Shown: positions 1 through 64,000 of the stretch, piece by piece
Layout of the letters: the number at the start of each line of letters is the position of its first letter
Numbering within the stretch: position 1 is the stretch's first letter
Assembly: GCF_025979705.1 (NCBI RefSeq)
Contig: NZ_CP110136.1
Coordinates: forward strand, 3,782,001-3,846,000
Reading direction: 5' to 3'
Source: Hymenobacter sp. YIM 151858-1
Lineage (GTDB): Bacteria; Bacteroidota; Bacteroidia; Cytophagales; Hymenobacteraceae
DNA length: 64,000 nucleotides
The notes under the pieces: model-generated
What the model was told of the DNA's origin: nothing
Seen by the model: the letters and a program-made list of their open reading frames with translations, nothing else
The model's database searches: none
Translations under genes and position numbers: made by a program

Positions 1-97
1 ACGGGGCAAGGTGGGAAGGAGGAAGGATGAATGATGAGGAAAGAAAAGCCAGGGAAAGGAAGCAGTCAGTTCGTCCTTCTTCCTTCCTCATTCTTAA
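1..97. repeat. Imperfect inverted repeat after pdxJ
   Basis: A purine-rich stretch (AAGGAGGAAGGATGAATG) is answered by a pyrimidine-rich stretch ending next to the pdxJ stop (TCCTTCTTCCTTCCTCATTC). The pairing is imperfect and the left end may lie outside the window. It sits just after the stop codon of pdxJ, like the clearer inverted repeats elsewhere in this window, and could serve as a 3' hairpin. Confidence 0.4.
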
Positions 98-811
98 TTA
101 AACAAGCTGCCGGCGGTACAGCTGAACGGTGTTTTCGAGCCCTAGGTACAAGGCGTCGCAAATGAGCGCGTGGCCGATGCTTACCTCCAGCAGGCCCGGC
201 AGCTCCTGCTTCAGGAAAGCCAGGTTATCGAGGTCGAGGTCGTGGCCGGCATTTACCCCTAGGCCGAGCTGCTGCGCCAGCTCGGCGGCGGCGCGGTAAG
301 GTGCCACGGCGGCTTCGCGGTTGTGGTGGTACTGCGTGGCGTAGGCCTCGGTGTACAGCTCGATGCGGTCGGTGCCGGTGCCTACAGCGGCTTTCACCAT
401 CTCTAGGTCAGGGTCGAGGAAAATGCTCACGCGGCACCCCAACGATTTCAGCTCGGCTACAATGCCTTGCAGGTACTCCTGGTGGCGAATGGTGTCCCAG
501 CCAGCATTGGAGGTAATGGCATCGGGCGCATCGGGCACCAGCGTTACCTGCTCGGGGCGCACTTCGCGCACCAAATCGAGGAAATCGGGCGTGGGGTTGC
601 CTTCTACGTTCAGCTCAGTGGTTACAACGCGCTTCAGGTCGCGCACATCTTGGTAGCGAATGTGGCGCTCATCGGGGCGGGGATGCACCGTAATGCCCTC
701 GGCGCCAAACCGCTCACAGTCGCGGGCGGCTTGCAACACATCGGGGCGATTGTGGCCGCGGGCGTTCCGCAGGGTGGCTATTTTATTTATGTTTACGCTA
801 AGCTTTGTCAT
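98..811 (-). CDS. pdxJ: Pyridoxine 5'-phosphate synthase
   Basis: PdxJ condenses 1-deoxyxylulose 5-phosphate with 3-amino-1-hydroxyacetone 1-phosphate, the last ring-forming step of the DXP-dependent vitamin B6 pathway; it acts in the cytosol. The 237-residue product is close to the usual length of about 240. Visible family features are the N-terminal [15 protein letters not shown] strand, the HPRPDERHI phosphate/active-site loop, ELYTEAYA, the GVNAGHDL segment and the C-terminal VSIGHALI loop of this TIM barrel. It is transcribed away from yqeY and appears monocistronic. A promoter-like sequence lies about 40 bp upstream. Identification is secure. Confidence 0.95.
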
Positions 812-849
812 ATCCTTTACGTGCCCGAAGCAATACGCCCGGCGGCTGC

Positions 850-882
850 CAAAGATATAGTTCTGGCCCCGGTGGCGTACAA
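850..882 (-). promoter_or_regulatory. Promoter-like sequence for pdxJ
   Basis: On the minus strand a TTG is followed after 22 bases by TATCTTTG, matching the Bacteroidota -7 consensus TAnnTTTG. The spacing is slightly longer than the usual 19-21. It lies about 40 bp upstream of the pdxJ start. This is a sequence match only. Confidence 0.45.
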
Positions 883-1056
883 TTTCTGTTCTTGCCTGAG
901 GCAGGCTACACTACCGCTCTGGCTTGCTGCCAGGTTTCAGAATCACCTAGGTTAGATAATAGTTAGCCCGCCGGTATCGTACGTAGTAGCACCGGGCATG
1001 CCCATTGTGTTGCCAAAAGGACTAATCTTGCACCTCATTTTTCTGCCGCTTCTGTT

Positions 1057-1518
1057 ATGACGCTGAAAGAACGCATCGACGCCGATATCAAGAAGGCCAT
1101 GCTGGCCAAAGACAAAGTTCGCCTTACTGCGCTGCGCAGCATCAAGTCGCAAATCATGCTGGCCGAAACCGCCGAGGGCTTTCAGGGAAGCCTGAATGCT
1201 GACGCCGAGCTGAAGCTGCTGAACAAAGCCGCCAAGCAGCGCCGCGAAGCCGCCGAGATGTACCAGAAGCAGTTTCGCTCCGACCTCGAAGAAGTAGAGT
1301 TGGCCGAGTTGGCCATCATTGAGGAGTACCTGCCCGCGCAGCTTTCCGATGCCGACCTCACCGAGCGCCTCGTTGAAATCATTTCGCGTGTAGGTGCCAC
1401 GGGGCCTTCCGACCTAGGCAAAGTAATGGGCGTAGCCGCGCGTGAGCTGGCTGGCCAGGCCGATGGCCGCGCCATTTCGCAAGAGGTAAACCGCTTGCTG
1501 AACAACACCAATTTCTAA
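1057..1518 (+). CDS. GatB/YqeY domain protein
   Basis: This 153-residue protein is a stand-alone YqeY, related to the C-terminal tRNA-binding region of the GatB subunit of Asp/Glu-tRNA amidotransferase. It starts MTLKERIDADIKKAMLAKDK, has the all-helical N-terminal half and the family segment EYLPAQLSDADL, followed by a helical tail with GKVMGVAAREL and GRAISQEVN. Length matches the family (about 150). The biochemical role of free-standing YqeY is not settled. It is the first of four plus-strand genes (yqeY, cvpA, pabA, hydrolase), with an inverted repeat between it and cvpA. Confidence 0.9.
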   Translation: MTLKERIDADIKKAMLAKDKVRLTALRSIKSQIMLAETAEGFQGSLNADAELKLLNKAAKQRREAAEMYQKQFRSDLEEVELAELAIIEEYLPAQLSDADLTERLVEIISRVGATGPSDLGKVMGVAARELAGQADGRAISQEVNRLLNNTNF

Positions 1519-1527
1519 AGGGCTAAA

Positions 1528-1585
1528 GGCTTAGCGAGTTAGGCATTAGCGGGTGAACCGACCAGCTCTCCTAACTTGCTAAGCC
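1528..1585. repeat. Inverted repeat between yqeY and cvpA
   Basis: Arms GGCTTAGCGAGTTAGG (1528-1543) and CCTAACTTGCTAAGCC (1570-1585) pair over 16 bases with one mismatch that can form G-U in RNA. It begins 10 bp after the yqeY stop. There is no T-run, so it is not a classical terminator; it may be an mRNA-stabilising hairpin or a dispersed repeat. Confidence 0.6.
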
Positions 1586-1613
1586 CTGTAGTCAACGTCC
1601 CGATTTCCAGTAC

Positions 1614-2132
1614 ATGTCTGGCTTCGACCTTCTGTTGCTTGTGCCGTTGGCCGTGGGTGCGGTTAAGGGTTTCCGGCGTGGTATTGTGCTGGAGGTAGCC
1701 TCGTTGGTAGCCTTTGTGCTCGGCGTGCTTGGTGGACTAAAGCTACTGGGAGCAGCCATTCCGCTGGTGCGGCACTACGTGGGCGAAGCGTTTGGCATGC
1801 TGCCGTTGGTGTCGTTTCTGCTGGTGTTTGCCATCATCGCCTGGGGTGTGCACATGGCCGGCGGCCTGCTGAAAAGCGTGGTACACCTTACACCCTTAGG
1901 TGTGCTCGACAACCTGGTGGGCGGGGCTGCTGGCGCGCTGAAGTGGATACTTGGGCTGAGCCTGCTGCTTTACGGCACTGGCCTGGCCGGCTTGCCCATT
2001 GCCCAACCTCTTACCCAGGATTCGGTGCTGCTGCCCGTAGTGGCCGAGGCTACTCCGCTGGCCCTGCAGGTAGTGGGCGTGGTGCTGCCGTTTGCCACCG
2101 AGCTGCTTGGCACGTTGCGGAACGTGTTTTAG
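1614..2132 (+). CDS. CvpA family membrane protein
   Basis: A 172-residue integral membrane protein with four hydrophobic segments (about residues 3-20, 25-45, 60-85, 100-125) and an opening GFDLLLLVPLAVGAVKGFRRG typical of CvpA/colicin V production proteins. In E. coli CvpA is needed for colicin V production and bile tolerance, but its molecular role remains unclear. Here it lies 22 bp before pabA/trpG and after yqeY. Its name should not be linked to the bacteriocin-like locus 26 kb away. Confidence 0.85.
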   Translation: MSGFDLLLLVPLAVGAVKGFRRGIVLEVASLVAFVLGVLGGLKLLGAAIPLVRHYVGEAFGMLPLVSFLLVFAIIAWGVHMAGGLLKSVVHLTPLGVLDNLVGGAAGALKWILGLSLLLYGTGLAGLPIAQPLTQDSVLLPVVAEATPLALQVVGVVLPFATELLGTLRNVF

Positions 2133-2154
2133 TACCTAGGGCGTTTGCTGTCCG

Positions 2155-2796
2155 ATGCGCCTGCTGCTGCTCGATAACTTCGACTCCTTTACTTACAACC
2201 TGCTCGATTACTTCTGCCAACTAGGCACCGAGGTAATCGTGCGCCGCAACGACGTACCCTTGCCCGAGCTGCTGGCGCTGCCCTTCGATGCGGTTGTGCT
2301 GTCGCCGGGCCCAGGTACGCCCCGTAACGCGGGCAGCACCCTAGCGTTGCTTGAGCAGGTGTACCAGCGCGTGCCGGTATTGGGTGTTTGCTTGGGCCAT
2401 CAGGCGCTGGGCGAGTTTTTCGGTGCTGAGTTGGTGCGGGCGTCGCGGCCCATGCACGGCAAGATTTCGGAGATGGAGGCAGCGGCAGGGGAGGAGTTAT
2501 TTGCCGGCCTGCCCCAGCGCATGCCTATTACCCGCTACCACTCGTTGGTGCTCCGCAACTTGCCGGCCGAGTTGGTGCCACTGGCCTACACCGCCGATGC
2601 CGACCACGAACTGATGGCATTGCGCCACCGCGAACTGCCACTCTACGGCGTGCAGTTTCACCCAGAGGCATTGCTAACCACCCACGGACTGGCCATTCTG
2701 CGTAATTGGGTGCGGATTGCGTATCATTGCACAGGTGTGGCCACGCAGTTGGCCTCGCCCAAGGCGCTTATTGAGAACGATGGAATTGCAGATTAA
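2155..2796 (+). CDS. Anthranilate/aminodeoxychorismate synthase glutaminase
   Basis: Class I glutamine amidotransferase that frees ammonia from glutamine for the synthase subunit making anthranilate (tryptophan) or aminodeoxychorismate (folate). The opening LLLDNFDSFTYNLLDYF, the oxyanion motif SPGPGTP, nucleophile Cys79 in GVCLGHQALG and the His169/Glu171 pair in QFHPEA are all present. At 213 residues it is about 20 longer than typical TrpG/PabA, the extra being at the C-terminus. No large synthase subunit is nearby, so pabA and trpG cannot be told apart. The 3' end overlaps the next gene by 17 bp, suggesting translational coupling. Confidence 0.9.
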   Translation: MRLLLLDNFDSFTYNLLDYFCQLGTEVIVRRNDVPLPELLALPFDAVVLSPGPGTPRNAGSTLALLEQVYQRVPVLGVCLGHQALGEFFGAELVRASRPMHGKISEMEAAAGEELFAGLPQRMPITRYHSLVLRNLPAELVPLAYTADADHELMALRHRELPLYGVQFHPEALLTTHGLAILRNWVRIAYHCTGVATQLASPKALIENDGIAD

Positions 2797-3562
2797 GCAG
2801 CACAGCGGATTCAAATATGTGGATGAGGGTAGCGGCGAGGTATTGCTGCTGCTGCACGGCTTGTTCGGGGCTCTCAGCAACTGGCAAGGCGTTATCGACG
2901 AGTTTGCCCGCGATTATCGCGTGATCATACCCATGCTGCCCGTGTACGACATGCCCCTCACGCGGGCCGGCATTACGGGCCTGGTAGAGTTTGTGGAAGG
3001 CTTCGTGAAAACCATGGGCCTGAACGAGCCGGCCACTGTGCTCGGCAACTCCCTGGGCGGGCACGTGGCGCTGGTGTACACCCTGCGCAACCCCGCGCGG
3101 GTGCAGCGCCTGATGCTCACGGGCAGCAGCGGCTTGTTCGAGGACTCGATGGGTGGCTCCTTCCCGCGCCGCGGCGACTATGCCTACGTGCAGGAGCGCG
3201 TGGCCTACACCTTCTACGACCCCAAAGTAGCTACCAAAGAGCTGGTCGACGAGGTGTTCGATGTCACCAACTCCAACGCCAAATGCCTGCGCATCATCAC
3301 CATTGCGCGGTCGGCACAGCGCCACAACCTCACCAAAGACCTAGGGCGCATTCAGGTGCCGGTGCTGCTCATCTGGGGGCTGAACGACACCATCACGCCG
3401 CCCGTGGTAGCGCACGAGTTTCACCGCTTGCTGCCCAACTCCGAGCTGCACTTCCTCGACCACTGCGGCCACGCCCCCATGATGGAGCGCCCGCAGGCTT
3501 TCAACCGCTTGCTGCACCATTTTTTGCAGCAGCAGGTGCCCCAGCCCACGATTGGCGCCTAG
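2780..3562 (+). CDS. Alpha/beta-fold hydrolase
   Basis: A 260-residue alpha/beta hydrolase. Visible are the oxyanion HG dipeptide in LLLLHGLFG, the nucleophile elbow GNSLGG (Ser91), acid Asp203 in LIWGLNDTITPP and His231 in DHCGHAPMMERP, so the triad is intact. The ATG at 2780 is preferred over upstream starts because the protein then begins MELQIKQHSGF, just before the first strand; it overlaps the preceding glutaminase gene by 17 bp. The length and lid region recall hydrolases acting on small esters or C-C bonds, but the substrate cannot be read from the sequence. Confidence 0.85.
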   Translation: MELQIKQHSGFKYVDEGSGEVLLLLHGLFGALSNWQGVIDEFARDYRVIIPMLPVYDMPLTRAGITGLVEFVEGFVKTMGLNEPATVLGNSLGGHVALVYTLRNPARVQRLMLTGSSGLFEDSMGGSFPRRGDYAYVQERVAYTFYDPKVATKELVDEVFDVTNSNAKCLRIITIARSAQRHNLTKDLGRIQVPVLLIWGLNDTITPPVVAHEFHRLLPNSELHFLDHCGHAPMMERPQAFNRLLHHFLQQQVPQPTIGA

Positions 3563-3717
3563 TTTGGCCGTTGCTACGTAGCAAAATTGCCGCCCGACTC
3601 GTAGTTTGGGGCTAGCCTGCTGTTGCCGTACCCGTGGGGTGCGGCACGCGCAACCCGGCGCACCGTTTGTCGCTTATACACCTGCGACTAGTTTTCCACC
3701 GCTTACCCCGAGCTACC

Positions 3718-4398
3718 ATGCACTCGATGCTCGCCGAAGACCTGCTGAACCAAATGATTCCGCCGCTGAAGGTATCCGACTCGGCTGGCAAGGCAGCGCG
3801 TTGGCTCGAAGAATTTCACGTCGACCAGTTGCCGGTGGTGCAAAACCGCCAGTACCGGGGCATGATTACCGAGGCCGACCTAATCGACGTGGCTACCAAC
3901 CCCGAGCAATTGCTCGGCAGCGTGCCGTTTGGCTTTGCCGAAGTACACGTGCAGCACGACCAGCACTTTTACTCCGTGATGGAAATGGCCATCCGGAACA
4001 AGGTGCAGCTGGTGCCCGTGCTCGACGACCAACGCGAGTACCTAGGCGTAGTAACCGTAGGCGACACCCTGGCGGCGTTCGGGCAGATTCCGGGCAACGC
4101 CGGCGAAAGCGGCATTCTGGTGCTTTCGATGGAGGAGCGCGACTACTCCCTGAGCCAGATCAGCCGTTACATCGAGGAAAACAACGCCAAAGTGCTCAGC
4201 TCGCACGTGGCCGAAGACGAATCCGCTACGCGCCGCATTCGCCTCACACTTAAGCTGAATACCAGCAACATGGGCCGTATTGTGGCCACGCTGGAGCGGT
4301 TTGGGTACGTTATTACGGCGCAGTTCAGCGGAGCCGGCGAAATCACGGAGGCCGATCAGGAACGCCTCGATTCGCTGATGCGCTACCTGAGTTTGTAG
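3718..4398 (+). CDS. CBS domain pair protein
   Basis: A 226-residue protein with two tandem CBS domains: residues about 1-65 (MLAEDLLNQMIPPLKVSDSA to GMITEADLIDV) and about 75-125 (ending YLGVVTVGDTL). CBS pairs bind adenine nucleotides and act as energy sensors. The C-terminal 90 residues (ILVLSMEERDYSLSQISRYI onward) look like an ACT-type alpha/beta fold. The ATG at 3718 places the first CBS at the N-terminus. It is followed after 3 bp by a barrel protein and then nadK, a gene order common in Bacteroidota, but its direct target is unknown. Confidence 0.85.
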   Translation: MHSMLAEDLLNQMIPPLKVSDSAGKAARWLEEFHVDQLPVVQNRQYRGMITEADLIDVATNPEQLLGSVPFGFAEVHVQHDQHFYSVMEMAIRNKVQLVPVLDDQREYLGVVTVGDTLAAFGQIPGNAGESGILVLSMEERDYSLSQISRYIEENNAKVLSSHVAEDESATRRIRLTLKLNTSNMGRIVATLERFGYVITAQFSGAGEITEADQERLDSLMRYLSL

Positions 4399-4401
4399 TC
4401 G

Positions 4402-5883
4402 GTGCGAATTGCAATAGTTGCCGCTTTCCTGTGGATTGCGTTCTGGAGTGCAGCCTTCGCCATCGGCGCGGATAGGTTTCCCGTGTCCGCCACGGGCATG
4501 GCTCCGCCCGATTCGGTGCGTCGTTTTGCCGTCGATAGCCTGCTTGCCGCGCAGTGCCCCGGCTATGCGGCTGTGCGCGTGGGGCAGGTGCTGTTTCTGG
4601 GCAACGAAGTAACCAAGGAGCACATCCTGCGCGCCGAGCTGGATTTCCGCGAAGGCGACACGCTGCAGGTGGCCGAGTTGGCGGAGCGCCTGGAGCGCAA
4701 CCGGGCGCGGCTCTACAACCTGCAGCTGTTCAACCAAGTAGCCGCCCAGGCAACCTGCCGCGACGGCGAGCTGATTGTGCTGTTTGGGGTGCAGGAGCGC
4801 TGGTACACCTTTCCGGTGCCCATATTCTCCTTCGCCGACCGCAACATCCGCTCCTGGCTTGATAGGCCCGACCGTTGGCGCCGCTTTGATTACGGCCTCC
4901 ATCTTACGCGCTACAACTTCAGGGGCCGCAACGAGCAACTACTGGGCAACCTACAGTTCGGGTTCAACCGCAAGTACGAGCTGTTCTACCTCACGCCTTC
5001 CCTAGGTCGTTTTCGTCGCATGGGCATATCGGCAGGGGCCTCGCTGCTCCAAAGCCGCGCCCTCGACTACGACACCCGCAACGACCAATTACTCGCCCTG
5101 CGCACCGACAATACTTTTCCGGTACAGCGCTGGTACGTAACCGGTGGGTTGCGCTGGCGCCGCACGGTGCAGCGCCTCACTACTCTCGAGGGTTATTATT
5201 ACCACGAGCGCATATCCGACTCGGTGCAGCGCCGCAACCCCAACTATTTCCTGGGGGCTAGGCAGCGCGCTTTCATGGATGTGGTGCTGAGCCGCACGCT
5301 CAACCAGCGCAACTCGTTTGCCTACCCGCTTAGCGGCTCCTTTCTGCAATTAAGCCTCACGCAGCGGTTTTTTGTGTCGTCGGCCAGCCCGCCCATTACC
5401 ACCCTTGCCGGCCGCTACGCCCGCTATTTCGACCTAGGGAAGGGCTTTTATTACAGTGCCAGCAGCGAAGCCCGGCTCCGCATGTCTCAGCGCCTGGCCT
5501 ATGCCGATAGTCGGGCCCTAGGTTTCCGGCAGGCGTTGGTGCGCGGCTACGATGCCTTTGTGGTTGATGGGCGGCATTACGGCGTGGTGCGGCAAGGCTT
5601 TTCGTACCGCATCTTCGATGCCGGCCGGCTCGATCTGCCCATGCTCAACGACCCCCGCCTCAACCGCGTGCCGCTGGTGCTCTATTTGAATACATTTGCC
5701 GACGCGGGCTACGTAGCCGAGCGCTCGGTGCCAGCCACCAACAAGCTGCCCAACCAGTTGCTCGCGAGCCTGGGCCTGGGGTTACACCTGGTTACTTACT
5801 ACGACCGCGTGTTCACTTTGGAATATGCCCGAACGCTCAACGGCTTTGGCGGTTTCTTTTTCCGTACCGAATTTCCCATTTAA
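4402..5883 (+). CDS. POTRA/BamA-like outer membrane protein
   Basis: A 493-residue outer membrane protein starting with GTG 3 bp after the CBS gene. A hydrophobic signal peptide occupies about residues 1-22, followed by a single POTRA-like domain (about 50-135, including VLFLGNEVTKEHILRAEL and VQERWYTFPVPIF). The remainder is rich in alternating aromatic strands with an aromatic-ending C-terminus (FFFRTEFPI), as in Omp85/TamA-type barrels. It is much shorter than the true BamA encoded at 9431-11968. Its role may be in protein or lipid insertion at the outer membrane; the substrate is unknown. Confidence 0.75.
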   Translation: MRIAIVAAFLWIAFWSAAFAIGADRFPVSATGMAPPDSVRRFAVDSLLAAQCPGYAAVRVGQVLFLGNEVTKEHILRAELDFREGDTLQVAELAERLERNRARLYNLQLFNQVAAQATCRDGELIVLFGVQERWYTFPVPIFSFADRNIRSWLDRPDRWRRFDYGLHLTRYNFRGRNEQLLGNLQFGFNRKYELFYLTPSLGRFRRMGISAGASLLQSRALDYDTRNDQLLALRTDNTFPVQRWYVTGGLRWRRTVQRLTTLEGYYYHERISDSVQRRNPNYFLGARQRAFMDVVLSRTLNQRNSFAYPLSGSFLQLSLTQRFFVSSASPPITTLAGRYARYFDLGKGFYYSASSEARLRMSQRLAYADSRALGFRQALVRGYDAFVVDGRHYGVVRQGFSYRIFDAGRLDLPMLNDPRLNRVPLVLYLNTFADAGYVAERSVPATNKLPNQLLASLGLGLHLVTYYDRVFTLEYARTLNGFGGFFFRTEFPI

Positions 5884-5910
5884 GCAGCTCTTTCATCCGG
5901 GGCTCTTCCT

Positions 5911-6801
5911 ATGCGCATAGCCATTCAGGGAAAACCATTCGAGGCCGACATGGCACCGCACCTGCAGCAGCTCTTCGACGACCTGGCCGCTCGCCAGGCT
6001 GTTATTGCCGTTGCCGAAACCTTCCGCGAGTACCTGCAGCACCTGCGCTTGCCCGAAGGCATCACCACGTTCCGGCGGGGCGACTCGCTGCGCGGAACCG
6101 ATTTTGTGCTCAGCATCGGCGGCGACGGTACCCTGCTCGATACCGTTACCTACGTGGGCAAGCACGAAATTCCCATTTTGGGTATCAACACCGGGCGGCT
6201 CGGCTTTTTATCAACCGTGCCGCCCGATCGTATTCCGCAAGCCATCGATGCCTTGTTTCGGGGGCACTTCACCCTCGACCGCCGCAGCCTCATCCATTCC
6301 GATACCGACCCCGATGTATTCGGAGGGCTCGATTTTGGCCTAAACGAGTTTTCCATCCTCAAGCGCGATTCGTCGTCCATGATTGTGGTGCATACCTACA
6401 TCGATGGCGAATATCTAAATTCCTATTGGGCCGATGGGCTAGTGGTTTCAACCCCAACGGGTTCCACGGGGTATTCGCTGAGCTGCGGCGGGCCGGTGAT
6501 GTTGCCGCAAACCAACAATTTTATCATTGCTCCCGTATGCCCCCACAACCTGAACGTACGACCACTCATTGTACCCGATCATAGCATCATTTCGTTCGAA
6601 ATCGAGGGCCGCAGCAACAACTTCCTGTTGTCGCTCGATTCCCGTTCGGTAACCGTTGATGCCGGGGTGCAAATAGCAGTTCGACGCGAAAAATTCGACG
6701 CAACATTGGTGAAGCTGAATCATGTGAACTTCCTCAGTACCTTGCGCAGCAAGCTCAATTGGGGGCTCGACCGGCGTAACCCGGCTGGACTATCCATGTA
6801 A
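5911..6801 (+). CDS. nadK: NAD kinase
   Basis: ATP-dependent NAD kinase, making NADP+ in the cytosol. The 296-residue product has the family signature GGDGTLLDTV (residues 70-79; Asp72 is the catalytic acid), the downstream LGINTGRLGFLS loop, the FGLNEFSIL NAD-binding segment and TPTGSTGYSLSCGGP. Length is normal for bacterial NadK. It sits between the POTRA-barrel gene and DUF6089 genes, in the CBS-nadK-DUF6089-uppS-bamA order often seen in Bacteroidota. Identification is secure. Confidence 0.96.
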   Translation: MRIAIQGKPFEADMAPHLQQLFDDLAARQAVIAVAETFREYLQHLRLPEGITTFRRGDSLRGTDFVLSIGGDGTLLDTVTYVGKHEIPILGINTGRLGFLSTVPPDRIPQAIDALFRGHFTLDRRSLIHSDTDPDVFGGLDFGLNEFSILKRDSSSMIVVHTYIDGEYLNSYWADGLVVSTPTGSTGYSLSCGGPVMLPQTNNFIIAPVCPHNLNVRPLIVPDHSIISFEIEGRSNNFLLSLDSRSVTVDAGVQIAVRREKFDATLVKLNHVNFLSTLRSKLNWGLDRRNPAGLSM

Positions 6802-6849
6802 AGCATCGGATTTTTTCTATGAATTGTTTTTAAAACCCAGAGTGCCTAC

Positions 6850-6857
6850 TACTTTTG
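6850..6857 (+). promoter_or_regulatory. -7 element upstream of DUF6089 gene
   Basis: TACTTTTG matches the Bacteroidota -7 consensus TAnnTTTG, 76 bp before the chosen ATG. A TTG lies 23 bp upstream of it (6824-6826), slightly beyond the ideal spacing. It would give the two DUF6089 genes, and possibly uppS-bamA-skp, a promoter separate from that of nadK. Confidence 0.45.
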
Positions 6858-6932
6858 TTCTTGACTGCAACCGTGTCCGTAGGGATGCTCCGCTTTCTTA
6901 ACCTCGATATTTTTAACCTCGCTCCACGTAGT

Positions 6933-7823
6933 ATGAAGAAACTCTTGACTCTCACCCTGACGCTGGTACTGGCGCTGGTGCTGGTTGCCAACCAGGCGAG
7001 TGCCCAGCAGTTCAGCAAGCGGAAGCAGTATAACTCGGTGGGCGTGAGCCTGAATGCGATGAACTATTTTGGTGACATCGTACCCAAGCCCAGCATTACC
7101 AGCCTGCGTTTTGCTGCCACTCGCCCCAACATCGGCCTCAGCTTTACCCACCGTTTTGCGCCCCGCATTTCGGCTCGTGGCACCTTGGCCTACGGCCGCA
7201 TCACCGGCGACGACGCTAAAGCTGCTGACGACACCGATCCGGACGCCAAGTACCGCTATAACCGCAACATGAACTTCCGCAATGACATTGTGGAATTGTC
7301 GGGTGTAGGTATTTTCGACCTGATCGAGAACCGCAACAACTACCTGAAGCGTCCGGACTTCGTGCCGTATGTATTTGCTGGTGTGTCGGTGTTTCACCAC
7401 AACCCCAAAGCACAAGATGCTAGCGGCAACTTTGTAGCGCTGCAACCCCTCGGCACCGAAGGCCAGCGCGCCAACGGCGAAGGCACTTACGGCTTGTGGC
7501 AAATCTCTATCCCGTTTGGCGGTGGTGTGCGTTACAAACTGAACAAAAGCTTCGACCTGGGCTTCGAAATCGGCTGGCGTAAAACCTTCACCGATTACCT
7601 CGACGACGTAAGCGGTAACTACGCTCCCGACAACCAGTTGTTGACCGACCAAGCCAAATATTTTGGACGCGGCATTACCCGCAGCCGTGCCGGCGAATTT
7701 GCTCGCTTTGACGAACCTGGCCAAATGCGTGGCAAGAGCAATGAAGACGACTGGTACATCGTTACTGGTTTTTCGCTAAACTACATCCTCGCTCCTCGCG
7801 TTAAGAGCCCCAAGTTCCGTTAA
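6933..7823 (+). CDS. DUF6089-type outer membrane beta-barrel protein
   Basis: A 296-residue secreted protein. The ATG at 6933 gives a clean signal peptide, MKKLLTLTLTLVLALVLVAN ending ASAQQ; upstream in-frame starts have no signal. The mature part has repeated amphipathic strands (GVSLNAMNYFGDI, LSFTHRFAPRISARGTLAYG, YVFAGVSVFHHNP, GFEIGWRKTFTDYLDDVSG) of a small barrel like DUF6089/OmpA-type porins. The GWRKTFTDYLDDV segment is characteristic of this family. The adjacent gene encodes a shorter relative, so this is a tandem duplication. Function is unknown; the outer membrane is the likely location. Confidence 0.8.
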   Translation: MKKLLTLTLTLVLALVLVANQASAQQFSKRKQYNSVGVSLNAMNYFGDIVPKPSITSLRFAATRPNIGLSFTHRFAPRISARGTLAYGRITGDDAKAADDTDPDAKYRYNRNMNFRNDIVELSGVGIFDLIENRNNYLKRPDFVPYVFAGVSVFHHNPKAQDASGNFVALQPLGTEGQRANGEGTYGLWQISIPFGGGVRYKLNKSFDLGFEIGWRKTFTDYLDDVSGNYAPDNQLLTDQAKYFGRGITRSRAGEFARFDEPGQMRGKSNEDDWYIVTGFSLNYILAPRVKSPKFR

Positions 7824-7861
7824 TCAGTCGTTGGCTGCTCTGCCAACGCAGCCTCCCCCTG

Positions 7862-8599
7862 ATGACAAAGCAAGCTCTCTTCAAAGCACTCCTTGTTTGC
7901 TCCGTGCAAGCAGGGAGTGTTTTTTTTGCCCAAAGCGCCGCCGCTCAGAATACCAGTGAAGTAGGTTTAGGCCTGGGTGCCTTAAACTACAAGGGCGAAC
8001 TGGCCCCCGAGTACCGCTTCCTCAACAATCGTCCGGCCGTCTCTGCCTTCTATCGGAAAGATGTATCGGCACCGGTTACGTTGCGGGGCACCGTAACGTA
8101 CGGGCTAATCCGTGCCAACGACGCCAATTTGACTGGTGAGAGCGGAAACCCACTGCCACTGCCAGCTTACCGGCAGGCGAATCTAAAAGGCTCGTTGCTC
8201 GATGTGGCAGCTACGCTTGAATACAACTTCTTTGACTTTCATAATCGCCGCGACAAGGTGCACTTTACGCCTTATGTGTACACCGGCATTGCAGGTTTTA
8301 TGGGCTTCACCCGCTTATCGGGTCCGTTGCCTGGGTTCGATGAGAAAAGCAATACCCTAGGTTTGGCCATTCCGGCTGGCGTGGGCATCAAACTGGCTCT
8401 TTCGCGGCGTTGGAACCTAGGGCTGGAAACTGGAGCTCGGCGGGCACTTACCGACTTGCTCGACCATGTGAAGGACCAAAGCCCGGCCGTGGCCAACCGT
8501 TTCGATAAGGATTGGTATTACTATTCAGGGGTAAGCGTGTCGTTCACGTTCTACAAAATCAATTGCCCCGACTCGTACGGCGAGAAGCCACGCTTGTAG
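7862..8599 (+). CDS. DUF6089-like outer membrane barrel, paralogue
   Basis: A 245-residue protein with a signal peptide (MTKQALFKALLVCSVQAGSV to AQSAAAQN) and barrel strands that parallel the preceding gene: EVGLGLGALNYKGEL, VTLRGTVTYGLIRAND, FTPYVYTGIAGFMGF and NLGLETGARRALTDLLDHV. The two proteins align in order and motif, so they arose by duplication. It has no globular OmpA domain. The gene lies 38 bp downstream of its paralogue and 73 bp before uppS. Role unknown, probably a structural outer membrane protein. Confidence 0.75.
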   Translation: MTKQALFKALLVCSVQAGSVFFAQSAAAQNTSEVGLGLGALNYKGELAPEYRFLNNRPAVSAFYRKDVSAPVTLRGTVTYGLIRANDANLTGESGNPLPLPAYRQANLKGSLLDVAATLEYNFFDFHNRRDKVHFTPYVYTGIAGFMGFTRLSGPLPGFDEKSNTLGLAIPAGVGIKLALSRRWNLGLETGARRALTDLLDHVKDQSPAVANRFDKDWYYYSGVSVSFTFYKINCPDSYGEKPRL

Positions 8600-8672
8600 A
8601 GCTAAGCCTCTCAAATCCGGGCGTGTGCAACCATTTGCGTAACTTGCGGCCTCTTTTACGCAAACACTACGC

Positions 8673-9419
8673 ATGTCGGCCCCAATAGCTATAGACCCCA
8701 CACGTATCCCCTCGCACGTAGCCGTAATTATGGACGGCAACGGGCGTTGGGCGAAGAAGCGCGGAGGACTACGCATCTTCGGGCACCAAAGTGCCATTAC
8801 CGCTGTTCGCGAAACGGTGGAGGCTGCTGCCGAGCTTGGGATATCGTTTCTGACGCTTTATGCTTTCTCAACCGAGAACTGGGGGCGTCCGAAGCACGAG
8901 GTGATGGCGCTGATGCAGCTGTTGGTACACACCATCCGGCAGGAGACGCCCACGTTGCTTAAAAACAGCATTAAGCTGCAAGCTATTGGCGACACTACTC
9001 AGTTGCCAGACGCATGCCAGCGCGAATTGGCCGAAGCCATGGAGCTGACCGCTGCCGGAACACGCACCACGCTGGTGTTGGCCCTCAGCTACAGCGGCCG
9101 TTGGGATCTTGCTCAGGCTGCCCGCAAGCTGTCGGCTGATGTGGCGGCTGGTAAGGTAGCGCCCGATGCCGTGACCGAGGACCGGCTGGCCAGCTACCTG
9201 GCTACGGCAGGCATGCCCGATCCGGAGTTGCTGATCCGAACCAGCGGGGAGCAGCGCATCAGCAATTTTTTGCTGTGGCAGTTGGCCTACACCGAGTTGT
9301 ATATTACCGAGCTATTGTGGCCCGATTTCCGCCGCGAGCATTTCTACGAAGCTGTTCTGGCCTACCAGAGCCGTGAACGGCGCTTTGGAAAGACCAGTGA
9401 GCAACTGACCGTTTCGTAA
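8673..9419 (+). CDS. uppS: Isoprenyl (undecaprenyl) diphosphate synthase
   Basis: Cis-prenyltransferase that extends farnesyl diphosphate with isopentenyl diphosphate to undecaprenyl diphosphate, the lipid carrier for cell-wall and O-antigen synthesis. The 248-residue product has the catalytic loop IMDGNGRWAKKRG (Asp21), SFLTLYAFSTENWGRP and the C-terminal PELLIRTSGEQRISNFLLWQ motif. It is membrane-associated in the cytosol. The gene precedes bamA by 11 bp, joining lipid-carrier supply and outer membrane assembly in one transcription unit. Confidence 0.96.
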   Translation: MSAPIAIDPTRIPSHVAVIMDGNGRWAKKRGGLRIFGHQSAITAVRETVEAAAELGISFLTLYAFSTENWGRPKHEVMALMQLLVHTIRQETPTLLKNSIKLQAIGDTTQLPDACQRELAEAMELTAAGTRTTLVLALSYSGRWDLAQAARKLSADVAAGKVAPDAVTEDRLASYLATAGMPDPELLIRTSGEQRISNFLLWQLAYTELYITELLWPDFRREHFYEAVLAYQSRERRFGKTSEQLTVS

Positions 9420-9430
9420 GTTTTCCTTCG

Positions 9431-11968
9431 ATGAGTCCTTTCTTTTTGCGGCTGAGCAGTGTGATGCTCGCCGGGCTGTTGCTAGGGTTGGCCAAGCCGC
9501 TAAGCGCACAAACGCAGCCGGCCGGCCGAGCTACCAGCCAAGAGCCGCAGCGCTACGAAATTGGCGGTATCAGCGTTAGCGGAGCACGTTTTCTTGATGC
9601 CAATACCCTGATAGGCCTCACAGGCTTAAAAGTCGGCGACCCGGTTTCGATACCGGGCGAAGAGTTGGGCCGTGCTATTCGGAAGCTGTGGGACCAAGGC
9701 ATCCTAGGGGATGTGCAGGTAGTGGTTGACCGTGTAGAGGGCAACCGCGTTTTTCTCGACTTTCAGCTGAAGGAACGCCCGCGCCTGTCCAAGATTTTCT
9801 TTACCGGCATCAGCAAAACCCAGGCCGACGACCTGCGCAACAAGATCAAAATTGTGCGCGGCAAAGTGGTTACGGATGCTCTGCTCAGCAATACGCGCCA
9901 AGCCGTTCGGAAGTTTTATACCGATAAGGGCTTCATGAACGTGAAAGTGAACATTGCGCAGGAAGCCGATTCAACGCTGCCCAACAGCGTGGAGCTGGTA
10001 ATCGATGTTGACAAAGGCGACAAGGTGCGCATCTCGGATATTGCCTTCATCGGTAACGAGGCCATTCCGGACGGCAAGCTGAAGGGCAAGATGAAGAAGA
10101 CCAAGGAGAAGAAACCTTATAAGTTTTTGAACTCCGGTAAGTTTCAGAAAGCCGAATTCGACGCTGATAAGGAGAAGGTTATTGAGTTTTACAACTCGCA
10201 AGGCTTCCGCGATGCTATCATCACGGCCGACTCGCTGGTTACGGTAAAGGATAAAAAGGGCGAGGCCGAAAAGCTGCAGCTGCGCATTTACGTAGAGGAA
10301 GGCCCTAAGTACTACTTCCGGAACATTACCTGGAACGGTAACTACCTCTACGACGATAAAACGCTGGCTTCGATCCTGGGAATTAAGAAGGGTGACACGT
10401 ACAGCAAAGAGTCGCTGGATAAACGCCTGAACTACAACCCTACCGGGCAGGACGTGACGTCGATCTACATGAACGACGGCTACCTGTTCTTCCAGATCGA
10501 TCCGGTGGAAACACGTGTCGAAGGCGACTCAATTGATATTGAGATGCGCCTTACCGAAGGCGTGCAGGCCCGTGTGAAAGACATCAACATCGCAGGCAAT
10601 ACCAAAACGTCGGACCACGTGATTCGGCGCGAGTTGCGCACGCTGCCCGGCGACAAGTTCAACCGCGAGCTGCTCATTCGTTCGCAGCGCGAACTAGCCT
10701 CCCTAGGTTACTTCGACCCGGAGAAGGTAGGCATGAACCCCGTGCCCAACCCGGCCGACGGCACCGTGGACATTAACTACACGGTGGCGGAAAAACCCTC
10801 CGACCAGATTACCCTATCGGGTGGTTGGGGCGGCTACGCAGGTTTTATCGGTACGGTGGGCCTGGTGTTCAACAACTTTTCGCTGCGCAAGGCTTCGGAT
10901 TTGCGCAACTGGCGCCCCGTGCCCGGTGGCGACGGGCAGCGCCTGGCGCTGAACGTGCAGGCCAACGGCTTGCAGTTTCAGTCGTATTCTTTCTCGTTCA
11001 CGGAGCCGTGGCTGGGTGGTCGTAAACCCAATGCACTGTCCTTCACCCTGAACAAGAGCATTCAGCGCTTCTCTACGGGCAGCAACTTCGATGTGCGCGC
11101 CGGTAGCTTCATCAAGGTAAACAGCGCCTCGGTTAGCCTAGGTCGGCGTCTGCGCTGGCCCGACGACTACTTCACGCTCAGCAACAGCTTGTCGTTTAGC
11201 CAGTACAAGCTCAAAGACTACCCGTACTTCAGCGGGTTCAGCACGGGCAACGCGAACAACTTCACCTTCAACACCACGCTGGCTCGCAACAGCACCGACA
11301 ACCCCACCTTCACGCGCCGGGGTTCGGCACTGTCGCTGTCGCTGAACCTGACGCCGCCTTACTCGGTGTTTCCGGGGGCGCACCCCAACGTAAACGAGTG
11401 GGTGGAGTTCCACAAGTGGATGTTCGATGCCTCGTGGTTTACGCCCCTAGGTGGCAAGTTCGTGCTGAACACCCGGGCCCACTTTGGCTTTATCGGGCGC
11501 TACAACCAAAACCGGGCAATTGGTCCGTTCGAGCGGTTTAAGCTAGGCGGTGCTGGCCTGGGCTTTGGCGGTGCGGCCAATTTCCTGGTGGGTACCGAGT
11601 TTGTGGGCCTGCGCGGCTACGACGACCCCAACGACGCGTTTGCCATTCAGGCGCCGAACTCGGCGGGTGGTGTGGCCTACAACAAGTACGTAATGGAGCT
11701 GCGTTACCCCGTGTCGCTGAACCCGGCCGCTACGGTGTACGTGCTGGGCTTTGCTGAGGCCGGTAATGCCTTCGAGAATTACTCCACCTACAACCCCTAC
11801 AAGCTGTACCGCTCGGCTGGTGTTGGTGCTCGTATTTTCATGTCGGCATTTGGTTTGCTAGGTTTCGACTACGGCTACGGCTTCGACACCGTGACGCCGT
11901 ACTCGGTTACGCCTAACAAGCAGGACCGGGGCAAATTCCACTTCATCATTGGTCAGCAAATCCGCTAA
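9431..11968 (+). CDS. bamA: Outer membrane assembly protein BamA
   Basis: An 845-residue Omp85 protein that inserts beta-barrels into the outer membrane. It has an N-terminal signal peptide (to about residue 27), a run of POTRA domains (roughly residues 38-450; recognisable starts are ISVSGARFLD, IFFTGISKTQADDL, IAFIGNEAIPDGKL, ITWNGNYLYDDKTL and INIAGNTKTSDHVI, i.e. five) and a barrel ending in HFIIGQQIR. GLRGYDDP corresponds to the conserved VRGF/Y loop of the barrel lumen. A lysine-rich insert (KGKMKKTKEKKPYKF) in POTRA 3 is typical of Bacteroidota. Two Skp/OmpH chaperones follow. Confidence 0.95.
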   Translation: MSPFFLRLSSVMLAGLLLGLAKPLSAQTQPAGRATSQEPQRYEIGGISVSGARFLDANTLIGLTGLKVGDPVSIPGEELGRAIRKLWDQGILGDVQVVVDRVEGNRVFLDFQLKERPRLSKIFFTGISKTQADDLRNKIKIVRGKVVTDALLSNTRQAVRKFYTDKGFMNVKVNIAQEADSTLPNSVELVIDVDKGDKVRISDIAFIGNEAIPDGKLKGKMKKTKEKKPYKFLNSGKFQKAEFDADKEKVIEFYNSQGFRDAIITADSLVTVKDKKGEAEKLQLRIYVEEGPKYYFRNITWNGNYLYDDKTLASILGIKKGDTYSKESLDKRLNYNPTGQDVTSIYMNDGYLFFQIDPVETRVEGDSIDIEMRLTEGVQARVKDINIAGNTKTSDHVIRRELRTLPGDKFNRELLIRSQRELASLGYFDPEKVGMNPVPNPADGTVDINYTVAEKPSDQITLSGGWGGYAGFIGTVGLVFNNFSLRKASDLRNWRPVPGGDGQRLALNVQANGLQFQSYSFSFTEPWLGGRKPNALSFTLNKSIQRFSTGSNFDVRAGSFIKVNSASVSLGRRLRWPDDYFTLSNSLSFSQYKLKDYPYFSGFSTGNANNFTFNTTLARNSTDNPTFTRRGSALSLSLNLTPPYSVFPGAHPNVNEWVEFHKWMFDASWFTPLGGKFVLNTRAHFGFIGRYNQNRAIGPFERFKLGGAGLGFGGAANFLVGTEFVGLRGYDDPNDAFAIQAPNSAGGVAYNKYVMELRYPVSLNPAATVYVLGFAEAGNAFENYSTYNPYKLYRSAGVGARIFMSAFGLLGFDYGYGFDTVTPYSVTPNKQDRGKFHFIIGQQIR

Positions 11969-12004
11969 GGCACCAAACCACCTAGGGCCGGCGTTCTGTA
12001 GCAT

Positions 12005-12694
12005 ATGAAACGACTATTGCTTGCGCTGCCCCTGTTGTGGCTGGCGCTGATGCCCGGCCTGGCCCGGGCTCAAAAGTTCGGTTACATCGACTCGGAGTTC
12101 ATCATGAGCAAGATGCCCGCCTACGCGCAGGCACAGCAAGAGCTCAACACCATGTCGCAGAACTGGCAGAAGGACATCGAGGCCCAGAAAAAGGACCTCG
12201 ACCGGTTGTACCGCACCTACCAGGCCGAGGAGGTGTTGCTAACCGAGCCGATGAAGAAGAAGCGCCAGGATGAAATCCTGAAAAAGGAGCAAGACATCAA
12301 GGCGTACCAGAATAAAGTGTTTGGTTACGAAGGCCAGCTGTTTAAAAAGCGGCAGGAGCTGACCAAGCCGGTTCAGGATCAAGTGTTCGAAGCGGTGGAG
12401 AAAGTGGCCAAGAAAAAGCAACTGGCCATTATTTTCGACAAGTCGGGCGACCTGACCATGCTTTACACCAACCCCGCGCACGACTACACGGAATTTGTGC
12501 TCGAAGAATTGGGTTTAGCGTCTGAGGAGCGTAACCAGCCCGCGGCCAAAGGCCCGGTACGCACCGTGGAAAAACCGGCTACCCCCGGCGGTGCAGCCGA
12601 CGATGCCGAGTTTGAGGACCAGCGCCCGGCCGCCAAACCCGCCCAGCCGGCCAAGGGCAAGCAGTCCGTCCGCTCGGGTGCCCGGAATAATTAA
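12005..12694 (+). CDS. OmpH/Skp-family periplasmic chaperone
   Basis: A 229-residue protein with a signal peptide (MKRLLLALPLLWLALMPGLA, cleavage near ARAQ) and the Skp/OmpH fold: KFGYIDSEFIMSKMPAYAQA, a long charged coiled coil (about residues 45-130) and the C-terminal LAIIFDKSGDLTMLYTNPAHD strands. Skp holds unfolded outer membrane proteins on the way to BamA, encoded just upstream. A disordered Pro/Ala-rich C-tail (about 180-229) is an extra. It is the first of two tandem homologues. Confidence 0.9.
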   Translation: MKRLLLALPLLWLALMPGLARAQKFGYIDSEFIMSKMPAYAQAQQELNTMSQNWQKDIEAQKKDLDRLYRTYQAEEVLLTEPMKKKRQDEILKKEQDIKAYQNKVFGYEGQLFKKRQELTKPVQDQVFEAVEKVAKKKQLAIIFDKSGDLTMLYTNPAHDYTEFVLEELGLASEERNQPAAKGPVRTVEKPATPGGAADDAEFEDQRPAAKPAQPAKGKQSVRSGARNN

Positions 12695-12730
12695 CTTTGT
12701 GAATCTAACCCTCCTGACTTTTTCCTCTCA

Positions 12731-13402
12731 ATGACCCTGACCCGCAAGTTTCGCCTCGTGTTGGCCGCCGCAGCCCTTACGCTGGCTGCCGCTCCTGCCA
12801 CCCTGGCTCAGACTGCTCCGGCCACTGCGTCGGCTTCGCTTAAAATCGGCTACACCAACGTTGATTACGTGTTGAGCCAGATGCCCGAGAGCCGTCAGAT
12901 CGAATCGCAGCTGAAGGACTACAGCACCCAGTTGGAAAACCAGCTGAAGACCAAGTACCAGGACTACCAGACGAAGGCCGAAGCCTACCAGAAAGGTGCC
13001 GCTACGATGTCGGACCCGGTGCGTGCCGATAAAGAAAAGGAGCTGACTAACCTGCAGCAGTCCATCCAGGAGTTTCAGCGCAACGCCGAGACGTCGGTGC
13101 AGCAAAAGCAACAGCAACTGCTGAAGCCCGTGTACGACAAGCTGCAGAAGACCATTGACGTAGTAGCCGACAAGAACGGCTACACCTACGTGTTCAACTC
13201 CGATGCCGGCTTTGGCACTACGCCCATTCTGCTGCACGGCCCGAAAGATGGCGACATCTCGGATTTGGTGCTGAAGGAAATGGGTGTGACGCCCGGCCAA
13301 AACAACCAAGCTGCTGCCTCGGCTAAGCCTGCCAGCACCACGCCTGCTACGCCGGCCGCTCAGCCTGCTGGCAATAGCAAAACCAAGGTCAAGAAGAAGT
13401 AA
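12731..13402 (+). CDS. OmpH/Skp-family periplasmic chaperone, second copy
   Basis: A 223-residue homologue of the preceding gene: signal peptide ending near TLAQT, IGYTNVDYVLSQMPESRQIE at the mature N-terminus, a Gln-rich coiled coil (about residues 50-140) and TYVFNSDAGFGTTPILLHGP at the end of the core. The tail is Ala/Pro-rich and ends in lysines. Tandem ompH genes after bamA are common in Bacteroidota and suggest specialised holdases. A strong hairpin follows within 20 bp, ending the envelope transcription unit. Confidence 0.9.
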   Translation: MTLTRKFRLVLAAAALTLAAAPATLAQTAPATASASLKIGYTNVDYVLSQMPESRQIESQLKDYSTQLENQLKTKYQDYQTKAEAYQKGAATMSDPVRADKEKELTNLQQSIQEFQRNAETSVQQKQQQLLKPVYDKLQKTIDVVADKNGYTYVFNSDAGFGTTPILLHGPKDGDISDLVLKEMGVTPGQNNQAAASAKPASTTPATPAAQPAGNSKTKVKKK

Positions 13403-13422
13403 TCCTTCCGATGCTTTGCCCG

Positions 13423-13455
13423 AAAGCCGGGGCCTGTTGCCAGGCCCCGGCTTTT
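13423..13455 (+). terminator. Rho-independent terminator after tandem ompH
   Basis: Arms AAAGCCGGGGCCTG and CAGGCCCCGGCTTT pair perfectly around the loop TTGC, followed by TT. The T-run is short but the stem is very stable. It begins 20 bp after the second ompH stop and lies just before the pseudouridine synthase gene. Confidence 0.85.
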
Positions 13456-13486
13456 ATGTTTGTATTCCTTTGCGCGTATTGCTGCT

Positions 13487-14551
13487 ATGCACGAGTTAAA
13501 CCCCGACCTGCTGCCCGATGACCCCGCCCTAGGTGCGGAGGCCGAAGAAGACGAGCTTTACGAACACCACCGCATTCAGGCCGATGGGCGACAGGAGCCC
13601 ATGCGGCTCGATAAGTTTCTGCTGAACCGGTTGCCCAATGTGTCGCGCACCAAGGTGCAGGCCGGCATCGAGGCGGAGGCCGTGCAGGTGAATGGCAAGC
13701 CCGCCAAGCCCAGCTACAAGGTGAAGCCCGGCGACGTGATTACCGTTACGCTGCCCGAGCCACCTAGGGAGGATAAAGTTGTGCCGGAGCCGATGGACCT
13801 GGACATCCGCTACGAGGACGACCAGCTGCTGCTGGTAAATAAGCCCGCTGGCATGGTCGTGCACCCCGCCTACGGCAACTGGAATGGCACACTGGTAAAC
13901 GGGCTGGCCTGGCACTTGCAAAACCTGCCCACGGGGCGCAACGGCGCCATTCGGCCGGGCCTTATTCACCGCATCGACAAGGACACCTCCGGCCTGCTGG
14001 TAATCGGCAAAACCGAGCTGGCCATGACGCACCTCTCGAACCAGTTCTTCTACCATACCATCGAGCGCACCTACCTGGCGCTGGTTTGGGGCGTGCCCAA
14101 GGAAGCGCAGGGCACCGTTAGGGGTAACATCGGGCGACATCCCAAGGACCGGAAGCTAATGGCGGTATTTCCCGAAGGCAGCGACGTTGGCAAACACGCC
14201 GTAACGCATTACCGCGTGCTGCAAAGCTTCGGAAACGTGAGCCTGCTGCAGTGCAACCTCGAAACCGGCCGCACCCACCAGATTCGGGCGCACATGAAAC
14301 ACATTGGCCACCCCTTGTTTGCCGATGCTGCTTACGGCGGCGACCGTATCCTGTACGGGCAGCGCACGGGCACTTACAAAACCTTCGTCGAGAATACCTT
14401 CGAGGTGCTGCCGCGGCAGGCTTTGCACGCCAAGTCCCTAGGTTTTGTGCACCCTACCACCGGCGAGCAGCTGCAATTTGAAGTAGAGCTGCCGGCCGAT
14501 TTTCGGGCGGCTTTGGATCGTTGGGAGAAGTACGCCACCCAACCCGCCTAA
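13487..14551 (+). CDS. RluA-family pseudouridine synthase
   Basis: A 354-residue enzyme isomerising specific uridines in rRNA or tRNA. The N-terminal S4 RNA-binding domain (MRLDKFLLNRLPNVSRTKVQ, about residues 35-95) precedes the catalytic domain with the motif HRIDKDTSGLLVIGK containing the catalytic Asp, and NLETGRTHQIRAHM. The ATG at 13487 is preferred over a TTG 27 bp earlier. The protein is longer than E. coli RluD mainly at the acidic N-terminus. Which uridine it modifies (RluD-like 23S positions are likely) cannot be deduced. Confidence 0.9.
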   Translation: MHELNPDLLPDDPALGAEAEEDELYEHHRIQADGRQEPMRLDKFLLNRLPNVSRTKVQAGIEAEAVQVNGKPAKPSYKVKPGDVITVTLPEPPREDKVVPEPMDLDIRYEDDQLLLVNKPAGMVVHPAYGNWNGTLVNGLAWHLQNLPTGRNGAIRPGLIHRIDKDTSGLLVIGKTELAMTHLSNQFFYHTIERTYLALVWGVPKEAQGTVRGNIGRHPKDRKLMAVFPEGSDVGKHAVTHYRVLQSFGNVSLLQCNLETGRTHQIRAHMKHIGHPLFADAAYGGDRILYGQRTGTYKTFVENTFEVLPRQALHAKSLGFVHPTTGEQLQFEVELPADFRAALDRWEKYATQPA

Positions 14552-14570
14552 CATAAGCCCAGAAAGGCCA

Positions 14571-14601
14571 CAAAAAAGCCCGCTACGAAAACGTAGCGGG
14601 C
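14571..14601 (-). terminator. Terminator of the TPR gene
   Basis: The hairpin GCCCGCTACG / CGTAGCGGGC (14578-14587, 14592-14601) has an AAAA loop. On the minus strand it is followed by TTTTTTG, so it terminates the leftward TPR-protein gene; it may also stop the convergent pseudouridine synthase transcript. Confidence 0.85.
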
Positions 14602-14631
14602 ATTTGCATACCTAAGGGGTTACCCTGGCGG

Positions 14632-16242
14632 TTATTTCTTCTTAGCCGGGGCTTTGGTGGTTTTGCCCTTGCCGGTAATGTCATTGATGGCAGCTGTGGC
14701 TTGCGCATCGCCGGGGTTCAGGGCCAGGGCTTGCTGCCAGAACGGGAGCGAAGCCTGCTTGTCGCCTTTTTGGTAGTGGTAGTAGCCCAGGTAGCGGTAA
14801 GCTTCGGCCAGGCCTGTCTTGTTCTTCTCTTGGTCGGCTTTGGCTACCTCAATGTATTTCTCGTAGTGCGGCTTAGCCAGGCCTTGCTTGGAGTCGGGGT
14901 CGAGGTTGGCGTTGGCTTGCGCACGCAACAGGTAGCCGGGGGCGTAAGTGGGGCGTGCCGTTACCACGATGTTCAGCAGGCTGTCGGCTTGCGTGTACTG
15001 CTTGTTCAGCGAGTAAACCTGGGCCAGGCGCACTTGGTCGGTCAGCTGCGCGCCGCCAGCCATTTTGGCTTTATACACGCCAATAGCCTTCGGGTAGTCC
15101 TTCTTCAGCAGGTAGGCCGAAGCCAGGTCGTTTTGCAGTTCCGAAGCTTTGCTGGGGTCGGCCTTGATAGCCCGCTCGATGATGGCAATGCCCTCGTCGG
15201 AGCGGCCGGCTTTCGTCAGGATCTTGCCCTGGTACACGTAGTCTTCCGTCAGGATTTTGTCCTGCGGTACCATCTTCATGTACTTATCCATGGCAACCAA
15301 GGCTTGGTCGTTCTGCCCAGAGTCGAACAGCGAGTAAGCCAGCAGGCGGTTCATGGTAACGTTGGTCGGGTCTTTCGCCAACACTTCCTGAATCTGCGTC
15401 AGGGCCTCGGGATACTTTTTGTTCAGGTACAGGAAGGCCGCATAAGTCGCTTGCGTGTTCGGCGACTTCTCCGACATATCCGTGTACTTCTTCATGGTTT
15501 GCGCCGCTTGGTCGTACTGGCCGGCGTAGTAATACATGTCGGCCATTTCGCGGTATACCGGCGCAAAGTTCGGGTCGATGCTGGAAACCTTCTGGAAGTT
15601 GGCCAGCGCGTCCTTGCCGTTGCGGGCACGCACGTTCAGGCGGCCTTTGCGGTAGTAGGCGGGCAGGTAGTTGGGGTCGGCGCTCAACGCACGGTCGTAG
15701 GCCGTCATGGCTTCGCCGCCGCCGTTTTCGCGCTTTTCGTAAATGTCACCTAGGGCCACCAGCATAGCCGGGTCGTCCTTCTTGTTCAGCTTCAGGGCCT
15801 GGTTCAGGTAGTCAATGCCCTTCTGGTTGTCCTTGGTGTCCGACTCAGCGTATGCCTGCCCAATGGCTGCCAGTACTTTGGCATCCTTGTTTTTGGTCAT
15901 TTTGGCAGCGGCGTCAAATTGCGCTTCCGCATCGCCCTTCTTGCCTTGGGCAAGGTAAGCCCGGCCAGCGGCTACTCTGGCCATCGGCGACTTCGGATCG
16001 TTCGAAGCTAAGTTGAAGAAGTAAGCAGCCGAGTCGGTTTTCTCCTGCTTCTGGTACAGGCGGCCAAGCTCAAATGCAGCTTCAAAGTTCGTGTTGGCTT
16101 GCGGCAACAGCGTACGCTTAGCTTCGCTGTAGCGCTCAAGCTGAATAGCCTTCTGGGCGCTTTGCACGTTCTGGGCAAATGCCGCAGTGCCGGCCAGCGA
16201 GAAAGCAGCGAGGAGCGTGAGCTTCCAGGGCTTATTGTTCAT
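14632..16242 (-). CDS. Secreted tetratricopeptide-repeat protein
   Basis: A 536-residue protein with a signal peptide (MNNKPWKLTLLAAFSLAGTA to AFAQN) and about a dozen TPR units from residue 30 to 520 (for example ALGDIYEKRENGG, YRKGRLNVRARNGKDALANF, YRYLGYYHYQKGDKQASLPF), then a basic tail. The ATG at 16242 is preferred because it exposes the signal peptide. TPR arrays are protein-protein scaffolds. It is the last gene of an apparent unit with the small membrane protein and the PstS-like lipoprotein, downstream of TonB/ExbD genes, so a periplasmic role alongside energy-coupled transport is likely but unproved. Confidence 0.85.
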   Translation of the reverse strand: MNNKPWKLTLLAAFSLAGTAAFAQNVQSAQKAIQLERYSEAKRTLLPQANTNFEAAFELGRLYQKQEKTDSAAYFFNLASNDPKSPMARVAAGRAYLAQGKKGDAEAQFDAAAKMTKNKDAKVLAAIGQAYAESDTKDNQKGIDYLNQALKLNKKDDPAMLVALGDIYEKRENGGGEAMTAYDRALSADPNYLPAYYRKGRLNVRARNGKDALANFQKVSSIDPNFAPVYREMADMYYYAGQYDQAAQTMKKYTDMSEKSPNTQATYAAFLYLNKKYPEALTQIQEVLAKDPTNVTMNRLLAYSLFDSGQNDQALVAMDKYMKMVPQDKILTEDYVYQGKILTKAGRSDEGIAIIERAIKADPSKASELQNDLASAYLLKKDYPKAIGVYKAKMAGGAQLTDQVRLAQVYSLNKQYTQADSLLNIVVTARPTYAPGYLLRAQANANLDPDSKQGLAKPHYEKYIEVAKADQEKNKTGLAEAYRYLGYYHYQKGDKQASLPFWQQALALNPGDAQATAAINDITGKGKTTKAPAKKK

Positions 16243-16297
16243 GAGGTGAGGGTGAGTGAAAAAGAGAGTGAGACGGTTTCGGCGGGTGAGGTGCAAG

Positions 16298-17272
16298 CTA
16301 CTCGCGGTTGGCTTGTACAAGCCGCACCTGACCGGTTGCAGGCATTAAACCCGATTTAAGAAAAATGAGTTGTCCTTTGTTTCCGGCAACAAAGGATGCA
16401 AACCCAGTGCCAAGACCAGCGCGGGCCTCGCGACTGATGATGTAAAGCTTGCGGCGCAGCGGATACTCGCCCGTTGCCAGGTACGCCTGATACGGCTTCA
16501 CGTAGTCGCTGGTGCGGGTGGGCTGCGAGGCCTTGCTGATAGCGGCTACGCGCACCTTGTGCAAAAAGCCCTGGGCCTGCGAGTCATCCTGGTCGCTGAT
16601 CCAGTTAACACCGATTACGCCGATGGCGTTCGGATGCGTAGCAACGTAATCGATCAGCTTGGGGTTCGATTCGCTGGCAAACACCTTTTTCGACAATGCG
16701 GCTCCGCGCGTAATAGAGTCCTGCACGTAGCGGGCCGTGCTGGAGCGGTTCTGGTCGAATACCACGTTGATGTCGCCGAGTTTGCTGCCTTTGCTGCCTA
16801 CCTGGCTCCACTTGGTGGCCGTACCCGCAAAAATGTCGCGCAGCTGCACCATGGTCAGCAGCGAATCGGGGTTCGAAGGGTGCACAATAATAGCCACGCC
16901 ATCGGTAGCAATGGGCGTGGTGCGAGGCACGATCTTCAACTGGTCGAACACCGCTTGCTCATCGGTGTTCAGTGGCCTAGCCACCACCACTGCCCGTACC
17001 TTGTCGTCAAGCAAATCACGCATAGCTTCTTGCTCGGGCTTGTAGCTGGCATCGATGCGCGCGTACTGGTAGAGCTTCTGAAAGGTATCGACGTGCGACT
17101 TCAGAATAGGCTCGAAGGTATTGTCGATGCTGACGCGGACCTTACCCGTGGTAGGCGTATCGTCGACGGCCACGGAGCCGTCGGGGTTGGTGCGGTTGCA
17201 GCTGCTGAGCAAGGAAGCACCTAGGGCTATTACCGCCCAGGCCGTACGGCTGTTAGCGCTGAATAGAGTCAT
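16298..17272 (-). CDS. PstS-like periplasmic binding lipoprotein
   Basis: A 324-residue protein with a lipoprotein signal (ALGASLLSSC, lipidated Cys at about residue 25) and a PBP-like type II fold: KVRVSIDNTFEPILKSHVDT, the TDGVAIIVHPSNPD segment, LRDIFAGTATKWSQVG, and GVIGVNWISDQDD. These are the landmarks of the phosphate-binding PstS superfamily. No pstCAB permease genes are near; instead it lies with tonB/exbD genes, a context seen in Bacteroidota. It overlaps the preceding small gene by 20 bp. The ligand is not known. Confidence 0.8.
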   Translation of the reverse strand: MTLFSANSRTAWAVIALGASLLSSCNRTNPDGSVAVDDTPTTGKVRVSIDNTFEPILKSHVDTFQKLYQYARIDASYKPEQEAMRDLLDDKVRAVVVARPLNTDEQAVFDQLKIVPRTTPIATDGVAIIVHPSNPDSLLTMVQLRDIFAGTATKWSQVGSKGSKLGDINVVFDQNRSSTARYVQDSITRGAALSKKVFASESNPKLIDYVATHPNAIGVIGVNWISDQDDSQAQGFLHKVRVAAISKASQPTRTSDYVKPYQAYLATGEYPLRRKLYIISREARAGLGTGFASFVAGNKGQLIFLKSGLMPATGQVRLVQANRE

Positions 17273-17510
17273 GGCGGTTGCGGAAGTGCTGACGAAAGGT
17301 GCGGAAAAAGCGGATCAGGCCGTAAAGAACAAACAAGCCACCCACGATACGGCGGGTAGTAGGAGGCAGCGCAAACATATGGGCCGGTGCTACCAACAGG
17401 AAAGCGCCCAAACCTACGTACACCGCGGCCATCAGGAGCACGAAATAACGCATTGCCACGCGTTGGCTCTGGCCCCGGTTTACGCGGTCATCGGCATTGG
17501 TATCTAACAT
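17253..17510 (-). CDS. Small two-helix membrane protein
   Basis: An 85-residue protein: a short polar N-terminus, a hydrophobic segment at about residues 20-45 (MRYFVLLMAAVYVGLGAFLL), a second at about 52-68 (IVGGLFVLYGLIRFF) and a basic C-terminus. The ATG at 17510 is chosen because upstream residues are not conserved-looking. Its 3' end overlaps the PstS-like gene by 20 bp, which suggests coupled translation. No family was recognised. It might be a membrane partner of the lipoprotein. Confidence 0.65.
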   Translation of the reverse strand: MLDTNADDRVNRGQSQRVAMRYFVLLMAAVYVGLGAFLLVAPAHMFALPPTTRRIVGGLFVLYGLIRFFRTFRQHFRNRHDSIQR

Positions 17511-17617
17511 ATGCGGAATGTTGTCGGGAAAGCTATTTGCCCATCCTAACGCGTAAAAGTAGAACGTTTGTTCTCGCAAAGAAGATATAGTATTGCGAAT
17601 GTTGCCAAGACAAAGCC

Positions 17618-17654
17618 AAAAGCCTGCCCGATAATGTTGCTCGGGCAGGCTTTT
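17618..17654 (-). terminator. Terminator after second tonB gene
   Basis: Perfect 14-bp arms AAAAGCCTGCCCGA / TCGGGCAGGCTTTT with a 9-base loop; T-runs on both strands. It separates the tonB gene at 17700 from the small membrane protein/PstS/TPR unit. Confidence 0.9.
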
Positions 17655-17699
17655 GCGGCGTAAAAACACAACTTCTTGTGCAAGCGGTATAGCGCTGTC

Positions 17700-18527
17700 T
17701 TAATGCGCTATTTTGAACGTAATCGGGAGGGTGTAGCGCACCGAAACCGAGCGCCCGTTTTGCTTGCCGGCCTGCCAGCGCGGCATCGCTCGGATCACGC
17801 GGGCAGCTTCTTCGTCGGTGCCGTAGCCCAAGCCTTTAATCACCTCCACATCCATGATTTCGCCAAGGGTGTTTACCGTGAAGGCTACAAATACCTTACC
17901 CTCTACCTGCGAACCTAGGGCCTGCGAAGGGTAACGAAGGTTGCGTTGCAGGTACTTAAACAAGGCTGCTTGACCACCTTCAAACTCAGGCATCACCTCG
18001 GCGTGCACAAATACTTCTTCTTTGGGGGCGGTGGCATCACCGGCAGTTGGCACGCTGGCTCCGCCCGTGGCGCCGTCAGTAATTACTCCGGTGGTCGCGC
18101 CGGTATCACCTTTTGGAGCGGCTACGGTCGTGAGTAGGGCATCGTCTACAACAGTAGTTTGTTCGGGGCGGGGCGGTACCAGTGCATCTTTTACTACGCG
18201 GGTGGCCACTTCCTTGAGCTGCGGGGCTTTCGCCGCAGCAGGCGGAGGCGTAACTACTGGCTCAGCTGCCTTAGGCATAATGATGGTAGTCAGCGTTACG
18301 TCTGGCTCATTCTTCAGCACTGGCGCGGGTAACGCGGCGTTGGGCCACAGGCGGCTGGCTACCAACGGAGCCACAACCAGCAACGCAAACAGTGCAATGG
18401 CAATTGCCAAAGCGCGGCGCAGGTGCTGCGGGTACATCTGGCGCAGTTCAAAGGCCCCATAAGCCTTATTGCGTCCTTCGAACACAATCTCGTCGAGGGT
18501 GGGCGGGCGTAGCTGAAGCGGAGTCAT
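17700..18527 (-). CDS. TonB-family energy transducer (copy 2)
   Basis: A 275-residue TonB: a cytoplasmic N-terminus (FEGRNKAYGAFELRQMYPQH), one transmembrane helix at about residues 38-58 (AIAIALFALLVVAPLV), a Pro/Thr-rich periplasmic linker, and a C-terminal TonB domain (about 190-272, YPSQALGSQVEGKVFVAFTV and MPRWQAGKQNGRSVSVRYTL). It transfers proton-motive energy from ExbB/ExbD to outer membrane receptors. It is a paralogue of the upstream tonB and is isolated by terminators on both sides, so it is probably transcribed on its own. Confidence 0.9.
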   Translation of the reverse strand: MTPLQLRPPTLDEIVFEGRNKAYGAFELRQMYPQHLRRALAIAIALFALLVVAPLVASRLWPNAALPAPVLKNEPDVTLTTIIMPKAAEPVVTPPPAAAKAPQLKEVATRVVKDALVPPRPEQTTVVDDALLTTVAAPKGDTGATTGVITDGATGGASVPTAGDATAPKEEVFVHAEVMPEFEGGQAALFKYLQRNLRYPSQALGSQVEGKVFVAFTVNTLGEIMDVEVIKGLGYGTDEEAARVIRAMPRWQAGKQNGRSVSVRYTLPITFKIAH

Positions 18528-18685
18528 AATAGGTTATTGGTTAGGTGAATGGTGGTACAGCTCACTGGCCTGCCCAACTCCTTTCCTACTGCACAATCCC
18601 TAGGTAGCGCCTTCACTTTCCAAAACGCACGGCTGCTCTGCCGCAGTATGCAGCTAGCTTAAAAAAATACAGCTTGTGTAAAAGC

Positions 18686-18723
18686 AAAAGCCCGGTACAA
18701 GCGAATGCTTGTACCGGGCTTTT
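18686..18723. terminator. Bidirectional terminator between the tonB genes
   Basis: Perfect 17-bp arms AAAAGCCCGGTACAAGC / GCTTGTACCGGGCTTTT with a GAAT loop. It lies 28 bp after the stop of the exbB-exbD-exbD-tonB operon (minus strand) and ends it. Confidence 0.9.
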
Positions 18724-18750
18724 TACCGTGGCCTTGTCGGGCCAGTGGGG

Positions 18751-19578
18751 TTACTTGATGGTGAAGGTAACCGGAACGGTGTAGGACACGCTTACGGCGC
18801 GGCCGTTCTGCTTACCAGGAGTCCATGCAGGCATCCCTTTGATTACGCGTACGGCTTCTTCGTCGCAGCCAGCGCCGATGCCTTTCGTCACCGTTACGTT
18901 GGAAATTTCGCCGTTTTGGCCTACTACGAAGTTCACGAACACCTTGCCTTCAACCTGGTTGCGAAGTGCCAGGGGCGGATACTTGATGTTTTTACCGAGG
19001 TATTGCATCAGGCCTTCCATGCCGCCGGGAGGGGTGGGCATCTGTTCTACGTAGGTGTAGACCTTCTGCTCCACTACTTCTTCTACAACCTTGTTGCCTT
19101 CGTCGCCGAGGCCGCTTAGGTCGAGGGGGTTATCGGTGTTACCTTTTACGGTTGCCGTAGCCACCACTTTGTCTTCCAGTTCTTCCTGATCCGGAATCTC
19201 TTCAACCTTCTTCACTTCCTCGTCGCGCTTAACAACGGGCGGAGTGAATTTGATAGTAGAGAGCTTGGGCGGAGGGGGGGGCGGTGCCGTTGGGGGCGGA
19301 GGAGGGGGGGGAGGTGCCTGTTGGTCCAGGGGCGGAGCCTCGAGCACGATTTCCGTTTCCTTCTTGGGCTTCTCAATCACTTCTTCTTTGGGCGTGAGCA
19401 GGCGCGCGATGAGCGGCGCACACACGAACAACGCGAAGAGGATTGTGGCCACCAGGAAAGCCCGCGTTACGTGCTTGTTGTACAGCTTGCGCAGTACGTA
19501 CGCTCCGTAGGCTTTATTACGGCCTTCAAAGACGATGTCTTCGAAGGAAGCCCGGGCAAGTTGGGCGTTATCCATCAT
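18751..19578 (-). CDS. TonB-family energy transducer (copy 1)
   Basis: A 275-residue TonB with FEGRNKAYGAYVLRKLYNKH, a transmembrane helix (about residues 35-58), a linker containing two proline runs (PPPPPPPP and PPPPPP, about residues 95-112) and a C-terminal domain (YPPLALRNQVEGKVFVNFVV, MPAWTPGKQNGRAVSVSYTV). The first four bases overlap exbD, so translation is coupled in the exbB-exbD-exbD-tonB operon. The proline codons create two G8 tracts on the plus strand (19274-19281 and 19304-19311) that could slip. It energises TonB-dependent receptors such as the one at 36747-39614. Confidence 0.92.
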   Translation of the reverse strand: MMDNAQLARASFEDIVFEGRNKAYGAYVLRKLYNKHVTRAFLVATILFALFVCAPLIARLLTPKEEVIEKPKKETEIVLEAPPLDQQAPPPPPPPPTAPPPPPPKLSTIKFTPPVVKRDEEVKKVEEIPDQEELEDKVVATATVKGNTDNPLDLSGLGDEGNKVVEEVVEQKVYTYVEQMPTPPGGMEGLMQYLGKNIKYPPLALRNQVEGKVFVNFVVGQNGEISNVTVTKGIGAGCDEEAVRVIKGMPAWTPGKQNGRAVSVSYTVPVTFTIK

Positions 19579-20102
19579 AGGCCAGAAGATTTGATCAGGT
19601 CGGTGTCGTCTTTCGAAATGTCAACCAGAGCGTATTTCTTCTGCTGGGTGATGTTCATTTCGTCGAGGATATCGACCATGTTTTTGTAGTTCGAGTTATC
19701 AGCCGGCTTGATGAGCACCGTGGTATTCGGTACGCGGCTCCGACGCTCCAACAGGGTCTTACGGATGCCGTTGCTCGAAAAGTCGGTAACCTGCAACTCG
19801 GGCTTGCTGGTTGCATCAACCAGGCCCTCGTAGTAGTAAACCTTGTTTTTCTCGCCTAGCAGTACCGTGAAAGCTTCAGAAGCTTTCAGAGCGAGCGGCT
19901 CGGGGTCGTTCGGCTCCGGCGGTACCGGCATCGTAATCTGCATCACGTTTGGTTTAGCAAACGTGGTGGTCAGCATGAAGAAGGTCAGCAGCAGGAAGGC
20001 CAAGTCCACCATCGGGGTCATGTCGATTTTGGTCGACATTTTCTTGGCCCGCTTCTTCCCGCCTTTTCCGCCGGAGTCGGCTTGTTGTTGTATTTCTGCC
20101 AT
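19575..20102 (-). CDS. ExbD/TolR biopolymer transport protein
   Basis: A 175-residue ExbD with a basic N-terminus (GGKGGKKRAKKMSTKI), the membrane helix MTPMVDLAFLLLTFFMLTTT (about residues 28-47) that carries the proton-path Asp of ExbD/TolR, and a periplasmic domain ending DILDEMNITQQKKYALVDI. It works with ExbB in the inner membrane motor. It lies 5 bp after another exbD and overlaps tonB by 4 bp. Two ExbD genes per operon are usual in Bacteroidota. Confidence 0.92.
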   Translation of the reverse strand: MAEIQQQADSGGKGGKKRAKKMSTKIDMTPMVDLAFLLLTFFMLTTTFAKPNVMQITMPVPPEPNDPEPLALKASEAFTVLLGEKNKVYYYEGLVDATSKPELQVTDFSSNGIRKTLLERRSRVPNTTVLIKPADNSNYKNMVDILDEMNITQQKKYALVDISKDDTDLIKSSGL

Positions 20103-20107
20103 TGAGC

Positions 20108-20731
20108 TTATTTGCTAGCCACCGGCTGCATTTCCAGGTCGGTGATGAGGTAGAAACGGTTCAACTTCTTTTCCTGCAGCGATTCGATAACATCCTTCAC
20201 CGTCGGCACATCCGCCTGGCCGTCGCCTTTGATGGCGATGTAGGGCGCTTGCTGGAATTGACCTACGCTTACCGTGCGAGCAGCCATCACCCATTCAATC
20301 ATCTGATTGTTGAGCGAGTCGTACGGGATGCCGGGCTGCTTGTAGGCTTTGCGGTCTTCCGTGCTCAGGCTGAGGTAAGCGGGAAGTTGCTGTACGGGTA
20401 CACCAAAATCGGGCAAAGCGGCGAAACGCTGCTTTTGGGCTGGGGTGAAGGTAAGGTTGTACTTACCAGCAATCTGATCCAGCGTCTTGATTTTGATGGG
20501 CTGACCCGACATGGAAAAGAACACGCGCTTATCCTTATCGATGGTAAGCTGAACAACGTTCTTCTCGGGCAACTGCTTTTCCGATGTGGACGAAGGGGTG
20601 TCTACCACCACGGCTACGTCTTCCGACGGCGTAGCGGTAAGCATGAAGAAAGTTACCAGCAAGAAGGCCAAGTCCACCATCGGGGTCATGTCCAGCGACG
20701 GCGACGTTCTGTGTGGTTTTACTTTAGGCAT
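20108..20731 (-). CDS. ExbD/TolR biopolymer transport protein, second type
   Basis: A 207-residue ExbD paralogue: N-terminus MPKVKPHRTSPSLDMTPMVD, a single helix (DLAFLLVTFFMLTATPSED) with the conserved Asp, and a larger periplasmic part with an insert (about residues 80-150) not found in the neighbouring ExbD. The two copies may form hetero-dimers or serve different complexes. It follows exbB by 56 bp. Confidence 0.9.
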   Translation of the reverse strand: MPKVKPHRTSPSLDMTPMVDLAFLLVTFFMLTATPSEDVAVVVDTPSSTSEKQLPEKNVVQLTIDKDKRVFFSMSGQPIKIKTLDQIAGKYNLTFTPAQKQRFAALPDFGVPVQQLPAYLSLSTEDRKAYKQPGIPYDSLNNQMIEWVMAARTVSVGQFQQAPYIAIKGDGQADVPTVKDVIESLQEKKLNRFYLITDLEMQPVASK

Positions 20732-20787
20732 TTCTAGCTAGTTAAGAGGGTTTCAGAAACCGTAACGTGCAAGGCTGTGCGTTTAGT

Positions 20788-21672
20788 TTACGCAGCGCCG
20801 TGTACGCGTTCCTCACCGTGCTGCGAAGCAAAGGTTTGGATGATGCTGAAACCAGCTTCGTCGATGCTGTAGGTCAGTTCGTCGATCTTGCTCGTGAAGA
20901 AGTTGTACATCACGATAGCAATGGCCGACGTCAAGATACCCAGGGCGGTGTTGATAAGAGCTTCCGAAATACCGTTAGCCAGACCTACTGCATCCGGAGC
21001 ACCGGCGTTAGCCAGAGCGGCGAATGCGTTGATCATACCGAATACGGTACCGAGCAGACCAACCAGCGTAGCAACCGAAGCAAGGGTCGAGATGATTACC
21101 AGGTTCTTCTCGAGCATGGGCAGCTCCAGAGCGGTGGTTTCTTCGATTTCCTTCTGGATAGCCAGGATCTTCTGGTCTTTGTCCATGCCACGCTCGCGCG
21201 ACATCTCCTGGTACTTCAGCAGGCCAGCTTTAACTACGTTGGCTACCGAGCCTTTCTGCTGGTCGCAAACGGCGATGGCGCCGGTGATGTCGTTCACGTT
21301 CAGCTTCTGACGAATCGAACGCACGAAGCCTTCAACGCCTTTAGTGCCTTTGGCTTTGCTGATGGTGAGGAAACGCTCGATCGAGAAGGTAACCACGATG
21401 ATCAACATCGACATCAGCACCGGTACGATGAAACCACCTTTGTACACAATGCCCAGGTAGTTGCCGGGTAGGGGGTGGTTGGCCGGGTTGCCGCCCTGGA
21501 AGTTGGCAGGGTTGCCCAGTACGAACTTATAAATTGCAATAGCCACTGCCAGTGCCAGCGGAATTACGATGGCAGCGAATACAGAGCCGCCTTTCGCTTC
21601 GCCTGTCTTCGGCGCAGGTGCAGCGGGACGAGCCGGAGCCGCAGGCTTGTTCATGGCATTCTTTTGTTCCAT
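20788..21672 (-). CDS. ExbB/MotA/TolQ family proton channel
   Basis: A 294-residue inner membrane protein. It has an Ala/Pro-rich cytoplasmic start (NKPAAPARPAAPAPKTG), three transmembrane regions (about residues 30-48, 75-95 and 175-260) and the family core LEKNLVIISTLASVATLVGL with GTVFGMINAF and the ALINTALGILTSAIAI helix. It forms the pentameric channel around ExbD and powers TonB. First gene of exbB-exbD-exbD-tonB, driven by a well-matched promoter at 21861-21892. Confidence 0.93.
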   Translation of the reverse strand: MEQKNAMNKPAAPARPAAPAPKTGEAKGGSVFAAIVIPLALAVAIAIYKFVLGNPANFQGGNPANHPLPGNYLGIVYKGGFIVPVLMSMLIIVVTFSIERFLTISKAKGTKGVEGFVRSIRQKLNVNDITGAIAVCDQQKGSVANVVKAGLLKYQEMSRERGMDKDQKILAIQKEIEETTALELPMLEKNLVIISTLASVATLVGLLGTVFGMINAFAALANAGAPDAVGLANGISEALINTALGILTSAIAIVMYNFFTSKIDELTYSIDEAGFSIIQTFASQHGEERVHGAA

Positions 21673-21860
21673 TGTTCCGGAGAATTAGGGAAAGTTGGTT
21701 GGTGAAAAAGGTTGAACTGTGCTTGGAAAGTAGATAACTACTGAATGACCTAAGACAGCGGAGCCCCGCTCACCCGCACGATTTGCTTCTTAGAAAAAGA
21801 AGCCAAAAACGTGGGTCTGCTCGTGCGCGGGGCCTTCGTCCGTATTAGGTCTATCCTTGG

Positions 21861-21892
21861 CAAACCTAAACAAAAGGCTTTGCGTCGCCAAA
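21861..21892 (-). promoter_or_regulatory. Bacteroidota-type promoter of the exbB operon
   Basis: On the minus strand TTTG, 20 bases, then TAGGTTTG: an exact match to the -33/-7 elements of the Bacteroidota housekeeping promoter. The predicted leader to the exbB start is about 180 nt and contains a hairpin GGCTTCTT / AAGAAGC near 21790-21805. Confidence 0.65.
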
Positions 21893-21941
21893 TTAAAAAT
21901 GGGTCTAACGCGTTTAAACCGGTGTTTAACTCAAAAAAAGG

Positions 21942-22775
21942 CTATTTCTCGGTTGCTGACTGAGCGTCATCAGAAGGCAAGTGCTTGGCTTCCTCCCAGT
22001 AACGATCCATCTCGGCCAACGTCAGCTCCGAAAGCGGACGACCAGTGCGTGCTACTGCGGTTTCAAGGTATTGAAATCGGTGGATGAACTTGCGATTCGT
22101 TTGTTCCAGAGCTTCTTCGGGGTTGATACCAGCGAACCGAGCGAAGTTTACGAGAGAAAACAATAAATCGCCGAACTCCGCGGTGGCCCGGGCCTGATCC
22201 TGCACTTCCCCGTCGCGGAACTCCGCACCAAATTCAGCCAGCTCCTCCTGCACTTTGGCCCACACTTGCTCCTTGTGCTCCCAGTCGAAACCAGCACCAC
22301 GGGCTTTCTCCTGAATGCGCATGGCTTTTACCAGCGCCGGGAGTGATACAGGTACGCCGCCGAGTACAGAATTGTTCCCTTTCTCCTTGAGTTTCAGCTG
22401 CTCCCAATTGCGCTTCACCTCCTCTTCGGTATCGGCCTGCACCTCGCCGTAGATGTGCGGATGGCGGTGAATAAGCTTTTCGCACTGGGCATTGAGCACG
22501 TCGGCAATGTCGAAACGGCCCTGTTCGCTGGCAATCTTGGCGTAGAAAATCAGGTGCAGCATCACGTCGCCCAACTCCTTCTGCACATCCGGCAAATCGT
22601 CGCGCAAAATGGCGTCGGCCAGCTCGTAGGTTTCCTCGATGGTGAGGTGGCGGAGCGTTTGCATGGTTTGCTTCCGGTCCCAGGGGCACTCGGCGCGTAA
22701 GCGGTCCAGCACATCCAGCAAACGTCCAAAAGCCGCCAGCTGCTCGGGTCGGCGGGCAGGGGTATTATAATCCAT
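21942..22775 (-). CDS. mazG: Nucleoside triphosphate pyrophosphohydrolase MazG
   Basis: A 277-residue all-helical NTP pyrophosphohydrolase that converts (d)NTPs to NMPs, cleaning aberrant nucleotides. Two MazG domains are visible: residues about 20-120 (AECPWDRKQTMQTLRHLTIE, EETYELADAI, QKELGDVMLHLIFYA) and about 160-240 (KVQEELAEFGAEF, TAEFGDLLFSLVNFA), each with the metal-binding Glu/Asp pattern. The ATG at 22775 is preferred over a TTG 9 bp upstream. It ends 50 bp before the promoter of exbB. Confidence 0.92.
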   Translation of the reverse strand: MDYNTPARRPEQLAAFGRLLDVLDRLRAECPWDRKQTMQTLRHLTIEETYELADAILRDDLPDVQKELGDVMLHLIFYAKIASEQGRFDIADVLNAQCEKLIHRHPHIYGEVQADTEEEVKRNWEQLKLKEKGNNSVLGGVPVSLPALVKAMRIQEKARGAGFDWEHKEQVWAKVQEELAEFGAEFRDGEVQDQARATAEFGDLLFSLVNFARFAGINPEEALEQTNRKFIHRFQYLETAVARTGRPLSELTLAEMDRYWEEAKHLPSDDAQSATEK

Positions 22776-22851
22776 GATTGTCAAATATACGCGGCCCGTG
22801 GCGAACGGGCGAAGACCTAGGGCGGTTGTAGGCGGGCCGGGCGGTATTCGT

Positions 22852-22859
22852 TACTTTTG
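22852..22859 (+). promoter_or_regulatory. -7 element upstream of glmM
   Basis: TACTTTTG matches TAnnTTTG and lies 24 bp before the proposed GTG start. A TTG is found 23 bases upstream (22826-22828). With this promoter the more distal TTG start at 22857 would fall inside the -7 element, which supports the GTG start. Confidence 0.5.
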
Positions 22860-22883
22860 CCCGCTGAAAAAATTACATTGCTT

Positions 22884-24278
22884 GTGGCACTAATCAAATC
22901 CATCTCGGGCATTCGGGGCACCATTGGCGGCGCGGCGGGAGAGGCACTCACCCCCATCGACGTGGTAAAATTCACGGCCGCTTTCGGCACGTGGGTGCTC
23001 AACCAAACCCAAAACCGCACCATCGTAGTAGGGCGCGACGCGCGCATCTCCGGCGACATGGTTAATAAGCTGGTCATCGGAACCCTGCAGGGTCTTGGCA
23101 TCAACGTCATCGACCTAGGGCTTTCGACGACGCCCACCGTAGAAATGGCCGTGCCTGCTCGCCAAGCCGGCGGTGGCATTATCCTGACGGCCTCGCACAA
23201 CCCCAAGCAGTGGAACGCGCTGAAGCTGCTGAACGACAAAGGCGAGTTTATCTCGGATGCCGACGGCAAGCTGGTGCTCGAAATAGCCGAGCAGGAGGCC
23301 TTCGACTTTGCCCAGGTAAACGACCTAGGCCAGGTAACTACTGATACCGAAGCGCTGCAGAAGCACATCGAAGCCATTCTGGCTTTGCCCTTGGTGGATG
23401 TAGAGGCTGTTCGGGCCAAGAATTTCCGGGTGGCGGTTGATGCCGTCAACTCGTCGGGCGGCTTTGCCGTGCCGATGCTGCTGGAGGCCCTGGGTGTACA
23501 AAAGATCGAGAAGCTCTTCTGCGAGCCAACCGGCGACTTCGCTCACAACCCCGAGCCGCTGCCCGAAAACCTGCGCGACATTTCGCGGGTGATGGAGAAG
23601 GGCAACTTCGACCTGGGCATTGTGGTTGACCCCGACGTTGACCGCCTGGCCCTCGTAAGCGAAGACGGCTCGATGTTCGGCGAGGAATACACCCTGGTAG
23701 CCGTAGCCGATTACGTGCTGCAGCAGCAGGGCGGCGGCAACACCGTAAGCAACCTAAGCAGCACCCGCGCCCTGCGCGACGTAACCGAGAAGCACGGCGG
23801 CGCTTACGCCGCTGCCGCGGTAGGCGAGGTGAACGTGGTAACCATGATGAAGCAGACCAACGCTGTGATTGGCGGCGAAGGCAACGGCGGCATCATTTAC
23901 CCCGAGCTGCACTACGGCCGCGATGCGCTGGTGGGCATTGCCTTGTTCCTGACGCACCTCGCGAAATCGGGCAAAACCATGACGGCCCTGCGCGCCTCGT
24001 ACCCGAACTACTTCATCTCGAAAAACAAGATCGAACTGACGCCCGAAATCAACACCGACCAAGTGCTGGTGCAGATGCAGGAACGCTATGCCAAGCAGCC
24101 CATCAACACCATCGATGGCGTGAAGATCGAGTTCGACAAGGAGTGGGTGCACCTGCGCAAATCGAACACCGAGCCAATCATCCGCATCTACGCCGAGTCG
24201 GAATCGAACGCTACGGCCGACCATCTGGCCAACAAAATCATCGGCGACATCAAGGAGATTATCTCGGCGAAAGGCTAA
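22884..24278 (+). CDS. glmM: Phosphoglucosamine mutase-type phosphohexomutase
   Basis: A 464-residue alpha-D-phosphohexomutase, probably GlmM, converting glucosamine 6-phosphate to glucosamine 1-phosphate for UDP-GlcNAc and the cell wall. The phosphoserine loop ILTASHNPKQWNALK (Ser104), metal loop VVDPDVDRLALV, sugar loop GGEGNGGII and phosphate-binding RKSNTEPIIRIYAES are intact. The GTG at 22884 gives MALIKSISGIRGTIGG, the usual N-terminus; an upstream in-frame TTG overlaps the promoter. Substrate assignment rests on family similarity, since phosphomannomutases share this fold. Confidence 0.9.
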   Translation: MALIKSISGIRGTIGGAAGEALTPIDVVKFTAAFGTWVLNQTQNRTIVVGRDARISGDMVNKLVIGTLQGLGINVIDLGLSTTPTVEMAVPARQAGGGIILTASHNPKQWNALKLLNDKGEFISDADGKLVLEIAEQEAFDFAQVNDLGQVTTDTEALQKHIEAILALPLVDVEAVRAKNFRVAVDAVNSSGGFAVPMLLEALGVQKIEKLFCEPTGDFAHNPEPLPENLRDISRVMEKGNFDLGIVVDPDVDRLALVSEDGSMFGEEYTLVAVADYVLQQQGGGNTVSNLSSTRALRDVTEKHGGAYAAAAVGEVNVVTMMKQTNAVIGGEGNGGIIYPELHYGRDALVGIALFLTHLAKSGKTMTALRASYPNYFISKNKIELTPEINTDQVLVQMQERYAKQPINTIDGVKIEFDKEWVHLRKSNTEPIIRIYAESESNATADHLANKIIGDIKEIISAKG

Positions 24279-24296
24279 GGCTGGCTAGCGCCACCT

Positions 24297-24362
24297 GCGG
24301 CTCCCGTTTTGCGTGCTTGGCACCTAGGCAACCTAGGGCCGGCGGCGCGAAACGGGAGCCGC
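24297..24362. terminator. Inverted repeat/terminator after glmM
   Basis: Arms GCGGCTCCCGTTTTGCG (24297-24313) and CGCGAAACGGGAGCCGC (24346-24362) pair with one mismatch, 19 bp after the glmM stop. The loop contains two CCTAGG sites. There is no T-run after the right arm, so it is terminator-like rather than canonical. Confidence 0.55.
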
Positions 24363-24386
24363 TGCGTTCGGCCATTCGTAAACCGT

Positions 24387-24394
24387 TATTTTTG
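24387..24394 (+). promoter_or_regulatory. -7 element upstream of cysteine desulfurase
   Basis: TATTTTTG fits TAnnTTTG, 28 bp before the ATG at 24423. No convincing -33 TTG is seen at the right distance, so this is tentative. Confidence 0.35.
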
Positions 24395-24422
24395 CACTCC
24401 ACCCCCTCCAACGCGCTAGCGC

Positions 24423-25586
24423 ATGACGCCGATCCACACCCAGCCTTCGGTTTATTTCGACAACGCCGCTACCACCCCGCTCGACCCCGAGGTGCTCGAT
24501 GCCATGCTGCCCTTTATGCGGGAGCATTTCGGCAACCCCAGCTCCATTCACGGGCACGGGCGCAAGGTGCGCGCCGCTTTGGAGAATGCCCGCAAAACCA
24601 TTGCGCACCTGATCAACGCCGCGCCGGCCGAAATCAGCTTTACCTCGGGCGGCACCGAGGCCGATAACTGCGCGGCGTTCGGCTCCATCCGCACGTTTGG
24701 GCTGAAGCACGCCATTACCTCCAAGCTGGAGCACCACGCCGTGCTGCACACGCTGCAGGCGCTGGAGAAATCGGGCGAAATTGAGCTGAGCTACGTGCGC
24801 TTCGACGAGCGCGGCCGCCTCGACCTAGGGCACCTGGAGGAGCTGCTGGGCACGCACACCCGCTCGTTTGTGAGCCTGATGCACGGCAACAACGAAATCG
24901 GCAACCTCAACGACATTCAGGCCATTGGCGCGCTGTGCCAGCAGCACGGCGCCATCTTCCATACCGATACGGTGCAGACGATGGGCCACTACCGCCACGA
25001 CGTGCGCCAGCTGGGGGTGCACTTTCTGGTGGGCTCGGCGCACAAGTTTCACGGGCCGAAGGGCGCGGGTTTCCTCTACACCAACTCCGAGGTGCAGGTG
25101 CAGCCGCTCATCCACGGCGGCTCGCAGGAGCGCAACCAGCGCGCCGGCACCGAAAACGTGTACGGCGTAGTGGGCCTGGCCAAGGCCTTGGAAATTGCCT
25201 ACCGCGACATGGAGGCGCACCACCGCCACGTTCAGGCACTGAAGGACCGCTTTATTGCCAAGCTGCGCGCCGAAATCGAGGATGTGCAGTTCAACGGCCT
25301 GTCGGCCGAGGCCGACCAGAGCCTCTACACGGTGCTCAGCGTGAGCCTGCCGCCATCCGACCTGAACGAGATGCTGCTCTTCAACCTCGATATCAACCAC
25401 GTATCGGCGTCGGGTGGCTCGGCTTGTACCAGCGGCTCCAACATCGGCTCGCACGTGCTCACGGCCCTCGGCTGCGATCCGGCCCGCGGGGCCGTGCGCT
25501 TCTCGATGAGCAAGTACAACACTGCCGACGAGGTAGATTACGCCGTAGAGCAACTCGCCAAAATGTACCGCCGCATACCGGCGTAA
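24423..25586 (+). CDS. Cysteine desulfurase (NifS/IscS family)
   Basis: A 387-residue PLP enzyme that takes sulfur from cysteine for iron-sulfur clusters and thionucleosides. The PLP Lys208 lies in VGSAHKFHGPKGAG and the persulfide-forming Cys335 in GGSACTSGSN; YFDNAATTPLDPEV and HGNNEIGN are further landmarks. The SACTSG loop is of the IscS/NifS (class I) type. No iscU or scaffold gene is adjacent. It is monocistronic, followed by a bidirectional hairpin. Confidence 0.93.
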   Translation: MTPIHTQPSVYFDNAATTPLDPEVLDAMLPFMREHFGNPSSIHGHGRKVRAALENARKTIAHLINAAPAEISFTSGGTEADNCAAFGSIRTFGLKHAITSKLEHHAVLHTLQALEKSGEIELSYVRFDERGRLDLGHLEELLGTHTRSFVSLMHGNNEIGNLNDIQAIGALCQQHGAIFHTDTVQTMGHYRHDVRQLGVHFLVGSAHKFHGPKGAGFLYTNSEVQVQPLIHGGSQERNQRAGTENVYGVVGLAKALEIAYRDMEAHHRHVQALKDRFIAKLRAEIEDVQFNGLSAEADQSLYTVLSVSLPPSDLNEMLLFNLDINHVSASGGSACTSGSNIGSHVLTALGCDPARGAVRFSMSKYNTADEVDYAVEQLAKMYRRIPA

Positions 25587-25610
25587 CGCGGCAAGCATGC
25601 CCATAAGAAG

Positions 25611-25665
25611 AGCGGCGCCCTAGGTCCGGTGAGCATAATGCACCACCAAGACCTAGGGCGCCGCT
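25611..25665. terminator. Bidirectional terminator-like hairpin
   Basis: Perfect 16-bp arms AGCGGCGCCCTAGGTC (25611-25626) and GACCTAGGGCGCCGCT (25650-25665) lie between the convergent cysteine desulfurase and ABC exporter genes. Each arm contains a CCTAGG. A short TTT follows on the plus strand. Confidence 0.75.
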
Positions 25666-25680
25666 CGTTTGGCCAAGGGC

Positions 25681-27864
25681 TTACCGGGCCGAAGCCGGTA
25701 CCGATTGTACCGGCAGCGGCATGAGCTGTTGCCAAAGCGCGTAATAAGCTCCGCCGGCACTCAGCAGCTCGTCGTGGGTGCCTTCTTCCAGCAGCTCCCC
25801 GGCGCCGAGCACCACAATTTTGTCGGCGTGCATTACGGTGCTGAGGCGGTGAGCAATCAGCAGCACGGTTTTGCCCGCGTCGCGGAACTGCTGCAGCGTG
25901 CGCTGCACGTACTGCTCCGAAATAGTGTCGAGGGCCGAGGTGGCTTCGTCCAGAATCAGGATTTCGGGGTTGCGGTACAAGGCGCGGGCAATAGCCAGGC
26001 GCTGCTTCTGGCCGCCCGAAAGACCGGCGCCCCGCTCGCCCAGCATGGTGCCAAAGCCGTAGGGCAGCTTCTCGATGAACTCCAGAATGCCCAACTGCCG
26101 GCAAATGGCAATGATGCGGTGCAGGTCGGGCTCGGTGTCGCCCACGGCAATGTTCTCGACGATGCTGCCGCTAAACAAATCAATTTGCTGCGGCACCACG
26201 CTCACCACCCGGCGCAGGCTTTCGGGCTGCAAGTGTCGGATATCGAGCCCGCCGATGGTAATGCTGCCGCCGTTGAGCGGATACAAACCCTGTAGCAACG
26301 ACAGCAGCGTGGTTTTGCCCGAGCCGCTTTCGCCCACGATACCCGTGATGGCGCCCTTGGGGATGTGCAACGACAGGCTGCGGAACACGGTGCCGCGCGT
26401 GTTGTAGGCAAAAGCCACGTCGCGCAGCTGAATGTCGCCGGTGAGTTCGGGTGTCAGCTCGGCTTTGTTCTCGTGCGATTCGCGCTCTAGGTCGATAATT
26501 TCGAACAGGCGGTCGGCAGCAATCAGGGCATCCTGCACGGTGCGGTTGGCCCCGATGAGGCTGGTGGCCGGCCCCGTGAAGTACCCGATTACGGCGTAAA
26601 ACGACAGCAGCTCACCGGGCGTCAGCTCGTGGTCGAGCACGTAGTACGAGCCCACCCACAGCAGCCCGATGCGGAACAGCTGCGACACGAACTCGGCGGC
26701 CGCGCCGCCCGCAATGCCGTGCTTGCCCGAAAAATACACCGTGCGCAGCAAGGCAATAAAGCGGTTCTCGGTTCGCTCGCCGGCAAAGCTTTCCATACCG
26801 AAGCGCTTGATAGTGCCCATGGCCGTAATCGACTCCACGAGCTGCGACTCCAGCTCGGCGCTTTGCTCCATCAGCCGGCGCTGGTAGCGGCGGTTCAGGC
26901 GGTTTTGCAGCCAATAAATCGCGCCGTACAGCGGCAATATGCCCAGCATCAGCACGGCCAGCTTCCAGTCGTAGGTGAACATCAGCCCGAACGAGAACAC
27001 CACGGTAAAGAGGTTCACCAGCAGACCTAGGGCCGTATCGTTCACGAAGGCCCGGATCTTCACCGCGTCGTTCACGCGCGAAATGATTTCGCCCACCCGC
27101 ATCGTATCGAAGAAGGTTTGCGGCAGCTTCAGCAGGTGGTTGTAGTACCCCAGAATCAGCCGGGCATCAATCTGCTGGCCGGTTTGCAGGGCCAGCAGGC
27201 TTTTCATGCCGCCGATAAACGTCTGGAACAGCAGCAGGAGCAACATGCCCACGCTCAGCAGGTTCAGCAGGTTGCGGTTGCCATCTACCAGCACATGGTC
27301 GACGATTTTCTGCACGTACACCGACATGGCCAGGCCCAGCACCGTGTACATGGCCGCCCCAAACAGGGCCTGCGTCATCACGGAGCGGTGCGGCCGAATC
27401 AGCTGCCAAAACCGACCTAGGACGGACACCTTATGGTCGCCGGGCTGAAAGGAGGTATCGGGCGCCAGCAGCAGCAGCACGCCCGTCCACTGCTCCTTAA
27501 ACTGGGCCAGTGCCACGCGGTGCAGCTGCCCGTCGGCGGGGTCCATGTACTGCACGTGCTTTTTCGTAACGCGGTACACCACCACGTAGTGGTGCAGCTG
27601 GTTGGCCAGCACCACGTGCGCCACGGCCGGCAGCGGTATTTTGCTGAGGCTTTCGAGGGTGCCCTTCACGCCTTTGGCCTGAAACCCTAGGTGGTTGGCG
27701 GCCTTAATCATGCCCACCAGGTTGGTGCCGCGCTGGTCGGTGGTGGCGTATTGCCGGATTCGCGCTACCGGCAGCAGCAGCTTGTAGTGCGCGGCCACGG
27801 AGGCCAGGCAAGCCGCCCCGCAATCCGTAATGTCGCGCTGCCGAATTTTAACAGCCTTCCGCAT
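25681..27864 (-). CDS. C39 peptidase-containing bacteriocin-type ABC exporter
   Basis: A 727-residue protein that should cleave double-glycine leaders and export the mature peptides. The N-terminal C39 peptidase (about residues 1-135) has Cys15 in ITDCGAACL, His92 in LHHYVVVY and Asp108 in YMDPADG, the full catalytic set. A six-helix transmembrane domain follows (about 150-440), then an ATPase with Walker A GESGSGKTT (510-518), signature LSGGQKQR and Walker B ILILDEATSALD. It works with the HlyD-like adaptor 82 bp upstream, and its probable substrates are the two double-glycine peptides at 29418-29848. All motifs are intact. Confidence 0.95.
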   Translation of the reverse strand: MRKAVKIRQRDITDCGAACLASVAAHYKLLLPVARIRQYATTDQRGTNLVGMIKAANHLGFQAKGVKGTLESLSKIPLPAVAHVVLANQLHHYVVVYRVTKKHVQYMDPADGQLHRVALAQFKEQWTGVLLLLAPDTSFQPGDHKVSVLGRFWQLIRPHRSVMTQALFGAAMYTVLGLAMSVYVQKIVDHVLVDGNRNLLNLLSVGMLLLLLFQTFIGGMKSLLALQTGQQIDARLILGYYNHLLKLPQTFFDTMRVGEIISRVNDAVKIRAFVNDTALGLLVNLFTVVFSFGLMFTYDWKLAVLMLGILPLYGAIYWLQNRLNRRYQRRLMEQSAELESQLVESITAMGTIKRFGMESFAGERTENRFIALLRTVYFSGKHGIAGGAAAEFVSQLFRIGLLWVGSYYVLDHELTPGELLSFYAVIGYFTGPATSLIGANRTVQDALIAADRLFEIIDLERESHENKAELTPELTGDIQLRDVAFAYNTRGTVFRSLSLHIPKGAITGIVGESGSGKTTLLSLLQGLYPLNGGSITIGGLDIRHLQPESLRRVVSVVPQQIDLFSGSIVENIAVGDTEPDLHRIIAICRQLGILEFIEKLPYGFGTMLGERGAGLSGGQKQRLAIARALYRNPEILILDEATSALDTISEQYVQRTLQQFRDAGKTVLLIAHRLSTVMHADKIVVLGAGELLEEGTHDELLSAGGAYYALWQQLMPLPVQSVPASAR

Positions 27865-27946
27865 AAAGAGAAGCCGGAAGCCGCCTGCAGCAACCCTCCG
27901 GAAGCTTAATTACTAGGTGATGGATGGACAACGGCAGGTGCAGTAC

Positions 27947-29098
27947 CTAGGCCGCGCCGTTTTGGGTGGGGTTAAACCAGTTGTCGGCTTTGTCGAAGAG
28001 CAACTGCCACAGCGTGCGGCGGGCCAGCAAAAAGCGCCCGCGTACCGTCATGCCTTTGCGCAACGAGCCGCGGTAGCCGTTCTTCAGCTCCAGGTAGGAG
28101 CGCTGCAGGCGGCAGCGCACCTTAAATACCGGCTGCTGCTCGTTCACGAGCACAAAGTCGCGGGCCACGTCGGTTACCTGGCCTTCCACCAGGCCCCACT
28201 GGTTGTAGTCGAACGCATCCACCTGAAAGCGCACCGGCATGCCCACGCGCAGGTAGCCTATGTCCTTCGGCGACACGTAGCACTCGGCCAGCAGCGCTCC
28301 ATCGGGCGAAATCTGGCCCAGCAGCTCGCCGGCCTGCACGTAGCTGCCCGCGTATTTGCCGGCCATTTGCTGCACGGTGCCGTTTACCGGCGCCGTCAGG
28401 GCAAACAGGCGCTGCTCTTGCTGCAGCTTTTGGCGTTGGCCGCGCAGCTCGGCCAGCTGGGCGCGGTGCGTGTTCAGGTCGGCTTGCCACTGGCTGCGTT
28501 GCGTGGCCGCCTGCACGCGTATTTCGTCGAGCAACTTGCGGTAGGCAAAAGCTTTTTCCTCGAGCTCGATGCGGGCAATTACCCGCTCTGCATACAAACG
28601 GCGGCTGGTGGCCAGCTCGCGGGCACTTTTGCTTAACTGATTGCGCAGCAGCTGCTGTTGGTAGCTGAATTGGGCCGCTTGCTGCCCGTAGAGCTGCGTG
28701 CGCAGCCCGCCGGCGGGCGCAGCCATGCCGCGCACCAGCACTTCCAAATCCTTTACAAAAGCTTCCTTTTCGGTTTGTTGGCGCTGATTCAGGTCGAGTT
28801 GGGCCTGCATGGCCGCCGATTGCAGCACCAGCAGCGTATCGCCCTTGCGCACGGCCTGGTTTTCGCGCACGTACTGGCGCGTAATCGTGCCAGCTACCAA
28901 CGGGCGTATCTCGGTTTTCTCGGCCAAGGGGCGCAGGGTGCCGCTGGCCTGCGTCGATACATTAAAGCTGACCAGTGGCAAGGCCACTGCCGCACCCAGC
29001 AGCGCCGCCAACGAGCACAAGTAAATGGCCCGGTTGGTGCGGCTGAATTGGTGCAGGTACTCCATAGCAAAATCCGACCTGTGTTCCGAATTGCTCAT
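27947..29098 (-). CDS. HlyD-family membrane-fusion (adaptor) protein
   Basis: A 383-residue type I secretion adaptor. A single membrane helix at about residues 25-48 (IYLCSLAALLGAAVALPLV) anchors it; a lipoyl/barrel-sandwich segment (KTEIRPLVAGTITRQYVREN) is split by a long coiled-coil hairpin (about 95-215), and a second half follows (LFALTAPVNGTVQQMAGKYA). It links the C39 ABC exporter to the outer membrane. No TolC-type gene is present here, so the outer membrane exit must be encoded elsewhere. A terminator-like hairpin separates it from the upstream peptide genes. Confidence 0.92.
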   Translation of the reverse strand: MSNSEHRSDFAMEYLHQFSRTNRAIYLCSLAALLGAAVALPLVSFNVSTQASGTLRPLAEKTEIRPLVAGTITRQYVRENQAVRKGDTLLVLQSAAMQAQLDLNQRQQTEKEAFVKDLEVLVRGMAAPAGGLRTQLYGQQAAQFSYQQQLLRNQLSKSARELATSRRLYAERVIARIELEEKAFAYRKLLDEIRVQAATQRSQWQADLNTHRAQLAELRGQRQKLQQEQRLFALTAPVNGTVQQMAGKYAGSYVQAGELLGQISPDGALLAECYVSPKDIGYLRVGMPVRFQVDAFDYNQWGLVEGQVTDVARDFVLVNEQQPVFKVRCRLQRSYLELKNGYRGSLRKGMTVRGRFLLARRTLWQLLFDKADNWFNPTQNGAA

Positions 29099-29115
29099 GC
29101 TAAGTCGCTATTGCT

Positions 29116-29161
29116 GAAAAAGATTATGCTTCCGCAACGGAAACCATCGCGGAAGCATAAT
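29116..29161 (-). terminator. Hairpin between peptide genes and exporter genes
   Basis: Perfect 13-bp arms ATTATGCTTCCGC (29123-29135) and GCGGAAGCATAAT (29149-29161); on the minus strand the stem is followed by CTTTTTC. It lies downstream of the small peptide genes and 25 bp upstream of the hlyD start. A leaky terminator here would give abundant peptide mRNA and less exporter mRNA, a common arrangement for bacteriocins. Confidence 0.8.
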
Positions 29162-29264
29162 TAAGCGTGTTGCAGTAGTAAGCTAGCGTGTGACGTCGGG
29201 CAATTAATTGCGCATGATTACACGCCGCATACTTGCAACAATCATTTAAGTTGGCGGCTATTTA

Positions 29265-29411
29265 TTAATGCGTGAGGTAATAAATAGTCTCGCCTACCGA
29301 TTTGCCAAAACGATAAATGAAATAGGCGGCTATCAGAAACAACAGCGGTTGAAAACGTTTGTCGTGCAATGCCGTTTCTGCGAACTCACAGATTGCTTCT
29401 TTGAGAGCCAT
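29265..29411 (-). CDS. 48-residue membrane peptide resembling the C-terminus of the bacteriocin-like peptide
   Basis: A short gene starting ATG 6 bp after the stop of the double-glycine peptide at 29418-29612. The product begins MALKEAICEFAETALHDKRF, has one hydrophobic helix (PLLFLIAAYFIYRF) and ends GKSVGETIYYLTH. The upstream peptide ends GKAAGEFIYYATHKK, so the last 13 residues share a GKxxGExIYYxTH pattern (9 of 13 positions). Unlike its neighbours it has no double-glycine leader, so it should not be exported by the C39 transporter. Position and mimicry suggest a cognate immunity protein, or a leaderless partner peptide. No family was recognised. Coding is inferred from the shared motif and tight spacing. 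Confidence 0.7.
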   Translation of the reverse strand: MALKEAICEFAETALHDKRFQPLLFLIAAYFIYRFGKSVGETIYYLTH

Positions 29412-29417
29412 AGCCTA

Positions 29418-29612
29418 TTACTTTTTATGCGTGGCGTAGTAGATGAATTCACCGGCGGCTTTGCCAGCTTCGTAGATGGCTACGCCCGCCGCAGCGGCGG
29501 CCCCAATAGCCAGGAAGGGGGCCAGAAAGACACCACCTTCGGTTTCCAGGATTTCTTCATCCGACAGCTCAACCGTGCTGAAATCGGAAGCGGTGAGTAG
29601 TTGCAGGCTCAT
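29418..29612 (-). CDS. Double-glycine leader bacteriocin-like peptide B
   Basis: A 64-residue precursor. Residues 1-27 form an acidic leader (ELSDEEILETEGG) ending in the Gly-Gly cleavage site read by C39 peptidases. The predicted mature peptide of 37 residues begins VFLAPFLAIG, is rich in Ala and Gly with small-residue motifs (IGAAAAAGVA, AGKAAGEF), and ends in IYYATHKK. This is the profile of class II, possibly two-peptide, membrane-active bacteriocins. It lies 29 bp after peptide A and 6 bp before the 48-residue ORF. Activity is inferred, not known. Confidence 0.85.
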   Translation of the reverse strand: MSLQLLTASDFSTVELSDEEILETEGGVFLAPFLAIGAAAAAGVAIYEAGKAAGEFIYYATHKK

Positions 29613-29641
29613 CTGATGTATCAGCTTGAAAGTGACCTGAA

Positions 29642-29848
29642 TTATTTAGCGGCATCCTGGTAGCCGCTGTACACGCCAGCCGCGAAGATGCCCGTGGCAG
29701 CAAGGCCAGCAGCAGCCCAGCCAGCAGCCTTAGCGGTAATTACATAGCCGCCGATTACGAGCGGAAACAGGCCGCCGTCAACCATTTCGAGCTCCTGGAT
29801 GCTCATTTCGGCTACGTTGCAGTTGTTCAGGTCGAGAGTCTTGTTCAT
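29642..29848 (-). CDS. Double-glycine leader bacteriocin-like peptide A
   Basis: A 68-residue precursor with leader MNKTLDLNNCNVAEMSIQEL followed by EMVDGG, the Gly-Gly pair being residues 25-26. The predicted 42-residue mature peptide starts LFPLVIGGYV, has a strongly hydrophobic Gly/Ala-rich helix (WAAAGLAATGIFAAG) with GxxxG-like spacing, and ends SGYQDAAK. It pairs naturally with peptide B as a two-component bacteriocin. First gene of the minus-strand unit; a 340-bp AT-rich region lies upstream. The leaders of A and B are similar in pattern but not in sequence. Confidence 0.85.
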   Translation of the reverse strand: MNKTLDLNNCNVAEMSIQELEMVDGGLFPLVIGGYVITAKAAGWAAAGLAATGIFAAGVYSGYQDAAK

Positions 29849-30188
29849 CTCAATGAAAGTTCAAAAGGGTTTGTGGAGACCCCGCCCAAAAGGCGAGGCG
29901 TGGTGAGCAGAACGAACACATTGGTCGCGACCCGAAGCGGTTGTCCTGTCGCAAATAACCATCCCTTTTTAGGCCATCAGCAATAGTAGGTTTGTATCAA
30001 TTTTGGGATTTTGTAAATTAATTTATTTAATGTTAACGCTGGTGTATGTACACTGATTATAGGGTCATGTGTAAATAACTAAGCAACTAATTATATTTCA
30101 TGCTTGCATCATGTGGGTGTGATATTTTGTGCTATGATAATTCATTAGATGTTTGATTTGTTTATAGAATAGCATTCATAAACTAGAA
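29849..30188. other. AT-rich intergenic region upstream of the peptide genes
   Basis: No gene was found in these 340 bp. The part from about 29,990 to 30,190 is far more AT-rich than the rest of the window, which suggests a promoter/regulatory region or recent acquisition. A TACTATTG on the minus strand near 29,980 is one base away from the -7 consensus. No CCTAGG occurs anywhere between about 27.95 and 31.8 kb. Confidence 0.6.
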
Positions 30189-30680
30189 TTACAAATCCAT
30201 TGAGTGGTTATTAAGAAAATGCGTTACGGCAAAAGATATCAGTGAATTACGCCCTTTGAGGCCCAGCTTTTGCCTGATGCGGGCGTAGTGATTATTAACC
30301 GTGGTGGGGCTAATAAAAAGCGCATCGGCAATTTGTTGTTGGGTATAGCCTTTGGCTAACAAGCGCAATACTTCGCCCTCACGCGCGCTCAGGGGCTCGG
30401 GCTGCGTGGGTAGTTCGGCCCCGGGTTGGGGTTTGCTGGGGGCTTGGGCCCAAGCTTGTTGGCCTTGCTGCAACTGCTCGCGCAGGTGCGCGCCACTGCG
30501 CACGAGGTGGCGCAGCGTGGGCAACTGTTCGCGGAGGGCGGTTTGGGTGTCGGCGGAGGCGTGTTTGCTTAGCAGGCCAAGCAGGTGCTGGTCGGTGTGC
30601 TGGCTAAGCGCGTGGCAAGCTTCGAGGAGGCGGTGTAGGCTGGCTGTTTCGGGCGAGGGTGGCTGAAAAGCGGCGGACAT
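30189..30680 (-). CDS. LuxR/GerE-type transcriptional regulator
   Basis: A 163-residue protein. Residues about 1-75 are helical with no receiver or autoinducer domain recognised; a Pro-rich linker (about 78-94) leads to a C-terminal GerE helix-turn-helix (EPLSAREGEVLRLLAKGYTQ, IADALFISPTTVNNHYARIR). It is encoded on the same strand upstream of the bacteriocin-like peptides, with 340 bp of AT-rich DNA between, so it is the best candidate for their regulator. An inverted repeat overlapping its own upstream region (30684-30710) may be an autoregulatory site. The signal it senses is unknown. Confidence 0.85.
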   Translation of the reverse strand: MSAAFQPPSPETASLHRLLEACHALSQHTDQHLLGLLSKHASADTQTALREQLPTLRHLVRSGAHLREQLQQGQQAWAQAPSKPQPGAELPTQPEPLSAREGEVLRLLAKGYTQQQIADALFISPTTVNNHYARIRQKLGLKGRNSLISFAVTHFLNNHSMDL

Positions 30681-30683
30681 GGA

Positions 30684-30710
30684 GCATATGTGTGGTGAAA
30701 GCGCATATGC
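30684..30710. promoter_or_regulatory. Dyad upstream of the LuxR-type gene
   Basis: GCATATG and CATATGC, 7-bp perfect arms 13 bases apart, begin 4 bp upstream of the regulator ATG. The size suits a dimeric helix-turn-helix regulator. Function is inferred from position alone. Confidence 0.4.
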
Positions 30711-31132
30711 AATAGGTGTGGTGTAGGGCGGCGTTGTGTCGGCAAATTAGACAAACTTTTATCGGTTCGATCAAATATGCTGGCCGCTATAATTGCCAAG
30801 GAATACTCTCGGGCAGTAAGCCGGGCTACTGGCTTTAGTCAATGTTTTCTATTAATAGCGCAACATCGGTGCCCCTGAACTTGAACAAAAACCTGTTGCA
30901 GGCGAACCGCCATTTGAAAGACCGAAAATGCAGGAACATGCTGAGCTGCAAGCCCATTGCAGTAACCCAGCACTTGGTGCATGGCCAGAGCATCGGTGGC
31001 ACCCTGCCAGGGCAGCAGCCGTAAAGCCATTGGGCCGGATGCCTGCGGCCTTCGAGGGAGCATAGCGAAGTACCTATTTTCCGGCGCCAAACGTATGGCT
31101 AGCCCACAGACACTCTTACAACCGCAGCACCA
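30711..31132. other. Intergenic region with no supported gene
   Basis: Short reading frames exist on both strands but none has a recognisable domain, signal peptide or gene-like context. The segment separates the bacteriocin-like locus from the membrane protein/PRC-barrel pair and probably holds their promoters; no clear TAnnTTTG was found. Confidence 0.5.
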
Positions 31133-31819
31133 ATGGCTGAAATCAATATCCAACGCAAAAAGAAAGCCGCTAGCCCGTGGCTACTCGTCCTGCTGGTCTT
31201 GCTGCTGGTGGGCCTGGGTATCTGGTACCTCGTAAGCCGCGACCCCGGCCCCGAGCAACCTGCCCCGCCCACGGCCCCGGCACCCGAAAGCACCGTAACG
31301 CCCGGGGCGCCCACTCACGATTCGGCCGCGGCCAGTGCTGCGGCTCCTACCGGCGACCCGTCGGTGGGGGCTTTGGCCAGTGAATCCGAAGCCGAGCCTG
31401 AAGCAGATGGTACCGCCGAGGCGGCTGACTTTTACGCTTTCGTGGCTGATGACCCTGCCTCAAGCGAGTACGCCCGGCGGGGCCTCGCGCTGCTCAGCGG
31501 CGTGTTGGTGAGCATGGCCGACCGCAACGACCTGCGCGACCCGGCCGTGGCCGAAAAGCGCAACGACCTGACCAGCGCCACCAGCCGCCTGAGCAGCGGC
31601 GGCTCGTTGCGGCCGGGCTTTGTGGCCGCCGCCGAGCTGATGCAGGAAATGCAGCGGCGGGGCTACACCACCGTGGAGCGCGAGGCCAACGCCCTGGTGG
31701 AGCAGGCCAACCAGCTAAGCGGCCGCACGGCCACGCCGGCCGAGCAGCAGGCCACCCAGGCTTTTTTTCAGCAGGCCGCCAATGTGCTGCGGGTGCTGGA
31801 AAAACCCGCCCAGACCTAG
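31133..31819 (+). CDS. Single-pass membrane protein of unknown function
   Basis: A 228-residue protein with a basic N-terminus (AEINIQRKKKAAS), one strong transmembrane helix at about residues 15-34 (PWLLVLLVLLLVGLGIWYLV), a long low-complexity Pro/Ala/Glu region (about 38-95) and a helical C-terminal domain (about 100-225) containing GLALLSGVLVSMADRNDLRD and LMQEMQRRGYTTVEREANAL. No family was recognised. It precedes a PRC-barrel gene by 44 bp on the same strand, so the two may function together, perhaps in envelope stress. Confidence 0.75.
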   Translation: MAEINIQRKKKAASPWLLVLLVLLLVGLGIWYLVSRDPGPEQPAPPTAPAPESTVTPGAPTHDSAAASAAAPTGDPSVGALASESEAEPEADGTAEAADFYAFVADDPASSEYARRGLALLSGVLVSMADRNDLRDPAVAEKRNDLTSATSRLSSGGSLRPGFVAAAELMQEMQRRGYTTVEREANALVEQANQLSGRTATPAEQQATQAFFQQAANVLRVLEKPAQT

Positions 31820-31863
31820 GGCCTCCTAATTCACCCAAACACCTTCTCCTCCTTTGATAGATT

Positions 31864-32403
31864 ATGGAAACCTCGCCCATACCCAGCGCCGATGGCATGC
31901 ACCTGGTGCGCCTGCGCGATTTGCGCGATTTTGAAGTGGCCGACGGTAGCCCCGATGTGCGGGGCTGGGCCGTACGCGGCGCCGACGGCAAAAAGTTTGG
32001 CGACGTGTACGAGCTGATTGTGGAGCCCGACGCCATGAAAGTGCGCTACCTCGACATCGAGCTGGATGCTGCCCTGAACATCAACAAGCACGAGCGCCAC
32101 ATACTGCTGCCGATTGGCGCGGCTGCCCTCGACGACGACGGCGACAACGTGTTTGTGCCCGCGCTTACCGCCGAATCGGTGCTTAACTACCCGCCCTACG
32201 TCGAAATCAGCATCAGCCGCGACTACGAGGAAGCCATGCTGCGGGCCTTGCAGCTGCCCGTGCCCACCCGCGACACGGCCTCGCCCTTTTACGACCAGCC
32301 CACCTACAGCGAGGATTATTTTTACCGCCAGCGGCGCCCGGCCGAGCTGTCGAGCTCGTTTAGGCGCCGCGAGGCCGACCCGGGCCCGGGTCCCATCGTG
32401 TAA
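31864..32403 (+). CDS. PRC-barrel domain protein
   Basis: A 179-residue protein with a PRC-barrel at about residues 15-80 (VRGWAVRGADGKKFGDVYEL, MKVRYLDIELD) and a second beta segment (RHILLPIGAAALDDDGDNVF) that is repeated in many PRC-barrel stress proteins. The C-terminal part has YFYRQRRPAELSSS and is probably disordered. PRC-barrels occur in the photosynthetic reaction-centre H subunit and in RimM; free-standing versions are of uncertain function. No signal peptide, so it is probably cytosolic. Convergent with the cys operon. Confidence 0.85.
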   Translation: METSPIPSADGMHLVRLRDLRDFEVADGSPDVRGWAVRGADGKKFGDVYELIVEPDAMKVRYLDIELDAALNINKHERHILLPIGAAALDDDGDNVFVPALTAESVLNYPPYVEISISRDYEEAMLRALQLPVPTRDTASPFYDQPTYSEDYFYRQRRPAELSSSFRRREADPGPGPIV

Positions 32404-32415
32404 GCCCTAGGTCGG

Positions 32416-32482
32416 GTTCTAAAGCCCCGCGCCCCGGCCCGTGCCACCAGGTGGCACGGGCCGGGGCGCGGGGCTTTAGAAC
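32416..32482. terminator. Very long terminator hairpin at the end of the cys operon
   Basis: Perfect arms of 33 bp (32416-32448 and 32450-32482) around a single central A; the arms read GTTCTAAAGCCCCGCGCCCC and on. It is bidirectional between the PRC-barrel gene and the CysG-TSUP gene, and contains the TAA stop codon of the latter. The arms are unusually long and GC-rich. Confidence 0.9.
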
Positions 32483-34038
32483 GAGGCCGTAATCATCAGC
32501 CAAAGCTCGGGCAGCACTTTGCGCAGCGCCCACAAGCTCCAGACGATAACCATCAGCCCCACGCCCAGGAACATAAAGCGGGTTGAAACCCGGCCTGCCA
32601 GGCGGGCGGCAAACGGCGAGGCGGCCACGCCGCCCACAACCAGCCCCAGCACCACTTGCCAGTGCGAAATGCCAATGGTAGCGAAAAACGTAACCGCGCT
32701 GGCGAACGTGACGAAGAACTCGGTGATGCTGACCGAGCCGATAACGTACTGCGGCGTGCGGCCCTGCGCGATGAGCGTGCTGGTTACCAACGGGCCCCAG
32801 CCGCCGCCGCCAAACGAATCGAGGAAACCGCCGGCGCCGGCCAGCCAGCCCACGTGCCGCACGCGTTTCTTTTTGCCATCGGGCTTGCGGAAGGCGCGGC
32901 TGATGATGCGCAAACCCAACAGCAGCAGGTAGGTAGCCAGCAAGGGCTTAACCCAGGGGCCGTACTGCTCGCCGAAGTACGAAAGCAGCAAAGCGCCGCT
33001 TACGGCACCGATAATACCCGGAATGAGCAGCGCCTTAAACAGACGTCGGTTGACATTGCCAAAACGGTAATGGTGGTAGCCCGAGGCCCCGCTGGCAAAC
33101 ATTTCGGCCGTGTGAATGCTGGCACTCACGGCCGCCGGGTTCAGGCCGATCGACATCAGGCTGATAGCCGTAACCACGCCGTAGCCCATGCCCAGGAGGC
33201 CATCGACCAATTGCGCCGCAAAGCCAATGGCCACGAAGGTGTAAAACGTTTCGGCGCTGCTGACCACGCCCCAAACCTGCGGCCAGGTGTAGTACAACGA
33301 CAGAATATTGACCGTAAGCAGCAGCCCAAACGCCACCAGCGAAGCCGTGGCGATGTGCCGCCAACGCCGGGCAGCAGGCGTTTCGTACGCTGGGTCACCG
33401 GTCAGCTCGGCCGTTACCGCGTTCAAGGACTTCACCTTCTCGGCAAAGTCGCCCGCGAGGCGGCTGCGGATCAGGCCCATGCGCTGCAGCACGTCGTGCA
33501 GCTCGTCGGGCAGTACCTCGGTGAGCACCTCGCGCAGGCGCTTGGCTACCGTGGGCGACTTGCCGTTGGTGCTGATGGCAATTTTCAGGTCGCCCTTCTG
33601 CACGATGCTCCCTAGGTAAAAATCGCACTCCTCGGGCGTGTCGGCCACATTGGCGAGCAGGCCGTGGCCGGCGGCTTCTTGTTTGATCTGGCTGTTGAGG
33701 GCGCGGTCGTTGGTAGCGATGAGCACCAAGTCGTGGCCGATAAGGTCGGTGAGCTGGTAGGCGCGCTCGTGCAGCTGCACCTTGGGGTGCTGGGCGGCCA
33801 AATGGCGGATTTCGGGCAGCAGGGTTTCGCCCACCACCGTAACGGCCGTGGCCGGGCTGTTGCGCAGCATGGCCGTCAGCTTTTCGAGGCCCACGGCGCC
33901 GCCGCCCACCAGCAGCACGCGCAGCTGCTCCAGCTTCAGGAATACCGGAAACAGGTTGTTGGTGGTTGAGGGCGCGGCTTCGGCAGGCGGGCCGGAATCG
34001 GCGAGGTGCAGGCTGGCGGAAAGAGCGGATGAGTTCAT
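32476..34038 (-). CDS. Fusion of siroheme-synthase N-domain (precorrin-2 dehydrogenase) and TSUP/TauE-type transporter
   Basis: A 520-residue fusion. Residues about 25-210 are the CysG N-terminal domain, an NAD-dependent precorrin-2 dehydrogenase/ferrochelatase making siroheme: NLFPVFLKLEQLRVLLVGGG (Rossmann loop), ATNDRALNSQI and the SPTVAKRLRE dimerisation part. Residues about 230-515 contain some eight transmembrane segments of a TSUP/TauE-SafE family permease (GFAAQLVDGLLGMGYGVVTA, LAGAGGFLDSFGGGGWGPLV). The pairing makes sense: siroheme serves CysI, encoded 6 bp upstream, and TSUP proteins move sulfite, sulfonates or sulfate. Direction of transport is unknown. Last gene of the operon. 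Confidence 0.9.
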   Translation of the reverse strand: MNSSALSASLHLADSGPPAEAAPSTTNNLFPVFLKLEQLRVLLVGGGAVGLEKLTAMLRNSPATAVTVVGETLLPEIRHLAAQHPKVQLHERAYQLTDLIGHDLVLIATNDRALNSQIKQEAAGHGLLANVADTPEECDFYLGSIVQKGDLKIAISTNGKSPTVAKRLREVLTEVLPDELHDVLQRMGLIRSRLAGDFAEKVKSLNAVTAELTGDPAYETPAARRWRHIATASLVAFGLLLTVNILSLYYTWPQVWGVVSSAETFYTFVAIGFAAQLVDGLLGMGYGVVTAISLMSIGLNPAAVSASIHTAEMFASGASGYHHYRFGNVNRRLFKALLIPGIIGAVSGALLLSYFGEQYGPWVKPLLATYLLLLGLRIISRAFRKPDGKKKRVRHVGWLAGAGGFLDSFGGGGWGPLVTSTLIAQGRTPQYVIGSVSITEFFVTFASAVTFFATIGISHWQVVLGLVVGGVAASPFAARLAGRVSTRFMFLGVGLMVIVWSLWALRKVLPELWLMITASF

Positions 34039-34044
34039 ACGAGC

Positions 34045-35748
34045 TCAGGCGTGGAAGTTTTGGCCGTGGGTAGTGGCGGCTACGTAGCCCTGGCGGATTA
34101 CAAAGTCGCCGAAGCGTTCGGAGGGCAGGCGGTGCTGGGCGTAAGCTTCGAGCAGCGGCGTAAGCTCCTGCACGATGCCGTTTTCGTCCAGCATTTCTTT
34201 ATACAGCTTGTTGAGTCGCTCGCCCGAGTGGCTTGCCCCGAGGTACAAATTGTAGCGCCCCACGGCTTTGCCAACCAAGCCTATTTCGCCTAGGTAGGGG
34301 CGGGCGCAGCCGTTGGGGCAGCCCGTCATGCGGATGAGAATACCTGCGTTGGCCAGGCCATTGGCCTGAATAACAGCGTCTAGTCGGTCGAGGAGCTGCG
34401 GAATATAGCGCTCAGCTTCGGCAAATGCTAGCGAGCATGTGTTAAGTGCCACGCATGCCAACGCACCCAGGCGCAAAGCAGTTCGTTGTTGGGTTTGGCC
34501 CAGCACGCCGTACTGCGCCAGCACAGCCTCTACCGGAGCGCGGTGCTCGGGCGCAATGTTGGCAATAACCACGTTCTGGTTGCCGGTCAGCCGAAACTCG
34601 CCGGTGTGGAACGCGGCTATTTCGCGCATGGCCGTTTTCAGCTGCACAGCCTCGGTGTTCTTCACCCGGCCGCCTTCCACAAACAGCGTGAGGTGGTAGC
34701 GGCCATCGGCACTTTGGGCCCAGCCGAACGCGTCGCTAGAAGTTTCGAAGCGGTAAGGGCGGGCCTCGGCCAGCTCGTAACCCAGGCGCTGGTGCAGCTC
34801 GGCCCGGAAAGCCTCCAGGCCTGCCTTGTCGATGGTGTATTTCAGGCGCGAGAACTTGCGGTTCTGGCGGTTGCCCCAGTCGCGCTGAATGGTGACTACC
34901 TTCTCGCACACGTCCACCACCTTATCGGTGGGCACGAAGCCGATGAGGTCGGCGAGGCGCGGGTAGGTGTCGGGCATGCCGAACGTCATGCCCATGCCGC
35001 CGCCCACGGCCACGTTGAAGCCCACTAGCTCGCCATTTTCCTCAATGCCAATCAGGCCAATGTCGTTGGCGAAGATGTCGGTGTCGTTGTAGGGCGGCAG
35101 CGCCAGGGCAATCTTGAACTTGCGCGGCAGGTAGGTTTTGCCGTAGATGGGCTCCTCGTCCTGCGCGGGCTCGGTGTTCAGGTGCGGCTCGCCGTTCAGC
35201 CACAGCTCCCAGTAGGCGGTGGTGCGCGGCGTAAGGTGGGCGCTGATCTGCCGGCTCACCTCGTACACCTGCGCGTGCAGCCGCGACTCGGCCGGGTTCA
35301 CGCCACACATCACGTTGCGGTTCACGTCGCCGCAGCCGGCAATGCTGTCCAGCAGCACCTCGTTGAAGCCCCGGATGGTTTCGGGCAGGTTGCGCTTCAG
35401 CACGCCGTGCAGCTGAAAGGTCTGGCGCGTAGTCAGCTTCAGGGTGCCGTTGGCGTAGGTATCGGCCAGCGCATCCATGCGCAGCCACTGCGCTGGGGTA
35501 GCCACGCCACCCGGCACCCGCACCCGAATCATAAACGAGTACAGCGGCTCTAGCTTCTGGCGTTTCCGCTCACTGTCCAGGTCGCGGTCGGTTTGCTGGT
35601 ACGAGCCGTGGAACTTGATGAGGTGGGTGTCGTCGGGGTAGAGCGCGCCCGTAATGGGATTCTGCACGCTCTCGCGCAGGGTGCCGCGCAGGTAGTTGCT
35701 GGCATCCTTTACGTGCTCTACTTCGGAAAGCTGCTGGGTATCGGCCAT
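34045..35748 (-). CDS. cysI: Assimilatory sulfite reductase hemoprotein
   Basis: A 567-residue siroheme/[4Fe-4S] enzyme reducing sulfite to sulfide with six electrons delivered by CysJ. The cluster cysteines are in LACVALNTCSLAFAEAERY and TGCPNGCARPYLGEIGLVGK, as in CysI. Two ferredoxin-like repeats surround it. The ATG at 35748 (MADTQQLSEVEHVKDASNYL) is chosen because residues encoded further upstream lie inside the DUF2490 gene in another frame. It sits 4 bp after the DUF2490 gene and 6 bp before the siroheme-synthase fusion. Confidence 0.93.
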   Translation of the reverse strand: MADTQQLSEVEHVKDASNYLRGTLRESVQNPITGALYPDDTHLIKFHGSYQQTDRDLDSERKRQKLEPLYSFMIRVRVPGGVATPAQWLRMDALADTYANGTLKLTTRQTFQLHGVLKRNLPETIRGFNEVLLDSIAGCGDVNRNVMCGVNPAESRLHAQVYEVSRQISAHLTPRTTAYWELWLNGEPHLNTEPAQDEEPIYGKTYLPRKFKIALALPPYNDTDIFANDIGLIGIEENGELVGFNVAVGGGMGMTFGMPDTYPRLADLIGFVPTDKVVDVCEKVVTIQRDWGNRQNRKFSRLKYTIDKAGLEAFRAELHQRLGYELAEARPYRFETSSDAFGWAQSADGRYHLTLFVEGGRVKNTEAVQLKTAMREIAAFHTGEFRLTGNQNVVIANIAPEHRAPVEAVLAQYGVLGQTQQRTALRLGALACVALNTCSLAFAEAERYIPQLLDRLDAVIQANGLANAGILIRMTGCPNGCARPYLGEIGLVGKAVGRYNLYLGASHSGERLNKLYKEMLDENGIVQELTPLLEAYAQHRLPSERFGDFVIRQGYVAATTHGQNFHA

Positions 35749-35752
35749 GGGG

Positions 35753-36565
35753 TTATTGCGGTGGTTGAGCCGGGCTAGATGGCGCATCGGGCGCCGGCGC
35801 CGCGGGGGCTGGGGCGTGCGCCGCGTGGGGGCGCAAGTCGAAGTTGTGGAAGTAAAAAACCCGGATGGTGTGCTGGTCGCGGTAGGTGCTGCCCGCGGGT
35901 AGCTGCTGAAACAGGTGCATGTAGCCAGCGTGCAGCTGGGCGTGCTTGTTGAGCTGGTACACCACGCCGGCAAAAGCCCGGTTTTGGTCGAAGTAGTTGT
36001 AGCGCACCTGCTTGCCGAAGTTCACCATCAGCTCGTTGTTGAGCAGCAGTTGCAGGCCGCCGGGCTCGAAGCCGCGCCGGGTAAGCGGCAGAAAAAGCGC
36101 CGCGTTGTAGCGCGTCCGGAAGTTGAAATCGTAGTCGGGGCCAAGCTCGGAGCTGCTTTGCAGCTGGCGGCGGTAGCGCTCCTCCAGCCGCACCCACTGC
36201 ATCAGGCGCGCCTTCGGAAACTTAGTAAACCACTGCACCTGCTGCCAGGGCCGGTGCTCGGGCTGGCCCACGGTGCGGGCGCCGTCGGGGAAGTGGTGCA
36301 CGTAGGCGTAGCCGGCGGTCAGGCGCACGTCGTCGGTTAGGTAGTACGTCAGACCTAGGCGCGCTACCGTCTGAAACTTCGCTTGCACGAAGTGGTCGTG
36401 CAGGCGTAACTGCAGGTCGGTCCAGGAGCCCCAGCGTTGCGAAAAGCGGGTTTGGTTGAACACGCCCAGCCAGGTTTGCTGCTCGCGCACAAACTGCTTC
36501 TGGGCCTGCAGCCTAGGTGCTGCGAGCAGCAGCAACGTAAGGGAGGTGAGTAGTGGTCGTTTCAT
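35753..36565 (-). CDS. DUF2490 outer membrane protein
   Basis: A 270-residue protein with a signal peptide (LLTSLTLLLLAAPRLQAQ) and barrel-like strands typical of DUF2490 (TWLGVFNQTRFSQRWGSWTD, LGLTYYLTDDVRLTAGYAYV, FDQNRAFAGVVYQLN). Function is unknown. Inside the cys operon, between a TonB-dependent receptor and cysI, it could be a second outer membrane component for uptake of a sulfur compound. The C-terminus is Ala/Pro-rich. Confidence 0.8.
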   Translation of the reverse strand: MKRPLLTSLTLLLLAAPRLQAQKQFVREQQTWLGVFNQTRFSQRWGSWTDLQLRLHDHFVQAKFQTVARLGLTYYLTDDVRLTAGYAYVHHFPDGARTVGQPEHRPWQQVQWFTKFPKARLMQWVRLEERYRRQLQSSSELGPDYDFNFRTRYNAALFLPLTRRGFEPGGLQLLLNNELMVNFGKQVRYNYFDQNRAFAGVVYQLNKHAQLHAGYMHLFQQLPAGSTYRDQHTIRVFYFHNFDLRPHAAHAPAPAAPAPDAPSSPAQPPQ

Positions 36566-36604
36566 CCGGAGTGCGGAAGGGCTGTATTAGAGCTAAGTTT
36601 AGGG

Positions 36605-36728
36605 CTAGTTCCCCTCCTCAGATGAGGAGGGGCTAGGGGTGGTTGAAAAGCTAGAACTAGTTCTAGCGGCTGTTCAGGCGTCAAGGTCAACCACCCCCAA
36701 CCCCTCCTCATCTGAGGAGGGGAGCTAG
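36605..36728. repeat. Nested inverted-repeat element, family A, copy 1
   Basis: Arms of about 42 bp (start CTAGTTCCCCTCCTCAGATG; end CTGAGGAGGGGAGCTAG). Each arm is itself a palindrome, CCCCTCCTC-n4-GAGGAGGGG, followed by GGGGTGGTTGA or its complement. The spacer contains the perfect 16-bp palindrome CTAGAACTAGTTCTAG (36651-36666). It begins 18 bp after the receptor gene stop, between co-directional genes. Two more copies lie at 49005 and 60155. Confidence 0.9.
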
Positions 36729-36746
36729 TCGTAGATCTAGCTGTAA

Positions 36747-39614
36747 TTAGCGGATTACGGTGGCGTCGAACGTCAGCGACACGTAGTACAGCGCCCCGAT
36801 GGTAGGGCCTGCGGCGTATTGGATATAGCGGTTGTTCAGCATGTTGGTGCCGCCGAGCTTCACGGTAGCCTTGAGGTTCGGAATGCGGGCATTCACCTGC
36901 GCATCCACGGTGTGGTAAGCGGGTATCTGGCCGTTGGCCAGCTGGCTTTCCCAGTAGAAGGAGTCCTGCCAGCGCCACACCACGTTGAAGCCCACATTGC
37001 GCACCACCTCGCGGTTGCCGAACGTGAGGTTGGTTACCCACTTGGGCGTGTTGAAGCCCGTGATGAAGATGTCCTTCGCGGTGTTGGCCCGAATGGCGTT
37101 GTAGTTGGCGTTGGCTGAGAGCGTGTACTTCTGGAAGAAGTTGTAGGTGAGGCCCAGCGCCGAGCCGTAGCTGCGGTAGCGGTTGCGGGCGTTGGTGTAC
37201 ACGCGGTAGCGGTCTTGGTTGGCGCGGGTGAGCATGTCCAGCACCGCTGCATCTGTCGTCACCGGGCCCGATTTTGGCACCGCTACCTCTACCTGACCTA
37301 AGAAACCCTTGTACACGTTGTAGTACGCGTCGAGGTCGAGGGCCAGTTTGTTGTCGAGCAGCACGCTTTTGTAGCCTACCTCAACGGCATCGATGTGCTC
37401 GGGCTGCATGGTGGGCAGGTTGGCTACCTGCAGCACGTCGCGGTTTTTTAGGGCGGCGGCGTTGCGGCTCATGCCCGCGGCCACGTCGCTGTTCACGGCG
37501 GCCGTAAAGTTGTCGAGCGAGGTGAGGGTGTAGGAGTTTTCGAGGTAGCCGAGTCCTTGGTTCACGCGGGGCAAGCCACCCACGCGGCGCACGTTGCCGT
37601 TGTTGACAAACGAAAACGCCTCAAATAAGGCCGGGAAGCGCCAGCCATTCTGGTAAGAGGCGCGCACGTTGTGGTGCTCACCCAGGGTATACACAGCCGC
37701 GGCCCGCGGGTTGAGCTTGGGGCTGAACTCGGGGTTGTAGTCGATACGCAAAGAGCCCACCAGCTTCAGGCGGTCATTGAACAACAGCTTCGTGGCCTGC
37801 CCAAAGGCGCCGTACTTGCGGTAGTACTGGTTATTGCCGCCCGGCGTGGAGCGCTCCTGCAGCGGTTTCGAGAAATCGACGAAGTTGTTGCCGTCGGGGA
37901 TTACCTCGTACACGCGGGCGTCGCCGCCCAGCACCAGGTCTACCCACTGCACGCGCTGGCCTACGTTCCACTGCGCATCGGCGTGGTAGGTGCGGCTGCG
38001 CTGCCACAGGGCCGCACCGCCGGTGGCCGGGGCGCCCGGCACGTTCACGGCAATGTCCCATTTGTTGATGCCCGTGATGGTGTTTTTCAGCTGCTCGAAG
38101 GCGGTAGTGCCCGGCTCGGCGCGGCCGGCATCGGCTACGGCGCGGGCGCGCTGCATGGCGGTAGCCAGGTCGGTACCGTTGTTTACCTGGGTTTGCAGCT
38201 CGTTGCGGAAGCGTGTGCCCCACACCGCATTCGAGCCGTTGTTCAGGTCGAGGTTGGTGGCCAGCGGGTTCAGGTTATACGAGTCGCCGGTGTTCTCAAT
38301 GAGCGTGTAAGCCCGGGCGTAGAAGGAAGGGCTGCGCAGCTCCAGCTTGTGGTTCTGCACGGTCACGTTCTTCAGCTGAATCTTGTTGCCGCGCTGAAAA
38401 ATGCCGTCCATCAGCCCGAAACGGTAGCCGTAGCTGGCTTCTAGCTTGTCGGTGAGCTTGTAGTGCAGGCTGCCGTCTACCTTCAGGTTGCGCACCGTGG
38501 GGTTGATGAGGTCGCGCTCGTAGTAGCCGGTGCGGCGCACGTTGAATGTTTCGGTGCGGCCGTTCAGCGTAATCGGCACCGATACGTTGCCGCTGCGGTC
38601 GTCGCCGTAGCGGTTCCAGAGGTCGGCGGCGGGGTTGTTCGGGCCCGAAAGCTCCGGAAAGCGCGGGTTGGCCGAATTCAGATTTTGCGGATTCTGGTCG
38701 ATTTGAGTATCCGACAGCCAGTCGGTGCCCTGCATGTAGGAGCCGTTCACCTTGTAGGCCCAGCGTTGGTTGGGGCCGAGCACCTGCGCCCAGCGCACCG
38801 CCGATTCGGTGAGCAGGCTAGGGGAGTAGTCGCGGCCGTCCACGTGGTTCACGCCCAACTTCTGGTACACGCTCAGGCCCTGGTAGGTGAAGGGACTTTT
38901 GGTGGTGAGGTTGGCCATGCCGTTGATGGCATTCATGCCGTACAGCGCCGAGGCCGCGCCGGGCGTAATTTCCACCGAGGCCACGTCCAGCTCCGTCGGG
39001 CCGATGGCGTTACCTAGGGGCACGCCCAGGGTGGCGGCCTGCATATCTACCCCGTCCACCAGCTGCATAAAGCGGAAGTTGTTCGGGATGTTGAAGCCGC
39101 GCGTGTTCGGCACCTTGAACGTGAGGCTCGAAGTGGTCATCTGCACGCCCTTCACGTTCTCCAGGGCGTCGTAGAAGCTCGGCGCTGGCGTTTCCTTGAT
39201 GGCCCGGATGTCGAGCTTCTCAATAGCTACCGGCGACTTCAGCCGGCTTTCCTCCACCCGCGAGGCCGATACCACCACTTCATTGGTGAGCAGCGCCTTC
39301 GACTCCAGTCCAATCGAAATAGGCGTGGCCGCATTCACAATTTCAACCTCCTTGGCCTCGTAGCCCAGCATGTTGAATACGAGGGTGAACGGAAACTTCA
39401 GCTTGGCCTTGAGCGCAAACTGCCCGTTGGCATCGGTAAGCGTGCCCGTGGTGCCGCCTTTGATGCTGACACTCACGCCCGGCAGCGGCTGCTGCATGCT
39501 GGTTTCGAGCACCGAGCCTTTGATGGCAATAATTTCGTCCTGCGCCGTGGCCGTGGTGGCGGTAGCCAGCAGTACGGCCACGGGTAACCAGGATGACGCG
39601 TAAGTCTTCTTCAT
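36747..39614 (-). CDS. TonB-dependent outer membrane receptor
   Basis: A 955-residue receptor: signal peptide (to about residue 24, TATAQ), a carboxypeptidase-like regulatory domain (about 30-105, VSIKGGTTGTLTDANGQFAL), a TonB plug (about 115-235, VEITPGAASALYGMNAINGM) and a large barrel. The start ATG at 39614 is flanked by the cysJ 3' end. Its place inside the sulfate-assimilation operon suggests that its ligand is a sulfur source too large or scarce for porins, or a cofactor of the pathway; the sequence does not identify it. No SusD partner is present. TonB/ExbBD for it may be those at 17.7-21.7 kb. Confidence 0.92.
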   Translation of the reverse strand: MKKTYASSWLPVAVLLATATTATAQDEIIAIKGSVLETSMQQPLPGVSVSIKGGTTGTLTDANGQFALKAKLKFPFTLVFNMLGYEAKEVEIVNAATPISIGLESKALLTNEVVVSASRVEESRLKSPVAIEKLDIRAIKETPAPSFYDALENVKGVQMTTSSLTFKVPNTRGFNIPNNFRFMQLVDGVDMQAATLGVPLGNAIGPTELDVASVEITPGAASALYGMNAINGMANLTTKSPFTYQGLSVYQKLGVNHVDGRDYSPSLLTESAVRWAQVLGPNQRWAYKVNGSYMQGTDWLSDTQIDQNPQNLNSANPRFPELSGPNNPAADLWNRYGDDRSGNVSVPITLNGRTETFNVRRTGYYERDLINPTVRNLKVDGSLHYKLTDKLEASYGYRFGLMDGIFQRGNKIQLKNVTVQNHKLELRSPSFYARAYTLIENTGDSYNLNPLATNLDLNNGSNAVWGTRFRNELQTQVNNGTDLATAMQRARAVADAGRAEPGTTAFEQLKNTITGINKWDIAVNVPGAPATGGAALWQRSRTYHADAQWNVGQRVQWVDLVLGGDARVYEVIPDGNNFVDFSKPLQERSTPGGNNQYYRKYGAFGQATKLLFNDRLKLVGSLRIDYNPEFSPKLNPRAAAVYTLGEHHNVRASYQNGWRFPALFEAFSFVNNGNVRRVGGLPRVNQGLGYLENSYTLTSLDNFTAAVNSDVAAGMSRNAAALKNRDVLQVANLPTMQPEHIDAVEVGYKSVLLDNKLALDLDAYYNVYKGFLGQVEVAVPKSGPVTTDAAVLDMLTRANQDRYRVYTNARNRYRSYGSALGLTYNFFQKYTLSANANYNAIRANTAKDIFITGFNTPKWVTNLTFGNREVVRNVGFNVVWRWQDSFYWESQLANGQIPAYHTVDAQVNARIPNLKATVKLGGTNMLNNRYIQYAAGPTIGALYYVSLTFDATVIR

Positions 39615-39646
39615 AGGGTGTGGATTTTGGCTGCGGAGAGAGGTAG

Positions 39647-39689
39647 GCCCTAGATGCCAGCGGCGCGGTTGGCCGACGGCACCTAGGGC
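39647..39689. repeat. Short inverted repeat between cysJ and the receptor gene
   Basis: GCCCTAGATGCC (39647-39658) and GGCACCTAGGGC (39678-39689) pair at 11 of 12 positions. It lies 18 bp after the cysJ stop on the minus strand, in the same relative position as the longer repeats in this operon. The right arm contains CCTAGG. Confidence 0.55.
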
Positions 39690-39707
39690 AAAAGCGTGAA
39701 GGGTGGG

Positions 39708-41516
39708 TTAGTACACGTCCTCGAGGTAGCGGCGCTGCTTTTTGAGGTTGCGCACGTAAGCCTCGGCTTCTTCGAGGGTAGCGCCGCCCTCCATTTGCAC
39801 CACGCTCACCAGCGCTTTGTGCACGGTAGCGGCCAGGCGCTGCTTATCGCCGCACACGTAGAAGTGGGCACCGTTTTCAAGCCAGTCGTAGACGTCGCGG
39901 GCGTATTCCAGGAGTCGGTTGTGCACGTAGATCTTTTCTTTTTGGTCGCGCGAAAACGCGACGTTGAGCTTGGACAGGGTACCGCGCTTGAGGTGCTGCT
40001 GCCACTCCGTTTGGTACAGGAAATCGGTAGTGAAATGCGGGTTGCCGAACACCAGCCAATTGCGGCCGTCGGCCCCTAGCTCGGCGCGCTCCTCCACGAA
40101 AGCCCGGAACGGCGCCACGCCCGTGCCCGCGCCTACCATGATGATATCGGTGCTTGGGTTTTGGGGCAGTTTGAAGTACTCGTTGCGCTCCACAAACACC
40201 CGCACGTCGTCGCCGATGCTGATGCGGTCGGCCAGGTAGCAGGAGCAGGCGCCTTGCTTTTGGCGGCCGTGGGCCTCGTAGCGCACGGCGCCCACCGTGA
40301 GGTGCACCTCGTCGGGGTGGGCCAGCAGGCTGGAAGAAATGGAGTAGGCGCGGGCCGGCAGCGGGCGCAGCGTGTCTACCAACTGCTGGGCCGATAGCTC
40401 CACCGGGTAGTCGACCAGCAAATCCGCGGCGTCGCGGCCGTAGAGGTAGGTTTGCAGGCGGTCGGTGGCGGTAGTCAGCTCGTGCAAGGCCGCTTGGGGC
40501 TGATGCTGGGCGTAGCGCTCCAGCACATCGCGCGAGAGGGTAGCCAGCTCCAGCCGTTCGGTAAGGGCTGTGGCCAACGGCAGCGTTTCGCCTTTCAGCT
40601 GCACCGGCGCATCGGCTTCGAGCTGGGTAGCGCGCAACACTTCCTCCACCAGCGCCGCCGAGTTCGTGGGCACTACCGATAGCGCATCGCCGGGCGCGTA
40701 CTGCAGGCCTGAGTCGGCCAACGACAGCTCCAGGTGGTAGGTCTCCTTCGCCGAGCCGCGGCCGTTTAGCTGAATCTTCTCCAGCACCGAAGCCGTGAGC
40801 GGGTTCTGCCGCGAGTACTCCACCGCGGCCGCAGCCGGCGCTTCGGCCTTCACGCTGGCAGCGGCCGGAGCCGTGGCGCCACCTAGGGCAGGTAGCACGC
40901 TGGCAATCCACTGCTCGGCCTCGGCGTGGTACTCCACGTCGCAGTCTACCCGCGGCACAATGCGCTGGGCACCTAGGGCAGCCAGCCGATCGTCGAACTC
41001 CTTGCCCGTTTGGCAAAACTGCAGGTAGCTTCGGTCGCCTAGGGCCAGCACAGCGTAGCGCAGCTCGGGCAGCTTGGCGGCGCGGGCGCTGGCCAAAAAC
41101 TGGTGCAACTCCTCGGCGGCAACGGGCGGCTCGCCTTCGCCTTGGGTGCTCACCACTACCAGCACCACCTGCTCGCCTTTCAGCTCGCGCGGCTGGTAGT
41201 CGTTCATGTCGCGGGCGGTGGCATTGAGGCCGCGCTGCTTGGCGGCTTCTACGGCTTGCAACGCTACCTTCTTGCTGTTGCCGGTCTGCGAGCCGAAGAG
41301 CACCGTGATGCGCGGCCCCGCTTCGGGCGCGGCTTCGGCCGGAGCGGTAGCGGGTGCCGGAGCAAGCTGCGAGCCACCGTTGGCTGCGGCGTAGCGGCCG
41401 TAGAAGTAGCCGCTCAGCCACAGCAGCTGCCGCTCCGTGAGGTTGCCGGCAAGTTGCTGAAGCGTAGTATCATCGAAGCCGATGGGCAAACGCGGATCGG
41501 TGCTGGGCGTTGGCAT
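39708..41516 (-). CDS. cysJ: Sulfite reductase flavoprotein
   Basis: A 602-residue diflavin reductase passing electrons from NADPH via FAD and FMN to CysI. The N-terminal flavodoxin domain (about residues 60-205) has LFGSQTGNSKKVALQAVE; the FAD domain has RAYSISSSLLAHPDEVHLTV; NADPH-binding is shown by GAGTGVAPFRAFVEERAE and the C-terminal VYVCGDK-like loop (FYVCGDKQRLA). It ends in DVY, as expected for aromatic C-termini in the family. The ATG at 41516 (MPTPSTDPRLPIGF) is favoured over an upstream one that lies in an inverted repeat region. Confidence 0.94.
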   Translation of the reverse strand: MPTPSTDPRLPIGFDDTTLQQLAGNLTERQLLWLSGYFYGRYAAANGGSQLAPAPATAPAEAAPEAGPRITVLFGSQTGNSKKVALQAVEAAKQRGLNATARDMNDYQPRELKGEQVVLVVVSTQGEGEPPVAAEELHQFLASARAAKLPELRYAVLALGDRSYLQFCQTGKEFDDRLAALGAQRIVPRVDCDVEYHAEAEQWIASVLPALGGATAPAAASVKAEAPAAAAVEYSRQNPLTASVLEKIQLNGRGSAKETYHLELSLADSGLQYAPGDALSVVPTNSAALVEEVLRATQLEADAPVQLKGETLPLATALTERLELATLSRDVLERYAQHQPQAALHELTTATDRLQTYLYGRDAADLLVDYPVELSAQQLVDTLRPLPARAYSISSSLLAHPDEVHLTVGAVRYEAHGRQKQGACSCYLADRISIGDDVRVFVERNEYFKLPQNPSTDIIMVGAGTGVAPFRAFVEERAELGADGRNWLVFGNPHFTTDFLYQTEWQQHLKRGTLSKLNVAFSRDQKEKIYVHNRLLEYARDVYDWLENGAHFYVCGDKQRLAATVHKALVSVVQMEGGATLEEAEAYVRNLKKQRRYLEDVY

Positions 41517-41556
41517 AGCCAGTGGGGTTGAGGCGGTGATGAATAAATCAGGGGAT

Positions 41557-41672
41557 GTGGCGCGGAGTGGCACTCCGCGGGCGGCCCACAGCCGCCATTC
41601 GGCAATGGCCGCGGCCGGCAGCCTACGTTACTTGGCGCCGGCGGCGCCACGCGGAGTACCACTCCGCGCCAC
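41557..41672. repeat. Inverted-repeat element, family C
   Basis: Arms GTGGCGCGGAGTGGCACTCC (41557 on) and the facing GCGGAGTACCACTCCGCGCCAC (ending 41672). Each arm is itself nearly palindromic (CGCGGAGTGgCACTCCGCG). The spacer is about 70 bp and also GC-rich. It lies 9 bp after the cobA stop, between co-directional genes of the cys operon. Single copy in this window. Confidence 0.85.
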
Positions 41673-41681
41673 GTGGTCGGA

Positions 41682-42470
41682 TCAGGCCACGGCCGCGTAA
41701 AGCGGGGCCAGTTCGGGCACCAAGTCGGCCGCTTGCGGCACCGAAGCCAGATTTACCACGTTGCCGATGACGATGACGGCCGGCGCGCCAATGCCAGCCG
41801 CCGCCACGCGGGCCGGCAGCTCCGCCACCGTGGTGCTAATCATGCGGGCCGTGGGCAGCGTGCCGTCTTGGATGACCGCAGCCGGACGGTGCGCCCCGCC
41901 GAAGCGGCAGAACACATCGGCAATGGCTTGCACCTGACCCAGGCCCATCAGGATGACGGCCGTGGTGCGCGGCGCCCGCGCCGCCTCGTAGATTTCCTCC
42001 GACAACTCGCCCCTGGCCGTCGTGGCCGTAATCACCCGAAACGACTCGCTCAGCCCCCGATGCGTTACCGGAATGCCTACGCTACCCGCCGCCGCTACCG
42101 CGCTGCTGATGCCCGGCACGTAATCGGTCTGCAGACCGTGGCGCTGGGCATACAGCATTTCCTCGCGGCCGCGGCCAAACACGAACGGGTCGCCGCCCTT
42201 TAGCCGCACCACGTGGCCGTGCACCCGGGCGTAGAGCACAATCAGGTCGTTTATCTCCTGCTGCAGGTAGCCGCGCAGGCCTTTGCGCTTGCCCACGTAC
42301 ACCTTCTTGGCATCGGGGCGGGCGTGGGAGAGCAGCTTGGCATTGCTGAGGGCATCGTAGAGCACGACATCGGCCTCAGCCAAAACCCGGGCACCCTTGA
42401 GCGTAATCAGCTCTGGGTCGCCGGGACCGGCACCTACCACGGTCAGGCGTGGAACAACGAAAGCGGGCAT
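41682..42470 (-). CDS. cobA: Uroporphyrinogen-III C-methyltransferase
   Basis: A 262-residue SAM-dependent methyltransferase making precorrin-2 from uroporphyrinogen III, the first step to siroheme. Signature motifs are VGAGPGDPELITLKG at the N-terminus and VRLKGGDPFVFGRG; GISSAVAAAGSVGIPVTHRG and MGLGQVQAIADV are also typical. It supplies the CysG N-domain encoded at the end of the operon, so both halves of a normal CysG are present but on separate polypeptides. The name sumT is equally used. Confidence 0.94.
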   Translation of the reverse strand: MPAFVVPRLTVVGAGPGDPELITLKGARVLAEADVVLYDALSNAKLLSHARPDAKKVYVGKRKGLRGYLQQEINDLIVLYARVHGHVVRLKGGDPFVFGRGREEMLYAQRHGLQTDYVPGISSAVAAAGSVGIPVTHRGLSESFRVITATTARGELSEEIYEAARAPRTTAVILMGLGQVQAIADVFCRFGGAHRPAAVIQDGTLPTARMISTTVAELPARVAAAGIGAPAVIVIGNVVNLASVPQAADLVPELAPLYAAVA

Positions 42471-42480
42471 GGTGAGAGGG

Positions 42481-42658
42481 GCCTCACCCCCGGCCCCCTC
42501 TCCGAGGGAGAGGGGGAGCCTAGGTGGCGTGGGCGTTTATGGGGTCAATGAGTTGAGTGCAGTAGAAGCCCGAGTCGGGTTCGATGCAGGAATTCTCGAA
42601 GTCGTTGCTGACGTGAGGCTCCCCCTCTCCCTTTGGAGAGGGGGCGGGGGGGTGAGGC
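42481..42658. repeat. Inverted-repeat element, family B, copy 1
   Basis: A 178-bp element with arms of about 40 bp: GCCTCACCCCCGGCCCCCTC at the left edge and its partner ending GGGGTGAGGC at the right. Each arm contains an inner palindrome (CCCCTCTCC...GGAGAGGGGG). It begins 2 bp after the cysN stop. A second copy with the same arms but another spacer lies at 44986-45183. Confidence 0.9.
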
Positions 42659-42660
42659 TG

Positions 42661-43899
42661 TTACTCAATGAGGCCCGCGGCCAGGGTGGCGCCGGTTTGC
42701 TCGTCGAGCAGGATGAAGGCGCCAGTGGTGCGGTTCTGGCCGTAAGCATCGGCAGCCAGCGGCGCGGCCGTTTTCAGCCGGACGCGCACGATGTCGTTCA
42801 GCTTGGCTTCCTCGGTGTCTTCCTGGGCGAAGCTTTGGATGTTGGTTTTGCCCAGGATGGCTTGTACCACGGCTTTGGTTTTGGCAGCGTGGTGCTGCAC
42901 CAGCAGCTTGCGGCCGGCGCGTAGCGGGCGGTCTTCCATCCAGCACAGCGTAGCTTCCAGTTCGCGAGTAGGCTCGGGCGCTTGGTCGGCGGGCACAATG
43001 GCGTCGCCGCGGCTTACGTCCACGTCGTCGGCGAGGCGCAGCACCACACCTTGCGGCGCCACGGCTACCTCTACCTCTTGCTGATTTATTTCAATGGCTT
43101 CGAGCGTCGTCTCGATGCCGGCGGGCAGCACCACCACTTGTTGGCCGCGGCGGTACACCCCGCTCTGGATGCGGCCGGCATAGCCGCGGTAGTCGGGCAG
43201 CTCCGCGCTCTGCGGCCGGATGACGTACTGCACCTGAAAGCGAGCGGCTTCGTGCGTGGTATCAGGCGCTACCGCAACCGTCTCTAGGTACTCCAGCAGG
43301 TTCGGGCCTTTGTACCAGCCTAGGTTGGCCGACGCGCGCACCACGTTGTCGCCGTGCAGGGCGCTGATGGGGATGTTCACAACGTGCTTGATGCCCAGCT
43401 GCGCCGCCACGGCGGCGTAATCGGCCACGATGTCGCGGAACACGGCCTCGGAGTAGCCCACCAGGTCGATCTTGTTCACGGCCAGCACGAAGCGCTTGAT
43501 ACCAAGCAGGGCCGATACAATGGTGTGGCGGCGCGTTTGTTCCACCACGCCCTGGCGGGCATCCACCAGCACAATGGCCAAATCGGCGTTCGAAGCGCCC
43601 GTCACCATGTTGCGGGTGTACTGCACGTGGCCGGGCGTATCGGTGATGATAAACTTGCGGCGCGGCGTGGTGAAGTACTTGTGCGCCACGTCGATGGTAA
43701 TGCCTTGTTCGCGCTCGGCGCGCAGGCCATCGGTGAGCAGGGCCAGGTCAACAGTACCGGCGGCGGAAGTGCGGTTTTGCTCCTCCAGCGCAGCCAGCAC
43801 ATCGAGCGACACGGCGTCGCTGTCGTAGAGCAAGCGGCCAATCAGGGTGCTTTTGCCGTCGTCGACGCTGCCGCAGGTGATGAATCGAAGTAAGTCCAT
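42661..43899 (-). CDS. cysN: Sulfate adenylyltransferase subunit 1 (GTPase)
   Basis: A 412-residue EF-Tu-like GTPase that drives APS formation by CysD. G1 is GSVDDGKSTLIGRLLYD, G3 DTPGHVQYTRNM, G4 NKIDLVGYSE. Beta-barrel domains 2 and 3 follow (RIQSGVYRRGQQVVVLPAGI, KLLVQHHAAKTKAVVQAI). No APS-kinase (CysC) domain is fused at the C-terminus; 412 residues is the size of CysN alone. Family B and D elements flank it. Catalyses with CysD: ATP + sulfate to APS + PPi, coupled to GTP hydrolysis. Confidence 0.95.
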   Translation of the reverse strand: MDLLRFITCGSVDDGKSTLIGRLLYDSDAVSLDVLAALEEQNRTSAAGTVDLALLTDGLRAEREQGITIDVAHKYFTTPRRKFIITDTPGHVQYTRNMVTGASNADLAIVLVDARQGVVEQTRRHTIVSALLGIKRFVLAVNKIDLVGYSEAVFRDIVADYAAVAAQLGIKHVVNIPISALHGDNVVRASANLGWYKGPNLLEYLETVAVAPDTTHEAARFQVQYVIRPQSAELPDYRGYAGRIQSGVYRRGQQVVVLPAGIETTLEAIEINQQEVEVAVAPQGVVLRLADDVDVSRGDAIVPADQAPEPTRELEATLCWMEDRPLRAGRKLLVQHHAAKTKAVVQAILGKTNIQSFAQEDTEEAKLNDIVRVRLKTAAPLAADAYGQNRTTGAFILLDEQTGATLAAGLIE

Positions 43900-43908
43900 G
43901 GTGTCCTA

Positions 43909-43998
43909 GGTGACAAGTGACAGGTAACAGGTGACAGGTAGGTGACGAATCCGGCTTTGCTCGCCGGGTCACGTGTTGCTTGTCACCTCATCACCCCT
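43909..43998. repeat. GTGACA-rich inverted/tandem repeat, family D
   Basis: Five imperfect GTGACA/GTAACA units (GGTGACAAGTGACAGGTAAC, then AGGTGACAGGTAGGTGAC) face an inverted partner (GGTCACGTG, CTTGTCACCTCATCACC). The element starts 2 bp after the cysD stop (minus strand) and fills most of the cysD-cysN gap. Confidence 0.75.
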
Positions 43999-44000
43999 GA

Positions 44001-44915
44001 TTAGAAATAGCCGTTGCGCTTGCGGTCCTCCATGCCGGTTTCCGAAATCCGGTCGTCGAGGCGGGTAGCGCCCCGCTCGCTCACTTTGGCCTGCAGAATG
44101 TCTTCGATAATGGCCGCAAGGGTGCTGGCGTCGCTTTCCACGGCGGCGGTGCAGGTAGCATCGCCCACGGTGCGGAAGCGTACCTGGCGGGTAGTCAGCT
44201 CGTCGGAGGCATCGAGTGAGAGGTGCTCCGTTACGGCCAGCAGCTGGCCCGAGGGCAGCACCACGCAGCGGCGCTCGTGGGCGAAGTAGATGCTAGGCAG
44301 CTGGATGTTCTCGCGCTGGATGTAGTTCCACACGTCCAGCTCGGTCCAGTTCGAAATGGGAAACACGCGCACGTTTTCGCCGGGCTGAATCTGGCCGTTG
44401 TAGATATTCCAGAGCTCGGGGCGCTGGCGGCGCGGGTCCCACTGGCCGAACTCGTCGCGCACCGAGAAGATACGCTCCTTGGCGCGGGCCTTTTCCTCGT
44501 CGCGGCGGGCGCCGCCGATGCAGGCATCAAAGCCAAACTCCTCGATGGTATCCAGTAGCGTGTAAGTCTGCAGGGCGTTGCGGCTCGGAAACTTGCCGCC
44601 CGGCTCGCGCAGGCCGCGCTGCTGAATGGTGTCCTCCACGCGGCGCACAATCAGCTGCTCGCCTAGTTCGGCAGCCAGTGAGTCGCGAAACTCCAGTACT
44701 TCCGGGAAGTTGTGGCCCGTGTCGATGTGCACGAGCGGGAACGGAAACTTGCCAGGCCGGAAGGCCTTTTGGGCAAGGCGCACCAGCGCGATGGAGTCTT
44801 TGCCGCCCGAGAACAGCAGCGCGGGGCGCTGAAACTGCCCGGCCACTTCGCGCAGGATGTGGATGGCTTCGGCTTCGAGCCGATCGAGGTAGTCTAAACG
44901 AGGGAGCGTTGGCAT
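44001..44915 (-). CDS. cysD: Sulfate adenylyltransferase subunit 2
   Basis: A 304-residue ATP pyrophosphatase of the PAPS-reductase/CysD fold that adenylates sulfate to APS with CysN. The PP-loop LFSGGKDSIALVRLAQKAF is near residue 35, followed by FPFPLVHIDTGHNFPEVLEF and the C-terminal RFRTVGDATCTAAVES. Length is normal. In this operon it is second after cysH; the junction holds a family B repeat. Confidence 0.95.
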   Translation of the reverse strand: MPTLPRLDYLDRLEAEAIHILREVAGQFQRPALLFSGGKDSIALVRLAQKAFRPGKFPFPLVHIDTGHNFPEVLEFRDSLAAELGEQLIVRRVEDTIQQRGLREPGGKFPSRNALQTYTLLDTIEEFGFDACIGGARRDEEKARAKERIFSVRDEFGQWDPRRQRPELWNIYNGQIQPGENVRVFPISNWTELDVWNYIQRENIQLPSIYFAHERRCVVLPSGQLLAVTEHLSLDASDELTTRQVRFRTVGDATCTAAVESDASTLAAIIEDILQAKVSERGATRLDDRISETGMEDRKRNGYF

Positions 44916-44985
44916 AAGGCAAGGGGGTGCCTGTTCGGCCTGTAGGGCCGAATTTTTAGGGAATAGGAAGTGCGGGGAATGCAGG

Positions 44986-45183
44986 GCCTCACCCCCCGGC
45001 CCCCTCTCCGGGGGAGAGGGGGAGCCTGATGTCAGCAGGCATTATCCGGAGCATGAAGTAGAAAGAGCAGGGTAGCGCATTACTGGCACAGATGTATGCC
45101 GCCAGCAATTAAGTAGTAAGCACAGCGACGTTGCTGCCAATTGGCTCCCCCTCTCCCCCGGAGAGGGGGCCGGGGGGTGAGGC
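44986..45183. repeat. Inverted-repeat element, family B, copy 2
   Basis: A 198-bp element with arms of about 40 bp (GCCTCACCCCCCGGCCCCCT at the left, GGGGTGAGGC at the right) matching copy 1 at 42481-42658; the spacer sequence differs. Its right arm runs into the 3' end of cysH and supplies the last codons of that gene. Confidence 0.9.
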
Positions 45184-45888
45184 GTGCAGGCCGCACTCCT
45201 TCGCCGACTGATCTTCCCACCACCAGCGGCCGGCCCGGAAGTCTTCGCCGGGCTTCACGGCCCGGGTGCACGGCGCGCAGCCAATGCTCACGAAGCCTTG
45301 CAGGTGCAGGGGGTTATGCGGAATGCTGTACTCGCGGATAAAGGCCCAGGTCTGCTCCCAGGTCCAGTCGAGCAGCGGATTCACCTTCAGCAGCTGGTAG
45401 GTAGCATCGAACTCGGCTATCTGCATGCCGGTGCGGGTGGCCGATTGCTCGGCCCGAATGCCCGTAACCCAGGCTTCTTTGCCGGCCAGCGCACGGCTCA
45501 GCGGCTCCACTTTGCGCACGTTGCAGCAGGCCTTGCGGGCATCCACGCTTTCGTAGAAACCATTCGGGCCCTGGCGCTCTACCAGGGCGGCTACCTGCTC
45601 GTGGTTGGGGTAGTAGGTCCGGATGGTTTTGCCGTATTTGAGCACGGTTTTGCTCCAGGTAGCATACGTTTCCTGAAAATTACGACCTGTGTCGAGGGTA
45701 AATACCTCAATGGGTAAATCGTGGGCAAAAATCAGGTGCGCGATTACCTGATCTTCCAATCCAAAAGAGGTAGAAAAAGCGGCTTTACCGGTAAATTCAG
45801 TGGCAATTAGGCGCAGGGTATCCAACGCATCAGCCCCAATTAATTGCTGACGAATTTGCGCCACCTGTGCATCGATTAAAGTCGACAT
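45109..45888 (-). CDS. cysH: Phosphoadenylyl/adenylyl-sulfate reductase
   Basis: A 259-residue reductase producing sulfite. The iron-sulfur motif is complete: Cys121-Cys122 in KACCNVRKVEPL and Cys204/Cys207 in SIGCAPCTRA, the pattern of enzymes that reduce APS directly. The active-site Cys232 is in KECGLH. In relatives ECGLH is at or very near the C-terminus, but here the frame continues for 24 residues (ASPPGPLSGGEGEP then IGSNVAVLTT) encoded largely by the right arm of a family B repeat. First structural gene of the operon; no cysC is present to make PAPS, which also favours APS as substrate. Confidence 0.93.
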   Translation of the reverse strand: MSTLIDAQVAQIRQQLIGADALDTLRLIATEFTGKAAFSTSFGLEDQVIAHLIFAHDLPIEVFTLDTGRNFQETYATWSKTVLKYGKTIRTYYPNHEQVAALVERQGPNGFYESVDARKACCNVRKVEPLSRALAGKEAWVTGIRAEQSATRTGMQIAEFDATYQLLKVNPLLDWTWEQTWAFIREYSIPHNPLHLQGFVSIGCAPCTRAVKPGEDFRAGRWWWEDQSAKECGLHASPPGPLSGGEGEPIGSNVAVLTT

Positions 45889-46196
45889 GCGCAGCAGGGC
45901 TACGACCGGTTTCTCCGAAGAAAAACCAGGTCTGATAAGACAAAAAGAAAGGGAGCCGGAGGGGTAGGCGGCGAGTTGAGCTCAAGCGGCCAAACCAAAC
46001 GGACCTAGGGCGTGCTCCTGCGGTAGGAGCCTAGGCGTTGGCGTTCCGGCAAGCGGGCAGGGGAGGATGTAAAAGCCTCAACAACACGCGCGGCGCATAG
46101 CCAGGCAACAACAGCACAGGCTGTTGGAGCCGAAAAGGCCCGGCTGCAGAGCAGCGGAGGTAGCGCGGGGTGTGATGATGAGGTTCACGGCGTACG
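45889..46196 (-). promoter_or_regulatory. Long leader between riboswitch and cysH
   Basis: About 300 nt of untranslated leader. It contains the Cys-run short frame (46078-46188), a hairpin GCTCCTACCGCAGGAGC on the minus strand (46014-46030), and further downstream GCTCCC followed by a T-rich stretch (TTTCTTTTTG, 45941-45950). The 3' half of the first hairpin (AGGAGC) could instead pair with GCTCC(C), giving alternative structures of attenuator type. This pairing is a hypothesis. Confidence 0.45.
46078..46188 (-). CDS. Putative cysteine-rich leader peptide
   Basis: A 36-residue frame starting GTG just after the SAM riboswitch and ending 189 bp before cysH. It reads MNLIITPRATSAALQPGLFG and on to SNSLCCCCLAMRRACC, with six cysteines in the last 12 residues, including four in a row. 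Runs of the codon for the end product are the hallmark of ribosome-mediated attenuation, and cysteine is the product of this pathway. Polycysteine short frames acting as cysteine-responsive attenuators are known in mycobacteria. Here the start codon and translation are inferred. It could be chance, but the position is telling. Confidence 0.55.
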   Translation of the reverse strand: MNLIITPRATSAALQPGLFGSNSLCCCCLAMRRACC

Positions 46197-46295
46197 TTGT
46201 TTTTATATGGTCAGGAATTGGCACCGTTCCGGATGATCCGGAGGGTTGCCGGCGCTTCACGGAGCCTGTCTCTCCACGCCTCTGTATAAAAACAA
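46197..46295 (-). ncRNA. SAM-I (S-box) riboswitch
   Basis: Read on the minus strand, the 99-nt element has P1 arms TTGTTTTTATA / TATAAAAACAA (perfect 11 bp), the conserved core AGAGGCGTGGAGAGACAGGC, CTCCGTGAAGCGCCGGCAAC, a P3 stem TCCGGA-TCA-TCCGGA, and GGTGCCAATTCCTGACC before the 3' arm of P1. These are the invariant blocks of SAM-I riboswitches. It stands between the promoter and the cysH start, so SAM abundance should repress the whole sulfate-assimilation operon. The expression platform is not obvious; the leader peptide may form part of it. Confidence 0.95.
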
Positions 46296-46316
46296 TCCTG
46301 GGAAGAATTGATGGAG

Positions 46317-46349
46317 CAAAGGTAGCAACACAAATTTTGGAATTGCAAA
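46317..46349 (-). promoter_or_regulatory. Promoter of the cys operon
   Basis: On the minus strand TTTG, 21 bases, TACCTTTG: a full match to the Bacteroidota promoter. Transcription would start roughly 10 bp before P1 of the riboswitch, which fits. Confidence 0.75.
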
Positions 46350-46426
46350 TTTTTTCTTGAGCTGGCCCCAAAGCTTTGTGTCTTGACAATACCAATTCGC
46401 CTAAACCCAGTTTGTATTAAAAAGCT

Positions 46427-46465
46427 TAGGGCCGTGCTTGAACAATTAATTCAAGCACGGCCCTA
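46427..46465 (-). terminator. Terminator of hemH
   Basis: Perfect 16-bp arms TAGGGCCGTGCTTGAA / TTCAAGCACGGCCCTA with a 7-base loop; on the minus strand it is followed by AGCTTTTTAA. It insulates the cys promoter from hemH transcription. Confidence 0.92.
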
Positions 46466-46492
46466 ATGCGCAATTCAAATAGCAGGCGCTGA

Positions 46493-47539
46493 TTAATTCC
46501 GGCGCACCATATCCACCACGGCATCAACCCAAATGGGGTGGGTATTGCAGCTCGGCACCAATTGCCAGTGGTTGCCGCCGGCTTCCTCAAACATTTCCTT
46601 AAACTCTTCGCCTACCTCGATGGTGGTTTCGAGGCAGTCGGCCACGAAGGCGGGGCTGAAGGCCAGCACGTTCTTGTAGCCCTTGGCCGGCATCTCCTTC
46701 AGGACCTCGTCGGCGTAGGGCTGCAGCCACGGGTCGCGCAGGCGGCTTTGCAGGCGGCTCTGGAAGCACACGGTGTACTGGTCGTCGCGCAAACCCAGGG
46801 CCTCGGCCAGCAGGCGCGAGGTGGCAAAGCACTGCGCGCGGTAGCAGTAGCGGTTATTTTTATTGTAGTGGTTGCAGCAGGTGCCCAGCTTGCAATAGCC
46901 TTTGTGGCTGCCCTTAAGCACGTGGCGCTCCGGAATGCCGTGGTAGCTGAACACCACGTGGTCGTAGTCGTGCTTTTCCATCTCGGCCTTGCCCAGGGCC
47001 CCGAAGGTGGCAATGAAGCCGGGGTCGTCGGCGAAGGTGCTGATGAAGCTGATGCTGGGCACCACCCACCATTTGCTTACGATGTCCATCACCTTTTCCT
47101 GCACCGAGCCCGTGCTAGCCGCGGCGTACTGCGGAAACAGCGGCAGCACGATGATGCGCTCCACGGCTGCTTCGCGCAGCTCCTCCAGCGCCGATTCGAT
47201 GCTGGGATTCTGGTAGCGCATGCCGAAGGCCACGAGGTAGTCTTTGCCGAGCTTTTCCTGCACCAGCTTTTTCAGATCGAGGCCGTGGTAGAGCAGCGGG
47301 GAGCCGCGCTCATCCCAGAGCTGCTGGTAAATTTTGGCCGACTTGGGCGCGCGCAGCGGCACCACCAAGCCCTGAAACAGCGGGTAGCGCACAGCCGCGG
47401 GCATGTCGATAACGCGAGCATCGGTCAGGAACTCGTTGAGGTAACGGCGTACATCCGGCGTGCGGGGCGAATCGGGGGTGCCCAGGTTCACGAGCAGGAC
47501 ACCGATGCGGCCTTGGGTAGAGGCAGGGGTAGAGGGCAT
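46493..47539 (-). CDS. hemH: Ferrochelatase
   Basis: A 348-residue enzyme inserting Fe2+ into protoporphyrin IX. Landmarks are GVLLVNLGTPDSPRTPDV, the catalytic His200 in VVFSYHGIPERH and the C-terminal AFSPAFVADCLETTIEVGEE. A cluster of five cysteines (216, 221, 222, 232, 237; YCKLGTCCNHY, RYCYRAQC) lies just after the catalytic His. Internal four-cysteine segments of this kind bind a [2Fe-2S] cluster in some bacterial ferrochelatases. The ATG at 47539 is preferred; further upstream residues are not ferrochelatase-like. Single gene with its own terminator. Confidence 0.94.
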   Translation of the reverse strand: MPSTPASTQGRIGVLLVNLGTPDSPRTPDVRRYLNEFLTDARVIDMPAAVRYPLFQGLVVPLRAPKSAKIYQQLWDERGSPLLYHGLDLKKLVQEKLGKDYLVAFGMRYQNPSIESALEELREAAVERIIVLPLFPQYAAASTGSVQEKVMDIVSKWWVVPSISFISTFADDPGFIATFGALGKAEMEKHDYDHVVFSYHGIPERHVLKGSHKGYCKLGTCCNHYNKNNRYCYRAQCFATSRLLAEALGLRDDQYTVCFQSRLQSRLRDPWLQPYADEVLKEMPAKGYKNVLAFSPAFVADCLETTIEVGEEFKEMFEEAGGNHWQLVPSCNTHPIWVDAVVDMVRRN

Positions 47540-47598
47540 AAAAGAGAGGTAGCGCACACCGCCGGTAACAAAGGAAAGCGGTGCCGACAGATGCCATA

Positions 47599-47606
47599 CA
47601 AAGGTA
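47599..47606 (-). promoter_or_regulatory. -7 element upstream of hemH
   Basis: TACCTTTG on the minus strand, an exact TAnnTTTG match, 60 bp before the hemH ATG. A -33 TTG at the usual spacing is not visible. Confidence 0.45.
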
Positions 47607-48058
47607 CGGGCCCCAAAGTTTGCGCCGCAGCTGCGGCACCGGCTCAGTACGCCCTGATTTATATCCACGAAATAGCCGGCATCCGCTGAAAGACCATACG
47701 CCAGGTGATGACAGAGGTAACGGTTCGTCAGCACCTAGGGCCTTGCCAGCAACGTTTTGGTGTAGCGCTGGTAACAATTGTCGGGCGGAACAGCGGCGCG
47801 GTTGTGCGCGAGCCAGGCGGTACCAATGGCCGGGGGCGTAGCGGCAGGGCCGAAGCACGTGGCAGCGAGGTCGGAAAAGGGCGATGGTAACCGGCGTGGT
47901 GTAGTGAAGGCAGGCGAGCCTAGGTGCTGGCTTGGGCAAGCGGTAACAGGAGCCAGCATACCGTGGCATTAACATTCGGGCGCGGCATTGCCCAAAAGGT
48001 ACTTTTAACCGTAAGCGCCTATTATTCAGGCTATGCAGCTTGAGCGCGCATAAAGCCG

Positions 48059-48066
48059 TACCTTTG
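48059..48066 (+). promoter_or_regulatory. -7 element upstream of era
   Basis: TACCTTTG, an exact match to TAnnTTTG, 26 bp before the era GTG start. A TTG occurs at 48040-48042, but the 16-base spacer is short. Confidence 0.45.
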
Positions 48067-48091
48067 TGCCCCTTAACGCATTACCACCATC

Positions 48092-48991
48092 GTGACTACT
48101 GAACCCAAACCGCACCGAGCCGGCTTCGTGAGCATCATCGGCAAGCCCAACGTGGGCAAGTCGACGTTGATGAATGTGCTGGTGGGCGAGCGGCTCAGCA
48201 TTATTACCAGCAAGGCCCAAACCACGCGCCACCGCATTCTGGGCATCCTGAACGGCCCTGACTTTCAGCTGGTATACTCCGATACGCCCGGCATCATTCA
48301 GCCGAAGTACGAGCTCCAATCGGCCATGATGTCGTTCGTGTACTCGTCGTTGGAAGACGCCGACGTGATCCTGTTCGTGACGGACATCTACGAGAAGCAC
48401 GACGAGGAGCCCGTGGTGGAGCGCCTGCGCCGCTCGGAAGTGCCGGTGCTGCTGCTGATCAACAAAATCGACCAGGCGACGCAGGAAGAAGTAGAGGCCA
48501 AAATGGCGTACTGGCGCGAGCAAATGCCCAACGCCGCCGAAATCATCCCCATTTCGGCCCTCAACGCCTTCAACACCGAGCAGGTCTTTAACCACATCCT
48601 CGACCGCCTGCCCGAGCATGAGGCTTTCTACCCCAAAGACGAGCTGACCGACAAGCCGGAGCGCTTTTTTGCTTCGGAAATGATTCGCGAGAAAATCTTC
48701 AAGCTCTACAAGAAAGAAGTGCCTTACAGCACGGAAGTCATGATTGAGGAGTTTAAGGAAGACGACGCCATCATTCGCGTCCGCGGTATCATCTTCACCG
48801 AGCGTGCTTCCCAAAAAGGCATCATCATTGGGCAGGGCGGCGCGGCGCTGAAGAAAGTAGGCACCTGGGCCCGCGAGGAAATGGAGAAGTTTTTCCAGAA
48901 AAAAGTGTTCCTCGAGCTGCACGTCAAAGTCAACGAAAACTGGCGCACCGACCCGAAGATGCTCAACCGCTTCGGGTACAAGCCGGAGTAG
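48092..48991 (+). CDS. era: GTPase Era
   Basis: A 299-residue GTPase that binds 16S rRNA during 30S maturation. The N-terminal G domain has GKPNVGKSTLMNVLVG (G1), the TTRHRILGI switch region, SDTPGIIQPKYEL (G3) and LLINKIDQAT (G4); the C-terminal KH domain has GIIIGQGGAALKKVGTWARE. Starts with GTG. It is followed by der after a family A repeat, so two ribosome-assembly GTPases are neighbours. Confidence 0.96.
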   Translation: MTTEPKPHRAGFVSIIGKPNVGKSTLMNVLVGERLSIITSKAQTTRHRILGILNGPDFQLVYSDTPGIIQPKYELQSAMMSFVYSSLEDADVILFVTDIYEKHDEEPVVERLRRSEVPVLLLINKIDQATQEEVEAKMAYWREQMPNAAEIIPISALNAFNTEQVFNHILDRLPEHEAFYPKDELTDKPERFFASEMIREKIFKLYKKEVPYSTEVMIEEFKEDDAIIRVRGIIFTERASQKGIIIGQGGAALKKVGTWAREEMEKFFQKKVFLELHVKVNENWRTDPKMLNRFGYKPE

Positions 48992-49004
48992 AACGAAACT
49001 AGAG

Positions 49005-49126
49005 CTAGCTCCCCTCCTCAGATGAGGAGGGGTTGGGGGTGGTTGAAGAACTAGAAGCTAGATCTAGTAACCGTTTAACGACAGGTCAACCACCCCCAAC
49101 CCCTCCTCATCTGAGGAGGGGAGCTA
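49005..49126. repeat. Nested inverted-repeat element, family A, copy 2
   Basis: The same structure as the copy at 36605: arms CTAGCTCCCCTCCTCAGATG... and ...CTGAGGAGGGGAGCTA, each arm an internal palindrome, with a 40-bp spacer rich in CTAG. It begins 13 bp after the era stop and fills the era-der gap. Confidence 0.9.
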
Positions 49127-49229
49127 ATTCTAATCTTAGCTCTAGTCGTAAAAGTATCCCGACCTCACATCAACTTAACTACCCCGGGCACTGGCGGAAT
49201 TGGTCGGACCGACGGCTGGGGTCAGCACA

Positions 49230-50552
49230 ATGAGAAATACCATTGCAATTGTGGGCCGCCCGAACGTGGGCAAGTCCACGCTGTTCAACCGCCTGGTCGG
49301 TGAACGTAAGGCCATCATGGACAACCAGTCGGGCGTAACGCGCGACCGGCATTACGGCAACGGCGAGTGGACCGGCAAGTACTTCACCGTTATCGACACC
49401 GGGGGCTACGTAGTGGGCTCCGACGACGTGTTTGAGGAAGGCATCCGCAAGCAGGTGAAGCTGGCCATCGACGAGGCCGACGTGGTCCTGTTCATGGTGG
49501 ACGTAGACGCTGGCCTGCACCCCCTCGACGAGGAGTTTGCCAACGTGCTGCGCCGCTACGATGGCAAAAAACCCATTTACCTGGTGGCCAATAAGGCCGA
49601 TACCACGGCCCGCTTTCAGGCCGCCGGCGAGTTTTACGCCCTGGGTATCGGCACCGGCGACATCTTCCCCATCAGCTCGCAATCGGGCGGCGGTACGGGG
49701 GAGCTGCTCGATGCCGTGGTTAGCCACTTCGAGGAAGAAGGTGTGGAAAACCCCGACGAAGGTATTCCGCGCATTTCGGTGATGGGCCGCCCCAACGTGG
49801 GCAAATCGTCGTTCGTGAACGTGCTTCTGGGTGAGGAGCGCAGCATCGTGACGGACATTGCCGGCACCACCCGCGACGCCATTCACACGCGCTACAACGC
49901 CTTCGGCAACGAGTTTATCGTGATTGACACGGCCGGTTTGCGCCGCAAAGCCCGCGTTGACGAAGACATCGAGTTCTACTCCAACCTCCGTTCGCTGCGC
50001 GCGATGGAAGAGTCGGACGTGGTGATTGTGATGCTCGACGCTACCCGCGGCATTGAAGCCCAGGACGTGAACATCATCGGCCTGGCCGACCGAAACCGCA
50101 AGGGCATCGTGATTCTGGTGAACAAGTGGGACCTGATCGAGAACAAGGAAACCAACACGGCCAAGGAGTTCGAAGACCAGATTTACGAGCGCATCAAGCC
50201 CATCAGCTACCCGCCCATCGTCTTCACCTCGGCCGTTACCAAGCAGCGCGTGCACAAGGCCATCGAAACCGCGATGGAGGTGTATGCCAACAAGCGCAAG
50301 AAGGTGCCCACCTCGGAGCTGAACGAGGTGATGCTGCGCGAAATCGAAGCGTACCCGCCGCCCACCACCAAGGGTAAAATGGTGCGCATCAAGTACGTAA
50401 CGCAGCTGCCCACGCACAACCCGGTGTTTGCGTTCTTCTGCAACCTGCCGCAGTACGTGAAAGAGTCGTACACGCGTTACCTCGAGAACCGCCTGCGCGA
50501 GCATTTCGACTTCACGGGGGTGCCCATCGGCATCGTGTACCGCAAAAAATAA
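49230..50552 (+). CDS. der: Tandem GTPase Der (EngA)
   Basis: A 440-residue double GTPase needed for 50S ribosome assembly. The first G domain has VGRPNVGKSTLFNRLVGER and DTGGYVVGSDDVF; the second has MGRPNVGKSSFVNVLLGEE, IDTAGLRRKARVDED and LVNKWDLIENKE; a KH-like domain follows (about residues 350-438). The ATG at 49230 (MRNTIAIVGRPN) is chosen over a GTG 30 bp upstream. A strong terminator follows. Confidence 0.96.
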   Translation: MRNTIAIVGRPNVGKSTLFNRLVGERKAIMDNQSGVTRDRHYGNGEWTGKYFTVIDTGGYVVGSDDVFEEGIRKQVKLAIDEADVVLFMVDVDAGLHPLDEEFANVLRRYDGKKPIYLVANKADTTARFQAAGEFYALGIGTGDIFPISSQSGGGTGELLDAVVSHFEEEGVENPDEGIPRISVMGRPNVGKSSFVNVLLGEERSIVTDIAGTTRDAIHTRYNAFGNEFIVIDTAGLRRKARVDEDIEFYSNLRSLRAMEESDVVIVMLDATRGIEAQDVNIIGLADRNRKGIVILVNKWDLIENKETNTAKEFEDQIYERIKPISYPPIVFTSAVTKQRVHKAIETAMEVYANKRKKVPTSELNEVMLREIEAYPPPTTKGKMVRIKYVTQLPTHNPVFAFFCNLPQYVKESYTRYLENRLREHFDFTGVPIGIVYRKK

Positions 50553-50567
50553 TTTGCTTTAGCAGCG

Positions 50568-50605
50568 TCGGGCGGGCCTTTTCCTAGGTCCGCCCGATTT
50601 TTTTT
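50568..50605 (+). terminator. Terminator of der
   Basis: TCGGGCGG (50568-50575) pairs with CCGCCCGA (50590-50597), with extra GCC/GGT pairing inside, followed by TTTTTTTT. A canonical Rho-independent terminator 16 bp after the der stop; the loop contains CCTAGG. Confidence 0.92.
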
Positions 50606-50650
50606 GAGGAGGCAGAGGTTACCTCCGGAAGGGTGATGTATAAAGGGGCA

Positions 50651-50678
50651 GAAGCTACCAACGCTACTTGGTGGCTTC
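50651..50678 (+). promoter_or_regulatory. Hairpin in the leader of the small lipoprotein gene
   Basis: GAAGCTACCAA and TTGGTGGCTTC pair over 11 bp (one U-G) with a CGCTAC loop, about 47 bp before the ATG at 50725. It could stabilise the mRNA or be part of a regulatory leader. Confidence 0.4.
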
Positions 50679-50724
50679 GCTAGTCAAGATTTTCAACTCC
50701 ACCACTTTTCACCTAACAATTACC

Positions 50725-50982
50725 ATGAAAAAGGTTCTGTTCCTCGCTCTGGCTGCTGCTTCGTTCACCTTCGCTTCGTGCGAAAGCAAAACCGAGCAAG
50801 CTGCTGAGCAAACCGCCGAAAACGTAGAGGCTGGTGCTGAAGCTACTGCCGACAAAATGGAAGAAGCTGCTGACTCGACCCGCGAAGCTGGCGAGGCTCA
50901 GGCTGAAGCTATCGAAGAGGCTCCTGCTGCTGAAGGTGCTACCACGGCTCCGGCCGCTGGTGCTACCACCACCCAGCAGTAA
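50725..50982 (+). CDS. Small Ala/Glu-rich lipoprotein
   Basis: An 85-residue protein with a lipoprotein signal (MKKVLFLALAAASFTFASC; lipidated Cys near residue 19) and a mature part dominated by Ala, Glu and Thr in a heptad-like pattern (KTEQAAEQTAENVEAGAEAT, ADKMEEAADSTREAGEAQAE). It should form a long helix or coiled coil, recalling Lpp-like or YtxH-like proteins. The ATG at 50725 gives the signal peptide. No family was identified; such small lipoproteins are often abundant envelope components. Flanked by terminators. Confidence 0.75.
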   Translation: MKKVLFLALAAASFTFASCESKTEQAAEQTAENVEAGAEATADKMEEAADSTREAGEAQAEAIEEAPAAEGATTAPAAGATTTQQ

Positions 50983-51011
50983 TTACTGCCGTGCGCTGCC
51001 TGCGGGCAGGC

Positions 51012-51057
51012 ACAAACAACAAGAGCGCTCCGGCAACGGGGCGCTCTTGTTGTTTGT
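51012..51057. terminator. Bidirectional terminator after the lipoprotein gene
   Basis: Perfect 17-bp arms ACAAACAACAAGAGCGC / GCGCTCTTGTTGTTTGT around a 12-base loop, between the convergent small lipoprotein and the hypothetical gene at 51079. Confidence 0.9.
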
Positions 51058-51078
51058 GGGCAGTTGCAGCACCTAGGG

Positions 51079-51648
51079 CTAGGCGCCCAGGCGGCGCTGC
51101 AGCAGGTTCTCTACCACGCTCATCAGCTTTTTGGGCGCGTAGGTGCGCCAGGCCAACTCGTCGAGCTGGCCGCCGAAGTTGATGTAGGAGTCGATGTTGT
51201 ACTGGCGCATCTCGCGCGCCACGTGTTCCTGAAAGTTGATGGCGGCAATCCAGCCGTCTTCCACGTCCTCAAACCACTCTTCGTAGTAGGAGTCGTCGGA
51301 GCCGTGGAAGTTGAACACGTTTTCGCCGATGAGGATGTAGCGGTGGATGCCCTCGTGCACCATCGGGTCGATGATCTGGCGCTTGAGCTGCATGATATCG
51401 TTCTCAATGGCGTCGTTCCATTCGCCAATAAACTCGATAATGGCCACGCCCTGCTCGTAATCCACGAACAGAATCTTCAGAAACAGCGTGTCAGACTCCA
51501 TGTCGTCCCACTGCGGATGAATGAAGTAGCCGTAAATGGTATTAACGTAGTTATCGAGGCTGTTTTCGGCCCCGAACAGCGGCGACCTAGGATCTTCCGA
51601 GGCCGAGTATTGCTCCATCCAGGCGTAATGGGGTTCGATGGTATGCAT
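51079..51648 (-). CDS. Conserved-looking hypothetical protein
   Basis: A 189-residue acidic, aromatic-rich protein without signal peptide or membrane helix. The ATG at 51648 (MHTIEPHYAWMEQYSASEDP) is chosen over one 36 bp upstream. The centre has LFLKILFVDYEQGVAIIEFI and HRYILIGENVFNFHGSDDSY; the C-terminus is WRTYAPKKLMSVVENLLQRR. Good codon usage and no frameshifts support a real gene. No family was recognised. Its neighbours (lipoprotein, murQ) give no functional hint. Confidence 0.75.
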   Translation of the reverse strand: MHTIEPHYAWMEQYSASEDPRSPLFGAENSLDNYVNTIYGYFIHPQWDDMESDTLFLKILFVDYEQGVAIIEFIGEWNDAIENDIMQLKRQIIDPMVHEGIHRYILIGENVFNFHGSDDSYYEEWFEDVEDGWIAAINFQEHVAREMRQYNIDSYINFGGQLDELAWRTYAPKKLMSVVENLLQRRLGA

Positions 51649-51750
51649 AAGGCAGAGGTTGCGGAGGGTAAGGGGCAGCGGCAAACCGGTTGTTAGGGTA
51701 GAAACGTCCGGACCGGTTTAGTGTTCCCCTCTCAACCCCGAAAAGCCCCT

Positions 51751-51784
51751 AAAACAACTGAGCACGCCCAATAGAGCGTGCTCA
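51751..51784 (-). terminator. Terminator of murQ
   Basis: TGAGCACGC / GCGTGCTCA (51759-51767, 51776-51784), 8-base loop, followed on the minus strand by GTTGTTTTAG. It lies 25 bp after the murQ stop. Confidence 0.8.
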
Positions 51785-51809
51785 GCAATAGATAAGGTCC
51801 AAGAGATGC

Positions 51810-52616
51810 TTAGTGTCCGCTGTGCGCCGCTAGCGCTGCCCGCACCGAGCCGTGCAGCTGCAGCAGCTCGGCCGCGTGGCTTTGGTCGATGCCGAGCTCG
51901 TCCATCAGCATTCGTTCGCCGCGGTCCACGAGCTTGGCGTTGGTTAGCTGCATGTCTACCATCTTATTGCCCTTCACCCGACCTAGGCGAATCATGGTGG
52001 CGGTGGTGAGCATGTTGAGCACCAGCTTCTGGGCGGTACCGGCTTTCATGCGGGTGCTGCCCGTTACGAACTCGGGGCCGGTGACAACCTCCACCGGAAA
52101 GTCGGCTACCGCGGCCACGCGCGAACCCGCGTTGCACACCACGCAGCCCGTGGCAAGCCCATGTTGCCGAGCGCGCTCCAAACCGCCAATTACGTAGGGC
52201 GTGCGGCCCGAAGCCGCAATGCCCACCACAATGTCGTTGCTGGTGATGTTGTGCTCCTGCAAATCGCGCCAGGCTTGCTCAAAGTCGTCTTCGGCGTTTT
52301 CCACGGCTTTGCGAATGGCGGTGTCGCCGCCGGCAATAAGGCCTACTACCAGGCCGTGCGGCACCCCGAACGTGGGCGGGCACTCCGAGGCATCGAGAAT
52401 ACCTAGGCGGCCGCTCGTGCCGGCCCCGATATAAAACAACCGCCCACCCGCTTGCAGGCTGCGCACGGTAGCCTCCACGAGTTGCTCAATCTGCGGCAAA
52501 GCCTTTTCAACCGCTTGCGGTACCGTGTGGTCGAGCTGGTTGATGTTGGCCAGCAGCTGGGCGGTAGGCTGCGTTTCGAGGTTATCGAACTGCGAGGCGC
52601 TTTCGGTAGTACTCAC
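51810..52616 (-). CDS. murQ: N-acetylmuramic acid 6-phosphate etherase
   Basis: A 268-residue SIS-domain enzyme that cleaves the lactyl ether of MurNAc 6-phosphate to GlcNAc 6-phosphate and lactate during peptidoglycan recycling. Features are LFYIGAGTSGRLGILDASEC, PPTFGVP, GIAASGRTPYVIGGLERA, and VTGSTRMKAGTAQKLVLNML, with TNAKLVDRGERML near the end. The GTG at 52616 starts the typical TESASQFDNL N-terminus and replaces an earlier ATG whose extra residues are low-complexity. Monocistronic. Confidence 0.93.
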   Translation of the reverse strand: MSTTESASQFDNLETQPTAQLLANINQLDHTVPQAVEKALPQIEQLVEATVRSLQAGGRLFYIGAGTSGRLGILDASECPPTFGVPHGLVVGLIAGGDTAIRKAVENAEDDFEQAWRDLQEHNITSNDIVVGIAASGRTPYVIGGLERARQHGLATGCVVCNAGSRVAAVADFPVEVVTGPEFVTGSTRMKAGTAQKLVLNMLTTATMIRLGRVKGNKMVDMQLTNAKLVDRGERMLMDELGIDQSHAAELLQLHGSVRAALAAHSGH

Positions 52617-52703
52617 GGGTGGGGAGGGGTAAAATGGGGTAGGAAACGGGTGCAAAGGAACACAAGCATCAGCCGCTAGCACGCGGCCAGGTCGGGTGCC
52701 TAC

Positions 52704-53000
52704 CTAGGATTTGGGCGGGGCAGGCTTCAGCCGTCCTACTACGTAAAACTTGTCGAGCACATTTACGGTGTGCGGCGCATCTTGGTCAAGCTCGGCAGTT
52801 AAATCTTGCCCGGCCCAGTGCTCGTAGTGGTGCCCGCGGCTCCAGAGGCGCGAGCGGGTTACGTCGTAAATCAGCCCGTGGTAGGCAAACCAGATTTCGT
52901 CGCGGTCTTGCCCGTTGCGCAGGGCCAGCTGATGCACCGAGTACTCGGGCAGCTCCGAAACAGGGGTGCCATCGGCCGTAGCGGGGATGTGCGTGTTCAA
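52704..53000 (-). CDS. Cytochrome b5-like heme-binding domain protein
   Basis: A 98-residue soluble protein. The segment from YSVHQLALRNGQDRDEIWFA, YHGLIYDVTRSRLWSRGHHY to EHWAGQDLTAELDQDAPHT matches the cytochrome b5/steroid-binding fold; the His in HHYEHWAG and a second His (DAPHT) are likely heme ligands. There is no membrane anchor, and the canonical HPGG is altered. It lies 11 bp downstream of the ureohydrolase-like gene, so the two may be one unit. Electron partner unknown. Confidence 0.8.
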   Translation of the reverse strand: MNTHIPATADGTPVSELPEYSVHQLALRNGQDRDEIWFAYHGLIYDVTRSRLWSRGHHYEHWAGQDLTAELDQDAPHTVNVLDKFYVVGRLKPAPPKS

Positions 53001-53011
53001 TTAATTGATAA

Positions 53012-54154
53012 TTATCCCAGCAGGGCTTGGGTCAGAATCCAGCGGTTGGGCAGGTCGCCCTGGGCAGCGCGCAGGTAGTCCTGGTAGCTGCAGGGCACAA
53101 TACGCCGCACCGTGCTATCGGCGAGGCTTTCTACCTCCATCCACCACTTTTCGGTGCGTTTGGCCTTGTAGAACACCAGTTTGGCCGGGTTGCCGGGCAG
53201 GCCCACGGCGTAGCGAATAAAGCGGCGGCTGGTGAAGTCGGTTTCGTTGCGGCGGTGGTAATAGCCTTCCACAAAGTACCACAGCATGGTGGCGGCGGTG
53301 GCAGCACCCAGGCCCAGCAGGTCGTGGTCGGGGCGGTAGCCGTAAAGCCCGATGCTGGTGAGCTGGTCGTTGTGGCCGGCGTACCAGCACAGCTGCGCTG
53401 CCTCCTCGGCCGTGAGGCCAAACGGCGAAGCCGGCAGGTACCCCGGAAACTCCGGCCAGCGCAGGGCCGTGAGGTCGAAGCTTACCATATCGGCCTGGCG
53501 CAGCAGCGGCTCGGCCTGGCGCACATCGGCCCTGATTTCACCTAGGCGCAGGGTTTCGAAGTGCAGCTTCTCGAGGGCGGCCAGTACCGAGGTAGGCACC
53601 AAATACTGCTGATGCCCCAACTGCCCGAAGTTGAACAGAAAGTTGGGCTCGTGCATGAGGATGCGGCGCAGGTGCGTGTCTTCGGCGTGGGCGCCGGCTT
53701 CCTCCACCATGTCCACGCGGGCATCCACGCAGGAGAGGCTCACGGGGCGGTCGAGGGTTTCGTAGGCCAGAAACTGGCCGATGTCGAGGTCGTGCGAGCC
53801 GCCGAGCAAAATGGGCACGGTGTTGTGTTCGAGCAGGGCCGCCACAATCTCGCGCAGGCGCAGGTACGTGTCTTCGAGGGTGAGGCCGTTGCGCAGGTTC
53901 CCTAGGTCGACGAGGCGGCAGGGGCCGGTGCCGCGCTGCAGCTGGTAAAAGCGCTGGCGCACGGCATCGGGCGCGGCGGCGGCGGGTTGGCCGGCCGCGC
54001 TGCCGCGCCACTCGTTTAGGCCAATCAGAGCAAGGTCGGCGGAGCGCCAGTCGGGGAAGGTATCAACGAAGCGGGCCGCGTGCGCGCCCAGCGTGGTGCT
54101 GCCCCATGCGGAGGCTTCGTCGGCGAGCGGGTCGAAAAACAGGGCCAGATTCAT
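53012..54154 (-). CDS. Ureohydrolase-fold protein with degenerate metal site
   Basis: A 380-residue protein of the arginase/formiminoglutamase superfamily (LALIGLNEWRG, ILLGGSHDLDIG, SLSCVDARVDMVEEAG, MVSFDLTALRWPEFPG). The metal motifs are only partly kept: motif 1 GGSHD (118-122) keeps His, but motif 2 is DARVD (144-148) instead of DxHxD and motif 3 is SFDLTALR where SxDxDxxDP is expected. A binuclear Mn site is therefore doubtful, and activity as arginase or HutG is unlikely. It may be a structural or regulatory relative retained in Bacteroidota. 11 bp upstream of the b5-like gene. Confidence 0.85.
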   Translation of the reverse strand: MNLALFFDPLADEASAWGSTTLGAHAARFVDTFPDWRSADLALIGLNEWRGSAAGQPAAAAPDAVRQRFYQLQRGTGPCRLVDLGNLRNGLTLEDTYLRLREIVAALLEHNTVPILLGGSHDLDIGQFLAYETLDRPVSLSCVDARVDMVEEAGAHAEDTHLRRILMHEPNFLFNFGQLGHQQYLVPTSVLAALEKLHFETLRLGEIRADVRQAEPLLRQADMVSFDLTALRWPEFPGYLPASPFGLTAEEAAQLCWYAGHNDQLTSIGLYGYRPDHDLLGLGAATAATMLWYFVEGYYHRRNETDFTSRRFIRYAVGLPGNPAKLVFYKAKRTEKWWMEVESLADSTVRRIVPCSYQDYLRAAQGDLPNRWILTQALLG

Positions 54155-54232
54155 AACAACAGTGCAGCCGCGCCAGCGCGCCCAAGGCCGCTGGTGTCAA
54201 AGCTACTGAAAAACCCTGCCGCAAACACCCGG

Positions 54233-54248
54233 ATTAACGGCCGTTAAT
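54233..54248. promoter_or_regulatory. Perfect 16-bp palindrome upstream of fadD
   Basis: ATTAACGGCCGTTAAT, a perfect dyad 62 bp before the acyl-CoA synthetase ATG. The size and symmetry suit a homodimeric regulator such as TetR/FadR-type repressors. Not seen elsewhere in this window. Confidence 0.45.
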
Positions 54249-54309
54249 AGCGTTTGAGCCAAAAAATGTATTTATTTCAGGAAGAATTCCCTCCCGACCT
54301 TTACTCCTT

Positions 54310-56091
54310 ATGGACGTTCGCCGCACCTTCGATATTCTGCCGCATCAGCTGAAAAACTTTCCGAAAGCTGATTGCCTCGCCGCCAAGCAAAGCGGCAACT
54401 GGCAGCCGTTCAGCACGCAACAGGTTTTCGACAACGCCGAGCTGGTGAGCTTTGGCCTGCGGAAACTCGGCATCGGGAAAGACGACAAAGTCGCCATCAT
54501 CTCGATGAACCGCCCCGAGTGGCTGATGACCGACTTCGGCATTTCGCAGCTCGGCGCCGTTACGGTGCCCATGTACCCCACCATTACGGTGGAGGATTAC
54601 GCCTACATTTTTGCCGATGCCGGCGTGAAGGCCGTGGTGGTATCCAACCAGGAGCTCTACGATAAGGTGAAGCAGGCTACCGCGGGGCTCGATATTTCCG
54701 ACGACTGCATCTTTACCTACGACCGCGTGCCCGGTGCCCGCCACTTCGACGACCTGTTGGCCCTAGGTAAGGGCGGCGACAAGGCCGAGCTGGAGCGCAT
54801 GAAAGCCGCCGTGCAGCCCGACGACCTGCTGACGCTCATTTACACCTCGGGCACCACGGGCAAGCCCAAGGGCGTAATGCTCTCGCACGACAACATCCTG
54901 AGCAACTGCCGCAACTCGCAGGCTTCGGTGCCGGTTACGAAGGACGATAAAGCCCTGAGCTTCCTGCCGCTCTGCCACATTTTCGAGCGCATGGTTACTT
55001 ACCTCTACATGATCAACGGCGTGAGCATTTACTACGCCGAGAGCATGGAAACCATTGCCGACAACCTGCGCGAGGTAAAGCCCAACATCTTTACCACGGT
55101 GCCGCGCCTGCTCGAAAAAGTGTACGACAAGATCGTGGCCAAGGGCTACGAGCTGTCGGGCGTGAAGAAAAACCTGTTCTTCTGGGCCCTCAACCTAGGC
55201 CTGGAGTTCGATACGCAGGAGGACAAAGGCTTCTTCTACAACTCGCAGCTGAAGCTGGCGCGCAAGCTTATCTTCTCGAAGTGGCAGGAGGCCCTAGGTG
55301 GCAACATCCGCTGCATCGTATCGGGGGGTGGCGCGCTGCAACCGCGCTTGGCGCGGGTGTTCTGGGCCGCTGGCATTCGGGTGATGGAGGGCTACGGCCT
55401 GACGGAAACCTCGCCGGTAATTGCCGTGAACGGTTTCGAGCCCGAAAACAACAAGATTGGCTGCGTGGGCCCGCTCATCGACAACACCGAAGTACGGATT
55501 GCGCCCGACGGGGAGATTCTGACCAAGTCGCCGTCGGTGATGAAGGGCTACTACAACCGGCCCGACCTGACGGCGGAGGTGATTGACCAGGAGGGCTGGT
55601 TCCACACGGGCGACATCGGCGAGTTCGTCAACGGGCGCTTCCTCAAAATCACCGACCGCAAGAAGGAGATGTTCAAGACCTCGGGCGGCAAGTACGTGGC
55701 CCCGCAGGTCATCGAAAACAAGCTCAAGGAGTCCCCGCTCATCGAGCAGGCCATGGTCGTGGGCGACGGGCAGAAGTTCCCGGCCGTGCTGCTGGTACCC
55801 TCGTTCGACGAGCTGAAGAAGTGGTGCCAGCGCCACAGTGTAGATTGCAGCGGCTCGAACGAGGACATGATCCGCAACGAGAAAGTACGCGCCATGTACC
55901 ACGAGCTGGTGGGCAAGTACAACCAAGGCTTTGCGCAGTGGGAGCAGGTGAAGAAGGAGGTGCTGCTGCCCGCCCAATGGACGGTGGAAAGCGGCGAGCT
56001 GACGCCCACTATGAAGGTGAAGCGCAAGATCATCAGCAACAACTATAAGGATATCATCGACAGCTTGTATCAGGTGGAAGCCGTGCGCTAA
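54310..56091 (+). CDS. Long-chain acyl-CoA synthetase
   Basis: A 593-residue AMP-forming ligase that activates fatty acids with ATP and CoA. The P-loop is YTSGTTGKPKGVMLSHDN, with GYGLTETSPVIAVNGFEPEN, the hinge WFHTGDIGEFVNGRFLKITD and RKKEMFKTSGGKYVAPQVIE. The length (about 590) and motif spacing are those of long-chain FadD/FACS of Bacteroidota type. It feeds the FadN/FadA/FadE genes downstream. Cytosolic, possibly membrane-bound. A lipoprotein gene follows at 56214. Confidence 0.93.
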   Translation: MDVRRTFDILPHQLKNFPKADCLAAKQSGNWQPFSTQQVFDNAELVSFGLRKLGIGKDDKVAIISMNRPEWLMTDFGISQLGAVTVPMYPTITVEDYAYIFADAGVKAVVVSNQELYDKVKQATAGLDISDDCIFTYDRVPGARHFDDLLALGKGGDKAELERMKAAVQPDDLLTLIYTSGTTGKPKGVMLSHDNILSNCRNSQASVPVTKDDKALSFLPLCHIFERMVTYLYMINGVSIYYAESMETIADNLREVKPNIFTTVPRLLEKVYDKIVAKGYELSGVKKNLFFWALNLGLEFDTQEDKGFFYNSQLKLARKLIFSKWQEALGGNIRCIVSGGGALQPRLARVFWAAGIRVMEGYGLTETSPVIAVNGFEPENNKIGCVGPLIDNTEVRIAPDGEILTKSPSVMKGYYNRPDLTAEVIDQEGWFHTGDIGEFVNGRFLKITDRKKEMFKTSGGKYVAPQVIENKLKESPLIEQAMVVGDGQKFPAVLLVPSFDELKKWCQRHSVDCSGSNEDMIRNEKVRAMYHELVGKYNQGFAQWEQVKKEVLLPAQWTVESGELTPTMKVKRKIISNNYKDIIDSLYQVEAVR

Positions 56092-56213
56092 GCCCGCGCC
56101 CTGGCTGGCAGTACCGCGGCCCGGTTGCCCTAGGTGGCAGCCGGGCCGTGGCGCACCCAGGCACAGGCTTGCTGCCGCCGTCAGTAATATTACACACGCC
56201 AATTCCGTTTAAA

Positions 56214-57050
56214 ATGAATCCTTTCTACAGATATCCGGCCGTTTGGCTGCTGGGTGTTGGCCTGCTTGCCGCGGGCTGCGGCAGCAAACGCCAAGACCCC
56301 ACGCCCCCGGTGGCCGCTACCACTACCAGCATTGCGGGCGTGGTGCAAACCGAAGACGAGCAACTGCAGCCCCTGAGCAAGGCCGGCGTGTTGGTAACCC
56401 TGGAGGGCACTGCCATCCGGGCCACTACCGATGCCAACGGCGCCTACCTGCTGGACAACGTACCCCTAGGCCGGCACGTGCTGAACCTGAGCCGCCCTGG
56501 CCTGGGCACCATGCGCTACGAAGCCAACATTACCGACCTGGTGCCGCGCACCATGCCGCCGGTGCTGCTGAGCGAGCAAAGCTCCACGCGCGTTACCGAC
56601 CTGAAGAGCGTGGGCAAAACCCCGTATTCGCTGGCCAGCGAGGTGGCCGCTTACGAGTGCACCGTGGCCTACAACGCCCAGCTGTACCCCGCGCCCAAGA
56701 AGTACGCCATCCGGCTATACGTGGGCAAAACGGCCGACGTGAGCAACACCAGCTACCTGCAAGCCACCCAATACAGCCAGTTGGCCGACGTGACTTCGCC
56801 GGCTACCCCGGGCACGGGCCGCTTCCGCCTCGCTTTCTACGACAACGAGCTGCGCCAGCTGGGCTTTGCCAAAGGCGACCGGGTGTACGTGGCCGTGTAT
56901 GGATCCCCGAAGGACGTGCAGTGGGGCGGCATCGGGCGCGAGGCTACATACTTCGTGCCGTACTCGCTCGACCCGGTTACGGGCCGTATTCAGCGCGTGG
57001 AGGCCAACCTAAACCCCAATCCCGGGCGCGTCGATTTTGTGCTGCCCTAG
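56214..57050 (+). CDS. Lipoprotein with carboxypeptidase-regulatory-like domain
   Basis: A 278-residue lipoprotein: signal WLLGVGLLAAGC (Cys near residue 21), then a beta-sandwich regulatory domain (about 45-115, SKAGVLVTLEGTAIRATTDA, NGAYLLDNVPLGRHVLNLSR) and a C-terminal beta-rich part (about 130-278, YTVAYNAQLYP-like strands and VYVAVYGSPKDVQWGGIGRE). The ATG at 56214 gives the signal. No enzyme motif. The fold is common in Bacteroidota surface lipoproteins; role unknown. It sits between fadD and marR and is probably separately expressed. Confidence 0.75.
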   Translation: MNPFYRYPAVWLLGVGLLAAGCGSKRQDPTPPVAATTTSIAGVVQTEDEQLQPLSKAGVLVTLEGTAIRATTDANGAYLLDNVPLGRHVLNLSRPGLGTMRYEANITDLVPRTMPPVLLSEQSSTRVTDLKSVGKTPYSLASEVAAYECTVAYNAQLYPAPKKYAIRLYVGKTADVSNTSYLQATQYSQLADVTSPATPGTGRFRLAFYDNELRQLGFAKGDRVYVAVYGSPKDVQWGGIGREATYFVPYSLDPVTGRIQRVEANLNPNPGRVDFVLP

Positions 57051-57129
57051 GTGGCGCGGCAGCCACAACTCGGGGCAGGCCGGCTTCGTTACCCGAAGCG
57101 GCCTGCCCAACTTTTTTATGGCAAACTAG

Positions 57130-57146
57130 TATGCTTGCATAACAAA
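57130..57146. promoter_or_regulatory. Candidate MarR operator upstream of marR
   Basis: The perfect dyad TATGCTTGCATA (57130-57141) is part of AGTATGCTTGCATAACA (57128-57144). A related 17-mer, AGTCGGCACGCATAACA, sits upstream of fadE at 61718 (13 of 17 identical), with a second diverged copy at 61787. The dyad ends 55 bp before the marR ATG. A shared site for the MarR protein is a reasonable inference. Confidence 0.5.
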
Positions 57147-57195
57147 ATTATTTGTACGTTTACCCAGGCTCAGGTGCTTGCCGGGCTCCGCTTAC

Positions 57196-57672
57196 ATGAA
57201 ACCCGAGGAAACCGTAGACTACAATATCAAGGTGGCGTGGCACGCCATTTCGCGCATGTATAATGTGCAGGCGGCCAAACACGACATCACCACGAGCATC
57301 GGCTTCGTGCTCCTGAACATTGATCAGGAGCAGGGCACGCCGGCCACCAAGATTGCCCCGCTGCTGGGCCTCGAAACCCGCTCGCTCACACGCATTCTGC
57401 GCTCCATGGAGGAGAAGGGCCTTATCTATAAGCAGGCCGACCAGCAGGACAAACGCTCGGTGCGCATTTTCCTCACCGAAGAAGGCCTGCGCAAGAAAGA
57501 GGTGTCGCGCCAAACGGTGCGGCAGTTCAACCAGAAGATCCGCGAGAAAGTACCAACCGACCAGCTGGAGGTGTTCTTCCGCGTGGTAGGCCAGATCAAC
57601 GGCCTGATCGACAGCAAAAGCATTTTCGAGGGCTTCAAGGTGAAGCCGCTCAAAACGGATAAAAAAGCTTAA
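57196..57672 (+). CDS. MarR-family transcriptional regulator
   Basis: A 158-residue winged-helix protein: N-terminal dimerisation helices (VDYNIKVAWHAISRMYNVQA), helix-turn-helix (PATKIAPLLGLETRSLTRIL, RSMEEKGLIYKQADQQDKRS), wing and a C-terminal dimer helix. The ATG at 57196 is preferred over one 18 bp upstream. It directly precedes fadN (65 bp) and an upstream dyad could be its operator, so it is likely the regulator of the fadN-fadA-fadE genes, perhaps responding to acyl-CoA. The effector is not known. Confidence 0.88.
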   Translation: MKPEETVDYNIKVAWHAISRMYNVQAAKHDITTSIGFVLLNIDQEQGTPATKIAPLLGLETRSLTRILRSMEEKGLIYKQADQQDKRSVRIFLTEEGLRKKEVSRQTVRQFNQKIREKVPTDQLEVFFRVVGQINGLIDSKSIFEGFKVKPLKTDKKA

Positions 57673-57737
57673 CCGCGGCGCCTAGGTAGCAGCGGATCGT
57701 GCTCAACCATTCACTCATTCACGCATTCCCTGAAAGA

Positions 57738-60146
57738 ATGAATCGTACCATCAAGAAAGTAGCCGTGCTGGGCTCCGGCGTAATGGGTTCGCGCATTGCG
57801 GCTCACTTCGCCAACATTGGCGTGCAAGTGCTGCTGCTCGACATCGTGCCCCGCGAGCTGACGCCCGACGAGGAGAAGAAAGGCCTCACGCTCGACTCGC
57901 CGCTGGTGCGCAACCGCATCGTGAACAGCTCGCTGGAAGCCGCCGTGAAGGCCAACCCCTCGCCGCTGTACCGCAAGCAGGATGTGAGCCGCATCAAAAC
58001 CGGCAACTTCGACGACAACCTCAAGGAAATTGCCACCTGCGACTGGACCATTGAGGTAGTAGTAGAGCGCCTCGACATCAAGAAGAGCCTGTTCGACCGC
58101 GTAGAGCAGTTCCGCAAGCCCGGCACGCTCATCACCTCGAACACCTCGGGCATTCCGATTCATTTGATGACGGAAGGCCGCTCCGACGATTTCAAGCGCC
58201 ACTTCTGCGGTACGCACTTCTTCAACCCGCCGCGCTACCTGAAGCTGCTGGAAATCATCCCGACGCCCGATACGGACCAGTCGGTGGTGGATTTCCTGAT
58301 GCACTACGGCGACCTGTACCTAGGCAAAACGACCGTACTGGCCAAAGACACCCCGGCGTTCATCGCCAACCGCGTGGGCGTATTCGCCATCATGGACGTG
58401 CTGCAGGTAATGCAGAAGCTCGGCCTGACGGTAGAGGAGGTGGATAAGCTGACGGGGCCGGTTATCGGCCACGCCAAGTCGGCTACCTTCCGCACTTCTG
58501 ATGTGGTAGGCTTGGATACGCTCATCAACGTAGCCAACGGCCTGGCGCAAAACCTGCCCAACGACGAAGCCAAAGACGCGTTCCAGCTGCCCGACTTCCT
58601 GCGGAAAATGGGCGAGAACAAGTGGCTGGGTGACAAAACCGGTCAGGGCTTCTACAAGAAAGTACGCGGCGAAGGCGGCAAGTCGGAAATTCAGGCACTC
58701 GACCTCGCTACGCTGGAGTACAAGCCCAGCGCCAAGGTGAAGTTTGCCACGCTGGAAACCACCAAGGCTATTGATAAGCTGGCCGACCGCTTCAAGGTGC
58801 TGGCTGCGGGCAAGGACAAAGCGGGCGAGTTCTACCGCCAGTCGTTTGCCGGGCTGTTCGCCTACGTGTCGAACCGCATTCCGGAAATCACCGACGCGCT
58901 GTACAAAATCGACGACGCGCTGCGTGCCGGCTTCGGCTGGGAAATGGGGCCGTTCGAGACCTGGGATGCCCTAGGTGTGCAAGCCGGTGTGGAGCTGGTA
59001 AAGGCCAACGGTAAGCAGCTGGCCCCGTGGGTAGAGGAGATGCTGGCCGCCGGCAACACTACTTTCTATAAGGTAGACGCGGCGGGCGTAAAGCAGTACT
59101 ACGATGCCGAATCGAAGAGCTACAAGGCTATTCCGGGCGTCGAGAACTTCATCATCCTCGACAACCTGCGCGCCAGCGGCAAGGTGCTGTGGAAAAACTC
59201 CGGTGCGTCGGTTATCGACCTCGGCGATGGCATCCTGAACGTGGAGTTCCACTCCAAGATGAACACTCTGGGCACTGATGTAATTCAGGGGTTACTGAAG
59301 GGCGTGGAGTTGGCCGAAAAGGACTTCCGTGGTCTGGTAGTAGGCAACGATGCGCCCAACTTCTCGGCGGGTGCCAACCTAGGGCTGGTGTACATGTACG
59401 CCCTGGAGCAGGACTACGACGAGATTAACATGATGATTGCCCAGTTTCAGCAGGCCATGATGCGAATGCGCTACAGCAGCATTCCCGTAGTGGGCGTCCC
59501 GCACGGCCTCACGCTGGGCGGCGGCTGCGAGCTGAACCTGCATGCCGACAAGGTGGTAGCCGCGGCCGAAACGTACATGGGCCTGGTGGAATTTGGCGTA
59601 GGCCTGATTCCGGCCGGCGGTGGCACCAAGGAAATGGTGCTGCGCACGGCGGCCAAGTACGAGGAAGGCGAGCCGGAGCTGAACCTACTGCGCAACACCT
59701 TCGTGACCATCTCCATGGCCAAGGTGTCCACGTCGGCCCAGGAGGCGTTCGACCTGGGCTTCATGCGCCGCGGCGACGAAGTGGTAGTGAACAGCAACCG
59801 CGCCATCATGGCGGCCAAGCAGGCCGTTATCGATCTGGCCGATGCGGGCTACACCATGCCCACGCCCAAGACCAACATCAAGGTGCACGGCAAAAACGCC
59901 CTGGGCATGTTCCTGACCGGCGTGTACGCCATGAAGGAAGGCCGCTACATCTCGGCCCACGACCAGAAAATTGCCGAGAAGCTGGCTTACGTAATGTGCG
60001 GCGGCGACCTGAGCGCCCACACCGAGGTAAGCGAGCAGTACCTGCTGGACCTGGAGCGCGAAGCCTTCCTGAGCCTGACAGGCGAGCGGAAGACGCTGGA
60101 AAGAATTCAGTCGATTCTCACGACGGGCAAGCCGCTGCGCAACTAG
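57738..60146 (+). CDS. fadN: 3-hydroxyacyl-CoA dehydrogenase / enoyl-CoA hydratase (FadN type)
   Basis: An 802-residue bifunctional beta-oxidation protein. The NAD-binding dehydrogenase domain is N-terminal (VAVLGSGVMGSRIAAHFANI, then GTHFFNPPRYLKLLEIIP and AFIANRVGVFAIMDV) and the enoyl-CoA hydratase/crotonase domain is C-terminal (NDAPNFSAGANLGLVYMYAL, VPHGLTLGGGCELNLHADKV, GLIPAGGGTKEMV). This order is the reverse of E. coli FadB and matches Bacillus FadN. The ATG at 57738 (MNRTIKKVAVLGSG) is chosen. It is followed by a family A repeat, fadA and fadE, the same order as the Bacillus fadNAE operon. Confidence 0.93.
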   Translation: MNRTIKKVAVLGSGVMGSRIAAHFANIGVQVLLLDIVPRELTPDEEKKGLTLDSPLVRNRIVNSSLEAAVKANPSPLYRKQDVSRIKTGNFDDNLKEIATCDWTIEVVVERLDIKKSLFDRVEQFRKPGTLITSNTSGIPIHLMTEGRSDDFKRHFCGTHFFNPPRYLKLLEIIPTPDTDQSVVDFLMHYGDLYLGKTTVLAKDTPAFIANRVGVFAIMDVLQVMQKLGLTVEEVDKLTGPVIGHAKSATFRTSDVVGLDTLINVANGLAQNLPNDEAKDAFQLPDFLRKMGENKWLGDKTGQGFYKKVRGEGGKSEIQALDLATLEYKPSAKVKFATLETTKAIDKLADRFKVLAAGKDKAGEFYRQSFAGLFAYVSNRIPEITDALYKIDDALRAGFGWEMGPFETWDALGVQAGVELVKANGKQLAPWVEEMLAAGNTTFYKVDAAGVKQYYDAESKSYKAIPGVENFIILDNLRASGKVLWKNSGASVIDLGDGILNVEFHSKMNTLGTDVIQGLLKGVELAEKDFRGLVVGNDAPNFSAGANLGLVYMYALEQDYDEINMMIAQFQQAMMRMRYSSIPVVGVPHGLTLGGGCELNLHADKVVAAAETYMGLVEFGVGLIPAGGGTKEMVLRTAAKYEEGEPELNLLRNTFVTISMAKVSTSAQEAFDLGFMRRGDEVVVNSNRAIMAAKQAVIDLADAGYTMPTPKTNIKVHGKNALGMFLTGVYAMKEGRYISAHDQKIAEKLAYVMCGGDLSAHTEVSEQYLLDLEREAFLSLTGERKTLERIQSILTTGKPLRN

Positions 60147-60154
60147 GGCTAAGA

Positions 60155-60283
60155 CTAGTTCCCCTCCTCAAATGAGGAGGGGCTAGGGGTGGTTGAAGAA
60201 TTAGATCTAAAAACTAGCTCTAGTTGTTCTTTAATCAGAGGTCAACCACCCCTAACCCCTCCTCATTTGAGGAGGGGAACTAG
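60155..60283. repeat. Nested inverted-repeat element, family A, copy 3
   Basis: The arms are CTAGTTCCCCTCCTCAAATG... and ...CATTTGAGGAGGGGAACTAG. Compared with the other two copies, the loop base pair of the arm hairpins has changed on both sides (AGAT/ATCT in copies 1-2, AAAT/ATTT here), a compensatory change that supports a base-paired structure. It starts 8 bp after the fadN stop. Confidence 0.9.
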
Positions 60284-60328
60284 AACTAGCATTGGTCTAA
60301 CCTCTACTTCTTTCAAGACACAATCAAC

Positions 60329-61507
60329 ATGGAAGCATATATCGTAGCTGGTTACCGCACGGCCGTGGGCAAAGCCCCCCGCGGTGGTTTCCGCTTCACC
60401 CGCCCCGACGACCTGGCCGCCGAGGTAATCAAGCACCTGATGGCCTCGGTGCCGGCCCTCGACCCTGCCCGCGTCGATGACGTGCTGGTGGGCAACGCCG
60501 TGCCCGAAGCCGAGCAAGGCCTGCAGATGGGCCGCCTGATTTCGCTGCTGGCCTTACCTATCAACGTTCCAGGCCTCATCGTGAACCGCTACTGCGGCTC
60601 GGGCGTGGAAACCATTGCCATGGCCGTGGGCAAAATCAAGGCCGGTATGGCCGACTGCATCATTGCGGGCGGTACCGAAAGCATGAGCCTGGTGCCCACC
60701 GTGGGCTGGAAGACCGTGCCGAACTACAACCTCGCCCAGAAGCACCCGGATTACTACCTCGGCATGGGCCTCACGGCCGAAGCCGTAGCGCAGGACTACA
60801 AAATCACGCGCGAAGAGCAGGACGAGTTCAGCTACAACTCGCACCAGAAAGCCATTCGTGCCATTAAGGAAGGCCGCTTCAAAGACCAAATTGTGCCGAT
60901 TACGGTAGAGGAAACCTACCTCGACCAAGCCTCGGGCAAAAAGAAGAAGCGCACTTACGTGGTAGACACCGACGAAGGTCCCCGCGCCGATACTTCGGTA
61001 GAAGCCCTGGGCCGTCTGCGCCCAGTGTTTGCCCAGAACGGCACCGTAACGGCCGGCAACTCCTCGCAGACTTCCGACGGTGCGGCTTTCGTTATCGTAA
61101 TGTCGGAGCGGATGGTGAAGGAGCTGAACCTGGAGCCGGTAGCCCGCCTGATCAACTACGCTGCCGAAGGCGTTGATCCGCGCATCATGGGCATGGGCCC
61201 GATTAAGGCGGTGCCGAAGGCGCTGAAGCAAGCTGGCATGAAGCTCGACGACATCGACCTCTTCGAGCTAAACGAGGCTTTCGCTTCGCAGTCCATCGCG
61301 GTAGTGCGTGAGTTGGGCATCAACCCCGACAAGCTGAACGTGAACGGCGGCGCCATTGCCCTAGGTCACCCGCTGGGCTGCTCAGGCGCTAAGCTCTCGA
61401 TTCAGCTATTCGACGAGCTGCGCCGCACCGGCAAAAAGTACGGCATGGTAACCGCCTGCGTAGGCGGCGGCCAAGGCGTAGCCGGCATCTACGAGCTGCT
61501 GAAGTAG
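60329..61507 (+). CDS. fadA: Acetyl-CoA acyltransferase (3-ketoacyl-CoA thiolase)
   Basis: A 392-residue thiolase performing the last, thiolytic step of beta-oxidation. The nucleophile Cys89 is in [16 protein letters not shown], the His in [16 protein letters not shown], and the second Cys in [31 protein letters not shown] opens the protein. Tetrameric and cytosolic. It lies between fadN and fadE and, with repeat and terminator elements around it, may have its own mRNA ends. Confidence 0.95.
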
Positions 61508-61515
61508 CAAAAAAA

Positions 61516-61604
61516 GAACGTTATGTCGAGCGCAGTCGAGACATCTCCCGCTTCGTTGAGCATACGATCAGGAGAGATGCTTCGGCTGCGCTCAGCATGA
61601 CGTT
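61516..61604. repeat. Inverted-repeat element, family E
   Basis: Arms of 32 bp, GAACGTTATGTCGAGCGCAG (61516 on) and the partner ending CTCAGCATGACGTTC (61604), pair at 25 of 32 positions, with all differences of the transition type that allows G-U pairing. The core resembles TGTCGAGCGCAGTCGAGACATC-like intergenic repeats. It starts 8 bp after the fadA stop. Single copy here. Confidence 0.85.
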
Positions 61605-61679
61605 CAAGAACAAGCGCAAAAACCCGCTGACTTTCAGAACCGAAGCCCTGATCTGCTGGTTTTGATATAGGTAACAAAC

Positions 61680-61706
61680 AGAAAACCCGGTATTTCCGGG
61701 TTTTCT
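61680..61706 (+). terminator. Terminator after fadA
   Basis: AGAAAACCCGG / CCGGGTTTTCT, 11-bp perfect arms with TATTT loop, followed by TTAC. It separates the fadN-fadA transcript from the fadE region. Confidence 0.85.
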
Positions 61707-61710
61707 TTAC

Positions 61711-61808
61711 CCAAAGTAGTCGGCACGCATAACATTTTTTATTACCTTTCGGTACACAGTGCAGCCGGCCCTTGCCGGCCCCAAATAGTCGGCAAGCCTA
61801 ACACTTTC
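61711..61808 (+). promoter_or_regulatory. Direct repeats upstream of fadE
   Basis: Two 28-29 bp units, CCAAAGTAGTCGGCACGCAT... (61711-61739) and CCAAATAGTCGGCAAGCCTA... (61781-61808), share CCAAA(G)TAGTCGGCAmGCmTAACAyTTTyT and lie about 70 bp apart, just before fadE. The first resembles the site upstream of marR. A TACCTTTC (61743-61750) is one base from the -7 consensus. A regulated promoter with two operators is likely. Confidence 0.5.
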
Positions 61809-61834
61809 TACGACATCTCAACATTCCCACGGCC

Positions 61835-63622
61835 ATGGAAGTAACCCAGCAAACCACCAAGGGCGGCGAGTTCATCATCAAGGAAACCGAAGCCCAAAAC
61901 GTATTCACGCCTGCTGACTTCTCGGAGGAGCAGCGCATGATGTATCAAACCTGCCTCGACTTCGTGGTGAACGAAGTGCACCCGCTGCTCGACCGCCTCG
62001 ACAACCACGAGGAAGGCCTCATGGCTGACTTGATGCGCAAGGCTGGTGAGCTGGGCCTGTTTGGTGTGAGCATCCCCGCTGAGTACGGCGGCTACGACAT
62101 GGACTTCAACACCTCGCTGCTCGTAACCGAGGGCGTAGGCGGTGGCCACTCGTTCCCGGTTGCTTTCGCGGCCCACACGGGCATCGGTATGCTGCCCATC
62201 CTGTACTTCGGTACCGAGGAGCAGAAGGCCAAGTACATTCCGGACCTGACCAGCGGTGCTAAGTTTGCCGCCTACTGCCTCACCGAGCCCGGCTCGGGCT
62301 CCGACGCCCTAGGTGCCAAAACCAAGGCCGTGCTGACGGAGGATGGCAACAGCTACGTGCTGAACGGCCAGAAGATGTGGATTACCAACGCCGGCTTTGC
62401 CGACGTGTTCATCGTTTTCGCGCAGGTTGATGGCGACAAGTTCACCGGCTTCATTGTGGAGCGCGGCACGCCCGGCCTCACCTTCGGCAACGAAGAGCAC
62501 AAAATGGGCATCAAAGGCTCCTCCACGCGCCAGGTATTCCTTTCTGACTGCGTAGTACCGAAGGAGAACGTACTGGGCGAAGTAGGCAAAGGCCACCTCA
62601 TCGCCTTCAACATCCTGAACATCGGCCGCATCAAGCTGGCTGCTGCCTGCCTGGGTGCAGCCAAGCGCGTGGCTGGCCTGAGCGTGAAGTATGCCAACGA
62701 GCGTCAGCAGTTCAAGCTGCCGATTGCCAAGTTCGGCGCCATCCGCCAGAAGATTGCCCAGCAGGCTATCCGCATCTACGCCGTAGAGTCGGCTATCTAC
62801 CGCGCGGGCATGGACATCTACCGCAAGGAGCAGGAGCTGCAGTCGCAGGGCCAGGGCCACAACGAAGCGCTGCTGGGTGCTGCCCGCGAGTTTGCCGTGG
62901 AGTGCGCCATCCTGAAGGTAGAAGGCTCGGAAGTGCTCGACTACGTGGTGGACGAAGGTGTGCAGATCTACGGTGGCTACGGCTTCTCGGCCGACTACCC
63001 CATGGACCGCGCTTACCGCGACTCGCGTATCAACCGCCTGTTTGAGGGCACTAACGAAATCAACCGCATGCTGGCCGTTGATATGATCCTGAAGAAGGGT
63101 CTGAAGGGCGAGCTGGACCTGATGAGCGCCGCTACGGCCGTGCAGCAGGAGCTGATGGCCATTCCGGACTTCGGCGGTGAGGAAGAAACCGGCCTGTTCA
63201 GCAAGGAATACAAGACCATCAAGAACCTGAAGAAGGCCATCCTGATGGTAGCCGGCACGGCCGTTCAGAAGTACATGAACTCGCTCGCCAAAGAGCAGGA
63301 AGTGCTGATGAACATCGCCGACATGGCCATTAAGGTGTACACCGCCGAAAGCACGTTGCTGCGCGTGGAGAAAGAAGTGAGCCTGAAGGGCGAAGACGCC
63401 CTGGGTCCGCAGATCGACATTGCCCGCGTGTACCTGGCCGACACCGTTGACCTGGTGAACAAGTCGGGCAAAGACGCCATTGCCTCCATGACCGAAGGCG
63501 ACGAGCAGCGCCTGCTGGCCCTGGGCCTGAAGCGCTTCACCAAGGCCGAGCTGTTCAACACCAAGGACGCGCGTCGTCGCATTGCGGCGCCGCTGATCGA
63601 GGCCAACGATTACGTGTACTAA
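61835..63622 (+). CDS. fadE: Acyl-CoA dehydrogenase (FadE type)
   Basis: A 595-residue FAD enzyme that makes trans-2-enoyl-CoA, the first step of beta-oxidation. The N-terminal helical and middle domains contain AAYCLTEPGSGSDALGAKTK and KMWITNAGFADVFIVFAQV; the C-terminal domain has GGYGFSADYPMDRAYRDSRI and FEGTNEINRML with the catalytic Glu. An extra C-terminal segment (about residues 440-595) is typical of the larger bacterial FadE/FadE-like proteins. Probably uses an electron-transfer flavoprotein. Flanked by operator-like repeats and a terminator. Confidence 0.93.
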   Translation: MEVTQQTTKGGEFIIKETEAQNVFTPADFSEEQRMMYQTCLDFVVNEVHPLLDRLDNHEEGLMADLMRKAGELGLFGVSIPAEYGGYDMDFNTSLLVTEGVGGGHSFPVAFAAHTGIGMLPILYFGTEEQKAKYIPDLTSGAKFAAYCLTEPGSGSDALGAKTKAVLTEDGNSYVLNGQKMWITNAGFADVFIVFAQVDGDKFTGFIVERGTPGLTFGNEEHKMGIKGSSTRQVFLSDCVVPKENVLGEVGKGHLIAFNILNIGRIKLAAACLGAAKRVAGLSVKYANERQQFKLPIAKFGAIRQKIAQQAIRIYAVESAIYRAGMDIYRKEQELQSQGQGHNEALLGAAREFAVECAILKVEGSEVLDYVVDEGVQIYGGYGFSADYPMDRAYRDSRINRLFEGTNEINRMLAVDMILKKGLKGELDLMSAATAVQQELMAIPDFGGEEETGLFSKEYKTIKNLKKAILMVAGTAVQKYMNSLAKEQEVLMNIADMAIKVYTAESTLLRVEKEVSLKGEDALGPQIDIARVYLADTVDLVNKSGKDAIASMTEGDEQRLLALGLKRFTKAELFNTKDARRRIAAPLIEANDYVY

Positions 63623-63637
63623 GCGACACGCAAGCAT

Positions 63638-63719
63638 CCCTGCCGCGGGGAAACGGCAGGGCTATTTCCCGATGGGGGAAAACTGAAAAACGCCGCTCCG
63701 GCTTGGAGCGGCGTTTTTT
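63638..63719 (+). terminator. Tandem terminator hairpins after fadE
   Basis: CCCTGCCG / CGGCAGGG (63638-63645, 63654-63661), then AAAAACGCCGCTCC / GGAGCGGCGTTTTTT (63686-63719; 14-bp stem, GGCTT loop, T-run). The second is a strong bidirectional terminator between fadE and the convergent gene at 63740. Confidence 0.92.
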
Positions 63720-63739
63720 GTTGTGGCTGTTCGGTTGCC

Positions 63740-64000
63740 CTAGGTGGCGTGGTCATCGTGCCCAATGGCCAGCAAGCCGGTGTTTGCTGCTGAGGCATTG
63801 AGCAATAGCAAAAAGAAGCGTTGGGCAGGGCTATCGGCCTGCGGCAAGGTGGGCGAAAGCTGCGGGTGCCGGTGCAGCAGCAATTGCAGCTTCATGTTCA
63901 CGATGCCGTTGCTCCAGCGGAAGTCCTGCCAATAGTCTAAGCGTTTTTCAATGATGCGCTGCTCCTGTAGGTCGGTAAAGTCGTCGGCCGACAGTTGACC
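63740..64000 (-). CDS. C-terminal part of an unrecognised gene
   Basis: The last 86 codons of a minus-strand gene whose start is outside the window; the frame is open to the window edge and stops at 63740. The fragment reads GQLSADDFTDLQEQRIIEKR, then LDYWQDFRWSNGIVNMKLQL and ends LLAIGHDDHAT. It is polar and helical with no signal or motif. Convergent with fadE. Not identified. Confidence 0.6.
   Translation of the reverse strand, partial: GQLSADDFTDLQEQRIIEKRLDYWQDFRWSNGIVNMKLQLLLHRHPQLSPTLPQADSPAQRFFLLLLNASAANTGLLAIGHDDHAT

Follow-up and report, generated by a model that had tools for sequence, protein, structure and literature searches.

The sulfate-assimilation operon of Hymenobacter sp. 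YIM 151858-1 is preceded by a leader in which a SAM-I riboswitch is followed, within a few nucleotides, by a short upstream open reading frame (uORF) that ends in clustered cysteine codons. We consider it fairly likely that the two form a composite leader, in which a tRNA-Cys-sensing peptide is gated by SAM, and that this leader serves a sulfur regulon of the Bacteroidota. The case is comparative only: translation of the uORF, ribosome stalling, SAM binding and the regulatory output are all inferred. The window, as we call the whole stretch of DNA that was analyzed, comprises 64,000 nucleotides of this genome, and the elements at the head of the operon are placed in it as follows.

46317-46349, minus strand: predicted Bacteroidota-type promoter of the TAnnTTTG type, TTTG, 21 nt, TACCTTTG (read from the sequence)
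46197-46295, minus strand: SAM-I riboswitch aptamer (RF00162), core 46292-46200, extended P1 arms fully complementary
46078-46188, minus strand: putative leader peptide uORF, GTG start, 36 codons, VNLIITPRATSAALQPGLFGSNSLCCCCLAMRRACC followed by a stop (from the sequence and genus orthologs)
46105-46116, minus strand: four consecutive Cys codons (TGC TGT TGT TGC), the proposed control codons
46081-46086, minus strand: two terminal Cys codons (TGT TGT), adjoining the TGA stop at 46080-46078

The only Rfam match in the whole window is to the SAM family, RF00162, at 46292-46200 on the minus strand (76.5 bits; the gathering score is 44.4). The match covers model positions 1-108, a complete aptamer, and its P1 helix can be extended to 11 perfect pairs between TTGTTTTTATA (46295-46285) and TATAAAAACAA (46207-46197), which brings the element to exactly the ends, 46197 and 46295, given in the original prediction made from the sequence alone. 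By the covariance model this is an ordinary SAM-I aptamer, its binding of SAM being inferred, and it stands where such an aptamer should stand, ahead of sulfur-metabolism genes (cysH-cysD-cysN-SUMT-cysJ). A promoter had also been predicted just ahead of the riboswitch, and a promoter-like element is indeed present there; its assignment as the promoter of this leader is inferred. The TACCTTTG motif is unchanged across seven aligned leaders of the genus, and a TAnnTTTG consensus is given for Bacteroidota promoters in the available part of PMC9723704. A scan for sigma-70 promoters, which does not cover promoters of the Bacteroidota type, found none. Transcription would be expected to start near 46312, a site that is inferred without measurement.

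The GTG of the uORF lies 8 nt beyond the extended P1, and the frame, whose C-terminal end is CCCCLAMRRACC before the stop, contains six Cys codons within its final 12 codons, four of them in a row and the last two adjoining the TGA. The sequence thus agrees exactly with the frame originally described just past P1; the use of GTG as its start codon is an inference, as is translation itself. Since the putative uORF start at 46188 would lie approximately 124 nt past the predicted transcription start near 46312, the arrangement argues against a leaderless uORF start, without settling the matter, the transcription start being inferred. The frame precedes the following genes.

45109-45888, minus strand: cysH, phosphoadenylyl-sulfate/adenylyl-sulfate reductase (NF002537, 263.8 bits, and TIGR02055, 246.8 bits, both above cut-off), the first gene past the leader
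44001-44915, minus strand: cysD, sulfate adenylyltransferase small subunit (TIGR02039, 413.0 bits, above cut-off)
42661-43899, minus strand: cysN, sulfate adenylyltransferase large subunit (TIGR02034, 533.9 bits, above cut-off)
41682-42470, minus strand: uroporphyrinogen-III C-methyltransferase, siroheme synthesis (TIGR01469, 256.1 bits, above cut-off)
39708-41573, minus strand: cysJ, sulfite reductase flavoprotein subunit (TIGR01931, 741.9 bits, above cut-off)

Co-transcription of cysD, cysN, the uroporphyrinogen-III C-methyltransferase gene and cysJ with the leader is inferred. Beyond cysJ lie a TonB-type receptor gene, cysI and a gene with a siroheme-synthase N-terminal domain. The TonB-dependent receptor gene occupies window positions 36747-39614, between cysJ and cysI, and its nearest model is SusC/RagA, below cut-off; placed in a sulfate-assimilation run, it may encode an importer of a sulfur source.

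When the leaders of related genomes are compared, the window peptide has a clear ortholog in seven of the eight genomes of its genus, in all seven between SAM-I and cysH; in the eighth, no cysH match reaches E <= 1e-30. Among named relatives, Solirubrum puertoriconensis (Cytophagales) is the closest, its CysH being 96% identical. A profile of the peptide, searched against 200 family genomes, gave strong matches in the seven genus genomes only, with weak matches elsewhere, because the peptide diverges outside its Cys codons. Upstream regions of cysH, including those taken from 100 further family genomes, were searched for the riboswitch with a covariance model (R1) built from the genus, a simple motif regex being too strict. 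This search placed SAM-I ahead of cysH in 127 of 161 loci, namely 26 of 27 named loci from Hymenobacter or Solirubrum, 101 of 123 from other family genomes and none of the 11 other named loci that were given to it; one named Hymenobacter genome (L098) has no SAM-I ahead of cysH. The remaining 42 of the 53 other named cysH loci were not included in the covariance search, and a short SAM-I motif occurs in two of the 53 (L139, L142). Cys frames were found up to 600 nt upstream of cysH in 15 of these 53 loci; all lacked an ATG, and they were judged to be chance occurrences.

Nearly all of the 127 SAM-I elements are followed by a Cys-rich frame, of which MQTYNITSATRMASSGTATASVAFVPTSALLQQNCCCCCCMC (L257) and VNRLSNSAAASATPRALQHGCCAMLGMACCCQA (L101), each closed by a stop, are examples. 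Under a strict test, with a start codon 4-32 nt past P1 and at least three Cys, two of them adjacent, among the last 15 codons, the frame is present in 80 of 101 family genomes and in 21 of 26 named genomes, where dinucleotide shuffles lead one to expect 1.9 and 0.46, respectively. A relaxed test, with the start 4-16 nt past P1 and at least four Cys including CC, was applied to the 127 leaders and the window together and found the frame in 123 of the 128 (2.9 expected from dinucleotide shuffles). Homologous leaders that kept the riboswitch and lost the frame would have refuted the original prediction, and this is not what the count returns. Three of the five failures have three Cys (L097, L191, L198), and two have a broken frame (L248, L249). 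The latter two, from genomes G129 and G131, are near-identical and keep the Cys-rich stretch, but out of frame with the usual start; they are natural candidates for broken cysteine control. None of these counts represents independent trials, because the named genomes partly coincide with the others and the sequences share ancestry.

The arrangement is not confined to cysH. The window genome has five SAM-I sites. A Cys-run uORF follows four of them, ahead of cysH, of an amino-acid permease, of an OAH/OAS sulfhydrylase scoring 581.6 bits against TIGR01326 and of a RimK-like ATP-grasp protein; the fifth, at metH, has none. The further SAM-I elements with a Cys-run uORF lie at C1:1637095-1637187 (L002), C1:2678922-2679031 (L004) and C1:657438-657536 (L005), and precede, in that order, the amino-acid permease, the O-acetylhomoserine sulfhydrylase (OAHS) and the RimK-like ATP-grasp gene, the last of unknown role in sulfur metabolism. 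Across the genus, with 31 of 35 matches read, the Cys frame is present at 23 of 23 non-metH SAM-I sites and at none of eight metH sites.

At greater distance, SAM-I was detected both in the order (112 of 148 genomes) and in the class (178 of 247). We read 118 order and class loci, which are the best-scoring matches together with a hand-picked part and not all matches, with gene labels assigned by sequence motif; L305, which has a Cys uORF, and L317 were excluded because they are family members. The frame is present in 21 of the 31 OAHS leaders with SAM-I (0.20 expected) and absent from the other 10, and it is found in 0 of 54 metH leaders, 0 of 7 cystathionine-gamma-synthase-like leaders, 1 of 8 MetX-like leaders and 4 of the 18 that remain, including one before a nitrite/sulfite-reductase-domain gene (L371) and one before a transporter of the Na+/H+-antiporter family (L356). 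A separate search for OAHS gave a match in 39 of 198 class genomes. Of 30 OAHS loci from this search, 20 had SAM-I; among the 27 whose start could be located, 20 had a Cys-tailed frame, families outside the order included. This last count has no shuffle control, three loci have no located start, and the frame of L418 has no ATG. The arrangement is regulon-wide and gene-specific, which goes beyond what was originally claimed.

Relatives also swap the two modules, with the Cys uORF alone, SAM-I alone at metH, or mixed Met/Cys runs without SAM-I. Among SAM-less cysH leaders of the family, 13 of 22, all from the g6 genomes (L262, L263, L266, L269, L271-L276, L280, L282, L290), have a uORF of the type MVYSSHIKRMRFCCCSSCCCCC and stop, the stop lying approximately 90-105 nt before the cysH match. 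Rfam gave no match in the seven SAM-less Cys-uORF cysH leaders that were scanned, nor in seven OAHS loci without SAM-I. Four SAM-less OAHS leaders of the class Bacteroidia (L426, L427, L433, L436) have mixed Met/Cys runs, for example MHRMHHCMCMCCMCM, HMMCCCCK and HMMCMCCCMAPPC; in these the Met codons may take the place of the SAM sensor, a suggestion that rests on four loci only. Since the Cys uORF occurs without SAM-I, and SAM-I occurs alone at metH, each module can stand alone.

This separability is what speaks for two independent sensors in tandem, the rival explanation that survives best: the aptamer would act on elongation, mRNA decay or the main gene, and the uORF would act separately and additively, with no gating between them. 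What independent modules would not need is a start codon held 8-10 nt from P1, yet this spacing is found in 76 of 80 cysH and 18 of 21 OAHS strict matches; moreover, the window leader has no terminator to serve the aptamer. We therefore regard independent sensors as unlikely, while keeping them in play. The fixed spacing suggests, as far as distance alone can, a link between uORF and riboswitch. Because the start lies 8-10 nt past P1, with the P1 3' strand in the region that a ribosome would occupy, it is suggested that SAM closes the uORF. A uORF controlled by a riboswitch should have its initiation region within reach of the closing helix, and conserved there, and the leaders meet this expectation.

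The composition of the peptide bears on what is being conserved. In the cysH set, 32.5% of the 15 C-terminal residues are Cys, compared with 6.3% elsewhere in the peptide, and outside the Cys clusters the peptide diverges across the family. The product could instead be a functional Cys-rich peptide, nascent or mature, that senses a metal, a thiol or redox state and not tRNA charging. Within the window's genus this could be argued, as the peptide end is conserved beyond Cys and the last six codons and the stop are nucleotide-identical in six of seven leaders. Across the family, however, mainly the Cys clusters are kept, while their spacing, the length (30-67 codons) and the remaining residues vary, from CCCCCC to GCCGMMCCPCC, and the named targets are mostly sulfur-assimilation genes; we find a functional peptide improbable on these grounds.

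That the Cys codons would be read as codons is suggested by their frame. For this test the uORF was picked solely by a start codon 7-12 nt past P1, ignoring Cys; such a start is present in 119 of 128 cysH leaders, which yield 96 distinct peptides. Every TGY-TGY-TGY tract is in frame 0 with the start codon, 97 of 97 in the cysH set and 25 of 25 in the OAHS set, so the free frameshifting that would equally have counted against the original prediction does not occur. Together with the 123 of 128 leaders that keep the frame, this is what one looks for in an amino-acid-sensing leader peptide, where codons for the product of the pathway stand in a run and in a conserved frame. The synonymous-substitution check that had been proposed came out less clearly. 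In eight genus sequences, the four-Cys tract has three columns that are Cys throughout, with TGC and TGT exchanged at two of these, and the terminal TGT TGT is kept in all eight; TGC and TGT are both present at two of the five all-Cys columns. This part of the check is favorable, but over the whole uORF dN is only moderately below dS: it is lower in 26 of 28 genus pairs, not strongly, and higher in the other two, and between the window and L086 (dN 0.242, dS 0.550) the ratio is only moderately below 1.

It could also be that the TGT/TGC repeats act as RNA, through pairing of GUU repeats or protein binding, and that the frame is incidental. Support for this comes from the SAM-less g6 leaders, in which the last part of the Cys run is paired with bases just past the stop and compensatory changes are seen: 94.5% of cells are paired and four are double-changed, neither of which is reached in any of 500 shuffles, although two double-changed pairs are reached in 58 of 500 and five further pair types in 294 of 500. 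In these leaders the last Cys codon has changed to Phe or Leu together with its pairing partner. The strict frame of all 97 and all 25 tracts is not explained by repeats acting as RNA, non-run clusters such as CCGMMCCPCC are retained, and the pairing is not general; the probability that we would assign to it is very small. Finally, a chance Cys-rich frame in a GC-rich leader, which has the shortness of the frame and nothing else in its favor, is already refuted by the 123 of 128 leaders against 2.9 expected and by the repeated presence of such a frame ahead of four types of gene within a single genus, at 23 of 23 non-metH sites read.

In the remainder of the leader, between the uORF and cysH, three features were recorded.

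45889-46077, minus strand: untranslated leader from the uORF stop to cysH, C-rich and G-poor, a candidate Rho-loading region
46004-46035, minus strand: leader hairpin CCTAGG...CCTAGG (from alignments of seven genus leaders; function unknown)
45906-45929, minus strand: hairpin 17 nt upstream of the cysH start codon (differs in sequence between species; function unknown)

A classical terminator platform, the kind of structure that the original prediction had left as inferred, was looked for in the window leader and in relatives and was not found. The intrinsic terminator scan of the window leader returned none, and terminator-like sites in relatives show no clear enrichment over shuffles (25 of 103 leaders where shuffles give 25.1, 4 of 22 where they give 2.4, and 2 of 21 where they give 0.8). 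Classical terminator/antiterminator attenuation was thus rejected as the general output, and the leader was not classed as a trpL-type attenuator because that class calls for an intrinsic terminator with an antiterminator. The window leader (45889-46077) has C 0.370, G 0.233, T 0.270 and A 0.127, and a rho gene is present in the genome. Given a leader that is C-rich and G-poor and has no intrinsic-terminator match, Rho termination is favored as the output but unproven. C-richness is weak evidence for Rho: C/G past the uORF is 0.362/0.246 in own-genus and Hymenobacter-type cysH leaders, 0.230/0.120 in OAHS leaders and 0.235/0.187 in g3/g6 cysH leaders, where the bias is small; the 44 metH leaders (0.17/0.17) come from other taxa and are an imperfect control; and there is no genome-wide background or rut test.

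Nor does folding point to a common switch. Consensus folding of the post-uORF leaders gave hairpins that differ between clades, and no structure past the uORF common to all clades was found. The hairpin at 46004-46035 is swapped in related species for other arms at the same place, e.g. CTAAGCG...CGCTTAG. A hairpin over the Cys tail and stop was considered as the general output and rejected, as it is strong in the SAM-less g6 leaders only (mean z -2.42, with no control window); elsewhere z is -0.12 in Hymenobacter, -0.64 in the genus, -0.86 in OAHS leaders, and -0.74 in g3/g6 leaders with SAM-I against -0.86 for their control window. The end of the uORF, ATGCGCCGCGCG (46100-46078), and CTGCGCATG at the cysH start (45896-45885) share a 6-nt complement (AUGCGC/GCGCAU); CTGCGCATG is kept in the genus, and the final uORF codons hardly vary, third positions included. 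Direct contact between the two is possible from the sequence and is not shown to be the best pairing: none of seven leaders had the uORF tail as the segment pairing best with the cysH start, and in two the best segment overlapped the tail.

In the mycobacterial polycysteine attenuators, a downstream start is sequestered and is freed by stalling. That such short ORFs exist in mycobacteria, as the original prediction stated, has precedent in Seliverstov et al. (2005, PMC1262725), the available part of which predicts polycysteine uORFs in Actinobacteria/mycobacteria, reports no conserved terminator hairpin in mycobacterial cys leaders and suggests Rho. Canestrari et al. (2020, doi 10.1111/mmi.14498) describe polycysteine uORFs as leaderless in their title, and PMC13236596 characterizes that work as translation attenuation. 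As far as these partial sources go, the Hymenobacter leader resembles the mycobacterial ones in placing a Cys run near the stop of a short ORF ahead of a cys operon, but unlike the leaderless uORF it lies approximately 124 nt into the predicted transcript, after a SAM-I aptamer and in another phylum. The uORFC-8-2 motif of Rhodobacterales cysS has tandem Cys codons and a proposed response to uncharged tRNA-Cys (PMC8632094); it differs in its pair of Cys codons, in its intrinsic terminator, which has a U run, in that no riboswitch is mentioned in the portion available, and in belonging to alphaproteobacterial cysS and not to sulfur assimilation. The window leader has the Cys codons and no terminator match and so does not qualify as a member.

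Joint action of a riboswitch and a translated uORF is described in M. tuberculosis, according to the accessible parts of the reports on B12/ppe2 (PMC11260477) and Mbox/pe20 (PMC12810186), the latter involving Rho-dependent termination. Those uORFs are not described, in what is available, as amino-acid sensors, whereas the Hymenobacter uORF is proposed to be a second metabolic input. The enterobacterial mgtA leader combines a riboswitch-like element with a proline-sensitive short ORF, the proline-rich mgtL. It responds to Mg2+ and proline, at one gene and with a different architecture, whereas the Hymenobacter leaders would respond, throughout a regulon, to two end products of a single pathway. 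Both mgtA and consecutive proline codons are mentioned in PMC6460261. Known SAM-I platforms are transcription attenuators or sequester the ribosome-binding site in P1 (PMC2258182, in part); unlike these, P1 here would occlude the leader peptide and not the main gene. Leader-peptide attenuation or leader-like short frames in Bacteroidota receive general mention in the accessible text of PMC9723704 and PMC7366714. Among the papers listed in searches of open-access literature, none described a SAM-I element paired with a cysteine leader peptide, subscription papers being mostly outside the search. On this basis we rate the parts as known and the composite as new.

The mechanism that we propose for the composite leader is as follows. 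When SAM is plentiful, the aptamer would close P1, whose 3' strand, 8 nt before the GTG, would fall inside the ribosome footprint and block initiation at the uORF. When SAM is low, P1 would open and the uORF would be translated. With plentiful Cys-tRNA, the ribosome would then pass the Cys codons and leave, and the leader would stay off; with scarce Cys-tRNA, it would stall on these codons and hold the downstream leader on. The operon would thus be expressed only when SAM and cysteine are both short. The most likely output would be premature Rho termination in the C-rich, G-poor stretch, which a stalled ribosome would prevent; that the output is structural or translational, without Rho, is not excluded. 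Extended to the whole regulon, this becomes an AND-gate in which SAM-I licenses the peptide and the Cys codons decide for the cysH operon, OAHS and sulfite reductase, so that both products must be low; on this wider claim our judgement is evenly balanced. The gene distribution fits such two-input logic, by inference: the genes for inorganic sulfur (cysH operon, OAHS, sulfite reductase) would be off once either product suffices, and metH, which recycles homocysteine, would need the SAM input alone. The permease and the ATP-grasp gene remain unexplained.

The dual-sensing interpretation of the original prediction is supported by this comparison, with translation, stalling, SAM binding and the switched step inferred. 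Because the same pair stands before sulfur-uptake genes in many relatives, these bacteria probably sense the two end products of the pathway through a single mRNA. Riboswitches and leader-peptide attenuators are usually seen as separate metabolite sensors, and here they are apparently joined at a near-fixed spacing, ahead of sulfur-entry genes in a large bacterial group. If this is true, nature would have built a gate with two inputs into one RNA, which would account for a SAM-I leader without a terminator of its own and would allow the sulfur regulon of these bacteria to be predicted from sequence. A group of very small genes, open to ordinary reporter tests, is brought to light as well.
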